From the NCBI GenBank assembly GCA_012862575.1, contig BLSF01000016.1, forward strand, positions 124,001 to 188,000: a DNA stretch of 64,000 nucleotides, in the 5' to 3' direction. This document shows positions 1-64,000 of the stretch, piece by piece. The position numbers and the translations under genes were made by a program. The notes beneath the pieces are model-generated. The model did no database searches, was not told the DNA's origin, and saw only the letters and a program-made list of their open reading frames with translations. The DNA is from Parietichytrium sp. I65-24A. Taxonomy: Eukaryota > Sar > Bigyra > Thraustochytrida > Thraustochytriidae. Positions within the stretch are counted from its first letter, which is position 1, and every line of letters starts with the position of its first letter.

Positions 1-618
1 GTCGAGACCCGGAAACTGCCGCATCGCGATTCGTGCGACAGTTTTCAAAGCCAAAGTCTTCCCCACGCCAGAAGGACCGTGAAGCAGCGCGCAACGCCAA
101 CTTTTTCTCCGATGAGCTACAAGAGAGGGGAACCTCAGAGGCAATGCCACTTGTTGCTGCAAAAACGTTGCTGCCTCCCCTAGCCCGTGTAAATCGTCCA
201 ACCCCATTTCCGCCTCTCGAAGTTGTTGTTCCAGCTCCTTGTCCTGCAGCCCGCTCCTCTCGTCCTCCGAGCCAAGCATCCACTTATCAGTGGAGACGAA
301 GGCCTCTATCTCGCGCGCCCGGGCCAGGACCATTTGTGCCATTTCACTCGGCCACGCCACGTCCCTTTTCCCCTCTTCGTGAGCACTTTCTTCATCCTCA
401 TCTTCATCTTCGAGGTCGACACCATCAAAACTGTCAGCTTCCGCGCCGTTCGTAGCACGTCTCGACTGCGATACAGCAGTCTTCAATGCAGAACTCAAGT
501 GACTCCTATCAATTGCGGCGCACGCCAGCATCTCGGCGTGCGCGCGGCGGTATGCGATTGCAGCAGCTTCCAAGTCGCCTCGGGCGTCCAATTCCAGCGC
601 CTCTTCGAGCGACGACAT
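1..618 (-). CDS. MIT-domain AAA ATPase (VPS4/katanin-like), 5' part only
   Basis: Reading the minus strand from the ATG at 618 gives 206 open codons that run off the left edge. An in-frame stop lies five codons upstream of the ATG, which fixes the start unless there is splicing. Residues 1-60 look like an MIT helical bundle (motifs LEEALELDARGD and AAIAYRRAHAEM), followed by an acidic linker near 85-105. The AAA module opens with LHGLGEAATFL and PLRFPSLVAHRRKSW, close to the VPS4/katanin/spastin pattern, then a Walker A GPSGVGKT at 181-188. The family consensus there is GPPGTGKS/T, so two positions differ. VPS4 recycles ESCRT-III and katanin severs microtubules; which applies cannot be told because Walker B and the C-terminus lie outside the window. 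Confidence 0.85.
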   Translation of the reverse strand, partial: MSSLEEALELDARGDLEAAAIAYRRAHAEMLACAAIDRSHLSSALKTAVSQSRRATNGAEADSFDGVDLEDEDEDEESAHEEGKRDVAWPSEMAQMVLARAREIEAFVSTDKWMLGSEDERSGLQDKELEQQLREAEMGLDDLHGLGEAATFLQQQVALPLRFPSLVAHRRKSWRCALLHGPSGVGKTLALKTVARIAMRQFPGLD

Positions 619-1549
619 TTGCCCGAGTTTGCGTCAGTTGCGCCGGTTTACGACACTCCGTCTACACCGAAACGCAGCGGCATCCCAATCGCTTGTTAGT
701 GATGTCCCGTTCCTTCTATAACCGCCCCCCTCAAACCCTTCTTCTGTGCGCATGTGTATATATCGTTTTCGAACGCTTCTTGTGGCCCCTGTGTCCCACA
801 ACTTTATCAGTTCGCGATCGCTGCTGCAGTGCACTGGAAGCTCGGCCGCCATGGAAAAGCATAACGCACATATTTGATTAGACGATTCGTTGAAAGTCTT
901 CTATCCCCTATTCGGCGGCTCAGATATTGACTTAGTTGTGAGTTGAGGATAGTTGAGGATAGTTGATGATGACCTCGACGATTATGACGTACGCGACAGT
1001 GAGATGAAGATATAGGACGAGAACATCGCGGATGTTCGCAGACGAAGGGTCTCTGGTCGTGTGGTTATTGACGATCAGAATAGGACGCCACGGAAAGATG
1101 TAAAGTTGCCGGACTCGGCAACGTGATTGCCTGGTGTAAGATGAGATATACTTCCCATTAGTGGGTACCGGAAGCGATATTCGTCTTTCCGCTTCCGCAA
1201 AATTGCAAAACCACACAAGTCGCGGCATTTAGCATGGGAGCGGAGCTTTCCTTGGCTCGAAATCAAAAAGTGCAGTCCGAGAACGATTAATTTGAAATAG
1301 TCCTTCTATCTCTCTAGTTCATACACAGCGTCCAATATCTATCAATCATAGCGGCCAGATGGTCTTGCTCGTTTCGATCCAGTCTTACCTTCTATTCCGC
1401 CGTGAGTGTTGTGGCTATTTAGAAAAATGCAATGCGCAGCGGCGTTAAAGCAACGGCGGCGTAGCGAATAAAATCTTGAGAACGAACGGTTGCAACAACA
1501 GCAACAACAACGACAAGTACACGCCTGGCCTGGCTGCAACCTACGTCGC
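619..1549. other. Spacer between AAA ATPase 5' end and RDD gene 3' end
   Basis: No supported gene. It holds the upstream region of the AAA gene and the 3' flank of the RDD gene, both on minus. A short imperfect repeat of GTTGAGGATA lies near 941-966 and a CAA-rich run near 1492-1517. Confidence 0.6.
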
Positions 1550-2722
1550 TCATTCCTTGGCGTCGTCTTCAATGTCACGTCGTATTTTTTCCTCGAGTCG
1601 TTCAGCGCGATCAGGCTGCTCAGGAATTACGTACGTTCGACCAATCAAGTCGCCTATCCGCTGTCCCTTCGGAGTGAAGAGCAGGAAGCCCAGCTCAGTG
1701 CCGGACAATGCGAACCCGGCCGCGGGTAGACCAATCAAGACCGTGTAAACCGGGGCGTAAAAGTTTCTGAAAAAATTGTTCCAGCGAGAAGGCAGCTGTC
1801 CGTCCGTCCGCACAATCTCTAGCTTGAGTAGCTTCTTTCCCGGCGAGCGGGTGCCCCCCTCTATGATCATGTCCCTGCCAGTGAAAAGGGCCCAGGTGGA
1901 CAGCCCCACGCAAATCTGCGCGCTCATCAGACTCTCCAGGTCAAAGTACACCACCAGCCCAAACAGGCAGCCCGAGCCAAAACTAAGGGCAAAGTCCACT
2001 CCTGCGGCAACCAATCTCTTCGGCAGCACGCTTTTAGGAATGGTGCCAACCTCCACCTTCTTGAGCGGCTGCGACATGGCGCCAACCTCCTGCTTGAAAA
2101 TGTCCAGGTCCGGCTGGTCGGGCGGTGCCCACGTCACCTCCTTGGTGGCCGAGCTGTAGTAGTACTTGCGCTTCGAGTTGAACTCCACATACTGCACCCA
2201 CTCCGGGAACCGCGCATCGTACCAGTCGGTCGCATACTTTGGCTTTTCAACGTCCGCAGGTCGCACGTTTCCCTCCGCGATGCCGTCCTGTGCCGTTGGC
2301 GGCCTGTCGCTCCTGGTCTCCCAGTTCGCCCTGTTGTAGTAGAACCATTCGCCCTCGGGGCTCTTCTTCAGAACCCACTCTTCTCCGCGCAAGTCCACCA
2401 CCACTTCGCCTTCCACCTTCTCCTCGGCCACATCGGTCTTGCCCGCCGTCGAGTTTGACGCTGACGCTGACGCCGGTGCTGATGGTGAGGACGACAAAGT
2501 CGAGAACGACGAGAATGATGATCGCCATGCTCCGCTCACGAGCCTCGCGCTTGGCCCAAGTCCTGGCCGGGCAACTGCACACATCCCTGCATCCCTTCCC
2601 AGATTGGCAAACCTGGCTGGAGCCAACGAGCGCGGGCGGCACAGACTTGCAAGTCCTGCCTGGCTCACAAGGCCCCGCGACCTGCGCATTTTGTGCGCTA
2701 AACTTTGCATCGCTCCGCTCAT
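1550..2722 (-). CDS. RDD-family membrane protein with WW-like domains, probably mitochondrial
   Basis: The first in-frame ATG is at 2722, giving 390 residues; the open frame above it has only a GTG. The N-terminus is rich in Arg, Ser, Ala and Leu with almost no acidic residues for about 65 residues, as in a mitochondrial presequence. Two WW-like units follow: one around EEWVLKKSPEGEWFYYN, and a more typical one around EWVQYVEF...KYYY ending TWAPP. The last 150 residues match the RDD family: PKRLVAAGVDF, a hydrophobic pair, GRDMIIEGGTRSPGKKLLKLEI, then QRIGDLIGRTYVI. RDD proteins are small polytopic membrane proteins of poorly defined transport role, mostly bacterial. The WW plus RDD combination is the unusual point. 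Topology and location are inferred. Confidence 0.85.
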   Translation of the reverse strand: MSGAMQSLAHKMRRSRGLVSQAGLASLCRPRSLAPARFANLGRDAGMCAVARPGLGPSARLVSGAWRSSFSSFSTLSSSPSAPASASASNSTAGKTDVAEEKVEGEVVVDLRGEEWVLKKSPEGEWFYYNRANWETRSDRPPTAQDGIAEGNVRPADVEKPKYATDWYDARFPEWVQYVEFNSKRKYYYSSATKEVTWAPPDQPDLDIFKQEVGAMSQPLKKVEVGTIPKSVLPKRLVAAGVDFALSFGSGCLFGLVVYFDLESLMSAQICVGLSTWALFTGRDMIIEGGTRSPGKKLLKLEIVRTDGQLPSRWNNFFRNFYAPVYTVLIGLPAAGFALSGTELGFLLFTPKGQRIGDLIGRTYVIPEQPDRAERLEEKIRRDIEDDAKE

Positions 2723-3782
2723 CCTTTGTTCCAAAGGAGAAAGAAAGTAAGTAAGAAAGAAACAGAACACTCGCCACTCTGAGCACCACTCCGCTGCCCA
2801 CAGTCTAGTCTCCTATTCTCCTATTCTCTCTTGTCTGTTGTCTCTCTGTTGTCTCCTATTCTCTCTTGTCTGTTGTCTCTGTTTATCTGTTTATCTGTTG
2901 TCTCTGTTTATCTGTCTGTCGAGCACTTTGCTTCCAGCGAGTTGGCGCCACTCGTGTCCACCACTCTTTTCCCGTTGCCTTCAGCGGCTGTCAACCAAGG
3001 TCTTTGATTAGGCGCCGGCTATGTCACTGCTACTGGTCCTCGAGTACACTCTGCGCTGCGTGGCACCTGTGGGGATTGGGAATTGCAAAGTGTACTCAGT
3101 ACACTCAATACTCGCACGACTCTTGGTCCCCAGGGTCTTACTGCGTCGCTATGCAACTCTACGCTGCCCATTCCACTCATCGATTGTCTACCGTCGAATG
3201 ACATCGCTTACTGCGTAGGAGTGCGTATAACATGTTACTATGCCGCCTAAGTTGCCTACTGTAGTGGATGTAGTGTTATGTTAAGTAGTGCTGTAGACGA
3301 CTCGAGTGCTAGGATGTGCTGTGTAGAAAGGGTTAAGGATGGAGTAGCGGTCTCGGTAGCTGGTGTTTAAGCGTTCCAGTAGAAGAGAGAACGCATGTCT
3401 GTATTGTTTGTATGGAATGTGGAGAAAGCGATCAATGTTGATGGGTTGTTTTATTATGCACATGCAACTTTGATGAAAAAGATGCCTCCGAAACGGAGAC
3501 GTTGGTCAGTGTTCACGGCGCAAGGCGAAGAGGGAAGGCTGGGCTTCTACGAGCGTCAGGAAACGAAGCTCGTCGACTGATTGCTTGATTGATTGCGCAA
3601 GTTGATTGGGGCTTTACTTGGGAAGATCCAAGTCTATTACATCCTCCAACAAATATGGACCCACCTGGCGCGTTTTCGTCGCGGCAAAGACGAGCTAGCT
3701 AGCTAGAGCAAAGCACGCGTTCATGGCTTTCTTTGCGCAGACAATTCCAAGGTATGGCAAGGCGATGAAGCTGTGCAAGAGA
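2723..3782. other. Spacer with pyrimidine-rich repeat
   Basis: No supported gene. Upstream region of the RDD gene and 3' flank of the Hikeshi gene. The stretch 2806-2920 is an imperfect pyrimidine repeat built from CTCCTATTCT, TTGTCTGTTGTCTCT and TTTATCTG words. Confidence 0.6.
2806..2920. repeat. Imperfect pyrimidine-rich tandem repeat
   Basis: Alternating copies of CTCCTATTCTCTC, TTGTCTGTTGTCTCT and GTTTATCT. It lies about 85 bp upstream of the RDD gene start and reads as a polypurine tract on that gene's strand. Confidence 0.8.
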
Positions 3783-4563
3783 CTAGGACTCTGAGGCAAA
3801 GACAAAGTTCGGATTGCGCCTGTATTTCTGCTTGAAACGAGTCATCCAGTTGTCCATAAAGTTTGTGGGCAGCAAGAGTCGCTCTCCGGCGCTTGTAGAT
3901 TGCGCGAACGACATAACATAATTGTAGAGGTCTTTCGCGAGGTGAAATCCCCATTCCATTCTGCCGCGATCTCGCTCAACGTTTGCAGACTGCGTTGCAT
4001 TGTCGATGGCTTGGATCGGCTCCAACGATGCGCCCAACTGCACCTGCCCCAGCGAGGTTGCCGGGCTGCCGTCACCAACGCTGGCCTCCCAACCAGTCTG
4101 CAACATTACACTTGGCTTGTCCATCGTGACTGACCCCAGCAAGCTCCAGTTTTCCCCATCAAAGGAAAAATACAAAGCTGCTGCCGTATTGACCGGCAGG
4201 GTGGCATTCGGCAGCAGGAAGAAGCACAGATCGCATATCTGATGAGCATTTGGTAGAACGAGCGTGAGCTTCCTCGCGTCCACCTGCTGCCACTCAAAGT
4301 GCACGCGCTGACCTGGTCCCGCCGTCGCATATTCATCATTCCATTCCGTTAAACATACCAGTCCCGTCCATCCACTGACGCGAGAGAACAGTGCCATGCG
4401 GCAAGCACCGGCAGCAGCTTTCTTCAACGCCAGCGTCCACGTCCACGTCAACGTGCCGCGGTAGCACAGCAAACTCACCTGGAACTATCACTCCAAGAGT
4501 GTTGTTGTTCACGGACGGCCCAGGCTGCATTCTGTCTCGGCGCCCCTTCCCCTGCGCCGCCAC
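3783..4563 (-). CDS. HIKESHI: Hikeshi/OPI10 family protein (Hsp70 nuclear import), two exons
   Basis: Exon 1 is 4563-4479 and exon 2 is 4312-3783, joined across a 166-bp intron with donor GTGAGT and acceptor CCAG, phase 1; the product is 204 residues. The junction gives GVIVPGQRVHFEWQQVD, which lines up with the Hikeshi N-terminus (GCLVAGRLVQ...QQV). Continuing the exon 2 frame upstream instead enters the intron and has only a GTG. Further family matches are YFSFDGENWSLLGSV, DKPSVMLQ, and LYNYVMSF...LLPTNFMDNWMTRFKQKYRRNPNF at the C-terminus. Human Hikeshi is 197 residues and carries ATP-bound Hsp70 into the nucleus during heat stress. The first Met is used here; Met12 is an alternative start. 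Confidence 0.93.
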
Positions 4564-4957
4564 TTCTGCTTTGCGGTCTCCCTCGCCGCCTCGGGACCAC
4601 TTCGACCGACTGCGCGGAACTCAGTACACTATGGCTCCACTCTGTCTCCACTCTGTCTCCAGGGGATGTCTGGGATTGTCTAGTCTAGATTGTCTGCGAG
4701 GTCGTTACTTCGATCGAGTGAGACAGTGAGTGCAGGTACTGGTACCGGTAGTGCAAGTACAGGGCCGTCTGATTTGTTCAATTGAAAGGAACATGTGAAG
4801 ATGTGTCGATGTGTCGAGATTGGGGATTGACTGCGAAAGATGAGAGCGCCTTTGGGTGGAGAGGACTGTCTCACAGCCAATTTAATCAAGGGAGAGAAAT
4901 AGAGGTTGAGATGGGGTTGACCGAAAGCAGATCAGTTGCCAAAGTATAGTTAGGTCA
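4564..4957. other. Spacer between Hikeshi start and TOR stop
   Basis: No supported gene. It holds the Hikeshi upstream region and the TOR 3' flank, with a GTAC-rich patch at 4737-4762 (two AGTAC-type words around TACCGGTA). Confidence 0.6.
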
Positions 4958-7900
4958 CTACCATGTCGCGCTCCAGCCGCGATAATGCTGGGCGAGATTT
5001 TCGTGGGAAGTGGCCTGCTTGATAAGCTCTGAAACCTGGTCCTTGACCGGCAGAGGCAGGTCCGGGTCGTGTTCGTTCAAAAAGTCTTTGCCCGTGAGCT
5101 TCGCTTTAACGCGATTTATGACCTCCACCGCTCGCTTGTTGAGGGTCTCATTCCGCGAAGATTGTTCAGCCATATCAACATTATTTAAACTCGAGCTTCG
5201 GGGACTCCTTCGGTGAGAGCTCGACGTAGAACGCCCATCTGCGCTTCCGTGGTCTGCGCTCTGCGGCACTTGCAGCTCCTTCTCTAGAACTACATCTAGA
5301 GAAGATCCTCGGACGGACCCATTGGAAGGAGATGACGATCGTCTCTCATCTGTTGGCTTTCGGCCCTCTTGTGGCTGAAGAATGCGCCACGACACGAGAG
5401 GGTCGTACACAAACGCCTGCAAAATTGTCAGAATCGACTCGTGGTTGTCTCGCAGGACGCGCATCACAGCACGACAAGTGTGGCGGAAATTACCGTCAAT
5501 CCCGCTGGCCTCCATTGCGTTGATCAGCATCCGCGTCAACCGGAATGGTACCTTTTCAGGAAATGCGTCGCGGTGCATTGTCACCTCGAAGCAATCGCCA
5601 AAGTCAATGTGCAAGACGCGCCCTGAAGACCGCTCGAGCATCAGATTTGAAGGATGGCGGTCACCAAGCCCCAGGATATAACCCACCATCGACATGGCCG
5701 CGAGCGACCGCGTGTATGTGATCCGGCGGTCCACCCAAACCTCAGAGTTTGGACTCTTCAACCAAAGTATCTTGGCCAGGTCTCTGCCAGAAGTCTGGTC
5801 TAGCGCGTATTCGAATGCCTCAACCTTTTGCATCACCGTGCACGAGTCATACTCCGGAGCCATGTCACTCATCAGCTTGCTCTCTATCAGAACAGGGATC
5901 TGGCGCGACTCGCGATAGGACTTGATAAGCTGGTTCAAGGTGTCGCATGACGGAACCCATTCAACGATTCCCGAAGTGCTCGACAGAGGGACTACGGCGT
6001 ACCTCTGGATCTCCAGTCTCAGTTTGCTCGTTGTTGCGTCCTGTTGAAGGAGGCCTCTGACGAGCCCGAAGAGCTGCATCACACGTTCGTCCATACGTAG
6101 GTCTTCGTTGCCCTTAAGCAAAAATGTATGGGCAAAACCATCACTTCCTTGCATAGTCAATACGCGCGGTCGTTGCTTGGATGGAATGATGCGGACAGAA
6201 GGCTCAAATCCTGCGATTCGAATGACTGGAGCACCGGCCTGGTATGTCCCGGGAACCACCAAAAGCATGTCGTCAGATTCCATCAGATGCGATACATTTC
6301 GCAACTCGAGGTGTTTGCTTGATTTCAGCTGCTTTTTGATCTGGCGGAAGACGTTGTAGTAGCGATCCCATGCTTGGTCTAGAAAGGTGATGCTTTCCTT
6401 GTCTGAATTAAGGTATTTGTACAGCCATTCCGCAGCCTCCTGCAGATCGAGCCCATACTTTTGCACACAGGCTACCTCGTGAGGGGTTTCTGGTCCCCAT
6501 TCCATCTCCACGTGCAGTGGCTTTAAAATCTGTATCATTTGCTCCACATTTCGCTCTGCGGTGAAATAGTGTCGGGATGCCTCCTCGAGCCGATTATACC
6601 ATTTCTCGTGCCAAAGAACGGCGACTCGAATAAGTTCTCGAGAGACGATCAGTGCCTCGTCGACAAGGTCTGGGAAAGAGTCTCGCATTTGTCGCATCAC
6701 GTGTTTGGCAGCATTTGATCGTGCGACATTGTCAGATTTGGATGCGACAGTAAGGGGATAGATGAGTTTTTGCGGATGTGCAATGCCAATCCGTATCAGC
6801 AGGTCACACACCAAGTCATCCTCACGCTTCAGCCGCGCGATGAGCTGAGGAATGACTGCCAACCAGGACTCTATCTCAAGACTATTAAATCCCTCCTTCA
6901 TTGCGGCGCCGACCTCGTCCACTTCAAAGTGCGAAAACCAAAGCGAAAGAAGCCGCAAGATATCTTGCAACACGTCCACATTATTCCTCCTTCCTAAGGC
7001 AATTGATCGAAAGAATGCCGCAATCGCTGGAACGACGCAGGGATGGAGATCTTTTGGTGCTTTTCGGCCCACGCCAGAACCTTTTGGAGAGATTGTGGAG
7101 ACGTTGAGACCGAGGGAGGGATATCCCGAGTCGTGCTTTGAGCCTTGGCCTTTGCCATGGAGAGGGCTGGGCGTGTCACGAGGGCTTTTGCTTATGTGTG
7201 TTGGAGATGGCGCTTTGGGCATTGTAACCTCTTCCGAAGCTCTTACGTTGGCAAGTGCCCAAGCGTGCCATGCCTTATAGGAGGAAGGGTCGAGCTTTGT
7301 GGCTTCTTTGTAGAACCGTAGCACTTGGTCAAATGTCTTTTCCTTGTTCCTAGCCATGGCCGTTTGTGCCGCGATTTGGCTCTCCTCAAGAGAAAACTTC
7401 GAGGATAACGATGAAACGTGGGAAGGGCTGTGCAATGGCCGGGTTCCCCGTTCGATTGTTGCAGTAATGGACATGCGAGCACCTCTTGGGCGAAGCGGAG
7501 GGCTCCCGAGCAGCACGGACTCACTGGGTTCCACGATTGGGCGCTCCGAATGCTCTCCTGTGTCATTTTGAGGGCTGCCAAGACCATCTCCATCTTTTTT
7601 CGTCGCGTTGACGCTTTCGTCGTGACCGTCCGCCTCGCCGGGTTTGTCGTCAGTTGCGGAAGCGAGTACCTGGTCGTCGTGAACTGCTAGCAGCCAGACA
7701 CCAAGTTTGCAATCACACTGCACCAGGAGGCGCCTGAGCTTACTCATCTGACGCAAGTCGATATCGAGGGCGTGCACATCGGTCACGCAATATTCTTCCA
7801 AGTCCTCCTCTTCCTCTTCGATACCCTTTGGAGCAGCGTTATTTTCGCGATCCTCCATATCACGACGTAGCTTTTCAAGCTTGGACAAATCCAGTGTGTT

Positions 7901-10900
7901 GACTGGCTTCAGGTGCTCCTGCTCTTCGTCATCTTCCTCCTCCTGAAACACCATTCTGCCCGGCTGCATGCGAAGTTCTTCGGCTAAATTGAATTCGCTT
8001 CCACCGGAGTCGGTCGGAGAGTTAAACCAACTTGGTAACCGAGCTTGACTAAAGGAATGTTGCCCGGTCTTTACAGAGTCTATACTCTGACGGAGCACGT
8101 TACGTAGTCGCTTCAACCTGTGGATAGCTTCAAACCGGTCTCCGACTGCCCAAATGTACTTGATGTACGCAAATGCGACGCGGGGCTTGACCTTGAACCG
8201 TTTCTTCCCAAGGCGATCAGAGCCGGACGAGAAACCACGAGGGACAGCAGTATATAGCAAGTCTTCTTGGTTAAGGTGAGTCGCAACTCCATTTGCCACT
8301 GGCTGAACTTGATGCAAGCTCACAATGCTCTTGACACCTTCATTAAAAGCGAAAAAGCTTCTGTTGTGTGTTTCTGACCCGATTCCCAAACGGATGAGAG
8401 CTTGTAATGAGAGATTGAGCAAGTTCTCCTTCCGGGCGACTTTTGAAAAGTTGAGCCACGTTTCCAGGTCATCGATTGGGTCAATCACGATGCTTCGGTA
8501 AGCCAGTATCGGCATGAGAACAGATGCCGTGTTTTGCACCCCCTGCAGTCTGCTGGACCACACCCGGCGCAAACGATTAAGGTACAATTTTGCCTCCTCT
8601 GTATTGTCTTCGCTCTGGCTAAGGCGCTTGTACTCTAAGATCTCCTGCAGCTCCACCATGTGTTGGACTTCAATCAAACGCGGGTATGCTCGACTGTAGC
8701 TCTCAACAACCAAAGAAGATAACTCTTTGTCCAGGATTGCATAAGATTTGTCGATGTGACGCTGTGCAACGTCAAGCTGTTGATGCTGCAGCGCATAAAT
8801 TGCTTTCAGAAAATTCCCATCTGTACGCTCCTCGTTCCAAAATGACGAGTACTTTGACATCTCCTCCCATTTAGCAAGAGCGAACGCAGCATAACCTCCT
8901 AAAGTGGCCATAGATTGCGCGTAGCGACGCAAATTCGACTCGTGCTGCTCTTCAGCCTCTCGCTCCTCCAAAGCTGGATCCTTCCGGTTGCCGTCCGTGC
9001 TTTGTCGGCGCTTTCGCCTCGACTCCTCCGAGCTCGCGTCAAGCTCTGGCCGCATCACGATCGGACCGCCAAGTCCATTGTAATAGTCCCGGAGCTCAGC
9101 AGCAGCTGAGTCCAAAACGTTATTGGGAGCACCTGAACTGAGCCCAGGAAGCGCTCCTTTAGAAAGAGTCCATACCGGTAAGACCGTTGAGTTCATCCGA
9201 TCTAGATTCGCCCGCTCTCCACCAAATAGATTGACGAGTTCTCGAGCGCCTCCTGTTAGCTCGCTAGACGACGAGGATGCATTGAGTCGCCCCCGACCAC
9301 TTGCAATCGTTGTCAGTTGGGCTCTCCGGTCTTTTCCGAGCGAGGCAATGTGCGGCCCACGGGAGAAATAATAGTCTTCGTCGTCTGTGGGATACGACAT
9401 CACGGAGGAGGCGTGCGATCGATTTCGAATGAGAACTCCTACAGGCTGGGTTACGGTTCCCTGAGTCTCGTTCCCTTCGTCCATGGACCATCGCCGATCC
9501 CCGAACGCCGGCTCGTGAGCGTCACTCTGTTGGTCCTGGCTCTCCTGAAATCGCGGAAGGAACGGAGTCTCGTCACTATTTGTTTCTCTGCGCTTGTGGG
9601 TACTCTTCCTCCCAATCTCGACGTCCTGGTTTACTAGCTCGGCCCACTTATCATCAAGCAAAGACAATACTGTGTGCCAACCTCCAACACGATTAAGGCA
9701 TCTCAGACGACCGATATTTACATTCTGCTGCTCCAAGGTGAGCCAGGGCGCACCGCCATTGCTCAAGCTTTCGGCGTGGCCTGAATATCGCTGCTTCCTT
9801 TCCAGCTCAAGTGACTTTTGTTCATAGGCTTGCAGTGCTTCGTCCCAAGCCTGCAGCCTTTCATACCACTGCGGCTGAACGTCCTTGCTTTCCGCGAACT
9901 TTGACCTTGCATAGAGCACCACTCCCGCCGCGGCTTCCCTTTGTTCGAGATTGTTGTGAATCGTGATCAGTTTCTCTATGCAATCCTCCGGCACAATTCG
10001 GAATTCGAGCTCTTTGAATCTCAATGCCTTGGCATTGGCCTGACACTTGAGTGCAATTTCACTAAGCCCGTGTATATCGATTGGAAGTGGCTTGTTGTCA
10101 TGCTCCATAAACTCGGCCAAATTAAGCAAACTTTGGAGCAGATCCTTTGGAATTTTTGGTGCCTTCAAGGACAGCTCAAGCTGCGACACCAAGTTGTCCC
10201 TGGCATTTTGTTCTAGAGTGTCCCAGCAAGAGAGAAAAGCTGCATTGAACAGCTCCCTTGCCACGGGCTCGCAAACCTGGGCGAGCGGGTAACACGACTG
10301 AAGAGCAGATTTCGGCGATTGCCGCAAGAGCTGCAACGAAAATCTCCTCATCCACTCCATCCACTCCAACTCGGTGCTGATCTGGGCAATGTGCCAAGTT
10401 GCTTTGAGAAGATTGACATCCGTCGTTGAAGTTTGCTGATGCACATTACCAGGATCGTCTTCGCGAACACCGCTCAGATCGTTCAAAAATGGGTCTGACT
10501 CTTCTACAAACTCATCCGTAAACCAGGACGGCTTGTCAAGACACTGTCCCTTCAAGACTATTCTTACAAGTCGAAAGTACAACTCGATCAACTTTCGGTC
10601 GTCGGCAGGCTCTGGCCTATCATCCGAGGCGGAATTGCTTGCTGGCGTGATTAGATTATCCGCCGCACTCAAGAGCACCTTCTCAACAACGGGAGCAAAC
10701 ACTGAGAATTCCTCTTCTAGCCTGTAAACAAGAACGATAAGAAAGTCAACAAGCACCATGAGCATTTCATATTCGTCTTGGACATTTCGAAACGTTCCGA
10801 GTCGGTCTTTGTACACGCGCGATCCCTGCACATTTTGGCTGTGACTGAGAAGAGCGGAAAGGCCAAGAGGGTCACCATCGGTCGGTGCGGACGTCTCATG

Positions 10901-13900
10901 AGCCTGCCGTTTTTGCTTCTCGTCAGCAGGCACTTGACTGATGCGCAAAGATGCACAATCGTCAAGGGCGTGCAGGATTGGGTGAATGATGAGAGTAGCG
11001 TACTCGCTAATATCACAGGTGGTGGCGATTCGTGACAGTGTTTGGATCGCCAGACCGCGGATGCTCGTTGGTATTAGGGTGCTGTCCACGAGAGTCGCAA
11101 TGGTGGGCACCACTAAATACAGGTGCTCGTCCAAGGCAGCTCCGAGCCGACCAATCACTGCCAACACGTACTTTGAATCGCTGGATCGTAATTCATCTCT
11201 TTCACTATGCAGCACACCGAGCAAATCTTCCAAAAGCTTCGCGACGTGCGGTCGCAGCATGAAAGAATTGAGGGTGCGAACCATGGTAAGGACTAGGCCG
11301 AGGGTGTCATGCCTCGGCACAATATTCCAGAGGTCGTGGACAAGCTCAAACAACGCTGGGACGTAGGGGTAGATGTCCAGCTTGACGATTTCAACAAGCT
11401 TTCCTACTTCGAGCAACTGAGAAGTACGCGACTCTCGAGTCAGCTGGCCCGACTTTGCTGAACTTTGTATGACGTGCAGCAAGCGAGGAATTACAATTGG
11501 CAAGTACAAAGGGCGGTCACGGCCCAGCGTTCGGAAAATCTTGTTGATTGCCTCAACAGCAGTTTTATGATGAACCGCCATGGAGCTGTCCGCCAGGACT
11601 CTAGCCAGAGCCGTCACTGCGACACGAGGGTAGTACTCGGAAGACTTCTTCACGAAAGAAGGCAGAATTGCGCTCGCCGGAGTGGCAAGGTATGACTCAA
11701 TTTCGGATTGGTCCAGGCCTTGCTGTTCTTGGACGAGGGTACTTGCAGCACTTGCAGCAATAGCAGCTGCGCCCTCAAACACCTGCCCTTGTCCACCATT
11801 CGGGTTCGGGAGAACCACACGCAGTTGACTTGAGGATGCTGTGGATCGTTCCGTCTTCCTTCCTGAGGGTACAGGCACCGAGACAGTTCCTTTTCTGTCA
11901 CGGTAATGTGCCCCCCCTGCATCGGCTGTGGAGACAGCCCTCTCCCGCTCCCTATCTTGGGAGTTGAGCTGCGCCGCCTGGACACCTTGTGCCCCGTAAC
12001 TTGCGCCCCCGTGGCTCGGAAAAACCCTCTGGGCACCGCCATTGTTGGAGGCCTTGGGGGATGGCTGGAGCGTGTACAGAGTGCTCCTTCGTCGCGTTTG
12101 AGTTCGGGCTTGAGAAAGCACATGGATCTGATGGGCGATCTCTCGAATGGAAGATTTGCGCCGCGAGTTACTCCGTCCGACCGGCTTGATTGTACCTCTT
12201 CGTATGGAGTCCTTACTCGACTGGCTCTTGCGGAACGACGGAGCTGCTGTGGCCGCCCTTTTATGCTTCCCAATGTTGATTGAGGGCAGGCCCAATGAGC
12301 TAGTCGCTGTGGTGGCGACATTGACCCGTCCAGACATGGTCCGCTTCATTGTCCGATTATCACTAGTCAATTCATTTTGCACAGTGTCAATGACAGCTGG
12401 GGGAAGGCGAATTGTGTGCATGTGAACTGGTTGGTTTGCTCCAAGTGAGGACACTGGTGGCGGCGGCAGAACATCTACTTTTAAGGGCTCCACCGCTGCC
12501 TGGTTGAGATTAGGGATTGGGCTGCCAGTGAATCTGAATGGATCGCGTAGCTCCAGCTCCTTGGAGGCGTCCACAACGCCGCTAGGACTTGCGGATTGCG
12601 GTGATCCTGTCGTGTTTTGAGAATCGTATATGTCTGATTTGACCATATACGAAGTTCGACGCGTGTCTCCGCCCCAGAGAGCACCCTTTCGGCCAGACCT
12701 CCAAGCCTCTTGCCGTTTGTTTGCCAGTGCAGAAATGTCCCCAGAAGAGAGTGGGGCAGCGTCAGAAAGCATGGTGGACCGGTCCTGGCCCGGACTTTGT
12801 TGTAAATTCATGCCGATTACATCAAAGTCTACCGAGCTCCCATTTGCGAACGGGTCACCGGTTCTGAACACCAAGTCACCATCTTCTACGTCGTCCTCAG
12901 AGCCTTCCTCATCGCGTGAGGAGGCCAACGAATCAGAGTCATCATCAGATTCGCCGGTATGCGTGTAAGCCCGGAGGACTGCGTGTTTGAGATCTCGCTC
13001 GTCCCCAAAATCAAATATAGCCTGCGTTTCAGCACCAACATCATTTGCTTCTGGGCCTTGCATATTCACCAATAATTGTTGATTGCGGTACAAGTACGGG
13101 TCCAGAGCACCGAGGACCCCAAACGTAATCATCGCCTGCTTTCGCAACACCTCAGAACCAGGCTGGACCATGATCCCCAAGATATGATCTAGCAGGCGGT
13201 GAAAGCAGAAATACGGCCAGATCGGCATAGCAGCGCTACTGGCAAGGGTTGCCAGAGTATCTAGAGCAACTCGCCGCTTGATTACGGTTGCCGATGACTT
13301 GTCGTCAAGGATGTCCACGATGATTGGCAGCACCTTTCCCAGTAATGGGGTCAAAGTTTGCTCATCCCCGACGCGCGCCACTTCCCCCAGTGTCGCCAAC
13401 ATCGCTGTGGCAACACCTCGGCGCACGAAATTTATCTTGGGAAGCAAAGTGTTTATGATGGGCGAAATATATGGCCGTGATAGAGATGTCCCTACGGAAC
13501 GGACCAAAACACCAAGCAGAACCACGGATTCCTCGCGCTGTTTCGAATCTACCGCGAAATTGAGTTCATTCAAAAGCCTGAGCAGTACATTGTTCATGTT
13601 GGGCATCACTTGCGCTGACTTCAGCGTCGCAAACTTTCCGACGGCCTCCACTGCCATTGCGCGCACGTAAAAGCTCTGATCGTTTGTTAAAGTCAATATC
13701 GACCTAACGCTTTCGCTATTCTTCAGCAAAACAGAAGAAAAGTGAGTGCTCAATTCATCGATCACGAATCGCCTAATAGCGACGTCATCGTCCACCATCG
13801 CGACCATTATGAGCTGCTCAAGAATGTGCTGGACAGCCTCTGTATCTTCCTCCGCGCTAGCTTGGTTCCCGGAGTTTGCGAAATGGCGAGCTAATGTCAC

Positions 13901-16261
13901 ACAGCACGCGCGTGTGGCCTCCAAACGCACTCGGGACTCTGGACTGTCGAGGTGGCGCAAAACGACCGCGCACACCAGCGGGATCAGATTGATCCCTTTG
14001 AAACTGAAATTCGAGAATGTTCTCAGCGCCAAGACTTGAAGGGAGCTATCTGGATCGCCTTCATCGTACTGCTCGCGCTCCGCTTTGGAGCTAGTTGAAG
14101 GCGGGGCGGGAGGACCATTGACTCCGGCAATCCAGGTCGACGCCTTTCCTTTTAAATCCCTCCAGAGTTCACGGACGGAGGAATTGCTTCCATCCGAAGC
14201 TCTTGGATTCATACTATCCGCACGAACAGCACGGGTGGCACCAGTTGCGTCGTCAGGGCCGGTACTGATGGTGCCTTGAAGTTGACGGTTATTCCTGCCC
14301 AGCCAAGAGCGATCGACAGATGCGCCATGACTTGCCACCTTCTCCAAGTGCATAAATTCCTTTACAGTTCGTTTCATCTGCCTCTCCTGCTCGGCAAGCT
14401 GAAAGTCGCGATTTTTTTTACCGCCTCTAACTGCTGAGACAGACAAGATGTGAACGAGCTCTTGAATCAGCCTACCTTGTATCTTTGCGATATCAGATGT
14501 AATACACTTCCGAAGAACTGCAAGCGTGGACACCAGCGATTCGCTGAGCCCGCCGTTGAAAATAAGCGGGATCAGCTCGCAAAGGCTCGACGAGCCACCC
14601 AATGCGGCCACAACATCCTGTGTTTGTATAATCATTCGCATGCAGTCTAAGGCTTCTTTACAAAAGGGCCACTTTGGGGTCGCCGTCAAACCATCCTTGA
14701 TTAAGGCAAAGATCTGGGGAATAAAGTTTTGAAAGGTCTGCCGCGAGTTGCTATCAAGTGCGCTAAGCTGGCCCAGTGCCAGGAACGCTGCGCTGCGTGA
14801 CTGAACCCGTGCCAGTCTATTACCACTGCCTGCGCCAGGACGCTTACCAAATTTCATGGAGGGTGATGTCGGGCAGGACAGATCCACGCTCGAGCTCCCA
14901 GAATGTATATTGGAGATATCACCACCTGCTGAAGACACCATACCCCCATCAGAAGTTGCGTCATCAGCACCTGCGTCACCGAAACCGTAAGCTCCTTCCT
15001 GGAACGCGGAGTCGAATCCTACTCGAGTCGAGCTAGACGATGCTGACTGCATGAGGTGGTCCAGAGCGAGAGAGTAAAAGCTGGTAAAAATTGGAACGCT
15101 CGGGCAATGAAGGGCGAGGCGGGGTAAAATCATCATAACAGCCTCGCGGATAAGCGGGTCGCCATGGTGACGAATCTCTTGCCTCCATACACAGCCCTGA
15201 AAAATTTCTTCGAAACGGTACTGAATGAACTCTCCAGTGCATTCTCCAATCAGTTCGTACAATCCGAGCAACGCTCCGTGGACGTAATTACTTCCTTTGT
15301 AAGTGAACGGGGTATTCGAGTCGTTTGATCCGCCAATATACGCTCCTGGGGGAAGGTTGGGCTCAGAATGAGGGTTTGAGGTGCTTCTGCCTCCCCCTCC
15401 GCCTCCTATGAATGGTATCAAGTGCATAGCCCGACGGGCGCTCCCACTGTTTGTCGGACTGGTTGCCAATAGAGATGATTTTGACTTGGAAAACCGACGT
15501 CGGTTGAGCGGCGAGGTCTTTGTTTTTGCGGTAGGGGTCCCAAGAGCGGGGAACTCATCTCTCGCGCTGCTGTAAATGTTGTTGTACAATCTATTTTTCT
15601 GTCTTGACTCACGTTGGGCAACCACGCGCAAAGCGTGCCGTAGCGCCACCGCGGCGGCAACTCGAATGGTTGGTTTGCCGTCGCATAACGCCGAGTAAAT
15701 GTGCTTGAAGAATTCATCCGAGTGGATGTTGAACAGAGTTGGAGCGTTGATCGCCAGCTCTCGCAATATGAGGACTGCTGCGTAACGTTTCATCTCTGGC
15801 GGGTTCTTTTCCGTGAGCCAGTTGATCCCCCTTTTGATTTCGAATTCGACAAAAACGGATGTCGCTGCCGTTGGCCCACTCGCCAAACGTCCCAGTACAT
15901 GAGCTGCCGTTTCTAAGGTTTTCATTCCGCTGGAGTCCACAGCAGATAACTTTCCTGTTGCTTGCTGCGCAATAATGATTTGAAGCTGATTAACAAATTG
16001 TACAGTCTTCTTCACGATCTCGTCGTTCGGAATTGAGATGATCTCCACGATGAGGATCGTGCACGCTAGGCGATCACTCGCATTCGAGTTGTTGGCCCAT
16101 TTCTCGATACGGTCTATGATCGAGTTGAGAACCTTGCTAAAGCTTTCATGAGAACGTCCTCGCGCCTCCTGCTCCAGATACCTCCGAATCTTTTTGGCGG
16201 AGGCAATTCTTTCCTCGTTATCCTTACTTCGAAGACCCTGAGCGTGCGTCCATAATGGCAT
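4958..16261 (-). CDS. TOR: TOR (target of rapamycin) PI3K-related protein kinase, giant form
   Basis: One uninterrupted 3767-residue frame from the ATG at 16261 (the codon before it is TTG). TOR is the central growth-control Ser/Thr kinase of TORC1/TORC2. The first 2000 or so residues are HEAT-type helical repeats, then the FAT region. The FRB domain is near residues 3205-3310 (RELIRVAVLWHEKWYNRLEE, QAWDRYYNVF). The kinase domain has FLLKGNEDLRMDERVMQLF, catalytic loop GLGDRHPSNLML and HIDFGD near 3540-3560, and the FATC tail ends QATSHENLAQHYRGWSATW. Human and yeast TORs are about 2470-2550 residues; the extra length comes from low-complexity Ser/Gly/acidic insertions, e.g. around residues 240-330, 1060-1450 and 2750-2990. 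FATC lacks the usual cysteine pair. No intron is needed. Confidence 0.97.
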   Translation of the reverse strand: MPLWTHAQGLRSKDNEERIASAKKIRRYLEQEARGRSHESFSKVLNSIIDRIEKWANNSNASDRLACTILIVEIISIPNDEIVKKTVQFVNQLQIIIAQQATGKLSAVDSSGMKTLETAAHVLGRLASGPTAATSVFVEFEIKRGINWLTEKNPPEMKRYAAVLILRELAINAPTLFNIHSDEFFKHIYSALCDGKPTIRVAAAVALRHALRVVAQRESRQKNRLYNNIYSSARDEFPALGTPTAKTKTSPLNRRRFSKSKSSLLATSPTNSGSARRAMHLIPFIGGGGGGRSTSNPHSEPNLPPGAYIGGSNDSNTPFTYKGSNYVHGALLGLYELIGECTGEFIQYRFEEIFQGCVWRQEIRHHGDPLIREAVMMILPRLALHCPSVPIFTSFYSLALDHLMQSASSSSTRVGFDSAFQEGAYGFGDAGADDATSDGGMVSSAGGDISNIHSGSSSVDLSCPTSPSMKFGKRPGAGSGNRLARVQSRSAAFLALGQLSALDSNSRQTFQNFIPQIFALIKDGLTATPKWPFCKEALDCMRMIIQTQDVVAALGGSSSLCELIPLIFNGGLSESLVSTLAVLRKCITSDIAKIQGRLIQELVHILSVSAVRGGKKNRDFQLAEQERQMKRTVKEFMHLEKVASHGASVDRSWLGRNNRQLQGTISTGPDDATGATRAVRADSMNPRASDGSNSSVRELWRDLKGKASTWIAGVNGPPAPPSTSSKAEREQYDEGDPDSSLQVLALRTFSNFSFKGINLIPLVCAVVLRHLDSPESRVRLEATRACCVTLARHFANSGNQASAEEDTEAVQHILEQLIMVAMVDDDVAIRRFVIDELSTHFSSVLLKNSESVRSILTLTNDQSFYVRAMAVEAVGKFATLKSAQVMPNMNNVLLRLLNELNFAVDSKQREESVVLLGVLVRSVGTSLSRPYISPIINTLLPKINFVRRGVATAMLATLGEVARVGDEQTLTPLLGKVLPIIVDILDDKSSATVIKRRVALDTLATLASSAAMPIWPYFCFHRLLDHILGIMVQPGSEVLRKQAMITFGVLGALDPYLYRNQQLLVNMQGPEANDVGAETQAIFDFGDERDLKHAVLRAYTHTGESDDDSDSLASSRDEEGSEDDVEDGDLVFRTGDPFANGSSVDFDVIGMNLQQSPGQDRSTMLSDAAPLSSGDISALANKRQEAWRSGRKGALWGGDTRRTSYMVKSDIYDSQNTTGSPQSASPSGVVDASKELELRDPFRFTGSPIPNLNQAAVEPLKVDVLPPPPVSSLGANQPVHMHTIRLPPAVIDTVQNELTSDNRTMKRTMSGRVNVATTATSSLGLPSINIGKHKRAATAAPSFRKSQSSKDSIRRGTIKPVGRSNSRRKSSIREIAHQIHVLSQARTQTRRRSTLYTLQPSPKASNNGGAQRVFPSHGGASYGAQGVQAAQLNSQDRERERAVSTADAGGAHYRDRKGTVSVPVPSGRKTERSTASSSQLRVVLPNPNGGQGQVFEGAAAIAASAASTLVQEQQGLDQSEIESYLATPASAILPSFVKKSSEYYPRVAVTALARVLADSSMAVHHKTAVEAINKIFRTLGRDRPLYLPIVIPRLLHVIQSSAKSGQLTRESRTSQLLEVGKLVEIVKLDIYPYVPALFELVHDLWNIVPRHDTLGLVLTMVRTLNSFMLRPHVAKLLEDLLGVLHSERDELRSSDSKYVLAVIGRLGAALDEHLYLVVPTIATLVDSTLIPTSIRGLAIQTLSRIATTCDISEYATLIIHPILHALDDCASLRISQVPADEKQKRQAHETSAPTDGDPLGLSALLSHSQNVQGSRVYKDRLGTFRNVQDEYEMLMVLVDFLIVLVYRLEEEFSVFAPVVEKVLLSAADNLITPASNSASDDRPEPADDRKLIELYFRLVRIVLKGQCLDKPSWFTDEFVEESDPFLNDLSGVREDDPGNVHQQTSTTDVNLLKATWHIAQISTELEWMEWMRRFSLQLLRQSPKSALQSCYPLAQVCEPVARELFNAAFLSCWDTLEQNARDNLVSQLELSLKAPKIPKDLLQSLLNLAEFMEHDNKPLPIDIHGLSEIALKCQANAKALRFKELEFRIVPEDCIEKLITIHNNLEQREAAAGVVLYARSKFAESKDVQPQWYERLQAWDEALQAYEQKSLELERKQRYSGHAESLSNGGAPWLTLEQQNVNIGRLRCLNRVGGWHTVLSLLDDKWAELVNQDVEIGRKSTHKRRETNSDETPFLPRFQESQDQQSDAHEPAFGDRRWSMDEGNETQGTVTQPVGVLIRNRSHASSVMSYPTDDEDYYFSRGPHIASLGKDRRAQLTTIASGRGRLNASSSSSELTGGARELVNLFGGERANLDRMNSTVLPVWTLSKGALPGLSSGAPNNVLDSAAAELRDYYNGLGGPIVMRPELDASSEESRRKRRQSTDGNRKDPALEEREAEEQHESNLRRYAQSMATLGGYAAFALAKWEEMSKYSSFWNEERTDGNFLKAIYALQHQQLDVAQRHIDKSYAILDKELSSLVVESYSRAYPRLIEVQHMVELQEILEYKRLSQSEDNTEEAKLYLNRLRRVWSSRLQGVQNTASVLMPILAYRSIVIDPIDDLETWLNFSKVARKENLLNLSLQALIRLGIGSETHNRSFFAFNEGVKSIVSLHQVQPVANGVATHLNQEDLLYTAVPRGFSSGSDRLGKKRFKVKPRVAFAYIKYIWAVGDRFEAIHRLKRLRNVLRQSIDSVKTGQHSFSQARLPSWFNSPTDSGGSEFNLAEELRMQPGRMVFQEEEDDEEQEHLKPVNTLDLSKLEKLRRDMEDRENNAAPKGIEEEEEDLEEYCVTDVHALDIDLRQMSKLRRLLVQCDCKLGVWLLAVHDDQVLASATDDKPGEADGHDESVNATKKDGDGLGSPQNDTGEHSERPIVEPSESVLLGSPPLRPRGARMSITATIERGTRPLHSPSHVSSLSSKFSLEESQIAAQTAMARNKEKTFDQVLRFYKEATKLDPSSYKAWHAWALANVRASEEVTMPKAPSPTHISKSPRDTPSPLHGKGQGSKHDSGYPSLGLNVSTISPKGSGVGRKAPKDLHPCVVPAIAAFFRSIALGRRNNVDVLQDILRLLSLWFSHFEVDEVGAAMKEGFNSLEIESWLAVIPQLIARLKREDDLVCDLLIRIGIAHPQKLIYPLTVASKSDNVARSNAAKHVMRQMRDSFPDLVDEALIVSRELIRVAVLWHEKWYNRLEEASRHYFTAERNVEQMIQILKPLHVEMEWGPETPHEVACVQKYGLDLQEAAEWLYKYLNSDKESITFLDQAWDRYYNVFRQIKKQLKSSKHLELRNVSHLMESDDMLLVVPGTYQAGAPVIRIAGFEPSVRIIPSKQRPRVLTMQGSDGFAHTFLLKGNEDLRMDERVMQLFGLVRGLLQQDATTSKLRLEIQRYAVVPLSSTSGIVEWVPSCDTLNQLIKSYRESRQIPVLIESKLMSDMAPEYDSCTVMQKVEAFEYALDQTSGRDLAKILWLKSPNSEVWVDRRITYTRSLAAMSMVGYILGLGDRHPSNLMLERSSGRVLHIDFGDCFEVTMHRDAFPEKVPFRLTRMLINAMEASGIDGNFRHTCRAVMRVLRDNHESILTILQAFVYDPLVSWRILQPQEGRKPTDERRSSSPSNGSVRGSSLDVVLEKELQVPQSADHGSADGRSTSSSHRRSPRSSSLNNVDMAEQSSRNETLNKRAVEVINRVKAKLTGKDFLNEHDPDLPLPVKDQVSELIKQATSHENLAQHYRGWSATW

Positions 16262-17148
16262 CAACCCTCGGCCGCGTCAAAATCCCCATCATTGTGCATG
16301 CGAGATGCGTCATCGAGACAAAATAGTACGGCCGCGCCAAGTTCAATCGTCAAAACAAGTTAATTCTACAACCGCCTGAAAGGAATGCACTCAATCAAGA
16401 GAGGAAGCGATGATGAAAGAATCACACAATAGATCATTCATTCGATCATCGATCATTCATCACTCATCACTCATATCCCCAACGCCAGCCGCCACGCCAC
16501 GCCCTCTGCCACCACTCACCTCCAGCGACTTTTGCAAAGTATCTTGCGGCTTGGCGCCGTTGTGCAGCCTGTCGTAAAGCGAGCTGTACATTTTGCACCA
16601 AGCCCTTGCCGGACCCGCTGCTCTCCGCGTTCCCAGCAGATCTTCCGCCGGTCCTTCGGTTCCGCCAACCTAACAGGATCCGCAGCCCTGCAGCCGCTCG
16701 CGACCAGGCCCGTCCGCGAGCGTCGAGTTCTTTGTTCCTCTGTTCCTCTGTTCCTCTCTTCCTCTCTTCCCGGGCTGCCCTCCGAGTACGCTCTGCGCTC
16801 TGCTCTGCTCTGCGCACACGAGCAACAACCGCCTCGCCATGCCTCGCCCCGCTAGCCCCACTCCACTGTAGCGGAGGATACGGCGAACCTTCGGTCGTTC
16901 CCTGCGGGCGAGCGCAGGATGTTCGCGATGAGCTCGTTGTTCGCGAAGCAATCGTTGCTCACGAAGCGCTCCTTGTTCGCTGCGACGTGCCGAGCCTGAC
17001 GATAGTGCTCGCGCTTAGGTTTGCGCGTAGGAAGTGCTGGCTGGCCCGCACAGTGCAGGTGGAGCTAGCTGTGCGAAGGCTATTGAGGCAGACGCAAGGA
17101 GACGGAACACGCGATTTGCAGCGACGAAGAATACAAGCTCTTGGCAAG
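16262..17148. other. Divergent spacer between TOR and TOM5-like gene
   Basis: No supported gene. It contains the TOR upstream region and the TOM5-like upstream region. TCATTCATCA words cluster at 16435-16475, and short dispersed GTTCGCGA/GAAGCG words lie at 16920-16985. Confidence 0.55.
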
Positions 17149-17444
17149 ATGATGATGCAGCAGCCACAAGTGGACTATGACAAGGCGTTCCGCGAGCTCA
17201 AGGTTCGCGGAGGCGCTTTGCTCGCGTAAGTTTGGGTGATCTGTGATATACGGGATTGGTCTGGAAGGAAAAGGATGGAGGAATCTCTTGCGCGTACCGA
17301 CTGCCTCTCTGTTGTTGTTGATGCTGCTGCTGATACTGATGCGGGTGAATCGTTGTTGTTGTTGTTGTTGTGCACAGTTACTTTGCGGTTATTCGCGTTG
17401 CTCCTTTTGTGATCGATGCGGTGTCCAAGGCGGTGTCCAAGTAG
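17149..17444 (+). CDS. TOM5: TOM5-like small tail-anchored protein, two exons
   Basis: Exon 1 is 17149-17225 and exon 2 is 17378-17444, with a 152-bp intron (GTAAGT...CACAG, phase 2); the product is 47 residues. Three consecutive ATGs begin the frame. A soluble, charged N-terminus (DYDKAFRELKVRGG) is followed by one hydrophobic segment and a short basic tail: ALLAYFAVIRVAPFVIDAV. This matches the tail of animal TOM5 (YVALLRVTPFILKKL) in length, order and the RVxPF motif. TOM5 is a small subunit of the mitochondrial outer-membrane import channel around Tom40. The intron contains a GTT run at 17351-17370. The open frame extends upstream without a stop, but that part looks like noise. The family call rests on a short motif and is moderately sure. 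Confidence 0.68.
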
Positions 17445-18426
17445 ACGGGCTGTGCTATCGAGGCGGCGGGGCGATGCTTTGCGAGTTTGAGCGCGGCATC
17501 ATGACTGGTCTGGTCTGGTCCTGAGCGTGTCCTTGTAGTTGGATGCTTTTGAAATTGCCATTGCCGAGTACTGGCCGCGAATTAGATTCAGTATTTTACA
17601 CAGTTCTAATCTATGAAATGAAATACATCGCGATTCGTTCCTATCGACCTGCGTTTCTTCGTCGACTCTCTGAAAACGATTCCGTGTTAGCTAAGAAAGA
17701 ACCCTGCTTGCAAAGGCGTTTCCGACTCATTATTCCGCTCCTCGAGACACACGTCTGTCCCTCAAAACGCGAACAATCACTGCGAGCAGGGGCACTGTCG
17801 GGAGCGCCTCAGCCGAGAGGATGCTTGCGCGACTTGAGCACTGTTGTCACAATCAAACACATGGCTGCAAATCGAACGAAACAAGCCACATCAGAGCTGC
17901 CACAAGATCCTGCTTTTCCGTAAGTCTTCCACCTTCCACTCAGAATCGTCCGATCGGATCGTCGGAAACTATCGGACATGCGAAGCAACCGGTTAGGTTA
18001 GAACACCCGCGCTGTCTCCAGTCTCTCCACTCCCTCCGCTCCCATGATTTAGACGTTTTCAAGTCAATCAATCAATGAATATCACATTCTCACATTCTCA
18101 CATTCCCACATTCTCACATCGGAGAATCCCCGAACTTGCAGCACTCCACCGAAATCTATCAGTCTATATTCCCCCTTACCAAAAATCGGGGAATCGGGGA
18201 ATCGGACAAAAGGGAAAGGAGAAAGAAACTTGCACGTTAGCTCCTGCCTAGCACGCCAGTAAGCCCAGCTCGCGAGGAACAAAACGAACACAACGGAATA
18301 GAACAGAATTCAGAAGGAAGAAGGAAGAAGGAAGAAGGAGAGGAAGGTGCGCGAGTACTCAGTACTCAGTACCTGACAGACAGCGGTGCGTGTGGGTCCG
18401 CGGCGGGGACACGCGCAGTAGCGAGT
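17445..18426. other. Spacer upstream of selenoprotein T
   Basis: No supported gene. An open stretch ends at a GTAAGT at 17921 without a convincing partner exon. An 8-bp tandem repeat, CACATTCT, occupies 18083-18120, and a GAAGGAA repeat lies at 18311-18345. Confidence 0.55.
18083..18120. repeat. CACATTCT tandem repeat
   Basis: About 4.5 units of 8 bp with one variant unit (CACATTCC). Confidence 0.85.
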
Positions 18427-19128
18427 ATGCGCGCTCGGTCAGTGGCGCTGTGCGCCGTGGCTTCAGTGGCGCTCCTGTCGTCGGTGGCGTTGGGGGATGA
18501 GTTTGACGAGTTTGAGGTGGACCTGAGCGGGGATGCGGACGTTGACATGGACGGGGACGACCTGGACGGCTTTGGCGGTGAGCTGAGCGAGGGCGCGGTG
18601 GACAAGGCGGCGTCGGCGTTCTCGTCACAGGCGTCAGGATTCGCGGGTCCGCGGCTGCTGGTGGAGATCTGTACCGGGTGAGGGTACGGGAACAACTACC
18701 GGGCTTTGAAGCAGTATTTGGAGAATAACTATGCCCAGTTGAGAGGGCAAATCGCAGGCGATAACTACCCAGCGCCTCTGCTAGTTCAGTACCTTGCCAT
18801 GGTGGCCGGGTATCTGCAGGTTGGCGGAATCGCATTTCTTTTCCTCGGGGCGCCTGTGTTCCAGTCGCTGGGATATGCCCAGCCGCCGGAATGGTACAAT
18901 CAGCTACGAGAGAACCAGCTGCAAGTGTTTATGGGCCTGTTTCTCATGAGCTCAGTTGCTCAAAACATGGTTCAGACTGGGGCGTTCGAGCTAACGCTTG
19001 ATGGCAAAAAGGTCTTTTCAAAGTTGAAGACTGGTCGGTTGCCTACCATTCAGGAGATCGAGAGAATTCTGGACGAGGCTGGTGTAGACAAATCCTCCGG
19101 TGGTGGATTTGAGGACCGCAAGTTTTAA
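18427..19128 (+). CDS. SELENOT: Selenoprotein T (in-frame TGA read as selenocysteine)
   Basis: The frame opens at 18427, meets TGA at 18679-18681 and continues without another stop to TAA at 19126-19128, giving 233 residues with Sec at position 85. The protein has a signal peptide (residues 1-23), an acidic linker (residues 24-50), then the redox motif C-T-G-U followed by GYGNNYRALKQYL. Downstream segments match SelT closely: NYPAPLLVQYL, a hydrophobic segment VGGIAFLFLGAPVF, ENQLQVFMGLFLMSSVAQNM, TGAFELTLDGKKVFSKL, GRLPTIQEIERILDEAG. Human SelT has CVSU and is 195 residues; the acidic linker explains the extra length. SelT is an ER thioredoxin-like oxidoreductase. A SECIS hairpin about 190 nt after the stop supports recoding. 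A conventional gene finder would split this into two fragments. Confidence 0.95.
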
Positions 19129-19957
19129 GCTCCTCTGCCTTGCTCTCTTTTGAACCAAACGCCTCGACATCATCCCGCTAGTGCTTTTTCTTGGAGGAGT
19201 CAGCGTGATTTCCACAGATCGATGCACCTGGAGACAGACATTGCATACTTATATATATCTACGTGGTTTCAATTTTTTGGGGTTCGACCGCTGGAAGAAT
19301 AATTTTGGAGTGTTCCGTGAATGAATGCTGGTGGGTCTAAAGTTTGAGCGCCCAATCGGGCGCGGACCACTTTGCATGACGAAGGTGGTTTACTGTGAGA
19401 GAAATACTTGAATAGGCTTGCGACCCAAAATCTGCTTCAAAGCCGGCCGTTCCAGTATTTTTAGCACTTGAGAATTTTGCAGCTTGTGTTTGCCAGCTGA
19501 TCTGCCAAGATCATCGCTGTAAAGCAGACTCTGCGAGTTTCTTTGACAGGTAAATCATGTGAATGCCCTAAAACTCTTTCTCCACCGTTGTCACCGGAGA
19601 GAAGATACCAATCAAAATAATTTGCCAACTAAGAAATATTGTCATGATGATTCTGGCTTCTCTTCAGACCCTGCGCTCCACGCTGGTTCACCGCGTGCTT
19701 CCAAAGCAAACTCGCCTGTTCGGAGACTTGGAAGTCACTGTTAGGCAGAGAAAAATTTCCCCCGTGCTGCTATTGCTGCTGTTGCCCTTAGCGACTAGTG
19801 AAGTCACTAGTCCTGCACAGCCACTGGAGTGCGTGCACATTGTGCACATGGCGCTGGGGAAGGAAGGAAGGCATTGCAAGTTGCTTCGCGTCTCTTGAGC
19901 GAGAAGAACGAGTGGCGAAAGTGAGCGAGAAGGTGTGTCTTGACAGCGCTGACAAGA
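19129..19957. other. SelT 3' flank and ZNHIT6-like upstream region
   Basis: Apart from the SECIS hairpin, no gene is supported. An ATG-started frame at 19644-19898 begins like a mitochondrial presequence but matches nothing I know. Confidence 0.55.
19317..19385 (+). promoter_or_regulatory. SECIS element (selenocysteine insertion signal), form 2-like
   Basis: The 5' core ATGA is at 19321-19324 and the 3' core TGA at 19377-19379. Between them, TGCTGGTGGGTCT pairs with GGACCACTTTGCA as a roughly 13-bp helix with a few G-U pairs and mismatches. The unpaired AAA is at 19339-19341, 14 nt after ATGA. Above it sits a small perfect hairpin: GCGCCC (19348-19353), loop AATC, GGGCGC (19358-19363), as in form 2 SECIS elements. 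The lower helix is not obvious by eye. The position, about 190 nt past the SelT stop codon, is typical for eukaryotic SECIS elements bound by SBP2. Confidence 0.82.
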
Positions 19958-21090
19958 ATGAGCAAGCGTGAAGCAGACGATGTGTGCGGACAATGCCAGA
20001 CAGCGCAGGCCAAGTACACATGCCCCGGTTGTGGAGCGAGGTCGTGCAGCGTAAAGTGCGTGCAGATGCACAAGGAGAAGGTACGTGCGGGTCTGATATT
20101 CCTTGGTGATTCTCGGAAAAGCTGCGGTCGCTAACTTGGGCTTTCACTTCCTGTCAGACCTCTTGTACCGGAAAACGACAACGCACCGCTTTTGTTGACA
20201 TGAAAGCATTTAGCGAGAGGGAGTTGCGAAGTGGTAAGTTGCGTTGTTTGCAGTTGGTTCGGGTCTAGTTGGAGGCGAGGTGCACTGTCTAACTGCCACT
20301 CAAAGACTTGCGTTTCCTGGAGGATGTCAAGCGGTCTTCCGATAACGCAAAGCGTGCCGAGAGGGACACTCGTCCGACAGCGAAGGCTCTGCACTGGAAA
20401 GCGCAGGAGTTGCAAAAGCAGTGCTCAATTCGTGGAATACGGGTAGATTTTCTTCCGAAAGGAATGTCGCGTCAAAAGGCGAATACCTCGTACTACGACA
20501 GGAAATCCGAAAAAATTATGTGGCGCATAGAGTGGCGCTGGAACGGCCTTGTGATGGCTCAAAACAGAGCAGATGAGGAATGCTGTGTGCGCGAACTCTA
20601 TGACAAGTTCAGGATCGACAACCCTGCCTGGCCAAAAAGTGCGGTGTTTTCCATGAAGCCCGTTGTATTGCCAGGAGATATCGAAGAGGCGGGCGCGGAG
20701 GTCGGGGATGAAAACCAAGCCACATCAAAAGCTCAAAGTGCAGTCTGCGATGCGGAGATCCAAGAGACTCTTTCGCTCAAGGATGCGCTCAAGAATCGAA
20801 CGCTCATAGAGTTTCCAACATTTGTAGTGCAGGAGCTCTGTACAGAATCCAGCGCGGACGAGAGCCGTGACACGTCGCAGGCGCCTGTTTCTGGAGCACA
20901 AAGCCAACAAAGTGGAGACGCCATAGCGGAAAACAAGGAGATCTCAGCGCCTGTCTCTGTAGCAGAAAATCAACTAAGTGGAGATGCCATGGAAGAAGAC
21001 AAGGGGATCTCAGCGCCTGTTCCTGGAGGACCCGAGGGCCAGCAAAAGGGGGACGCCATGGAGGAAAACAAGGAGATCTCAGAGTGCTGA
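19958..21090 (+). CDS. ZNHIT6: ZNHIT6/BCD1-like zf-HIT protein (box C/D snoRNP assembly), three exons
   Basis: Exons are 19958-20080, 20158-20233 and 20306-21090 (introns of 77 and 72 bp, phases 0 and 1), giving 327 residues. The joined N-terminus is a zf-HIT finger: CGQCQTAQAKYTCPGCGARSC, then SCSVKCVQMHKEK and TSCTGKRQRTAF. Across the second junction comes SERELRSDLRFLEDV, which is diagnostic of BCD1/ZNHIT6, followed by GIRVDFLPKGMSRQKANTS matching the conserved middle. BCD1 is needed to assemble box C/D snoRNPs in the nucleoplasm. The C-terminus (residues about 255-325) carries three acidic repeats of 22-23 residues, each starting AP(V) and ending KEIS or KGIS. The frame also opens upstream of the ATG, but without a Met. 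Confidence 0.92.
20880..21084 (+). repeat. Three 66-69 bp tandem repeats in the ZNHIT6-like coding region
   Basis: Each unit encodes a 22-23 residue acidic block: APVSGAQSQQ...NKEIS, APVSVAENQL...DKGIS, APVPGGPEGQ...NKEIS. The DNA units share GGAGAYGCCATRG and GATCTCAGCGCCTG, so the duplication is recent compared with the rest of the gene. Confidence 0.85.
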
Positions 21091-21487
21091 AGTTGTCAGC
21101 GAGCTTTCGAATTTGCAATTTTTAAAAGACTGGCCTCCATCTCGCTGGCCGGGAGCAACGATGATCAAGCCGGTCCTTTGGCTTCGCGCTAGGCTAGAGC
21201 TTGTTCACTTTGCTGTAAAAATGTCAATTAACCAAATGTTTCATTGTACTGCAATTACGTCGCTTCCTTTCCACCTGTGCAAGAAAGTGACTCGAAATTA
21301 ACTTGCTGACTACGAAAGAAGAAGAACAGTGATAGTTTCGGAAGTCTGAAAGGGAAACGGTGAAGTTGAATGTATTTGCATGAGTTTTGAGTAATTTCTT
21401 CGCTAGATCCAAAAGTGCAAAACCTTGTTTAGAAGACACTGCCACTCTGAAAGAGCGAATTTGGAAGTTTAGAACACCTGTATGTTC
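21091..21487. other. Convergent 3' spacer
   Basis: The 3' flanks of the ZNHIT6-like and TTL genes face each other here. Nothing else is seen. Confidence 0.6.
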
Positions 21488-22759
21488 TTACTTCTTGTTA
21501 TTTCCGCGGGCGGTACGCGGTGGAGGCGCAGAAAGAGGCTGGAAGGTAGCGCCGCCTGCGCGAGGGCCACTACGGGCGTCTTCGGCCTCGCGGTCGCCAG
21601 CGTTTTCGAATACTGGCTTGATTGCAATTTCCATAATGTCAGTTGCAAATTCTTCCAAAAGGTCCTGAGGATAGTCAGTTGGGACATTTCCTTCAAGAAG
21701 CCAAACCTTGAGGTTCTGATCTAGCAAGAAGTCAAATGCAAAGACTTGAAAAGAGGTGTAATCAGCGCCCTCCACATTTTCGAGCTTAGACTTGGAGGCG
21801 TCAAGAACCTGGGTAAGGATTTGTCGGACTGGCTCCATGACAGTGGACTCAAAAGATGCACTATGCTCGGAAGACAGCCACTTGGAAAACTGCTCCACAG
21901 GGTAGTCCTCGCCTCCCTTTGGTCCTGCAAAGCTGAGGTGAGCCATTTTCTCGGTAAGATTGTCCATGCTGAAAGGCTCCGAGCAGACTTTAATGTTTGC
22001 GCGGTTCGCGAGGTAAAAGTTCAGGTGTTCATCGACAAGGACGTAGAAGCGAAGGTCAAACTTCTTGCCTCCAGGGAGCAAGAGTGGGTTAGTGATGTAC
22101 TTTTGCACACACCAATCCGCGCTGGTCTTGTCTTGGGATTCCAAAGTGTTCATGATTTCGTCAAAGTCGTCAGAAATGATCGTGCGCTCTCCGCGATGAG
22201 CGTCAGTAGCCTTTGCAATCCAGGTTGGCTTGCTGGCGCGTTTGGCAGAGCTTTCACTTGCGGCTCGGAAATCGTCAGTCTCATTGTCCTCATTGGAGGA
22301 CGGAAAGTAAAGGTACGACTCTGGAACGACGTCCTCCAATTTCGCTTGACGGAGGAGCTGAACGAGCTTGACCTTCTGTGAGAGCCAGACATGCCCGCGA
22401 AAGTAGTTACAGTGTGGCACGATACCATAGTCCCACTTGAAGAGTTGCGCGAAGCGCTTGAAAGGGATTCCAGCTCCACGAGGTCCTCCGAGGATCATGT
22501 GGAAGCGGCCAGAATCGTCCTTCTTCTGACCCCACCCCTTTTCCCCAGCCATGCGAGCTCCAATTTCTCTGTAGAGGTTGCCGAGCTTGGCAGGCGCAGC
22601 GCCGAGGACAAAGTATTTGCGATCTTCCCTCGCGGACTTTGCCGAGTTCTCGAAGCGCGACTCCGCGGCGTCGTTGGACTTGCACTCACCGAGAAAGTCG
22701 TGAATGGTGTAGTTCTCCGGATCGCTCCGCTTCATCTTGGACTTGAGCTTATCCGCCAT
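21488..22759 (-). CDS. Tubulin-tyrosine ligase family protein
   Basis: The ATG at 22759 gives 423 residues in one exon. TTL-family features are in order: FKWDYGIVPHCNYFRGHVWLS, the nucleotide-contact strand PTWIAKATDAHRGERT, WCVQKYITNPLLLPGGKKFDLRFYVLV, and the metal-binding end FQVFAFDFLLDQNLKVWLLEGN. The family adds tyrosine, glutamate or glycine to tubulin or other proteins using ATP. The lack of an additional domain and the short length fit a simple TTL-type enzyme, but the exact amino acid added cannot be told. The C-terminal 35 residues are basic and low complexity. Its 5' end faces the SLC10-type gene across a 2.2-kb spacer. Confidence 0.9.
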   Translation of the reverse strand: MADKLKSKMKRSDPENYTIHDFLGECKSNDAAESRFENSAKSAREDRKYFVLGAAPAKLGNLYREIGARMAGEKGWGQKKDDSGRFHMILGGPRGAGIPFKRFAQLFKWDYGIVPHCNYFRGHVWLSQKVKLVQLLRQAKLEDVVPESYLYFPSSNEDNETDDFRAASESSAKRASKPTWIAKATDAHRGERTIISDDFDEIMNTLESQDKTSADWCVQKYITNPLLLPGGKKFDLRFYVLVDEHLNFYLANRANIKVCSEPFSMDNLTEKMAHLSFAGPKGGEDYPVEQFSKWLSSEHSASFESTVMEPVRQILTQVLDASKSKLENVEGADYTSFQVFAFDFLLDQNLKVWLLEGNVPTDYPQDLLEEFATDIMEIAIKPVFENAGDREAEDARSGPRAGGATFQPLSAPPPRTARGNNKK

Positions 22760-23733
22760 CTTTCCTGTTGCCTTCTTCCCTCTTCACCTGGTACGTGCCC
22801 CGACTTGCTGCCAAATACTTGGTGCCCAACCTGCGCGCTCAAACGATGCTTGACTGCCTGTGCAAAGTGCTCTGTGCCTCTGTCTTTCTCTTTCTTCAGA
22901 TGGCCTCAGCTCGGCTCAGGAGGCTGACTCTGCGGCAACGTAAGGAATAGTACTTATTGCGAGTACCGTACGAGCACAGCTGCACGGCAGCACAGCAGGA
23001 CAACAGGACAGCACTCACTTAATTACTCACTCATCTGGATGGATGTTGTGTGGCGGTTGAACTTTGTCTGTGATTGTTAACGCTCCGGTATCTGCGCTTT
23101 AGTTTGTATGAAGTAAGAGCGCTCCCAATTCATCCTGCTACATTGTGCTTCCAAATGACTCTCAGGTTTCTTTGCCTTTCCGTTCAAAACTATAAATAGC
23201 AGTTTAAGTAACGCGCCTTTCTGCTGTGAATGAATTTACAGTTAGTGGGCTCAACCAAGTCTTGAACAATTCTTCCGCTCTGCATTATTCTGTGTTGTTG
23301 TCGCAGGGCCTTGTCCTACTCGGTAACTCCAACTCCAACGCAGGCTCAGCTCAGCTCACAACGGTTGAAACGGTCACATTTTAGAGAACCATCATGAGCG
23401 CGTGAATGTTCTCCAGAAGGCTATTACCGCTCTTCTATGCTACACCTAATACACAAGAGTGTTGTGTTAATAACAGGAAACAAAGGCTCGCAAAAGACCA
23501 ACACCTAAACCACCTAAACAGTCAAAATTTTCCATTGTGTTTTTGATTTAGCCATCTTTAACCCAGCGACCCGCTCGAGCCACATTTCTCAGCGTGCGCA
23601 AACGAGAAACACTGCCCGACACAGACTATTGATTTTCGAGGTTCCCAATTTCTTTTCATTTTCTCCCGGCTAAATCTGGTAAATCCGGTACTGTTTTTAT
23701 ACACTGTTGGCAAACTCTGTTTTCATGAAACTG

Positions 23734-23766
23734 GATGATGATGAGATAAGTACTCTCATCATCATC
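23734..23766. repeat. 13-bp perfect inverted repeat
   Basis: Left arm GATGATGATGAGA at 23734-23746, 7-nt loop, right arm TCTCATCATCATC at 23754-23766. It could form a stem-loop in DNA or RNA. Partly a trinucleotide-repeat by-product. Confidence 0.85.
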
Positions 23767-24790
23767 ATCAACATCATCTTCACAGGAGGAATCCAGTGCG
23801 TTTCACTCAGCGCGTGCAAGAGCCAGCTTCCCCCTCGCTAGGGCGAGTTACTAGCGTGCTTGGGAATGAGAATGGGACCCAGCGACTTTGATACTAGTGC
23901 TGAGTACTGTCCCCGTGATGAGCTGCGAAAGAACTCTTTTGCCATGCGTGGTATTCTGAACTGTAAATTGAGAGGTCGATGAGAGGCTGAAATGTGATGA
24001 AGGCGGTGGCTTTTTCACAGTCGAATCGAAATAACTTAAAACTTTTGTGTTTGTAACTGCGACGGGCAAGCGCACACCACTCTTCTTTCTCTTCTCATGT
24101 TCATGCCTTCGAAACGAAATGTGGACTGTCTTGTAGCCCCGGACTAAGAATACTAACGCGCTCTAGACGTGTTGTCTCACTAGATCCAGGACGAATAGTA
24201 ATATGTAATAATTAAATTATTAGTACCTATGTACTTCTTCAAACAAACCAGCGCGACCTTATCGCCATCTTATAGCAAATGTTTACTAATAGCGGAACCC
24301 GCGCAAAATGAGTGTGCACTCGCCAGCTTGATTGGGAGGTAGGTATGCCTACCGCAAAAGTGTAATGCAGGATCATTTTCACGGTGACCGTGACCTTTGC
24401 CAGGACACCTGATAGAACTAACCTGTCATGGGTGCACTCTAGCAGCTCTTACCTCCCGGCGTCTGGTTGTAGCTGATGGATAGCTAGCTAGCTAGCTCTA
24501 TGTGCGCTCCCTCATCCTCACACACTGTCGGCGCTAGCACTCAACACATCTCAACATATCCCAACACACGGTGCGGGACGCTAGGCTCTCTGCTAAAGTG
24601 TTCCAAATAGGCTGGCTAGGGAGATTCAGCCTGGTGTGGTAGGCCGCTTCGGCTACTAGTGAATAGCCCTACGGGTCCTAGGGGCTAGGGAGGGGTGAGT
24701 CAATCAGTCAATCTGCCCTTGGAAAGGCAGTAAAGGCAGCCGCAAGCTCCGCAAAGCGAAGCTGGAAGAGCGGGCAAACATACATCGCGC

Positions 24791-24830
24791 GTTAGTCAGT
24801 CAGGTGAGTCAGGTGAGTCAGGCGAGTCAG
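24791..24830. repeat. TGAGTCA-containing nonamer array (short copy)
   Basis: GTGAGTCAG at 24804-24812 and 24813-24821, then GCGAGTCAG, preceded by partial units. It ends 104 bp before the ATG of the SLC10-type transporter. The same unit forms a longer array at 46794-46865. Confidence 0.85.
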
Positions 24831-24933
24831 GCTCTGCGCCAGGTTCGCACAGGCCAGAGACCGAGATAGTGAGATAGTGAGATAGTGAGAGAGTGAGAGT
24901 CCTCGGCAGGACGGGCGGAGCGAGGAAGCGAAA

Positions 24934-26220
24934 ATGTGCGACCTGGTGAGCGAGGCGTTCGAGAGCAACTTGACCAAAGCGCAATGCGGCAACAACACTT
25001 TGTTTACTGAGGCCTATGACCTATATTTCGGGACGAGCAGCACGGCAGAACTCGATGTGGCCACTTGTCTGGACGCTTGTGCGCTGGAGGAGTGCCTTGT
25101 GCAGGGTGAGGGAAAAAGCACAAAGGATTTGGTGTTCGAGATCCTCATTCAAGTATTCGTCTTCCTTCTTGTCTTTGGGCTAGCTGGAAGTGTTGATTTT
25201 GGACACTTTAAGCAGCGCTTCAAGAGCCGCGGCGTGTATATTGGGCTGGCGTGCCAGTTTTTTCTGATGCCCCTTATCGGGTTCTTGGTTGTCGTTGCCT
25301 TCAATGAGGTCATCGGTCCAATCTATGCAATCATCCTTCTTGTGATCTGCGCAAGCCCGGGAGGCTCATATAGTAACTGGTGGTGCAACTTGATTAACGC
25401 CGACTTGGCATTGAGCGTGGCGATGACGACTGTCAGTACTATCTTTTCTGCGGCTTTCCTTCCGCTCAATATTTACATTTACGTCGAAGTTGCATACAAG
25501 AGGCTGTTCCCTGAGAACGCCCAAAATGTGCTGGAGCTCATTCCTTTCACCACCATCGGCCGGACTCTTGCTGTGGTAATTTCCGCTGTGGTGCTCGGAA
25601 TCGCCTTTGGATACAAGTTCCCAAAGTACATGTCGAAAGCAAACTTTGCCGGCACTGTCGCGGGCTTCATCTCCATCGCTATGGGCGTTTTTGCAAGCTC
25701 GACCAGCTGTGCAAAGCCTTGGGAGCAAAAGTTCCTTCTGTACGTGGCCACCCTAATTCCAGTTTTGGCCGGCCTCTTTGTCTCTCTGGGTTTTGCTTCC
25801 CTTGCGCGCCTCCCGAAGCCACAGCGCGTGGCTGTCTCCATCGAGACCGCCTACCAAAACACCGGAATCGCTCTTGCAGTCTCACTTTCATTGGGGCCAT
25901 CTGGCCGTGCCGCTGCTGTAGTACCGGTGGTTTATGGAGGTTACGAAGCCGTCTGCTTTGGTCTCTTTGCGCTCTTCAGCTGGTACATTGGCTGGACTCT
26001 GAGCCCAGAGGACGAGAGCTTGTGCAAGATCCTGGTCAACGATTACCAGCACCTCATCACAGACCATAAGCACTACAAGCAGTATCACGGGGACGATATG
26101 TCTGGTCTCCCTGATGATCTCTCGTATCAGACTGAGCTTCAGGACGACGAGGAAATTGGAGGTGCCAAGCGAACCTCTGCGGCTCTCGTGCCTGTCCAAG
26201 ACAGCAAGGGAAGCCTCTGA
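24934..26220 (+). CDS. SLC10/SBF (bile acid:sodium symporter) family transporter
   Basis: 428 residues in one exon. A short N-terminal ectodomain with several cysteines and possible N-glycosylation sites (NLT, NNT) precedes 9-10 hydrophobic segments. Family marks are CASPGGSYSNWWC in the third or fourth segment and ETAYQNTGIALAVSLSL late in the protein; these correspond to the sodium-coordinating regions of SBF proteins. Members carry bile acids, sulfated steroids, pyruvate or pantothenate with sodium; the substrate here is unknown. The hydrophilic C-terminal tail (about 70 residues) is acidic and probably cytosolic. A nonamer array lies about 100 bp upstream of the ATG. No transit peptide is evident, so plasma membrane or endomembrane is more likely than plastid. 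Confidence 0.9.
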   Translation: MCDLVSEAFESNLTKAQCGNNTLFTEAYDLYFGTSSTAELDVATCLDACALEECLVQGEGKSTKDLVFEILIQVFVFLLVFGLAGSVDFGHFKQRFKSRGVYIGLACQFFLMPLIGFLVVVAFNEVIGPIYAIILLVICASPGGSYSNWWCNLINADLALSVAMTTVSTIFSAAFLPLNIYIYVEVAYKRLFPENAQNVLELIPFTTIGRTLAVVISAVVLGIAFGYKFPKYMSKANFAGTVAGFISIAMGVFASSTSCAKPWEQKFLLYVATLIPVLAGLFVSLGFASLARLPKPQRVAVSIETAYQNTGIALAVSLSLGPSGRAAAVVPVVYGGYEAVCFGLFALFSWYIGWTLSPEDESLCKILVNDYQHLITDHKHYKQYHGDDMSGLPDDLSYQTELQDDEEIGGAKRTSAALVPVQDSKGSL

Positions 26221-26670
26221 GTTGGCTGGGATTGTGACGAGCAATCGCTTAGTGACTGGGTCACACGAGTACTGTATTGAAAGTTGCCGCTGCATCATTA
26301 AAAAAAATTGAATTATTTTATGCCGATGTGTCGATTCTTGAGTAAGTGCCTGTTTTCAAGCTCTGGAGGGATTGCGTAAGCAACGTCTTTCTTGTTTCAA
26401 AATTTCCGGTTTTGATCTCGTTTGCAGCAGAATCGACGCTGAGTTGATAAACTTCCTGTTTGAGCGGAACCAATGATTGCTGAGCGGGACCGACTCGGAA
26501 GACAACAACTTTTACAAGTGTTCAGCAGGCAATGATTCTTCTAAATGTAATGTTTTCAAATTTTAATAATAATTACACACCTATTCGTCGGCAGCCGCAT
26601 CTCAATTAATTCACATAGAGGCTGCCCATTTGACTATTTTACTCGAAGGAAGCATCACAAATGGTCCTGG
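26221..26670. other. Convergent 3' spacer
   Basis: The 3' flanks of the SLC10-type and orphan genes. AT-rich near 26290-26330 and 26540-26580; nothing else is seen. Confidence 0.6.
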
Positions 26671-27234
26671 TCACACGGCGAAATCAGTGTCAGCGAGAAA
26701 GCGCCCGCTCATCAGCTCGTTCGGTAGAGTGATCGGAATCTCTGTACGCGCTACCATTTTCTTTTTCATCCAGCGCGCATTAGAGTCTTCCAAGGTGATC
26801 CACATTTCGCGTGTCTGGTCGTACATGAGAGCTTTTCGGGGTGCAGTAGCGACGAAGAATATCTCCTTGAACACTGCAAACTTTGCCTCGTCATGGTATT
26901 CTATCCACCACGTCTCTGTGACACCTTCGGGGCCGCGCACAAAAAAGGTGTCCATCGCGACATTGGCCCACACCACGTCCTGATCTTTCACCACGTCTGG
27001 AAGATTCGACGAGCTAGCCTTCGAGTCTTTCCGAGGACTCTCCTTCCCGGTCTGCTCCACATACTTGCTTGACTCGCCGTGCGTTTCTGCGGAAGACACG
27101 TCTCCCGGCACCAGTATCTGAAAGCCTTGTGAAGCCTCGTCAAATTGGCACCGCACCAAAGGGCCAATAGCCTCTGACCAGCTCCAGGCCATCAACAAAA
27201 CGCCCCACAATGCAAGCCTCCAACTCGCGCCCAT
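26671..27234 (-). CDS. Secreted orphan protein
   Basis: 187 residues from the ATG at 27234. The N-terminus (MGASWRLALWGVLLMAWSWSE) is a clear signal peptide. A low-complexity Ser/Lys/Glu linker (residues about 45-80) is followed by a compact C-terminal region rich in aromatic and beta-type residues: DVVWANVAMDTFFVRGPEG, TETWWIEYHDEAKFAVFKEIFF, REMWITLEDSNARWMKKK. No family is recognised. Codon use and the clean signal peptide make it a credible gene, probably acting in the ER lumen, wall or outside. Confidence 0.72.
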   Translation of the reverse strand: MGASWRLALWGVLLMAWSWSEAIGPLVRCQFDEASQGFQILVPGDVSSAETHGESSKYVEQTGKESPRKDSKASSSNLPDVVKDQDVVWANVAMDTFFVRGPEGVTETWWIEYHDEAKFAVFKEIFFVATAPRKALMYDQTREMWITLEDSNARWMKKKMVARTEIPITLPNELMSGRFLADTDFAV

Positions 27235-28754
27235 GATACCGACGGCCTCAGTCCACGCGAGGGCATGAGCTCAGAAACAATCCCAAAGATTCCAAAGCAG
27301 TCTCCTCAGTCTCCTGTCTTCTCCCATCTCCTCCTTCTCCTCAGTTGGCCACTGAACTGTTCGCGATTTATTCGTTGCTCGTGAACAGAGCGAATGAGCA
27401 CATGGTCCCTTTTTGCGGAACGAATTTCAAACTTTTGCAATCATCTGAAATTCTGCAATCTCTGTAATCTCTGTCCATCTCTGCTATCTCTGCCATCATC
27501 TGCCTTCCAGAAGCTCTTGATTGATAAGTGTTGTGTATGAGTGACTGGACTTTCTGACCGGAGAGAGACATCAATCAAGTCAAACCATCAAAGATCGAAT
27601 TTGATTTTTCAATCAAGCTTTCAATTGATTTGAGGAGCCACAAAGAAGAGCACACCTTCTGCTTTTTTTTTTCCTTCGGACCCTTGGCAAACTTGGCAAC
27701 CAAGCAATTTGAACGCATTTATACATGCATTACCCAGTGCTTATGTGGCAGATTTTTCCTTTCTCCTTTTTCTCCTTTTTCCCTCAGACCACGTATACTG
27801 AGGAGAAAAGTTTACCAGTCGTCAGCCAGTCGGCCACACATAGCCACCCAAATCCCCTCCGCAATCTCCGCACATTCTACGCGTAACCCATAGCCGCTGT
27901 CGAGGTGGCTTAGCGGCTGGAATTTGTGTGGTTCCAGCCACTGAAGGAGCAGCTCGTTGTTCCAGGAACGGGTGGTGGGAGCAGTCCTGCAGAGGGTTCG
28001 CCGAGGGCTTTTAGCGCGGACTCTGAAAACGCAGGCGACTGCCGCGCTGTGCGCAAGATGAAGAGCAGCATAACCCTTTCTCGAAAGGGTTGTCGGCAAA
28101 TGATGAGACGATAGATAGGGACATCTGCAAGGCGCGGCTTCGGTCGTGCGCGATGATGATTTATCTTATGTAGGAATCTCTCATGATGCACACTGGCGGC
28201 GGCGCACCTGTTGCGCAGGCCGTGGGTCGGTGGGTCGGTGGGTCAGTGGAGTCGGTTGCTGGGGAGTCGGTCGCCTCCCTGTCTGTGTCTGACAGTGTTT
28301 GGCTTGTGGTGACTCATGGGCTTTTTTGTGCGCGGAGGAGCTGCGGAGTTGGCGCTTGATTCAATGGGCGGCTTGCTTGTTGCGTGGGGATGGACGGGGG
28401 CTCAGGGAGGCGGAGTCTGGATGGGGGATGGGGAGATTCGTTGATCTTGATCAAGCAACCGTGATAGGCTGGTCGCGGCGTCACTACTTTAGGCCGCGGC
28501 TAGTTTTTTAATTTATACGGCATTGCAAAATCAATCGTACGTGCTCTTAGAGTCGGTCGGCGGTCCGTTTAAACCGGCGTCGATCGCTTTACACCCGGAC
28601 ATTCAAAAATAATTGGGGAGAGGGAGCGCAAGGCGCTAGGTCTATACGGTTGGAGATGCGGTGGTGCGAACTAAGGATTTGGAAACTATAGGGGCTCGTT
28701 CGCTTCTGCGGGGTGAAGATACTGGTGAATTCACCAATCACCTAGCCATTTTCG

Positions 28755-28775
28755 AGACGATAGTTATTATCGTCT
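28755..28775. repeat. 8-bp perfect hairpin
   Basis: AGACGATA at 28755-28762, 5-nt loop, TATCGTCT at 28768-28775, extendable by one G-T pair. Confidence 0.85.
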
Positions 28776-29093
28776 TTGGCTATGCGGGTTTTTATATGTC
28801 ATAGTTACACTGACCGCTTTCGCAACATCCTCTGTGGTCTTCCTCTTCCAGAAGTGCGCCATTTGTTCTTTGCGTCAATCAAAACTTTTTCAAAAGGGTA
28901 AGTGTCTTTCGAGAGTGGGTGTGGATGTGGTTGGTACTCATTGCGGTGCCATGGAGAGGTTGGAGTGGTTGGCGTTGCAGCCGTCCTGTGATGAAAACTT
29001 GAAACAACAACTACTTTGGCTCAATATGCCTTTGGGTATTTGAAGATACATCAAAAGAGCTTTTTAAGTCTGAGGGCTGCGATTGTCTTCACC

Positions 29094-29115
29094 GGGCGGG
29101 CGGGCGGGATGGTGG
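29094..29115 (+). other. G-quadruplex-capable run
   Basis: Four GGG tracts separated by single C bases, then AT, GG, T and GGG. This meets the usual G3+N1-7 pattern on the plus strand. No role is shown. Confidence 0.75.
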
Positions 29116-30456
29116 GTAAAATTGGACTAGTCCTCGAGTTGGTTGCTTATGCGGCTGAAAGTTGGGGACATGTCGCCTTGTAGGCACAGCTCACAATCAA
29201 AGTGTTCAGAATCAGCGGGACATGAAATTCACAAACCAGCTACTCTGAATGCTCTTAGTCTTTGCTTTACCCCGTGTAGTTATTGATGAAGCCCTTTTGC
29301 TTTTGCGAATAGGGTTTGATCCCGCTGTTGAACATTGTGAGGCTGTCTGTGAATGTGAGGATCACTTGAGTCGCTGTTGCTGGGGATGAGGATTGACTAT
29401 ATATATCATCTTTCGGGACCGATTTGAATAATGAGCGACAATTGTCTCCACATTCTGATCCCATTAGCGGCGTAATGCTGTTGTGTTCTTGTCACATTCG
29501 CAGGGCATTGCAATAGGTTGTGTGGTGGGCGGGGGGGTGGGGTTGGAGTTCGCGGGAGGTGTAGAGTCTTGGGGGTATCACTGGTGGCAAGTCTCGATTG
29601 TGCTGACTAAATAGTTGTGTTCCTTGCAGAGTATTTTTGCGAGCTGGCAACTTTTGGCCAAGGGGTGCGTTCAGCGTCATTTTGGTGCTCATTCTTTATC
29701 AACGGATCAGAGCCTTCCACTCTTTGTTCACAGTCAGAGAGGCGAGGGCTATGCCATCAAGCACGCCGCTCATCTATGCGGTACATGTGCTGGCAGCGAT
29801 CCCAAATCAATTGACCAGGTGCTTGTCGTTCATGGACCCGGGTGAGTTCCTCACGGAATTCCCTGTGGACCGGTTCGATTCGCACTGTTGCTCTGTATTC
29901 CATGCCTTCAAGTATATTGTCCGACGGACCATGACCTTAGAGGATGACCGCAGCGCCGACATTCTTATTTCTTCGAGTTGAGAGTCGAGGGTTTCTTGAC
30001 TTTCGGCTGCTTATAGCTATGCCAGACAGCTCGCTTGTACTTTGTGCAAGTGTTTACGTGTTGTTTGTGCAAACTTCCGCAGCCAAGATCGTACATCTGT
30101 CCTCACGGACGGGTAGCAGTCAGACAACTGTAGAGCTGAATCCACGGGTCACACTCTTTTTTATGGGTGTAGATCCACAATGAAAGCTTACAATCTATCT
30201 GCGGGGAGGGTGCAAATGAGTGATCGCTTCGAGTTGAACCGTAATGCGCGTGCCAGTTGTGATATAGAGCTGATGAGATTCATGTTCTGTCAGTTCTGCT
30301 TCTGAACACACAAGTCCGTGATGTCCAATTGAACTCTGATCTATTCGTCACACTGATCGCGCGTCGTTTCGAGCTCGAAATTATGCAACACACTGTTTGG
30401 TTCTCAACTTTCAATATATTTCAACACTACTTTCGTACGCGAGGTGCTTTCTTTTG

Positions 30457-30483
30457 CCGGCAATTGCGAGCCACAATTGCCGG
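30457..30483. repeat. 10-bp perfect inverted repeat
   Basis: CCGGCAATTG at 30457-30466, 7-nt spacer, CAATTGCCGG at 30474-30483. All ten positions pair. It lies about 630 bp upstream of the ARID gene start. Confidence 0.9.
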
Positions 30484-31113
30484 AGGAAGTGTGAGGCACT
30501 GTGCGAGGGGTCAGCTTTCTTTTCCAGGTCACATCCGTGTGTCTTGGCGTGGAACTGGGGAGGATGCGGGGGACGGGAGCTATGCTATGAAGACATTTCG
30601 ACAATATTTCTGACACCTCTTGTTTGAAAGCGTTCAACGCTTTATGAACGTATGTCGCGCATAACGGAGCATTGTCCCCCGTCTGTCCCTTTCTCGAATC
30701 TCCTCATTTCCATTTCCACCGCGCGCGCCTTCTTCTACTCGCTGTTTGTTCTTAATCCGCTGCTTGCGTCATCACCACGTCATTCGCATACCCTAACCTA
30801 GGGTTGGGGTTCGTACCTTTTTCGTCAGCGCCAACCATTAGCCGATCCGTCCCATCTCGCCCGTCTCTTCGCTAGCAATTCCCTTACTGGTGTCGTATCC
30901 TTCGCTCGCTATCGCTCATTACCGCTTGGGTCTAGCGCGCGGCCGTCAGTCACCTCTTGGTCCAACCTCGTCCGTGCTTGGTGCTTCTCGCTTCGTTTCG
31001 TTCCGCGGCGTGGTCTGCGTGGTCCCGCAGCATTGTTGCACTGTTGCACTGTTGCATTGTTGCTGGTTCTCCTCGCGGTTCCTTTGTGTTCTCTCGCTCG
31101 CGGCGGAAGAGAG

Positions 31114-32172
31114 ATGGTGCAGGTGGTCCCTTTCGAACGGACTGCACTGGCGCTCGCGAACCGCGGAGCAGACCATGGGTCCTCGGACGCGCTCAAGACG
31201 GGAGCTGCACGGCACGGCGATGCGGCGTACTACGAATTCCACTTGGACCACCTCACCGCGCACAAGGACCACCTCAGCATAAACAGCTGGTGCCTCCCCG
31301 TCTACGCGAACCCCGCCTTGCTTGCTGCTGCCAACGGCGGCAGTGCCAACACTGTCAACACTGTTGCCGCTTCGAATGTGGGCTCTGCGGCGGCTGCTGG
31401 GGAGGCGGCTGCACATGCGAAGGGCCGCACGAAGCGCGGGGCGAGGCCTACAAGAGCTGCTGCGAGCGCAGGTGCAGGGGCGCCTGTTGTGAAGCTGGAG
31501 CAACGGACCGCGAGCGAAGGGCCTGTGAAACCGCGCAGACGCCACGGGGTCGGGGAGAGCGCAGTGGATGGCGCTTCTGCTCCCAGCGAGGAGTTTGTGA
31601 CGCGGTCTGGTCGCCTTGCCAAGGTCCGCCGCACCACGTACGACTTCTCGAACGACTTTGCAGAGCAAGATGACGAGGCCGGTGGAAAGAGGAAGCGGAA
31701 GCGCGCCTCCGGAGTCAACGGCGAGACTGGTGGCACGTACAAGTTTGAGGACATCTACACAGTTTTCAATCTGCTCGGACCGCGTGGCCCGCCACTTTCC
31801 ACTTGGCTTCGTGTCGACCAGTCTGGACGGGTTTCTTTTGTAGACTCTAGCAACGCCCCCCTCGGGCAGCTTCAGGGGCTTGACGCGGTTCAAGTCGGTG
31901 ATCGATTGGTGTCGACCACCTCCACACCGCAAGGCACGAAGCTTGTTCTGGCAAGAGAGCATGAAAAGTTCATTCCCAAGCTGCTAGGTCTCCAAGGGGA
32001 GCTCATCTATCCGGCCAGCATTTACGCTGTTGTGAACGAGCTCGGTGGTTATGACAATGTTGTCAAGAGCCGTCTTTGGCAGACGGTTCGCACTCGATTG
32101 AACTTGCAAAAAAATACTACGTCGAGCGGTTTTACACTCCGGAAAGCTTATGAGACGTACTTCCTCAGTTGA
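31114..32172 (+). CDS. ARID-domain protein, probably chromatin-associated
   Basis: The first in-frame ATG is at 31114 (352 residues); the open frame upstream lacks a Met and its hydrophobic stretch is a TTGCAC repeat artefact. The C-terminal 75 residues match the ARID/BRIGHT DNA-binding fold: PASIYAVVNELGGYDNVVKSRLWQTV, then SSGFTLRKAYETYF (compare LYKLVxxLGGYDKV...LWxxV and AYxLKxxYExYL). The N-terminal ARID helices are weak, and the protein stops almost immediately after the last helix. The middle is basic and low complexity, including nuclear-signal-like runs (GGKRKRKR, KPRRRH). A moderately conserved block (YKFEDIYTVFNLLG...TWLRVDQSGRVSF) precedes the ARID. Role in chromatin regulation is family inference. 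Confidence 0.85.
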   Translation: MVQVVPFERTALALANRGADHGSSDALKTGAARHGDAAYYEFHLDHLTAHKDHLSINSWCLPVYANPALLAAANGGSANTVNTVAASNVGSAAAAGEAAAHAKGRTKRGARPTRAAASAGAGAPVVKLEQRTASEGPVKPRRRHGVGESAVDGASAPSEEFVTRSGRLAKVRRTTYDFSNDFAEQDDEAGGKRKRKRASGVNGETGGTYKFEDIYTVFNLLGPRGPPLSTWLRVDQSGRVSFVDSSNAPLGQLQGLDAVQVGDRLVSTTSTPQGTKLVLAREHEKFIPKLLGLQGELIYPASIYAVVNELGGYDNVVKSRLWQTVRTRLNLQKNTTSSGFTLRKAYETYFLS

Positions 32173-33829
32173 GTTGAGTTTTTGGTGAGTTTATTGGTTG
32201 TTGTTTAGAGAAGGCTCCGGATCCTCGCAGCTTGAGCGATGGTAGTTGCAGCATTTGTGTGGGCGGTGCAGATTGTGGCGATGATGAGTTAATTATTCAT
32301 AGAATCATTGTCGGATGCTTTGAATGACCGAAAAATATAACATGCACCACCAACTGAGTCATACCAAACCACCACAAGATCGCAAAGTTCACTACCTGGC
32401 CAAAAGTTGCGGGAGGTCTGGGAAGGGGAGAGGGTACACTTGTGTCAATAGCCGATGATTACAAAAACGTTTACCCGACTGAACCGGGGGTCGCTCCTCG
32501 ATTAAACCGTGTCGAGAACAACGCTGTGGTTTCCATGAAGGCTTTTTGAGTCTTGTGTATCTATTTTCTCCGTCGATTCCTCGCTCTGTGTGAATTGTCT
32601 CGCTGACTTGTTTGCTATGTGTTGTTGCAGTTAGCGTCCCAGACGTGTGTAGCAAAGTGTCGTCTTTTTTAATTGCGGCTTTTAGGTTTAGGTAGGTTCT
32701 TTCTGTTTAGGGTGTGGAGAGGAAAGGTTTGGAGTGGTTTGGCTTTGGAGATCTGGGACTTGAGAGAGATGTGTGGCGTTTGCCATCGCGTTGAGCGTAG
32801 CACTTGATCTTTTGTTGTCAAGTAGCTCGCGCCGCGACACGATATCGAATTGGAAAGATGAAGACTGGATTCCCCCACTCGACGCGCAATAGCGATGACG
32901 ATATTATATCCGACAAGTATCCATCTAGCTGACCCTTTCGATTGTGTTCGCCTATACGCTTGGCCGTCCTTTCCTCTGTTTTCTTGCATGCGTGATGCAC
33001 AGAAGCCATGATTTACAAATATTAACCAGACTGGTAGCTAGCCAACAAAAGTTTATCGCAGTGACCACAAGATCTTTTAGATCACCACCCATTGTCTGAG
33101 CTTCCCTGTAGGAGAAAAGTGCATCACTTACTGGCAACAGTGGTCTTGAGTGTGGGGTGGTGGGTGTTTTGTGAATGGGCTGTATAGAGTTTCGGCTGAC
33201 GATTTTTTTCCAATTGTGCAGTTATCAAAACACAATGCTGAATTTCTAAATTCTGTGCATTCCTTTTTCCTTTTATCGATCGGTGTTTCCGGATATGGAT
33301 AGAGTATTGTCTTTTTCATGCAGATGAGATTGTTATATGTGATGTGTGTGGTGAAGGTGGTATGGCAGGAGGCCGGATACATGGAGAAGCGCAGGAAGGA
33401 TCGAAGAGATGCACAAATTTCTTATCTACATTCCCTGAAGTTTCTGGTGAAGACTACTTTATTCACACTGGCTGATCGTTTTCTTTCGGCATCTCCATGT
33501 CTTTTGCAACAATGGGTGATGCAGTCGATGTGATTGGCGGTTGTGGGTTGGAGGGAGGGTTGGTGTAGGAGAGGAGGAGGGGGGCCACATTTGTTCGCTA
33601 AAGTAAAAGTGCGCGCGCAGCGGGAAGTGATGAGAGTACTTGCTCTAACCCAGCTCGCTTCGAGGACTTGCTCCGTTGAAGATTAACAAAGTTCCGCTAA
33701 TTAATTAGCACTGATCTCTTTGTGTGCGCACACGTTTTACTGTCTTATACCAGAGAATAAGAGATTTACATATTTTTCTATTGCAATTTTGGTCGCAGCC
33801 ACCCCCTCTATGGTGGTGAACCCTTCACT
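32173..33829. other. 1.7-kb convergent 3' spacer
   Basis: It lies between the 3' ends of the ARID and kinesin genes. No gene is supported on either strand; short open stretches at 32392-32989 on minus have no recognisable motif. Unusually long for a convergent spacer in this window (others are 0.3-0.7 kb). Confidence 0.55.
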
Positions 33830-36382
33830 TCACTCTATTGCAGTTTGGTTGTTTTTGAGCAAGTCTTGCAGCGCTTCTGCAGACTTGACTTTTTTAAGGC
33901 TTTTCATCTGCTCTGCGTCCATACTCTCGTGAGTAACCTTCCGACCTAGAGGCGACAACAAGCTCATCTTGCTGAGGAGCCACTCTGAGGTTGGCAATCG
34001 TGATTGACTTGAACCCGTTGATGGTGAGTCGCCGCTTATATTAGCCAGTGACGTGGAAGCCTTCCCAACAAAAGTATCGTCCACTTTTGCGCAAGCAGGG
34101 GAACTGTCCGAACTGTTGCGACGCTGCGAGGACTTTCTGTTATTGCGTGAATTCGAAGCGTCAAAGTCTTTTAAACTTTCGGCTGGACCGGATTTGCCGA
34201 CAACTGGTTTAATGACCTTCGGGGCAACTGTGGAGGAGCTTCCGTTGATCGTAGAAACACCCTGATCCCCGGCGCTCAACTCTCGCACATCCATGCCATC
34301 AAGGGCTTTCTTATACATACTCAGCTCCTGGTGCAATTGAGAAATTCGTTCATTTGATTCCACGACATTCTGTTTGTAGGCAACTTGAAAGTCGTGCAGT
34401 GCTTCCTCAAGAAAAGTAATTTGACTCTCCCGGTTCTGCAATTTCAGCCTCCAATTCAATTCAGCTTGTTTTGCTGCTTCTAGTCTCGCCACCGCAGCCT
34501 TCAATCTGCCTTCAGTGGACTTTGCCTGCTCCTTCTCGCGAGCCATGCGGCTCAGAAGGGCTCCGGTCTCGCCTTTCTTCAGAGCGGCCACGGTCTCTTG
34601 GGTCTCCAAATGAGCCAGCCGTAAGGTGATGTACCGATCGGTCACAATTTCGAGGTCGCGCTGAAGCAATTCCGTTCGAGACAGCGCGCCGTCAGCAGCA
34701 TTGCGGAGTGCGCTGAGAGACTCCTTCTCGAGTCTCTCCTTCTCCTCGTGAACTGCAGCAGAACTGGATGGTGATGGAAGCCCATCTCGGAAATTTGGGT
34801 TTGCACTAGTTTCTTCCTCAAGTTGAGCAAGAATAGCCTCTTTCTCCTTCTCAAGTCCGTCAATCGAGATTTGGAGTTCTGCTACCTTGAAGGAAAGCTT
34901 CTCCCTCGTTAACTCTAACTCCTTATTCTTCTCACTAAGTGTTGAGTTTTTTTCCATCTGCCCAGCATGCTCAGTCTCGAGCTGCCGGACCGTCTTCCGC
35001 AGTCCATTCAGCTCCCCTTTTGCTAGCCTGAGTTCAATAGTGCGATCCTCAAGACGAGTACGAAGTTTGTCACTGGTATTCAAAGCAACGGTAAGGGCCT
35101 CCTCGGCGCGCCGAAGCAAGTCTGCGTCTCCACTCGGCTTGGAAGGTGGTGAGGCTAGCATTGTGGATCCCTGTAAAGCACCACCGCACGATAGAGCCAT
35201 CGTTTCCTGCAACTTAGACGAGCCCACTTGGGACTGAACTCCAAGTTTCGCCTCCAATGACTGGCAGTATGCCCCCAATTCGCGAATCGTTTCCTTTGCG
35301 TTACGTAGCATCGCCTTGTATTCGGAAATGGAGTACGTCTTGTTCACTTTGGGTTTATTTCTGATTCGCTTGGCCCTACTGCCGAAGCGGAGAGTTGACA
35401 ATGTCTCAACAGCATTATATGAATAGCAAGAGCAGGTAATAATCAGACTCGTTTTGGAGTTTCCTCCGAGCGAGTCCTGAAGCAGGCGAGTCAATTTAGA
35501 GTCACGGTAAGGTATGTGCTTGCTCCCCTCCACAAGGCTTTTAATAACATTTCCGAGCGCGGACAAACTCTTGTTAATCATCTTGGCTTCCTCCAACACT
35601 TCGGCGGTGGCTTGCGTCTTCTTCACCATCTCTGAACCAGCAAGATCCACGAGGTACAGTCTCCCTGTCTTTGTGGTGTCGCTGCGAGTGTCTCTCTGCG
35701 TGACAGTAAGTATGAACACGGAATGGCTCCTGCTTGAATCTTGGTTCATTCGTGTGGAAGCGATCGCCCGACAGGCAGACCCTTTGGCCGCGACCTTTAG
35801 TAACTCCTGGGGTGTTGAGACATAGATTTCCTCGGCCCCGTCCAGCGCAACTTCTCCAGACTTGGTCTCCCTGATCAAAAGATTTTTCCCAGACGCAGAA
35901 GGATTCAAAAGGTCTTGGATGCGCTCCATGTATATTTCCACAAAGCTGGCCTTTACAAGAAACTCCGTCCCCGCTTCAGCACGTGCCATGGCGACAAAAA
36001 TATCCTCCGATATACGAGGGATCACTCCTCGCAAATCAGGATTTTCCGAAAAGTCGTCTGGGCCCATCATTGTGTGAGTCTTTCCGGAACCAGTTTGCCC
36101 GTAGGCAAATATCGTGCAGGAGTAACCCTCCAGCACATCGGTCACGAGAGGTGCCGCACAGCACGTGTACACTTGCTCCTGAGTCGCAGTGTCATCCAAT
36201 ACAGCGTCGAACGTAAAATCTGTCTCATCGTCCTTCACCTTCACTGTCACCGCTTGCCCATCGAATTTGACGCATCGCTCACTAGAGCCTTCCGTTGCCC
36301 CGCTCTGAGGGCGAAATCGTGCGCATACCTTGACCCCGTCCGACTCCGGGCGCGGCGGAGGATCCCCCGATGGAGGGCGCAT
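33830..36382 (-). CDS. Kinesin with N-terminal motor, kinesin-1 (KHC)-like
   Basis: The first ATG in frame is at 36382 (850 residues). The motor domain occupies roughly residues 15-345: P-loop GQTGSGKT at 95-102, switch I NQDSSRSH, switch II DLAGSE, and the microtubule-binding region HIPYRDSKLTRLLQDSLGGNSKT. The neck region RAKRIRNKPKVNK follows. The stalk (about 355-720) is predicted coiled coil, broken by low-complexity segments. The tail is Ser-rich. The order and neck resemble conventional kinesin heavy chains, plus-end directed cargo motors, but no light-chain or IAK-type tail motif is recognisable, so the subfamily is not certain. Single exon. Confidence 0.92.
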   Translation of the reverse strand: MRPPSGDPPPRPESDGVKVCARFRPQSGATEGSSERCVKFDGQAVTVKVKDDETDFTFDAVLDDTATQEQVYTCCAAPLVTDVLEGYSCTIFAYGQTGSGKTHTMMGPDDFSENPDLRGVIPRISEDIFVAMARAEAGTEFLVKASFVEIYMERIQDLLNPSASGKNLLIRETKSGEVALDGAEEIYVSTPQELLKVAAKGSACRAIASTRMNQDSSRSHSVFILTVTQRDTRSDTTKTGRLYLVDLAGSEMVKKTQATAEVLEEAKMINKSLSALGNVIKSLVEGSKHIPYRDSKLTRLLQDSLGGNSKTSLIITCSCYSYNAVETLSTLRFGSRAKRIRNKPKVNKTYSISEYKAMLRNAKETIRELGAYCQSLEAKLGVQSQVGSSKLQETMALSCGGALQGSTMLASPPSKPSGDADLLRRAEEALTVALNTSDKLRTRLEDRTIELRLAKGELNGLRKTVRQLETEHAGQMEKNSTLSEKNKELELTREKLSFKVAELQISIDGLEKEKEAILAQLEEETSANPNFRDGLPSPSSSAAVHEEKERLEKESLSALRNAADGALSRTELLQRDLEIVTDRYITLRLAHLETQETVAALKKGETGALLSRMAREKEQAKSTEGRLKAAVARLEAAKQAELNWRLKLQNRESQITFLEEALHDFQVAYKQNVVESNERISQLHQELSMYKKALDGMDVRELSAGDQGVSTINGSSSTVAPKVIKPVVGKSGPAESLKDFDASNSRNNRKSSQRRNSSDSSPACAKVDDTFVGKASTSLANISGDSPSTGSSQSRLPTSEWLLSKMSLLSPLGRKVTHESMDAEQMKSLKKVKSAEALQDLLKNNQTAIE

Positions 36383-36563
36383 CCACTGCAACTAAATTTC
36401 CCAAGAGATACTTGGCGCCAAACGCACTCCCAGATCTATGCCCGAGTGACGCAGGTTGCCAACTCTCTCGGAGGCTCAGCCGAAGAGCGCTCCGCTGGAT
36501 CCGCTGGAAAAGCTGGAAAACGTCCGAGGAGGTGACCTGTTGCAAGCTGCTATTGCCCCCCAC

Positions 36564-36589
36564 ACCGAGTACCGAGTACCGAGTACCGA
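36564..36589. repeat. ACCGAGT tandem repeat
   Basis: Three perfect 7-bp units plus a partial fourth, giving regularly spaced GTAC sites about 180 bp upstream of the kinesin start. Confidence 0.9.
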
Positions 36590-36850
36590 TTAAAGTATAC
36601 ACCGGGCGCTCGCAAGATGCCCGTGAAGAGGAAGCGCCGCGTACACGTACAAGTACGCAGACACAGAGACAGAAACCACGCCCCTTTTCACTTTTTGGAC
36701 AGAAGACAAGGTACTAGTACCAGTACGATAGGCTAAAGCTGAACGTCCACACTAGCTCGGGCATAGAGATGCGCATCATGCGTTTCGTCTGTTTCTGTTT
36801 TTGAGTCTGTTTTCGTTCGTCTCTTTCGTTCTCGAGAGAATGAGATGCTA

Positions 36851-36884
36851 CCCAACCAACCAACCAACCAACAAACCAACCAAC
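36851..36884. repeat. CCAA tandem repeat
   Basis: About eight CCAA units with one CAAA interruption. Confidence 0.9.
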
Positions 36885-37963
36885 GTTTGCTTGCTCGCTG
36901 TGAGTGACTGTGGAAGGTGGTTTATTGGTTGTTTCATTGTTTCACGACTGTTGACATCATCCCTCTCGCCTCTCTCTCTCTCTTGCAAGCATGCAAACCC
37001 TTACCGGTACATATAAGTGTACCCGTACAGCAATCAATCATCCATCAATTGAATTCTTTGATTGAAAAATGAGATCAAACCAGTCTCCTCTTCACTTCCA
37101 CTCTTTTTCGCTGTTATTCTTGCAAGATCAAAAAATGAACATTGAACATTTTTCAAGAGAACAAATGACAAATAAGTACTTTTAATGGGCTTTGGTCATG
37201 GCTATAATGGCTATGATAAATCATCATCATGCCACTTACTCCTATTCATACTGATAGGCTCCAACCATAATGACAAACAGTCAAGCATTTTTTGATACTC
37301 GCGATATTTATATTCGACAGTCCCATAGTGGTCATTAGGGAAAAAGTGACAGTTTGTCTGAGCCTATCTTTTTGGTCCACAATGTCCACTATGTCCAAAT
37401 CTCTGCTATCATACGATCAGGAATCAGGATCCCTCTCAGAGGCTCGTCATGATCTCAACGGAGTACCGGTGCTACTCGCGCCCACAGTCAGGAGCGCAAG
37501 TGGTAAAATTCGCGACCGCGAGACGCACAGACAGTCAGTCGATAAGTTATTACGCAATTTGCGTTTTTTGCCTCTCGCCACTGGCATCTTGGTACCGGTA
37601 CCATTAGTCGCAGCTATTCCAAGTTCAAAGTTGAAGTTCCGAGTACGCTGAACGGAAACTGTCAGAGTGCACAGAGGATACGCATTTGTTGGGGACCACA
37701 ATTGAGGCCGGGCCCCTTTCTAGCTAGAGCTGCAGCTGCTGGCTTGGAAGCGGCGGGGACTGCATTCGCCCAACATTGGCCGCACAGAACCGTCCGCGCT
37801 GTACACTGGGGACTCGCTCGTCCGTACGCTTGCGCCTCACTCGTCAGTCGCGTTACTCCCGGCTGACGAAAGGTTTCCTTGCGAGGGAATCGAGGGTCGG
37901 ACACCTTGAGAGCTGTCTCTGTCTGCGCACACTCCGCACCTGGTCTGCGTGCTTCACAAAAGC

Positions 37964-40561
37964 ATGCGGTTAAGCTCGACCTTGGGTCCACTGCTCTGCC
38001 TCACCGCTACGCTCGCGGCTGGGGAAGATGCGCAAGAATGTCGAGTCGCGGGCCATTCGGACGGAACGTGCGAAGAGAACGACTTGGCTGCGTTCCAAAG
38101 ATGGTTTGCAGATAGAGGAGGCATTTTGAGCGGGGCGCGCGTGTCCGCCACCGAGATGGGAAACGGGCTTATAGCCGAAAGAACTTTGGAGGAGGCAGAA
38201 GAGCTGGTAAGAATTCCTATGGGCAGCGTGGTGTGCCTCGAAACGATTGCACAAGAGTCCGAAGGAAGCAAATACTTAGCGTCCAAGTTTGCGACCGATT
38301 CGGAGGTCGGGGTGGCATCGTTTCTTCTGCTCGAAGGAGGGAAGGGGCCCGCATCTTCTTGGGCGCCTTATTTGGACGTCTTGCCCCGCAGCGTGCCTGT
38401 GCCCTGGATGCTTGATGGGGAAAAGCTTGACATTTTGCAGAACAAAGTTTTGTCCACCGCGGTTGAGGAGCAGAGCAGAGCGGTGGATGCCTCCTTCGCA
38501 AACACCTTTGAGATTTTATCGCACGCTTTCCAGCTTGACAACATTCCTCTAATGAGCAGGAGCGCTGCGCGCGATAGATTCAGATGGGCTTACAGCATCT
38601 TGGACTCACGAGCGCTCACAATTCGCGGTCAAAAGTATCTCGTTCCCATGGCAGACATGCTCAACTACAAACACAATCCGAGACCTAGACAGCGCGACAA
38701 TGGGCGATTTTTCATGCAGCACCATGTACTTTCGGATACCGAATTTATTGTCAGAGCAGATCGCAAAACTGAGGCAGGAAGAGAAGTTTTTATGGACTAT
38801 GGGGACAACTCCAACGAAATTTACTTTCGTTACCATGGTTTCGTCCCGGAAGAGAACCCGTTCGACTGTTTGCAACTCTCAGCTGAACTCCTCGAGGATT
38901 CGGGGGACATGGGACATCTCCGAAAACAAGTTGCTTCCATGCTCAAGCTTCCATTGAGCCCTCGGCACTGTCTTAGCGTGACGGATGCTGAGAATTCATG
39001 GGGCAGGAGCGCGGTCCGAGCCATGAGACAGCTCAATGGCTTGTTGAAAGACGACCTCAAATCGTGTCAAAAGCAGCTCGGGGCCGGCACACCACAGAGA
39101 GGTGCTATTCAGCACTGTTTGAGTCTTTCACCCAAATCCGCGGGACAATTGACGAGCGCTTTAGAAGAAATGATTTCTCAATTCCCAACAAGTGTCGAGG
39201 AGGATGAGGAGATACTAGCGGGGAACTCGAAGGCTCAGCACACTGAGGAGGAGAAGGTTCTTGTCCGCTATCGGCTTCAACAGAAGCGGCTTGCTGGCAT
39301 AATTCTTGCGTATACTCGAGACAATCAGTTTCCGAGCAACATCTATGGAATTGCGTCAATCAAAGAAGCAGAGGAGCGGATACTTGAGAAGCACGATCTC
39401 ACGAAACCTCGAGACATTGGCCAAACACTTTCGTTGAGCGAGAAGGTTAGTCTTCTGAACGATTGGGTAGCGCAGCGTGGGTTCCCGACTGTGCACATCA
39501 AAGCAGTTCCGATTCCAGGGATGAGAGCTGGTGCCATTGCCACCAAGGATCTGCAACCAGAGGAGCCTTACCTTGTTGTCCCACCGCACAGTGTAATGGA
39601 CACAGCTACTTCCTTTCACAGCGACGTTTATCCGTTCTTGTATTACATAGAAACCGTGCTTGGAATGGCAGACGCGTTTCACAATTTGTTGCTATTCCTG
39701 CTATTTGAGTACTTTGTAGAAGGCCCGAAATCTCAGTGGTGGCCATATCTTGCACTTTTGCCCACGCCAGAGGAACTGTACGCACCTATGTTTTTTACTG
39801 AAGAAGAGCTTGCGCCGTTGAAAGGGCACTGGGTCCTGGGAGACATACAAGAAAATCTTCGCTCAATGAAGGTGAAGTATTCCAAGGTCAAAGGATTTCT
39901 CAAAGCAAGAATCGGGACGAGGATCTTTGGGGAGAACATCTTTTCGGAAAGGAATTACTTGTGGGCACACGCTATACTTGACTCGAGGGCGATCTGGTGG
40001 GATGGTGAACGACATCTGGTGCCTCTACTTGACATGGTGAACTGCAAATCTGACAATGGGAGGGTTCATGAAACCAAGTTTGATGCGTCACTTGGGGGTG
40101 CTGCAACGCTTGCCGCTTTACCATACCCTGCTGGGAGCGAGGTTTTCGAAGACTATGGTCAACCAAATCACATATATTTCATGTTTCACGGGTTTTCGCT
40201 CCCTAGAAACCCATACTCCTGCATAAAGTTGAAACTCTCGCTGACCAAGCTTCAGCGCATGAAGCTTGCAATCCACAAATATGGGCCCAGAGGGGATGCA
40301 GACGCAATCCCGACGGAGCATGAGTTTTGCATGCGTTTGCCACTTGACGAAAATTTGGAAATGAATATCGCTTTCAAGGATAGCCTGAACCCTGTTAAGG
40401 AAGCATTACAATTATTTCTGGGCCGTTTTGAGACGACTGCCGCAGAAGACCTTGACCGCCTGCAAACACTAGCAAGCGGACATGAGAAGTATTCTCTGGC
40501 CTTTGTGATGGAAGAGAAGCTCCTTGCAACTGCTCTGATTGAAGCAATTGGAAACAAATAG
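37964..40561 (+). CDS. Secretory-pathway protein with two tandem SETD3/LSMT-like SET modules
   Basis: The first ATG is at 37964 (865 residues, one exon). Residues 1-20 (MRLSSTLGPLLCLTATLAAG) form a signal peptide. Two homologous modules follow, about 45-430 and 500-850. Module 1 has RWAYSILDSRALTIRGQKYLVP, MADMLNYKHNP and EVFMDYGDNSNEIYFRYHGF; module 2 has LWAHAILDSRAIWWDGERHLVP, LLDMVNCKSDN and EVFEDYGQPNHIYFMFHGF. These are the SETD3/SETD6/Rubisco-LSMT pattern, including a following substrate-binding helical region. The NH of the usual DxxNH motif is replaced by NY and NC, so SAM binding may be altered. Most relatives are cytosolic, nuclear or plastid methyltransferases; a luminal duplicated form is unusual. 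Activity and substrate are unknown. Confidence 0.88.
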   Translation: MRLSSTLGPLLCLTATLAAGEDAQECRVAGHSDGTCEENDLAAFQRWFADRGGILSGARVSATEMGNGLIAERTLEEAEELVRIPMGSVVCLETIAQESEGSKYLASKFATDSEVGVASFLLLEGGKGPASSWAPYLDVLPRSVPVPWMLDGEKLDILQNKVLSTAVEEQSRAVDASFANTFEILSHAFQLDNIPLMSRSAARDRFRWAYSILDSRALTIRGQKYLVPMADMLNYKHNPRPRQRDNGRFFMQHHVLSDTEFIVRADRKTEAGREVFMDYGDNSNEIYFRYHGFVPEENPFDCLQLSAELLEDSGDMGHLRKQVASMLKLPLSPRHCLSVTDAENSWGRSAVRAMRQLNGLLKDDLKSCQKQLGAGTPQRGAIQHCLSLSPKSAGQLTSALEEMISQFPTSVEEDEEILAGNSKAQHTEEEKVLVRYRLQQKRLAGIILAYTRDNQFPSNIYGIASIKEAEERILEKHDLTKPRDIGQTLSLSEKVSLLNDWVAQRGFPTVHIKAVPIPGMRAGAIATKDLQPEEPYLVVPPHSVMDTATSFHSDVYPFLYYIETVLGMADAFHNLLLFLLFEYFVEGPKSQWWPYLALLPTPEELYAPMFFTEEELAPLKGHWVLGDIQENLRSMKVKYSKVKGFLKARIGTRIFGENIFSERNYLWAHAILDSRAIWWDGERHLVPLLDMVNCKSDNGRVHETKFDASLGGAATLAALPYPAGSEVFEDYGQPNHIYFMFHGFSLPRNPYSCIKLKLSLTKLQRMKLAIHKYGPRGDADAIPTEHEFCMRLPLDENLEMNIAFKDSLNPVKEALQLFLGRFETTAAEDLDRLQTLASGHEKYSLAFVMEEKLLATALIEAIGNK

Positions 40562-40835
40562 AACAAGCTTCAAAGTTGTCTTTACCTCAAGAAGAACACA
40601 AGAATTAAAAGATGATTTTCATACGACACATTCAGTATTAACCAGCCCACACCTAAAAATATGGGTGGTCTTCATGATTCTTCATGTCCGGCAACGTTAG
40701 GTCAGGCTGTAATGTGGAAATGTGGCATATGCCCGAAAACATCGACCTCGAAAACTTTGAACAACGCAAGTTGGCCAATTCCCGTAATATTATTGGTGAC
40801 AATGATGGACTCCAAGGAATGAGCCCACCCGGAAA

Positions 40836-42056
40836 CTAGATCACTTTGCGGAGACCCTGAATCACATTCCGGGCGGCACGAACTTGGCGGACATTTACGT
40901 TTAGCCTCGATCTGTGGAGAAAGTCAGCGAGCCTCGATGCTAATTCAGTAGGCTGTGAGACGTCAGACGAAGTATCTTCGGCCGCAAGATTTGTGGAGGC
41001 AGAGCCTTCGTGCGAAGACCAATGCTCTAGCCTATGCGCGAACTTCGCGATGGATTCATCTAGGCGCGGAGGGCAAGTGTTCTTGAGCATGCAAGGGACA
41101 CCGTGCAAATTCATACGAGATGCTCCTCCAAGGAGAACGACGTCGCCGCTCCTAACAATGATAGGCAGCGGCGGCGGCGGGCCGCCATCTGCTTGCGAGT
41201 CTCCTCCTAAGACGTAGACTCCTGCATTGCCGAACGAGATGGAAACGACTGGCGCCTCGTCCGTCCATTCGGCATCGTCTTTATGGCCACCCATCGTAGA
41301 GCCCTTCTGATAATAGTTGATTATGGCTGTTTCAGGGACTATCGAGTCTCCCACGCAAGCTACAATATGCTTTGCAAGTTGCGACAAGTTTTCGGGAAAC
41401 GGGGACTGCGCTTCTTCAGTGTACCTTCTGTTTTTCCAGTCGTAATGGAAGCCGAGAGTTGCCCAGCGAAGTCCAGGATCAAGGCTACTGGCTGGTTCGC
41501 CAGAGCTCAAAAGGTTACGCTCGCTCAGATCGCTCTTTGCATAAGCTATCGCGAGCTGCGAAACCCAATATGCTTCCGTTTGTGCATCGTTGAAAGGGTT
41601 GGGGATAAAAATGAAGCCTGGCCGGCCTGTTATGGTGAATGCCTTTCGGATCCGGACGCCGCTACTAGGAGACTGATCGCCCAGCGCCGGTGATGTTTGG
41701 ATCGGAAATGGAACAACAAGATCCTGCATTGACCTAGGCGAATTCTCCAGATTGTCAAAGTCAAGGCAAGGGACCTTCGAGCTGCTTCGAGGCCGCTTTC
41801 GGGATGTTGAGTGGCCAGAGCTGCCTCTCTCAGGACCGCTGGCAGAACTCTTCTCTTGCATCTCGAGCACGTAATCTGTGATTCTGCTTGCATTACGCTT
41901 AAAGTACTTCCAGACCGCCCGAAATGGTTCGATCTCGTCTTCAACCGCGACTGAAGTGACTCCGCCCTCACTTGTTACGCGTATTCCAGGACCGCCCCAC
42001 CGCCTGCGGCTCTCTTCCAAGCAGGTTTCCTCTGCTTCCTCCTGCTTGCTCTCCAT
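40836..42056 (-). CDS. ALKBH1: ALKBH1-type 2-oxoglutarate/Fe(II) dioxygenase
   Basis: 406 residues from the ATG at 42056. The catalytic region begins near residue 140. It contains LRWATLGFHYDWKNRRY, TAIINYYQKGSTMGGHKDDAEW with iron ligands H258 and D260, SISFGNAGVYVLGG, SGDVVLLGGASRMNLHGVP with the second His at 318, and the 2OG-binding Arg in SRLNVNVRQV. This arrangement, especially TLGYHYxW and RxNxxVRQV, is that of ALKBH1, which removes methyl groups from tRNA and DNA bases. The first 135 residues are Ser-rich and poorly conserved. The SET gene converges on it from the left with only 274 bp between stops. Confidence 0.92.
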   Translation of the reverse strand: MESKQEEAEETCLEESRRRWGGPGIRVTSEGGVTSVAVEDEIEPFRAVWKYFKRNASRITDYVLEMQEKSSASGPERGSSGHSTSRKRPRSSSKVPCLDFDNLENSPRSMQDLVVPFPIQTSPALGDQSPSSGVRIRKAFTITGRPGFIFIPNPFNDAQTEAYWVSQLAIAYAKSDLSERNLLSSGEPASSLDPGLRWATLGFHYDWKNRRYTEEAQSPFPENLSQLAKHIVACVGDSIVPETAIINYYQKGSTMGGHKDDAEWTDEAPVVSISFGNAGVYVLGGDSQADGGPPPPLPIIVRSGDVVLLGGASRMNLHGVPCMLKNTCPPRLDESIAKFAHRLEHWSSHEGSASTNLAAEDTSSDVSQPTELASRLADFLHRSRLNVNVRQVRAARNVIQGLRKVI

Positions 42057-42749
42057 CCCGGGCGAGCGGACGTCTTGACCAGCTCGTCTTCACGCAGCAG
42101 CGCAGACTTTACTCCGCCTAACTCTGTGGCGCTGCGCGCTTTCCGTCGCCCACTCCGACTCTACCACTCTACCACTCTGCCACTCTGCCACTCTCACAGT
42201 CCCCTGCCACTGCCTCTTGCAGCGCTGGAGCTGGGTGGTGCTGGCTGTCGTGCACGGACTTTCACATACTCGCACCTCTTCTAATCTCTTCTACCACTCT
42301 TCCACCACTAGCTAGTGACACTGGTGACATCTGAAATTCTGGTGACACTGGTGCCACTGGTGCTGAGAGTATCTGAGAGTGAGTGTTCGTACCACAGGTA
42401 GTGCTTTTGTTATCTCCAAGCTAATCTCTTTCTGTGCAGTCTTCGCAGTGCACGTTTCTTGATTGTGAGATTCTTGAGCGCAACACCGTGTGGACACCGT
42501 GTGGACACCGTGTGGACACTTTGGGAACACCGTGGGGACTCCGTGGCGTGCAACTTGAACGCAGCTGAGCGCGGACGAAACGCGCCTTCGAACAATCTCC
42601 GTTTGGAGGCACCGCTGACAAGGCGCCCGCCGGCGGAAGGAGCAAGGCGAGTGAGCTGAACGGAGCTGGAGCTAGCGCGCTAGCTGGATAGGCGTCGAAT
42701 AGCGGTTCGGAAGCTTGGGAGGGTTCTCGCAGCCAGGAAGAGAGGATCC
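42057..42749. other. Divergent spacer between ALKBH1 and YqgF genes
   Basis: No supported gene. CACTCTNC repeats lie at 42155-42195, GGTGACACTGG repeats at 42317-42365 and a perfect 11-bp tandem repeat at 42484-42519. Confidence 0.6.
42484..42519. repeat. 11-bp tandem repeat CACCGTGTGGA
   Basis: Three perfect units and a partial fourth, with weaker related words continuing to about 42546. Confidence 0.9.
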
Positions 42750-43274
42750 ATGTGGGTAAATGCCAAGGAGCTGCTCGTTCGCACGCTGCAGACGAAACGC
42801 GGGGGCTTGCTGGCGCTGGACTATGGCGTGAAACGTGTGGGAACGGCGTTCTCGGACGAGTGTTTGAAGAGCGCCTACCCTGGACCGGTGATCGAGAATC
42901 GAGGCGCCGAGAGTGTGAGACGCGAAATTGAGAAGCTTATGGAAGAAACCAATGCTGTAGCCCTTGTGGTTGGGTGGCCAATTCACCCTGCAACGCAGAA
43001 AGTGACAGAGAGCTGTCGGCGAGTGGCGACCTTTGTGAACAGTCTGCAACTCGACCACGTGCCCAAGGCTGTTCAGAATGAGTCCTACTCTACGAAGCGC
43101 GCACAGGAGGAACTGTTCTTTTCGCTTGAGCCGGGCTTTCGGCATTCCGCAAGCAGGAAGAAAAGGAAAGAAAGACTTAAAGACACTCATTGGGATTCAT
43201 ACGCAGCAGCTGTCATCTTACAAGATTTTTTGAACCACCATGTTCCGCGCGAAGAACAGGACCGATCTCGCTGA
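42750..43274 (+). CDS. YqgF/RuvX family RNase H-fold protein
   Basis: 174 residues. The start LALDYGVKRVGTAFSD carries the first acidic catalytic residue (D24) of the YqgF fold, LVVGWP follows at 72-77, NESYSTKRA at 110-118 supplies E111 (DERLST in bacteria), and HWDSYAAAVILQDFL at 148-161 supplies D149. All three acidic positions are therefore kept. Bacterial members mature 16S rRNA ends or act on Holliday-like DNA. In eukaryotes they usually serve an organelle, but the N-terminus here is short with no clear transit peptide. The last 62 bp of the coding region overlap the convergent TEX10 coding end. Confidence 0.9.
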   Translation: MWVNAKELLVRTLQTKRGGLLALDYGVKRVGTAFSDECLKSAYPGPVIENRGAESVRREIEKLMEETNAVALVVGWPIHPATQKVTESCRRVATFVNSLQLDHVPKAVQNESYSTKRAQEELFFSLEPGFRHSASRKKRKERLKDTHWDSYAAAVILQDFLNHHVPREEQDRSR

Positions 43275-46200
43275 GAAGCTTGGACACGTGCGAGCTTTGA
43301 GCTTCGTCTTGGCGCAGCATGGAGACCAGGCGAACGCACTCTGGGCCTTGCAAAGGTGCTAATATGGGCTGGTGATGGATCGCCGCCGCCCAGCCTTGCA
43401 AAAGACGCTCTTTCGCTTGCTGGGTGAGATTTACAGAGGAGTAGCAGTGCAACAGTGTTGGCGCAAGCTCTGCCGGAGGTACGAGGGAGACGAATTGTAA
43501 GAGAATCTCGTCGACCAAGGCAAGATCCTCCGTTGCGACAGCAGCCCCTCGAATGTAAGCAAGTAGCACCATGAGATGCTTCAAAAAGGGGTCCGGAAAT
43601 GTATCATCCAGCTGTTCCTGGTGCAGCTTCACCACTGTACGCGCAATATAAATCACCCTGCGCACCTCAATTCCGTGCAGGATAGAAAAATCTGATGCAG
43701 AAGTTTCGTTTGCGCGTGCCAGGCAGGCCACTCCTTTAAGGCTCGGGTCATTGTTTTCTGCTTCAACATCCGCGCCAACTTGCTTGAGCAGCTGAAATAG
43801 TAACGGGTACATCAGGTGAGCTATAGGCACGGAATGCTCGCGCTGAAGCGTGCTCAGCTCGTCGCAAATACTGTCTACCATGTAAATAGAGTTAAACGCA
43901 AACGACGTGTTTGTTTTTTCAAAAGCGCTTGTTGTCGAGAGTTCTTTTTCGTTCGCGCTTGTCGATGGAGTATCATCCTGAAGACCAGAGCCCCAGATAC
44001 ACGAGATCGCAAAGCTCAAGGTGTCAGCCATGTTGGAAGTCAGAGCGGATGAGTCAATCTCATCGCCGCTCGAAGTAAGGCTGCGCATCAACACTGTGAA
44101 AGGTATCTGGATCATCCTGGAAGATAGCAATGCAACCTGCTCCGCAGAGCGATTGGATTCATCAGCCTCGAAACGAATTTTCTCGACACATTGTGCCAGC
44201 CCTCTAAGCATGGTTTGAGGCACTTGGCGAATTGGCAGGTTACCCAGCAAATCTAAGAGCTTGAGCTTGAGGGGATCCGGCATGATCTTCAGGAATGGCC
44301 CGAAAACCTCGACTTGAGTTGACTTTGATTGGATGCAAAAGTTTGGTGTAAGCCAGCGAGCCACATGATCCCAAAACTCCGTGTTTTGATCCATACAAAG
44401 AGAGCACTTGACTAGTATATGGAGAACGAATGCCACCACGTCTAGCGTGCTTTCGTCATGCCCGGCCTGCCACACGTACTTTGCCAGCGCAAGTATCCAT
44501 TGCGGAGACGGTGAAGAGTTCAATTGTCTTGCCTCACCGTGCTTGCCCTCGAAATAGGTCGAGATGTAGTCGTCCAAGCACCTTAGGATTGGGGTGGTTT
44601 GTTGAATTTGTTTGGGGTCGTTCAAGGTCTGCAAGAGACTAATCCACGCGTCAAATGAAGATCTCATCCCTTCATCTAAGCTAGCTTTGGTGTCATCTGC
44701 AACGAGCGGACAGCCGTGCAGGAGCTTCACCACACGAAAGAGGGACTCAATCGTTTCTGCCGCCTCCAGAGAAACAGTCTGGACGCGTCTTTCTAATCTT
44801 GCAATCAGCCATTGAGTCATCTTTTCCAGACTTTGTTCGAGCGGCCCGGCCTGGAGAGCGTCAACCGCATTCGTGCTCGAGGCGAGCATAATTACTGCGC
44901 GAGCTAGCCAAAGGTTGCTTCTGAACACCATACTTGCAGTGTCATTGCCACTGCTCTGATGGGATCGCCTTCTCCCTCCAGCGTTACCCATGGCGGAGTT
45001 TTTCAACGGGAAAGACGCAGCAATTATCTCGAGAAATTTGTTGCACGTCGATTTCATCTCTTCTGACACAGAGAATTCAACCAACTCTGAATGCGAGTCA
45101 GCACTGCGCTTGAATACTGTAAAGAGGAGCTCGCTGGCATTCTCGAGGTAGAGAAGCATTTCTTTTCCCTCCTCGTGCGACTTGGACTGTGACGCACACG
45201 AATGCAAAAAGGCTGCATTTGCTTGTTGCCACGAGGAGAGTACACTGCCCAATGTTGACGTGTATAGCGAAGACGTGGTCGCCTCGGCCTCTGATGTCGG
45301 CAAGCCGATAGGCGATTTAGCATCCACAGGCTTTTGCGAGTATATCCTTGGATGCCTCAGAGTCCGAGCCGAGCAGACCAGAGTTGGTTTGCCTATCTTT
45401 GACACCGACCCCCCAAAAGCTGTGGTGCCAGTCGAGGAAGCAAATAGTTTAACAGCTCGCAGAAACGATGCGCACGCGGTAGCCCAGGATGGAGCAGTTT
45501 GTTTGGAAATGGAGTTGAGGTTCTGTTCGCCACCATTCTGGTCCACTGTAGACTGTGTCGAAAGAGGCGCGTCCGAGCCACCTGATGTCTTCGCCAACGG
45601 GCCTGCAGATTGCTTGCTTTTTGACTTTTTGGTTGAATTCTTAAACGTTCTGAGAATCCCGGTCGTCCTACGGCTGATACCAGTAACGACTGACGCGCTT
45701 GAAGCAGGGCCTGTCGCACCTACTTTTGTTGCGGACTGAATGGAGCTGGATCCCACCTCGGAAAGGGATGCAGCCAAAAGTGCGGAATACAGCGGCAAAA
45801 GGGCTGTCTCAAATTCCAAGATCATAGTTGGGAAGTGGTCCATGACTATATCCAGGAGCCTGAGAGCATCCATTCTCCTGCCCAGGCTGAGAGCGCTAAG
45901 CCCAGCACAGATGTGGAACATGAAGAGGCGAAAGAATGGGGTGAACCAGTGGATATGCGACACGTGACCTTCAGCGTCTTCACCAGTGGCAACTTTGCAA
46001 GCGAACAAGGTCTCAAGAAGGTGCCGAGCAGCGACGCGAACCTGCTTTTCCTCGTCATTGGCAAGCTCTATGACACAGCCAACAATGACCGAGAGTTGAG
46101 CCTTTACTTCTCCAGAAATGCCAACTGCTTCCAACACCTCCTTCAAGCCTTGTAGGGCTTCGCTTCTGACTTTGCCATTGTGATGCTTCGCTTTGCTCAA

Positions 46201-46404
46201 AAGCTCTGACAAGGAGAGATTTTTTGAGCTCACTAGCAGTCCTGACTTGTCCGCTACAACGCTCTGCTCGCGGACAAGGATGGCCCGCGATTTGAAGGAT
46301 GTGTCGATACTATTGGACGGCGGGGGGGCCTTCTTCCCAACTTTGCGCTTGATCCTCTTGAAGTCTGCGCCAGCGTCTGACTTTCTCTTTTTGGTCTGAA
46401 CCAT
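43213..46404 (-). CDS. TEX10: TEX10/IPI1 homologue (Rix1 complex, 60S ribosome biogenesis)
   Basis: 1063 residues in one exon. The N-terminus is very close to the TEX10/IPI1 pattern: DFKRIKRKVGKKAPPPSN, IDTSFKSRAI, then SLSELLSKAKHHNGKVRSEALQGLKEVLE and DEEKQVRVAARHLLETLF. A helical-repeat body follows with low-complexity segments at about 220-300. TEX10/IPI1 works with PELP1/Rix1 and WDR18/Ipi3 in pre-60S maturation, in the nucleus. The C-terminal 20 codons overlap antisense with the YqgF coding end. An array of TGAGTCA nonamers lies about 390-460 bp upstream of the start. Confidence 0.9.
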   Translation of the reverse strand: MVQTKKRKSDAGADFKRIKRKVGKKAPPPSNSIDTSFKSRAILVREQSVVADKSGLLVSSKNLSLSELLSKAKHHNGKVRSEALQGLKEVLEAVGISGEVKAQLSVIVGCVIELANDEEKQVRVAARHLLETLFACKVATGEDAEGHVSHIHWFTPFFRLFMFHICAGLSALSLGRRMDALRLLDIVMDHFPTMILEFETALLPLYSALLAASLSEVGSSSIQSATKVGATGPASSASVVTGISRRTTGILRTFKNSTKKSKSKQSAGPLAKTSGGSDAPLSTQSTVDQNGGEQNLNSISKQTAPSWATACASFLRAVKLFASSTGTTAFGGSVSKIGKPTLVCSARTLRHPRIYSQKPVDAKSPIGLPTSEAEATTSSLYTSTLGSVLSSWQQANAAFLHSCASQSKSHEEGKEMLLYLENASELLFTVFKRSADSHSELVEFSVSEEMKSTCNKFLEIIAASFPLKNSAMGNAGGRRRSHQSSGNDTASMVFRSNLWLARAVIMLASSTNAVDALQAGPLEQSLEKMTQWLIARLERRVQTVSLEAAETIESLFRVVKLLHGCPLVADDTKASLDEGMRSSFDAWISLLQTLNDPKQIQQTTPILRCLDDYISTYFEGKHGEARQLNSSPSPQWILALAKYVWQAGHDESTLDVVAFVLHILVKCSLCMDQNTEFWDHVARWLTPNFCIQSKSTQVEVFGPFLKIMPDPLKLKLLDLLGNLPIRQVPQTMLRGLAQCVEKIRFEADESNRSAEQVALLSSRMIQIPFTVLMRSLTSSGDEIDSSALTSNMADTLSFAISCIWGSGLQDDTPSTSANEKELSTTSAFEKTNTSFAFNSIYMVDSICDELSTLQREHSVPIAHLMYPLLFQLLKQVGADVEAENNDPSLKGVACLARANETSASDFSILHGIEVRRVIYIARTVVKLHQEQLDDTFPDPFLKHLMVLLAYIRGAAVATEDLALVDEILLQFVSLVPPAELAPTLLHCYSSVNLTQQAKERLLQGWAAAIHHQPILAPLQGPECVRLVSMLRQDEAQSSHVSKLLSEIGPVLRAEHGGSKNLVR

Positions 46405-48982
46405 ACTTGACGAAACAAAAAGGAACCTTGCCTACAGGATAACACCTTCGTATTCGTGCTTTGAGTTGATCCCCTTGTTTCTCCTTTTACGAAATCAGGT
46501 TTGGGGGTACTTGCAGCAAGCGCAGCCCAACAGCGAAGGGCGGCAGCAGTGCCAAGGGGAAGGACGTGAAGTGGTGGCGCCAGAGGGCTCGTCGTAGAGA
46601 CTGCAGGGTCCGGTAGAAGCTGGTAGCCAGCCTTTTTCCCAAGAGTGAAGGATGATCTGCCGACTGCGGTTGCTGGCACGGTGATCTCTCGGTCCAGGGC
46701 GACGCGAGCTTCTTGTGTGAGTGGCGAGAGTGAATGGAGCGCAGGAGGGTGCGGCTACCGAGCGCCAAGTGGCAGTGCTGAGCGGCGCGCCGGGTGAGTC
46801 GGGCGAGTTGGGTGAGTCAGGTGAGTCAGGTGAGTCAGGTGAGTCAGGTGAGTCAGGTGAGTCAGCCAGTGTCTTTGCTGGTTGGCGACTCGTGCCCGGA
46901 CGAAGCAAAATGGTGGTGGTGGTATGTGGTGGTGGTGGGCCACTTTAACGGAGGCAGTAGCTGTGGCTACGGAGGGAAGTGAGACTTGGAAGCGTTCCTC
47001 AGACGTGCTGATGTGATATCGTTTCCCGTAAGTCCCAAGCGCTGGGAGTGTGGGCTTCGGAGTGAGGATGGAGTGGACAGCACACCAGTACTAGGCTCAG
47101 AACCAAGGACTGAATAGTAATGCCATGGAGGGTGGGAGATGGTAGGGAGGGTAGGATGCCGAAGGACTACGCAGCTCTATCTTCTCATTACACCCAATTA
47201 CCTCCAAAACATCGTCGAGCAGATTTGCTTGCGTTCCGCGTTCTGCGAACATTTTGCTCGGTGTCGTTCGCCTCGGCTTGGTTGATGACGATAGCAGGAA
47301 ACCTCCCGAGTTCCTCTCTTTACATTCCACACATTCATGAACAAACACTCTGACATCAGAGCCCTGAAGTACAGTACCGGTACTCGGTACTGAGTTACGG
47401 TACGCAATCTGAAAAACGCTCTGTCAAGAACCTTTCCAAAGTGATATAATCTTCACGATGCGTTTCAAACTGTTCAAACACTGAGTGCCGGCAAGAGCAC
47501 GAGTAAGCGAGTAACAGCGAGTAACTTGCTCGGTACGTACACGTAGTACGTACACTAAGCCTAGTGTACACTGCATAAAGACTTGTACATGTACGTCCTA
47601 TTGCGGCACCATAGCCCACCTAGTCTCAGCAGTTTCACTAGGTGAGGCCTTTTCGTGTTCGATAGGAGAATTATCTGCCTGCTTCAGCGTCACTTTGTTC
47701 GCTCATCCAATGCCTAAACACTACCCATCCTGATAATGCCACCGTAATAGGTGATACATTAGTTACTGAATTTTGATGTCCTAGTGGATAGCCGTGCACT
47801 ACTGCAAACAGTAAAGGTACCGTACTGCTAATGAGAGATCTACGACTGAAAGGGAGTACAACTTCTTGCTCTGATTACGAAGCTTCTGAGAAGGTCAAAA
47901 AATCCGCTAGGCTACTAGACAACGTGAGCTCCAGTGATTAAGACACCTCTTTCTGAGAACTAAGAATAATCAGCTGAAGCTGTAGGCAGACCACAGTCCT
48001 AGTCACACCGGGAGACAATAAGCCACGCTAGGAGGTAACTCTATGCTCCTCTGGAGAAGAGCTAGTGAGTGATCATCAGTCAATATCAGTCACGGTGATA
48101 TTGGTGATATCCACACTAAGAGTGAGTTCGCTGAGTCGCCGGCGGTCTCTCCGGAACGGCCCTGTGTTTACTTCTAATAAGTCATGTGGCAGTGGGTCTA
48201 GTGTGCGAGGGAGGAGATAAAAGGAGTTGGCTAACTTTGACTACCCAAGAGCCGCAGGCTATTGGACCTTCCTACTAAACCCGAATTAGAGAATGGATTA
48301 GTTGCCTCGCCAGCGTCTAGTGTGCATGATACAGCATCCAGTAAGCCACTCTGCGGACTCTTAGCGAGTGGTGTAATGTGTTGTTGTTCTCTGCTAGGAG
48401 GAGTGCACCTATGGAAAACAGTATCGTATCTTAGTCGGCGTTACCTTGAGAGTCTGCTGGAGAGGCCGCTGGAGCTGCAAGGACTTGAGCTAGGACCGCA
48501 CGGACTAAACAGTAGTACTTTTGCGGAAAGCTCAGAAAGGTCAGCGAATGAGGAAGGAAGAGTCTCAACCAAAGCCAAGCAGAGCAGATAGATAGAGATT
48601 ATCAGTTGCGACGTGGCGAAGGACAAGCGAAGAAGCGCATTCAAGGCAACGAAGAGCAGGGCAGGGCATCGAGTCAGCGGCGAGCGGCATCGGCGGAGAG
48701 CACCTTGCTTCTAGCTCTTGGCGTGGACCTTGCGCGCGATTTCTGTACGACTGCCACGCTGGTGGGTCAGTAACGTTATCAGCCTGTATTTGCGCCGCTT
48801 CCGCGTCACCGACAGTGACAGTGACAACGCCGGTTGCTTGGCGAGCGCGGGAGGGATTTGATTGTGCAAAGGTCTCGGCCGGCAATCCGTCTATCTCGAA
48901 GCGTCTGCGCAAGACTTGTGTAGAGATCTCATTTCTTTGATAGTGTCGAGTTTGTGCATCGTCAAGAAAAACAACAAGAACA
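46405..48982. other. 2.6-kb divergent spacer between TEX10 and Rab genes
   Basis: No supported gene. It contains the nonamer array at 46794-46865, GTGGTGGT runs near 46911-46940 and GTAC-rich palindromic words at 47379-47402 and 47528-47560. Open stretches across the array are tripeptide-periodic products of the repeat. Confidence 0.55.
46794..46865. repeat. TGAGTCA-containing nonamer array (long copy)
   Basis: Eight 9-bp units: two diverged (GTGAGTCGG, GCGAGTTGG), then six perfect GTGAGTCAG units at 46812-46865. Each perfect unit carries TGAGTCA, the classical binding word of GCN4/AP-1 type bZIP factors, and also GTGAGT, a 5' splice-site word. It lies 390-461 bp upstream of the TEX10 start. 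Confidence 0.93.
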
Positions 48983-49925
48983 ATGGCGAACCGATCAAGC
49001 AACACAAATTTTGACATGCAGATCAAGCTGCTGATGATTGGCGACTCTGGTGTGGGGAAAACATGTCTTCTTCTTCGTTATGCGAACGACTCTTTCAGCC
49101 CAACGTTCATAACAACCATCGGTATTGACTTCAAGATTAAGACCATTCAGCTCGACGACAAAGTTATCAAGTTGCAAATTTGGGACACTGCGGGGCAGGA
49201 GCGCTTTAGAACCATCACCACAAGCTATTTCCGAGGTAAGTTATGATGGAGAGCCGTGCGGATCTTTGATCTTTCCACCTTTCGTGGCGTTTTCACTAGG
49301 CGCTGCAGAGGAAGCATTGTTCGCGGATGTGCTGATTTTGTCATCGTGAATTTTGTAATCAATCTCCACAGGCGCACAGGGCATTCTTCTTGTCTACGAC
49401 GTTACGGACCGCGGGTCCTTCGAGAATATTCAGAACTGGGTCGGTCAAATTAAAAATCATGCCGAGAACAATATTTCAAAGGTTTTGATTGGCAACAAGT
49501 GTGACGTTGACGGGTCGGAGCGCGCCGTGACTCTTGAAGAGGGCCAAAAGCTTGCGAAAGACTTTGGTAAGTTGAGCAGACGGTGTCAGTGTTGTGGTTA
49601 CCGAATGCCGTGATGGAGTCTAACCGCAATCACTCACGCGTAACATAGGTATCGAGTACTTTTTCGAAGCTAGTGCGAAGCAAAACACCAATGTGAAGGA
49701 AGCGTAAGTTGTTGTGTAATTCTGTAGTCCCTATTTCTGCTCTATTCTCACAAAAGCAATTGTTTCCACTTGCTCAGTTTCGAGGCAGTGGCCCGGCACG
49801 TGAAAAATAGGCTTGTTCAGGATGGTCTCGGAGGCCCCGCAACATCCCGCCCTGGTACTGGAAGAGGAGGAATTCAGCTTGATGATACCGGCTCCAAGGG
49901 TGGTGGTTGCGCATGCGGCAAGTGA
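48983..49925 (+). CDS. Rab8/RabE-like small GTPase, four exons
   Basis: Exons are 48983-49235, 49372-49566, 49649-49703 and 49778-49925 (introns 136, 82 and 74 bp; phases 1, 1, 2), giving 216 residues. G-motifs: GDSGVGKT, the effector loop [30 protein letters not shown] and EASAK. The effector loop and [21 protein letters not shown] place it near Rab8/Rab1/Sec4, regulators of exocytic vesicle traffic. The tail ends GGGCACGK: two cysteines in CxC arrangement, but two residues before the end rather than at it. The spliced frame joins cleanly at every junction. Confidence 0.94.
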
Positions 49926-50571
49926 GCGTACGGTTTTAGTGGCGCTTTGAATTGTGAGGCGCTCCAGTGAAATGCAAATAGCGATCGATCTGCGACTTTT
50001 GTATTCGCATTTTCGCAAATCTGGGGCGTCTCTGTACTCAGTTCTTGCTTGGCTTCAACCGTTGTCAGCACCATCTCAACAATGCCCGCGAAGCGTCTCG
50101 CAACACTTTTTTCCGTCTGCTTACCCGCTTTACTCATACAACCTCTTTTTCTTACTCGTTTTTCATACTATGAATTTCTCATTCGCTGACTCCACTTGCA
50201 TCTTAGAACCTCCCTCTTGCATATTACTGCACTTAGAAGCCTTGCAATGGAGGCCATGCCTCAAGCATCCTCAAGCTCCTCAAGTTGTTGAACACTCGTA
50301 CGAGACCTCCGGTCAGAACGAAATGGCCTCGCTTGTTCGCGCCGCTAAGGTAGCAAAAAAATCTGCGACGCGTATTTCCCTAGTTGTCTTCAAAAGTTGA
50401 ACCGAGAGCAAGAGAATTTTCCATTTGTGAGACTTTCTTTTGAATAAAGAGATAAAAGAGAGTGGCCTAATATTTGTTCGTATCATCTTTTCTGTACAGC
50501 GCACGCGGTGTTTGGATCTGACTAGCAATTCGAGAATACAGCAAGAGGAAATTTTAAACACAGCTGAGCAA
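49926..50571. other. Convergent 3' spacer between Rab and DUF2462 genes
   Basis: No supported gene. Open stretches at 49954-50400 contain no recognisable motif. Confidence 0.6.
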
Positions 50572-51013
50572 TTAGTTCTTCGACAAGCGATTCAGAGCAT
50601 TCTGAATCTGCAATTTTTCTGCCTGCGCTTTCGTCTTTCTCTTCTTTGCTTTCGAGTCATTTTCAATCTTCAGCTGTACCTTGCCCTTTTCATCAAGGTC
50701 ACGGAGTCTCAGGGAGCCTTCATTTTTTATGGCTTTGGCAGCGACCAACCGCTCAATGTTCTTATTGATTACCTTCGTGGCCTGGACGTCACGCTTGAAC
50801 TTTTTCTGCTTTACAGGAGCTAAGACAAAAGGGTGGAGCGGTTAGACATTTTCTTGTTCGCCAAACTCTTTAAACAAACCAAACCAAAACAAACCAAAAC
50901 AACTTACCCCCCTTCCGTTTCTTGTTTTTCTCCACAGAAATTGCCTTCCGAACGGCTTTCCGTCGGGTCGGCGCAGCAGAGGCCGACTTGCTGCTGCGAA
51001 GTTTGCCTTGCAT
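50572..51013 (-). CDS. DUF2462/UPF0390 small basic protein, two exons
   Basis: Exon 1 is 51013-50908 and exon 2 is 50819-50572, with an 88-bp intron (GTAAGT...CTTAG, phase 1); the product is 117 residues. The start MQGKLRSSKSAS, a Lys/Arg-rich middle with KNKKRKGAPVKQKKFKRD, and VINKNIERLVAAKAIKNEGSLRL match the DUF2462 family (animal C19orf53, fungal UPF0390), which begins MAQGK... and has a conserved NKxIExxxAAKA segment. The family is thought to be nucleolar or nuclear, function unproven. The C-terminal 45 residues are a charged helix beyond the usual end. Both exons lie antisense to spurious open stretches, so the gene is easy to miss. Confidence 0.87.
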
Positions 51014-52549
51014 CCTAACTCTGCAGTTTATACTCCCCGCTCAAAACAAACGGAAGAGAGCGGCTGAGAATAGGAGCCACCGGGATGCACGAGCCCAAGA
51101 GCGCTCGAAGTGCCCTTTCGGTTTGATTTGGTGCCGCTGGGACACTTTCTGCTCCACCACTCACTCGCACGTGCACTTCGCTCCACTGCACCAGCCTCCT
51201 CCCTCCCTCCGTCCCTCCGTCCCTCTTCCTCTTCCTCCAACGAGCTAGGCGCTTCACCAGATTCACCAGTCACCCAATACATCCCAATAAGCTTACACCC
51301 AATACACCCAATACATCCCAATACTATCGTTTGCGCTCTGCTTTTCTCCAGTGGCTCTGGGATGGCAGCACTGCTACCAGCAACTGCTAGATAACTTCCA
51401 TCTAGGCTAGCTAGAGTCTAGCTCAAAAAAGGCTAGGACTCGGTAGTACTCGATAGTAACCTTCTTATCAGCACACAGGTAGTGCGCTATAGTTTCTTCT
51501 GGCTGTGGGTGGGTATACTTCGGTGATTGGAGCGAGAACAGCTAAGAACAAATACTGTTCCTTTTTGGTGCACCTCAATTACCATACCGGTATCGGTACC
51601 AATGTCTACGCTAGCACCCAGAATAAGCTTTCAAACCCTCTCTTGCTCCATCCCATCGTCTTTCGCTTTTCCACAAGCTCTGCAGACAAATCTAACATTG
51701 TCAGTCATACTGGATCCCCACGGCGCGATTTGCGCAGGCGCTTCCCGAGCAAGTCTATCAGAAGAGCTTTGCATCCAAAGCCTTCCCTCGGTATCATTCC
51801 AATCTCCTTTCACCTGGACCACCACATAGTGCAACGGATAGGACATGGACTAAGCCCTGGCTGGGGCTAGTGCGGGCGGCTGCTCAGGCGCCGGCGGCGA
51901 GTGGGAGTCCAACGGATAGATGGAAGGATGTGGAGATAGTGTTTACAGTCAAACCAACTTATTCTGAGCAAAACGTCGACTCTACTTTTGCTCGACACCT
52001 TGCCGGTAGGGGGACAAAGCCTTTACTATTCCTTCCTCTGGCTCCAGCACTGGCAGAACAGTCCTGTACGCGCAGCGAATACACCAAAAGCCACAGATAC
52101 GAAGAGCTGTGCAGAACTCATAGTGAGGATGATACTCAAGAGCCTTTTAAATGCCTGCACCTCATTGATTTGAGGAAAAAGCGAAGGAAGCCGGACTCAC
52201 ACAAACCCTTTGTAACGGCGACGAAAGAGAGTCTCCTAAAATGCGAGGCACTCACAGTCGCTACTGTTTCGTTCTTCTCGCAACATCTTCACTGTTACGT
52301 AACCTGACGGTCTGACTGGTCTGACTAGCCAGCAAATTGGATAGACCTGCATGCTCTACATGCTCTGCTATTATCCCGGTATGGCCGTGGCTTGCAAAAT
52401 GTACGACGAATGAATAGGTCGGTTTGGCATGGTTTGGCCACATTCATTGGAGTTGGCAATAACGCGCAAGCGCAACTTCCAACTTCCGAGCAGGCTCGGA
52501 GGATTGGCAGAGCCTTTCTGGACAGCGCCAGCGAGGGCCGCGCGTCGGG
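51014..52549. other. Divergent spacer between DUF2462 and large membrane-protein genes
   Basis: A CCCAATACA repeat lies at 51271-51324 and pyrimidine runs at 51208-51240. Open stretches at 51631-51846 (minus, 71 residues with an ATG and a CRACG motif) and 51870-52307 (plus, no ATG) are not recognisable, and I do not call them genes. Confidence 0.5.
51271..51324. repeat. CCCAATACA-type imperfect repeat
   Basis: Five copies of CCCAATA followed by CAC, CATC or AGC linkers. Confidence 0.85.
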
Positions 52550-55198
52550 ATGGCGGGAACGAGCTCAATGCTTCGCGTGGTGGCGTTGGCCGGAACGTCG
52601 TTACTAATACTTTGCTTGTACATAGCATGCTGCACAGCGCTTCCACACGCGCGAGGGCCAGAGGTTTACCAGTTCCTTCTCGCGTCCGAGTTGCCAAGCG
52701 TGAAGATCGCTCTCGTGGTGGGCCTCGCTACGGAGGCATTGGTGTACTATTTTTTCGAACTTGGCGCTAGAAGCGCTCCAAGTTCGACAAAAGTTTTCTT
52801 TCGTGGGGTTTTTGTTTTGACGCTGGTGCTGCTTTTGTTGCTTTATACCAATGAATATGCTTTCATACCCATGTTGCTGCTTCTCGCGGCTGCTCCCATC
52901 CTCTCCTATGCAGTCGCTCACTTCATTTCTCACACTATCCCGCGAGATGAAAGTGTTGCCAAAAAATATGCTCTCTCGATGTTCATCATGGGGGCTCTGT
53001 CCTTGACAGGTTGGACTCTCTGGGTGTTTTCGTTCGGAAGCAGAAAGATAAATTGCGAGCAGCCATACCGCTGGAATGATAACACAGCAGACTATCTGTA
53101 TTCTCGAACGGGATGCGATCTGGTCGTCTCTGTATCAAGCACGCAAAGCGATGGGTCCGTGATATCTAATTCTAGCACATGTTTCCGAACGTCAACGAGC
53201 AAGTGTGTCTTCTACAAAGACAACGACGAGGATGCTGGCCTGGTAGAGCACATTTTCTGGCTTGCAAACGAAACGCTTACAATCGATGATCAGTGCAACC
53301 TTCGAGGCGTTCAACTTCTTGAGCAGGTCGTGCCTCTCTATGTTGATAAGGAGAACATTATTGCACAGAAAACTCCAGACGCGGTTTCATTAGTTGTGCG
53401 GGCGAGCGGGAACGTGACGGTTACATTTACCGTGGAGTACAAAGGCTGCCTCGCAGCTTTTATGATGTGGGTGTCGCCTTTTGTCGCGGGATCGGTATAT
53501 ATTCTCATCGGCTTCATGCAGTCATTCGTGGCTTCCAAAGAAATAGCCGCTTCAATGGGAGCACCAACCTTTTCAGAAGACCTAGATGAATTTGTTGGTG
53601 GCGGGCAAGAGGACAGCTCCAAAGCGGTAGTCTCGGCTGCGGGAACCTCGAATGGTCAGATACGGCGCTGGCAGAAGTTCTCGAAGATTGTACTGTTTCT
53701 GGTTTTTGCGATGTGGACCAGCGCTTCTATCGGCGGGGCAGATATGCAGTTATCGAGAGTGATCGTCATATTCTCTGCAGTGTTGTTCTTCGTACTTGTG
53801 TGGATGTTTACGGCGGTTTATGGATGGACTTCTTTTAACCGCTTACTCTTTGCTTCTTCTCTCGCCAAGAGAGCTTCTTATTATGCCGGAAACAATTGGA
53901 TCAAAGCGTTTGTCCTTTTAATTTCCGCGCCCGTCATGATCCTTATCTATATACTTGCTTCGGCAAAACGGAGACTGAGGGGCTCCCATGAGCTGGACTT
54001 TATTGCGATTCGCGTAGGTCAAGAGCGGATGAGCAACATTTATGCCTGGAAGTGGACCGACATCTTTACTAAAATTCTGATCCTCGGCTGTGTTTACATG
54101 GCGATCAGTGTGGCTATCTCAAAGCTCAGCTCAGTATTAATGAGCATCGCCAAAGACGAGATTGCAGCGATGGGTCTGTCCATCGGGCAAGTTACGGGCT
54201 TATTTTTCGCCCTTGGAGTGGTCGTGTTCTTAAACCCTCTCACCCCTGGCGTCCCTGTGTACGTGTCTGGGGGGATTTTGCTGGTGGGATCAACCTCGGA
54301 AACGTTTGGCTTTTGGGGTGCAAACCTGTATTGCGTGTTTATCTGTACGATTTTGAAGTTCATGGCCATCGCAATTCAGCAAAAGTGCTTTGGTGAGCTT
54401 TTAGGCAAGTACATATGGGTGCGCAAATTAATCGGGGTCAACTCTCGAACTTGCAAATCTATACGAGTCATACTACAGCGTCCTGGTTTGTCTTGGAGCA
54501 AAGTATTGATCCTTTGCGGAGGACCAGATTGGCCAACATCTGTGACCACCGGAATTCTTAAACTCAGTCTTTTTCAAATGCTCTTGGGAAGTGCCCCAAT
54601 AGTGGTGCTCATCACCCCTTGCGTTTTGAGTGGCTCTCTATTGCTCCGAGCAGGTGAAAGCTCTCTGTGGAGTAGCTTGAGCGTTCTCGCCATTGGTTTC
54701 GCAGTTGTTGTGCAGACCGGGGCTATGGTTGCTGCGATTAACGCAATATCTGTTACTGCCAGGGAGAACGAAGCCGAAATTTTGGCCATTCCGAACGATC
54801 AAGAGTTACTTGCCCACGATCAAAAAATTTTCAAGCGCCTGCAAGCTTCGGAGTCCGTTCGGGAGTGGCACCGTGACAGCTTCCCTGTATTGATCAAGGC
54901 CTGCATATTAGCAGCCGTCGGCTTGATGCAAGCTTCGTTTGCGATGGGCGTGTATCTGTCAAACAGCTGCTTTCGTACATTTTCAGTCTCAGATAGCTTC
55001 ACGGAAGTACTTGGTGGTGACATTTGGAACATTCTCATTTTCCCCGGTGGATATGTATGCATGGGAATGTTCGGCGGATCCTTGATTTTGTGGGGCTGTG
55101 CCGAGGTATTTTTCAGGCATGAAACTTCAAAGGCGCTCCAAACCAAAGTCTTTCCTCAAATGGATGTCAAGAGCATGCCAGTTGCGTCCGTGAAATGA
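52550..55198 (+). CDS. Large polytopic membrane protein with VTT-like PGVPVY segment
   Basis: 882 residues in one exon with roughly 12-14 hydrophobic segments. A luminal or extracellular loop of about 150 residues (150-300) is cysteine-rich with possible N-glycosylation sites (NSS, NET, NVT). The central region VVFLNPLTPGVPVYVSGGILLVGS resembles the re-entrant loop of VTT/DedA (SNARE-associated) proteins, followed by KFMAIAIQQKCFGELLGKYIWVRKLIGVN and GGPDWPTSVTTGILKLSLFQMLLGS, which look strongly constrained. The family is not identified with certainty. If VTT-like, a lipid-scramblase or transport role would be possible, but this is inference. The C-terminus carries more hydrophobic segments and a short cytosolic tail. 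Confidence 0.8.
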   Translation: MAGTSSMLRVVALAGTSLLILCLYIACCTALPHARGPEVYQFLLASELPSVKIALVVGLATEALVYYFFELGARSAPSSTKVFFRGVFVLTLVLLLLLYTNEYAFIPMLLLLAAAPILSYAVAHFISHTIPRDESVAKKYALSMFIMGALSLTGWTLWVFSFGSRKINCEQPYRWNDNTADYLYSRTGCDLVVSVSSTQSDGSVISNSSTCFRTSTSKCVFYKDNDEDAGLVEHIFWLANETLTIDDQCNLRGVQLLEQVVPLYVDKENIIAQKTPDAVSLVVRASGNVTVTFTVEYKGCLAAFMMWVSPFVAGSVYILIGFMQSFVASKEIAASMGAPTFSEDLDEFVGGGQEDSSKAVVSAAGTSNGQIRRWQKFSKIVLFLVFAMWTSASIGGADMQLSRVIVIFSAVLFFVLVWMFTAVYGWTSFNRLLFASSLAKRASYYAGNNWIKAFVLLISAPVMILIYILASAKRRLRGSHELDFIAIRVGQERMSNIYAWKWTDIFTKILILGCVYMAISVAISKLSSVLMSIAKDEIAAMGLSIGQVTGLFFALGVVVFLNPLTPGVPVYVSGGILLVGSTSETFGFWGANLYCVFICTILKFMAIAIQQKCFGELLGKYIWVRKLIGVNSRTCKSIRVILQRPGLSWSKVLILCGGPDWPTSVTTGILKLSLFQMLLGSAPIVVLITPCVLSGSLLLRAGESSLWSSLSVLAIGFAVVVQTGAMVAAINAISVTARENEAEILAIPNDQELLAHDQKIFKRLQASESVREWHRDSFPVLIKACILAAVGLMQASFAMGVYLSNSCFRTFSVSDSFTEVLGGDIWNILIFPGGYVCMGMFGGSLILWGCAEVFFRHETSKALQTKVFPQMDVKSMPVASVK

Positions 55199-56072
55199 AC
55201 CTTGCATCCTCTGAAGTACTGCAACTGTGATTGATTAACAAAATAGCATAATATTTTCAACTCTTGCCTTCCGAGTATCTTTAATTCACGATCGTTTGCT
55301 CTTTGCATGTTCCCGAAATCAGACGGCCAAGTTTCTCCGAGTCAGACGGCAAAAGACAGCAAAAGACAGTGTTGTGCTCTGTAAGCATCTGTAAATATTG
55401 GTAAGCCATGAACAAAGCGAATTTTGAAAAACAAGTTGTGCTTACGAATGGCCCAGATTCAGTAGTAGTGATGTGGGATGGGCATGGATGGGCTACCTTT
55501 GGCTAAAATCCCTTCTGTATCGATAATTGCCTGCCTATCTATTTACTCATATCTGATCTTCCTCATCCGCAGACTCTGAGACGGAGGGCGTAGTGGGCGC
55601 AGTGCAGTGGGCAGAACGAGAGCACTAGCGGCGTTCTCTCTTTCCAGAGGCACTCAGTCTCAGTCTCAGTCTCAGCCCCACACCAAAGAGAGGGAAGGAC
55701 AGGGGAAGAGGCAGAGCGAGCGAGAGAGCTAGAGAGCTAGAGAGAGAGAGAGAGAAAGAGAGACGTACGCACACAGAGGCACCAAATCCCTATTTCTCAG
55801 TCCAGCGCGCGTCAGCGTAGGAAGGCCACGAATCAGTGGTTTAGAGCCTACGCAGTCAGCGGACAAGCTATCCCTCCGTGCCTCGTGACGCGCGCCCGTG
55901 TGAGGTCGGCCTGGCTGGGTTGACACCGGCGTAATTTCGGTGTACTCAACCGGTCTGCCTAGTTTTGCGCAGCAGAATCTGATTATTGGCAGGCGAGCGG
56001 TAGCGACGGCCAGCAGTAGAAAGCCAAACCGTGTGGGAAAAGACAAGTCGGCACCTACATTTGGCCTCCACG
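55199..56072. other. Spacer upstream of SF3B3
   Basis: No supported gene. CAGTCT words at 55656-55674 and a purine GA repeat at 55720-55763 lie upstream of SF3B3. Confidence 0.6.
55720..55763. repeat. GA-rich purine repeat
   Basis: GAGAGAGCTA units followed by an uninterrupted GA dinucleotide run, 310 bp upstream of the SF3B3 ATG. Confidence 0.9.
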
Positions 56073-59000
56073 ATGCAACTCTTTAGTACTAGTCTGTCCC
56101 GCGGCCAGGCTGTGGTTGACGCAGTGTACGGGAACTTTTCTGGCCTTCCAAAAGCGCACGAAGTCGTTCTTAACCATGGCACCTGGCTGGAGCTCCTCAG
56201 AATTGACTCCCAGGGAGATATTCAGAGTGTAGGTATGAGCGAAGCTTTTGCAGTTGTGCGTTCGATTGCGCCTCTACGCACAGGAGGCTCTCAGCAAGAC
56301 TTTCTAGTTGTGGGCTCTGACGCTGGCAAATTTGCAATTTTGGAATTCTCCTCTGCGCAGAGCAAATTTCAGCGAGTGCGAAGTGAAACCTTTGGAAAGA
56401 GTGGAGTAAGGCGAATCGTTCCAGGCCAATATATCGCAGCAGACCCTTCTGGACGTTGTGTGATGGTCGCAGCTGTTGAAAGACAAAAGTTTGTCTTTAA
56501 CGTGGCCAGAGACCCACAAAGCCAAGTGGTAGTTGCTTCGCCGCTGGAAGCTCATAAAGCAGGCACCCTCGTCTTTGATCTCAAAGCACTAAACACAGGG
56601 CTAGAGAGTCCAGCCTTTGCAGCGATCGAGCTCGAGTACAACAACCCGGAAGCGAGGCGTTCTGTTGTTGTGTACGAGGTCGAGGAAGGGCTGAACCAGG
56701 TTGTCCGAAAATCTGTGCAGCCGACTTTGCACTCCGCAAATCGCATTATTCCAGTACCCGGAGGGGAGATCGGTCCTGGGGGATTTTTTGTGTGCGGTGA
56801 AGGAGCCATTGAATACCAGACGCCCGGGCAAGACGTTGCAAAGACCCCTGTTCTCCAAGCTTCGTTTCCAATGCGGACGGGGGGCACTGACAGAAAAGCG
56901 TTGATCAGTGCAGTTGCTCTTAATCAGCGGAAAAGTAAGACGGACACACTTCTATACTTCATCCTTCAGACGGAGGACGGGGATCTTCTGAAGCTTGACA
57001 TAGAGTTTGATAAGGAAAGCCTCAACCTGAGCGGTTTTTCTGTGAGCTACCTGGAGACTTGCCCGGTTGCGAAAAGCCTTTGCTTCACGAGAAAGAATCT
57101 TTTATTTATGGCTAGCGAGTCCGGAGAGCACCGCTCCTACCAGATCAAGGACCTGCCCGAGACTCTCCTGACCGTCAAAGCGCTTCATTTGGCAACGGAA
57201 TCGCAAGGCCCTCCTTCTCCGGTGATATTTGCTCCACGTGTTGGTGTGAATCTAACCTTGTGCGGAACTCTACCTTCGCTCTCGCCAGCACTCTCCCTTG
57301 CCGTTTCTGAGTTTTATGGCGAGGAACGGAGCCAAATCGTCACAGCTTGCGGGCGAGGGTCGCGGTCGACACTGCAAGTTCTTCGACATGGCATTGAAAT
57401 CGCTGAAGTTGCTGTCACTGACCTCGGGGGAAAGCCAAGCGCAGTGTGGACAGTAAAGGCCCACGAGAGTGATATGCACCAGTATATTGTTGTGTCGTTT
57501 CCGAACGTGACGATGGTTCTTTCTGTCGGTGAGCATTCGGTGGAGCAGGCAACAGACTCAGGAATTCGCACGGACGTCCAAACCCTTGGAATTCGCCGCT
57601 TGGCGGATGGCACCATCGTGCAAGTTTTCCCAAGAGGATTGCATCGAACGGGGAACGGTGGGAATTGGGACACACCTTCGGGGAAGCGAGTTGAATGTGC
57701 GACAATGAATGACAGGCAGATTTTACTCGGTCTGGAAGGCGGTCAGGTGGTGTACTTTGAGCTTGACGAATCCAACTCCCTACAGCAGCAGTCTATGGAT
57801 TTTGGCGCGGATATCCGCTGCTTAGGCCTTGGTGAGCTTCCAAAGGGTCGAAAGCGATGCCCTTTCTTTGCCCTTGGCCCGTATAGCACGTCTTTGAAAC
57901 TGTTTTCCCTGGATCCTGCCAAGATGTTTGAGAGCTTGACCACCCAGGTTCTTCCAGACCAGGCAGATTCTCTCTTGATTATCGAGATGCCAAAGAGGGG
58001 CGGCGGCTCACAGCTTCAACTCTGCGCAGGTCTCCGGAACGGCGTGTTGGTGCGTTCTATGCTTGACAGACTCACGGGTAGTATAAACGATACCAGGACA
58101 ACGTTCATGGGGACACAGCCCGTCCGCTGTGTGCAAGTGGAAGTTCTCGCAGATCCTGCCGAGTGGGGCAGAAACCCCGAAAGCTCCCGACACCAAAATG
58201 CTCTCCTTGTGCTCTCTTCAACTCCGTGGATTTCGTACAATTTTCAAGGAATAGCGCGCCTCGTACCGCTTTCTTGCCAGACGCTGTCTTCTGGCTCGAA
58301 TTTTTTGAGTTCGATCTGTGATGGCATTGTGGCCATCTCTGATCGCACATTGAGAATATTTGAGCTTGAGAATCTTGGCCAGACTTTCAACTCTAAAGTG
58401 TTCAAACTGGATTTCACTCCCCGAAAAATGCTCGTCCAAGACTCTAGCAAAATGGTGGTTCTCATCGAAGGCGATCATAACACATACGCGGAGGAGGAGC
58501 AAGCAATTGCTTGGGGTAAAGCAAAACATCTGCATGACGAGCAGAACCCTGACCTCGCGGCGAAAATGAACTCAGCGCAAGATGATGAGGATGACGATAG
58601 TCCCAAGTTGGAGTTGTGTGAGGTAGGGCTTCCCAAGTGTGGCGCCGGCGACGACGGGCTCTGGGCTTCCCAGATTCGGCTTTTTGACCCTGCGACGGGT
58701 AAAACCGTGAAGCGAGTGCCTTTTGAGAGGAACGAGCTGGGCATCTCTGCTTGCTTTTGTCGGCTGGGTGCTGAGCAAGAGGAGCACCTGGTCGTCGGTT
58801 GCGTCACCGGTCTTCGCCTCCATCCTCAGGATTTCGACTCGGCCTGTATAAAGGTATTTCAGGTGAGCGCGAATAGGCTGAAACTGGTGTACACTACTCC
58901 ACTGGACCGCACTGGACTTCCTCGAGCATGCTGCGGAATACAGGGCATGGTTGCAATCGGAGTCGGAAACGCGATACGGATTTTCTCTATGGGGCAGTCG

Positions 59001-59726
59001 AAGCTCTTACTCAAGGCTGAGTCAAAATCGATGCCTACCAGTGTTTCTTTTTTGCAAGCCAATGGGAATCGTCTATACGCCGGGGACGCGCATGAGTCTG
59101 TGCACATTCTCAAATTCTCTGCATCGACTCTTACCCTCGCCCCTTTCGCAGATGACAGCGTTCCGCGCCTCTGTGTTGCTGGCGAGGTTCTTGATTACGA
59201 TACCATCGCTGCGTCAGACAAGTTTGGGAACGTGTTCGTCCTTCGACTACCTTCCGACGTTGGGGATGCTGACGTGGAAAATGTGAGCGGGGATCGCATG
59301 TTGTGGGATCAAGCCAAGAGTTCTGGAGCCCCGAACAAACTGGACCTTCTTTGTCACTACTTTACAGGCGAGATGATAACTGGTCTCCAAAAGGCGACCC
59401 TGGTGGCTGGTAAAGCTGAAGCTCTTGTGTATTGCACCGTGATGGGTTCAGTCGGTGCTCTTGTCCCGTTCGGTTCGAAGTCGGACCATGAATTTTTTTC
59501 CATGCTTGAATTGTTGATGCGGTCAAAGGTGTCTGATTTGGTTGGACGAGAGCATCTCGCCTTTCGCGGGTACTTTAGTCCAGTGAAAAGCGTGATCGAT
59601 GGAGACTTGTGCCAGCTTTTTGATACACTCGCCCTCTCAGTTCAGCAGGATATTGCAAATGAGCTTGATCGCACCCCAGCTGATATCTCGAAGAAAATAT
59701 CGGATTTTCGATCTTGCTTATTATGA
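56073..59726 (+). CDS. SF3B3: SF3B3/Rse1 homologue (U2 snRNP SF3b subunit 3)
   Basis: The ATG at 56073 starts MQLFSTSLSRGQAVVDAVYG; the longer open frame upstream has only a GTG. The product is 1217 residues, the same length as human SF3B3. Identity with the SF3B3 pattern runs end to end: VRRIVPGQYIAADPSGRCVM, VASPLEAHKAGTLVFD, CGRGSRSTLQVLRHGIE, FTPRKMLVQ, LDYDTIAASDKFGNVFVLRLP, KSVIDGDLCQLFDTL, ELDRTPADISKKI. The three beta-propellers of the DDB1/CPSF-A/SF3B3 fold are implied; the match is far closer to SF3B3 than DDB1. It is a scaffold in the SF3b complex that helps branch-point recognition, consistent with the spliceosomal introns in this window. Intronless itself. Confidence 0.97.
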   Translation: MQLFSTSLSRGQAVVDAVYGNFSGLPKAHEVVLNHGTWLELLRIDSQGDIQSVGMSEAFAVVRSIAPLRTGGSQQDFLVVGSDAGKFAILEFSSAQSKFQRVRSETFGKSGVRRIVPGQYIAADPSGRCVMVAAVERQKFVFNVARDPQSQVVVASPLEAHKAGTLVFDLKALNTGLESPAFAAIELEYNNPEARRSVVVYEVEEGLNQVVRKSVQPTLHSANRIIPVPGGEIGPGGFFVCGEGAIEYQTPGQDVAKTPVLQASFPMRTGGTDRKALISAVALNQRKSKTDTLLYFILQTEDGDLLKLDIEFDKESLNLSGFSVSYLETCPVAKSLCFTRKNLLFMASESGEHRSYQIKDLPETLLTVKALHLATESQGPPSPVIFAPRVGVNLTLCGTLPSLSPALSLAVSEFYGEERSQIVTACGRGSRSTLQVLRHGIEIAEVAVTDLGGKPSAVWTVKAHESDMHQYIVVSFPNVTMVLSVGEHSVEQATDSGIRTDVQTLGIRRLADGTIVQVFPRGLHRTGNGGNWDTPSGKRVECATMNDRQILLGLEGGQVVYFELDESNSLQQQSMDFGADIRCLGLGELPKGRKRCPFFALGPYSTSLKLFSLDPAKMFESLTTQVLPDQADSLLIIEMPKRGGGSQLQLCAGLRNGVLVRSMLDRLTGSINDTRTTFMGTQPVRCVQVEVLADPAEWGRNPESSRHQNALLVLSSTPWISYNFQGIARLVPLSCQTLSSGSNFLSSICDGIVAISDRTLRIFELENLGQTFNSKVFKLDFTPRKMLVQDSSKMVVLIEGDHNTYAEEEQAIAWGKAKHLHDEQNPDLAAKMNSAQDDEDDDSPKLELCEVGLPKCGAGDDGLWASQIRLFDPATGKTVKRVPFERNELGISACFCRLGAEQEEHLVVGCVTGLRLHPQDFDSACIKVFQVSANRLKLVYTTPLDRTGLPRACCGIQGMVAIGVGNAIRIFSMGQSKLLLKAESKSMPTSVSFLQANGNRLYAGDAHESVHILKFSASTLTLAPFADDSVPRLCVAGEVLDYDTIAASDKFGNVFVLRLPSDVGDADVENVSGDRMLWDQAKSSGAPNKLDLLCHYFTGEMITGLQKATLVAGKAEALVYCTVMGSVGALVPFGSKSDHEFFSMLELLMRSKVSDLVGREHLAFRGYFSPVKSVIDGDLCQLFDTLALSVQQDIANELDRTPADISKKISDFRSCLL

Positions 59727-59884
59727 TATCTTTCTTCTTAGTTAAAGTCAAGCAAAAGAGAGGCACTGAGAAGGACGGTGGTTAAAACTAGGAAGAAAGA
59801 GAAGTAAAAACATACATTATACAACGCTCAAATTCGACGTCAAATATTTTCGATTCAAGTTGAGGATAGTCTTCACGATGAAAC

Positions 59885-61021
59885 CTAAGCCTGAGAGAGC
59901 GCCAATAAAATGGCACCACAGAGGACCAGCCAGCTTGATGTGGTTCTTCCCGAGGCCGACGTCGTTGGGGAAGGATAGCAAGAGGAGCTCACCCAAGGTG
60001 TGTAGCAGTCGATGCCAGTTTCTTCAGCTGGGCAAACCTCCTCTCCGATGCAATTTCCGTCAAGCTTCAATGTTTGCAAACCAACCAAATGTGAGATGTC
60101 GCCGATGGTCGTAAGCCTATTGTTTTGCGCCAACAGCGACTTGAATGCGGCGCCCTGGCTTGAGAAATCCAGTTTATCCACATAGTTGCTCAGTATGTTC
60201 ATTTCTACCAAGTCAGCATTCCCGGAGATGTCCAACGCCTTCAACTTGTTCGAAGCGCCATTGAGAACCTGCAGCTTGGCAAGTCCACTGATATCAATAC
60301 CTGTCAGCGAACCTTTGTAAAAGTTCAAATAAGACACCTCCGGGCTTGAAACGAGAAGCTCTGAGAGGTCTGTGTTCCCCTCAAGGTCAATTTCGCGCAG
60401 CACAAGCAAAGCGCTCAGGTCCAAAGAGGTGAGCAGATTATAGCTCAAGTCAAGCTTCTCCAACACCTTGAACGAGCTCAGCGTGACGGAAGTTATATCA
60501 TTTTCTGTAAGAGTGAGATTGATCATGTATTTGGCACTCGGGGTTGGGGGTAGCCTCTTCAACTTGTTGTTGCCTGCGTTCAAGTATTGCAGGTTTTTTG
60601 CTCCGGTGAAGTTCCATTCGCTCAGCTTGTTGCTCTCGATGTTGAGAAGAATGAGGGATGGGGCGCTGATGATTTGAATCTCCGTTAGCGAGTTGCGATT
60701 GACGTAGAAGGACCTGAGGTACTCGCAGTCTTCCACCACAGCCGACGTGAAGCCGTTCGTGCGAACATCAAGATAAGTGATGAGGCTGTTGTTCACCAAT
60801 TGAAGATCCCCAGACAAACCCATCCCAGCGCATGACACCTCCTCGCAACCCGAAGAAGGGTCCAGGAACCTCTCCAGATCTGCTTTGGCCGTTGATTTCG
60901 CGCACTCGCAGAGAGTTGGAAGCTCCGGCTCCGTTTCGTTTGTTGCATTCTGACCCTGCGTGCAGCAGGTCAGGGAAAGCACAAGCGCCACCAACAAGTT
61001 GCGCGCAATTATAGGACTCAT
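59885..61021 (-). CDS. GPI-anchored leucine-rich-repeat surface protein
   Basis: 378 residues. A signal peptide (1-23) is followed by a cysteine-containing cap (CECAKSTAK, CEEVSC), then about ten LRRs of 20-23 residues with the LxxLxLxxNxLxxL pattern (e.g. LEKLDLSYNLLTSLDLSAL, LQTLKLDGNCIGEEVCP) and a C-terminal cysteine cap. The last 22 residues are a Ser/Gly omega-like site followed by a hydrophobic tail (SSWLVLCGAILLALSQA) with no charged end, as in GPI-anchor signals. Several N-glycosylation sequons are present. Probably exposed at the cell surface. Ligand unknown. Confidence 0.85.
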   Translation of the reverse strand: MSPIIARNLLVALVLSLTCCTQGQNATNETEPELPTLCECAKSTAKADLERFLDPSSGCEEVSCAGMGLSGDLQLVNNSLITYLDVRTNGFTSAVVEDCEYLRSFYVNRNSLTEIQIISAPSLILLNIESNKLSEWNFTGAKNLQYLNAGNNKLKRLPPTPSAKYMINLTLTENDITSVTLSSFKVLEKLDLSYNLLTSLDLSALLVLREIDLEGNTDLSELLVSSPEVSYLNFYKGSLTGIDISGLAKLQVLNGASNKLKALDISGNADLVEMNILSNYVDKLDFSSQGAAFKSLLAQNNRLTTIGDISHLVGLQTLKLDGNCIGEEVCPAEETGIDCYTPWVSSSCYPSPTTSASGRTTSSWLVLCGAILLALSQA

Positions 61022-62391
61022 CCTTCAGGCGTTCCGTCGCCAAGCAGGCAGGGAAGCTGCTTTGCCGCGAGAGTGATCAGCCGTGACCGCGCTCAGATCT
61101 CAGGTCTCAGAAGTCTCAGTTCTCAGTGCACGGGGTGCACACCTACTTCGTGTCCCTTGTGTTCCTTGTGTTGAGCGTCTATGCGCATCTATGCTCTTGC
61201 TGGCGAGTCACTGTGGCAGGTTAGCGCGACTCCCTATCGTTCCGAGTCAGTTACTGCGCACTAGCCAGACTGTCAGTAAGTTTATTAGTATGTCAATAAT
61301 CAATCTCGGTACTCTATCGTGTTTTACGCTTGCTATACATTCCACTCTGCACGTTCACTAATCGTTTCCTTGAGTTGGCCAGTTTATCCAAATTCCAATC
61401 TTCCCTCCTTCCCTCCTAGGCGGAAGCTATGATACTACTGGTCTCGCTGTGCTCGTACATGCACACCTTTTCTACACTCACTTAGTAACAATGCCAAAGG
61501 CCAAGACTACCAAGATGAATAAGATTATCACCTTGCTTTTTCGTTTGTTGCTGTCGACTGACTCAGGCTCCGAAATCTAGTTCCGCTTTTCTTTCTTGTG
61601 AATGAAGACAGGAAATGGATGGACCAAACCGACTATTAGACCCGCTTTTCATTCAAGATCGATCCTTTCTCCAAAATCTCACACTGTGGCACTCCGGCAC
61701 GATCCGGTGCAATGGTTCTCAGTAGCAATAAATCTCGCCAAAGGGTCAGATCGTCGAACGATGTCGAACAATTCAAATCCACCCAACAAACCAACTTTCC
61801 CGAAATCTCCCACATCACAGCTATACCTACCCGGCGATCTTGTACAATCTGGTACTGCCTTGCACATTTGACAGCGTTAATTGTAATGTTTTGAATCCCG
61901 ATGGATTCGCGGAGTCTTTTTACTTTACTGTACCGGTACTTGAGTTCTGTTTTAAAAAGTCATCAACGAGCGAACGGCTACTGAACCAGCTCGCTGCTAT
62001 AGAATTCGCCCTGATGGAGGATTGGGACTTCGAGCCACGGCATGCCACGGCCATGGACAGCACAATTAAGAAGTTGGTTCTGAAAGCTACTAGTACGTAG
62101 CGCAACTCAGGGCAACTGGGCTAGCGACGGGTACACGTACAACGTCTACAATAAATTTGGCTAGCTAAAGTTAGTGTAGTAGAGCACCAGTAGGGTGGCA
62201 AAGCCTTAGTCACCCAGTCTGCCAGTCACCTCTCGTCAGTCTCGTTGCGCACGGCAAGGTGCGGGGTGAGCCGTTTCCAGTCAAGGTTGTGTTGCTCTTT
62301 TTACTCGGCGCTTCGCAGCGGCAAACTGCCCTTCACGCCATTCACTCTCTATGGCCCGCGCTAGACACCTTTCGTGAGGCGATCAAGCACG
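61022..62391. other. Divergent spacer between LRR and orphan helical genes
   Basis: No supported gene. A GTACCGGTAC word lies near 61931-61940; short open stretches on both strands near 61600-62100 show no motif. Confidence 0.55.
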
Positions 62392-63309
62392 ATGAACGAG
62401 GATTTGGGGCAAGTCATCAGTGCCGCAATATCTGGGGATGACTCGAAAGACCACATTCCGTTGCTATCAAGTCTATTGCTTGAAAGGTTTGGTGTTGTGG
62501 CAAAACCAAACGAAGGCATCAACGCGGCAGACCTTGCCTTACTCTTCTGTCATTGTATTGCCCAGAACAGTGAGCAGAGCACCCATTTTGATCATCTAGA
62601 CCACAGCGACCCATCGCCGGGGCAACAGTACCAAGCAAAAACAGAGATTTCTCAAATTGCTTCCATGGATCTGGATGATTTATGTAGCGCAGTCGTTGAC
62701 GAAATCGGCCTACTTCGGTCAAGTTTGAGGAATCTAAACGCAAATGCTGCGCACTACATCACTTGCGCCGGAAAACTTGGCGAATTTGGATCTGACGTTC
62801 ACCCTTTGGACTCCCACTTGTTCTTCAGCAACCAAACCGCGGAGCAAGGAGGCGGAGTGAAGTCCACCACAGAGAGACTACAACGCCTTTGCGAGCAAGC
62901 CAATGAGGAGATAGAATTTTGGCGAGATCTTATTAAAATCACCAAGTCTCGAGCCGCAAAGCTTGGGCCCTCGAAGAGCGAATTTGAATTGGTACAGTTT
63001 CCATCAGACGAGTACATGCAAGGCGTTGAGACAGCCTTGGCTCGGTTCAAAACACCTTTAGAGAACGTCAAAGCGGCGTGGTCCTCTGGAAGGAGTGAAT
63101 TGAAGAAGCAAACCTACTCAAAGTTGATGAGCACTGACTTCAAATCGAGGGCTAGAGACGTGAGCAATACCTTTCGAAAAACCCTAGCACACAGTGAAAC
63201 TCAAGAAGAAATACTTGAGCAGAAGCTCAAACAGGTAGATAAGGGGCTGGTACAGCTTCTGACTAGCACAATAGGAACTGGATCGGAGCTGAACGCCATA
63301 CTACATTAG
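62392..63309 (+). CDS. Orphan helical protein
   Basis: 305 residues from the first in-frame ATG at 62392. The sequence is soluble, acidic to neutral and mostly helical, with possible coiled-coil segments around STTERLQRLCEQANEEIEFW and QEEILEQKLKQVDKGLVQLL. No signal peptide or membrane segment. I do not recognise a family; helical subunits of kinetochore, augmin or Mediator complexes have this general look, but no motif supports any of these. Clean open frame and coding-like composition argue that it is real. Confidence 0.7.
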   Translation: MNEDLGQVISAAISGDDSKDHIPLLSSLLLERFGVVAKPNEGINAADLALLFCHCIAQNSEQSTHFDHLDHSDPSPGQQYQAKTEISQIASMDLDDLCSAVVDEIGLLRSSLRNLNANAAHYITCAGKLGEFGSDVHPLDSHLFFSNQTAEQGGGVKSTTERLQRLCEQANEEIEFWRDLIKITKSRAAKLGPSKSEFELVQFPSDEYMQGVETALARFKTPLENVKAAWSSGRSELKKQTYSKLMSTDFKSRARDVSNTFRKTLAHSETQEEILEQKLKQVDKGLVQLLTSTIGTGSELNAILH

Positions 63310-64000
63310 TCATCAACATTATACCAGGACCCCGACTGATCTCAATCATGTTGAGGCCGGGGTCGCTTACCGCGAATGGCATCTCAGGCATTCTCAGGCT
63401 CCTCAGGCACGATTAAGAGTGATTGTAGCGCTCAAACTCAGTTCCAAAGATTTTGTATCGCCGAAAAATAAGAGAACTTTGCGTGGAGCGAAGCCTCAGC
63501 TAAAAAGCAGCGAGATCGTGGATCCTGGCATTGTAGTCAAAATCCGGTCATTTACCGCCCTAGACGTGGGAAGTCACTGGCAAAATGTGGATCATGCTTT
63601 TCTAAATATTGCCAGTACAGTGAGACCACCCGCAACTTTTCGCAGGCTATTATCTTGGGATCTCGGAATTGATTGTCTTTCACGGAGAATATTCAGATTA
63701 GACAGAGAATTGCCGTATTGACCCGGCATCCATTTTTAAGGTCATTGCACTTCGAACTTTAAAAGAACAGTAGACGGTTTTGATCTCTGGGATCAACCAA
63801 GCAGGTATATTTAAATCTTCGTGAGACGTTTTTCGTGACTACGTGACATCATTACTAATACCTATTAGGTAGTGGTAACCCCCGCCATAATTGCAGTTAC
63901 AGTTGAACCTGAACATTCTATTCAATTGATGTCCAGGCACACAAGCGCGGCAAGACACTGTGCGTTATCGCCTCTTGTTGAAACGAGACGAGCAAAGCCG
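63310..64000. other. Right-edge spacer
   Basis: No supported gene. An open frame at 63419-63721 has no ATG and matches nothing I know; the rest has no recognisable exon. Confidence 0.5.

Follow-up and report, generated by a model that had tools for sequence, protein, structure and literature searches.

A selenoprotein T gene with an in-frame TGA codon and a SECIS-like element in the thraustochytrid Parietichytrium sp. I65-24A

The consensus of the eukaryotic SECIS, which lies in the 3'UTR, comprises an ATGA / AA(A) / GA core with a strand of 9–14 nt, an apical mini-hairpin and (T)GA, and the usual redox motif of selenoprotein T (SelT) is CVSU. Further features of SelT in other organisms, against which we judge the likeness of the gene described here, are those that we take to be typical of the family. 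According to the available part of PMC7539508, the Sec form of SELENOT, like that of three other selenoproteins, occurs in over half of the 36 algal genomes considered. The available part of PMC4561486 describes SPS2 as scattered across the Stramenopiles, and fusions of an NADH dehydrogenase-like protein to SPS as frequent in bacteria and sporadic in protists; a selenocysteine tRNA is noted for Hyphochytrium in the available part of PMC5795050. In searches of open-licence literature, none of the titles listed concerned selenoproteins of Labyrinthulomycetes, thraustochytrids, Aurantiochytrium or Schizochytrium. Here we describe a SelT-like gene in a stretch of 64,000 nucleotides from Parietichytrium sp. 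I65-24A (hereafter the window), together with the genes elsewhere in the genome that bear upon the reading of its in-frame TGA.

An initial annotation of this DNA had recognized a SelT-family gene, with a TGA at the Sec position of a C-x-x-U motif and homology that continues beyond that codon, and all three claims were borne out. The only in-frame TGA of the open reading frame (context EIC-T-G-U-GYG) falls within a CTGU motif (residues 82–85) at the start of the fold, and past it the frame stays open for 148 codons up to the TAA (Table 1). In a six-frame search of the genome, the match to PF10262 (Rdx) spans the TGA (41.1 bits, with '1 TGA' inside the match). Against the read-through protein, the same model scores 47.5 bits (cut-off 22.6) and NCBIfam TIGR02174 CXXU_selWTH scores 63.4 bits (cut-off 34.2), both matches again crossing the TGA. 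Residues 78–216 carry Rdx model positions 3–73 of 74, and this 139-residue spread of a 74-position model, taken with the hydrophobic insert, is the SelT layout; a long hydrophobic insert between the Rdx halves is what, in our understanding, sets SelT apart from SelW and SelH. In common with SelT (SELENOT, PF10262, TIGR02174), the protein has the CxxU motif, an N-terminal signal-like segment (its peak 19-residue hydropathy windows begin at residues 4–6) and the long hydrophobic insert in the Rdx fold, and its C-terminal GAFE..L..G..FSKL..G.LP block is also as in SelT. It differs from the usual SelT in reading CTGU at the redox motif and, from SelT elsewhere, in the 35-residue acidic stretch that follows the signal peptide.

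Table 1. Coordinates of the SelT-like gene and its 3'UTR elements in the window
Feature	Position	Strand	Remarks
Selenoprotein T-like ORF	18427..19128	+	ATG to TAA; 233 residues with TGA as Sec; intron unnecessary
Probable signal peptide	18427..18495	+	hydrophobic N-terminus, residues about 1–23
Acidic stretch after signal peptide	18496..18600	+	D or E at 15 of 35 residues
In-frame TGA, predicted Sec codon	18679..18681	+	codon 85, second redox position of CTGU
Hydrophobic segment	18793..18849	+	residues about 123–141, by hydropathy; within the long insert splitting the Rdx fold
TAA termination codon	19126..19128	+	ends the SelT ORF
SECIS-like element, form 2	19321..19379	+	ATGA (19321–19324), 14-nt strand, AAA (19339–19341), apical hairpin (19348–19363), partner strand, TGA (19377–19379)
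Competing hairpin	19364..19391	+	10 bp; would sequester the SECIS 3' strand (predicted fold)

A PDB search with the SelT-like protein returned two matches, neither of them a SelT. In an alignment to PDB 2ljk (C17orf37) that is weak and local (8.7 bits), the TGA lies opposite the second Cys of CxxC, and similarity runs on immediately 3' of the codon. The whole genome holds two Rdx matches, namely the SelT locus with its TGA and a protein on contig C50 that has no TGA and carries CCRC; BLAST between the two proteins gave an alignment that is not meaningful (E 0.25). Viral contigs scanned for SelT relatives yielded five pattern matches and no relatives.

The initial annotation had also reported a form 2-like SECIS about 190 nt after the stop. 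The distance is accurate, as the ATGA of the element starts 193 nt 3' of the TAA, a spacing that suits a SECIS, and the description of its parts stands: the element shares with eukaryotic form 2 SECIS the ATGA, the AAA, the apical mini-hairpin, the (T)GA and the location in the 3'UTR. Of 123 candidates returned by a hand-written core descriptor from both strands of the 64-kb window, it agrees with the core and ranks first with a score of 17.4, a rank that is mildly favored in that the descriptor was written after the element had been viewed. The runner-up (16928–17000) scored 17.0, and scores of 17.4 or more arose 0.17 times per dinucleotide-shuffled window (30 shuffles). At five other loci in the genome, the best descriptor scores were 20.4 (the GPx gene L017), 15.1 (the Sep15-like gene L018), 14.7 (the GPx gene L014), 11.7 (L001) and 11.2 (L005, discussed below); scores near 15 are unspecific, because L018, whose match shows no Sec codon, reaches 15.1. 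Rfam SECIS_1 (RF00031) had no match in the whole genome or at the SelT locus, and likewise none in 14 controls. Its miss at the SelT locus is uninformative, because the GPx elements of this genome, including the clearer one at L017, were missed too. MAFFT alignments of three SECIS elements, and then of the two from GPx genes, left the 3' strands out of register.

With regard to folding, the SECIS shape is favored locally but not, in the predictions, at longer flanks. Taken alone, positions 19319–19382 have a SECIS-shaped minimum-energy fold of −24.0 kcal/mol, a stability matched by 8 of 1000 shuffles. When flanks of 10, 20, 40, 70 and 100 nt are included, the SECIS-shaped fold exceeds the minimum by 3.7, 0.4, 6.1, 8.8 and 6.5 kcal/mol, respectively, and within 19129–19500 a slightly different set of SECIS pairs exceeds it by 9.2 kcal/mol. 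The predicted fold of the 75-nt stretch 19318–19392 contains the competing hairpin and not the SECIS shape, and the fold with this hairpin is also the energetically preferred prediction when the flank measures 40, 70 or 100 nt. Over the whole 3'UTR stretch (19129–19500), stability is no better than that of shuffles (33 of 100 as good). A stronger predicted competing hairpin at longer flanks is unlike a typical form 2 SECIS. Under the same flank test, the L017 GPx element sits at the predicted minimum for every flank, and the L014 GPx element exceeds it by 1–3 kcal/mol with flanks of up to 70 nt and by 7.4 kcal/mol with 100 nt. We consider the competing fold a caveat and not a refutation, because neither the non-Watson-Crick quartet nor protein binding enters into the energy model.

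The prevalence of the competing hairpin in longer predicted folds is what favors the best of the alternative explanations, in which the Sec codon is real and the true SECIS is some other element of the 3'UTR. However, of the 12 best of the 123 candidates, none but that at 19321 lies on the + strand within the SelT 3'UTR, and we regard a different SECIS as very unlikely. It would be just as much of a long shot to read the modeled folds as a two-state switch, with the hairpin masking the 3' strand of the SECIS until SBP2 or the selenium status shifts the balance; if this were true, RNA refolding would regulate SelT recoding.

The initial annotation had asserted Sec use in nuclear genes, while pointing to a lack of Sec machinery as evidence that would count against it. 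A search of the genome (42.5 Mb, 172 contigs) found the machinery genes present, with PSTK represented by a weak candidate. The tRNA-Sec scores 74.3 bits (cut-off 47, which is also passed by 5 of 14 control genomes) and is found by ARAGORN as well, with anticodon TCA. SepSecS was found at 577 bits (cut-off 225), and SBP2 through a protein that has SBP2 (E 5e-20) as its sole PDB match with E no higher than 0.1. Against PDB, the eEFSec locus (L008/L012) scores 443 bits with eEFSec, 182 with archaeal SelB, 112 with bacterial SelB and 108 with the best EF-Tu, and it matches the eukaryote-specific Pfam domain euk_SelB_III at 99 bits. Against the selB model it scores 201.8, short of the 242.25 cut-off; we nevertheless assign it to eEFSec on the strength of its PDB match and of the Pfam domains specific to eukaryotes. 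Locus L006, which topped the selB search, was rejected as eEFSec, being a mitochondrial-type EF-Tu.

The only SPS match in the genome is a SelD domain (276 bits, cut-off 125) at locus L005 (G000:C58:271667-272608, minus strand), where it sits fused behind a pyridine nucleotide-disulphide oxidoreductase. Judging by the motif that we take to mark it, the catalytic site seems to be Cys and not Sec. In having an N-terminal oxidoreductase joined to an SPS domain in a protist that uses Sec, L005 is like the protist NADH dehydrogenase-like-SPS systems in the available part of PMC4561486, and it differs from them in that its top NCBIfam model is 'fusion_not_SelD' (453 of 700, below cut-off). The fused SPS is presumed to make selenophosphate. 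The PSTK candidate (L029) is a 343-aa open frame whose best NCBIfam match, selen_PSTK_euk (TIGR03575), is weak (60 bits, cut-off 382). A KTI12 match (L028) was considered as PSTK and set aside as a polynucleotide kinase-phosphatase-like protein.

Given this machinery, little remains in favor of the possibility that the TGA lies in an intron, or that the gene is a decaying pseudogene, with no Sec inserted. A donor-like G/GTGAGG does overlap the TGA, and 41 GT-AG removals of 40–300 nt would lose the codon with the frame preserved. Splicing would, however, remove sequence bordering the redox motif, whereas the weak similarity to 2ljk continues straight past the TGA; moreover, the long open frame that follows, the SECIS-like element and the Sec machinery all speak against an intron or a pseudogene, and we give this explanation almost no weight.

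Three selenoprotein families were searched in the genome. There are four GPx matches, and TGA occupies the catalytic position in two of them: in L014 it aligns opposite the Cys of PDB 2v1m, and in L017 the position was read from the translation. SECIS-like elements lie 100 and 87 nt past the stops of L014 and L017, respectively. The L017 element is strong and nearly textbook, with none of 1000 shuffles folding as well; the L014 element is weak, as each shuffled window yields a score this high 2.1 times and 325 of 1000 shuffles attain an equally good fold. The single Sep15/SelM match, a Sep15-like protein (L018, G000:C25:388278-388472, minus strand), reads DFN at what we take to be the usual Cys-x-Sec site, and in the predicted exon structure its redox motif seems to have been lost. 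These results support Sec use in this genome and the presence of at least three TGA-containing selenoprotein genes among the three families searched. The open frames of SPS, eEFSec and the L014 GPx terminate in TGA, and therefore TGA is not simply reassigned. That the SelT TGA is a stop with a real short product, or is subject to general read-through, or is decoded as some other residue is scarcely credible, since three genes from two families have TGA where Sec belongs, other open frames terminate in TGA and the genome has Sec machinery.

Having demonstrated the gene, the position of its TGA, the SECIS-like element and the machinery genes, we hold it to be nearly certain that this is a functional nuclear SelT gene whose UGA at codon 85 is recoded to Sec by means of the 3'UTR SECIS, SBP2 and eEFSec. 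We infer that, inside the cell, the 3'UTR stem-loop would recruit SBP2 and eEFSec bearing Sec-tRNA(Sec), the ribosome would read the UGA as selenocysteine, and translation would terminate at the TAA. The product would be a CxxU oxidoreductase of the thioredoxin-like type that probably resides in the ER, where it may have a redox role.

Several other features of the genome came to light. On the minus strand of the window, positions 4958-16264 hold an uninterrupted frame for a TOR-like kinase (FAT, FRB, PI3/4-kinase and FATC) of 3768 residues, which is long for a TOR. The longer match to cox1 (L030/L031, on the AT-rich and presumably mitochondrial G000:C141) spans 368 codons with no TTA and 23 TTG, and a second, overlapping match of 322 codons has no TTA and one TAG. 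TTA is a stop in the Thraustochytrium mitochondrial code, and the codon use of cox1 suggests a code of this kind, a hint of thraustochytrid affinity. EF-1 alpha is without what we take to be the opisthokont insertion. A search of the genome for PUFA synthase (TIGR02813) gave 13 matches, none above cut-off, a result that is somewhat unexpected for a typical thraustochytrid; an open frame at G000:C66:8562-22499, given as 5583 residues, matches a single stretch of the PfaA model four times, and these matches are probably ketosynthase domains of a giant polyketide-synthase-like gene.

The finding is correct but ordinary, as few selenoproteins are more widespread in algae than Sec-type SelT (PMC7539508, available part): the gene is a correctly interpreted member of a well-known kind and does not change the general picture. 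It adds a selenoprotein record for thraustochytrids, and it is relevant to genome annotation, where automatic gene calling tends to cut such proteins short at the TGA.
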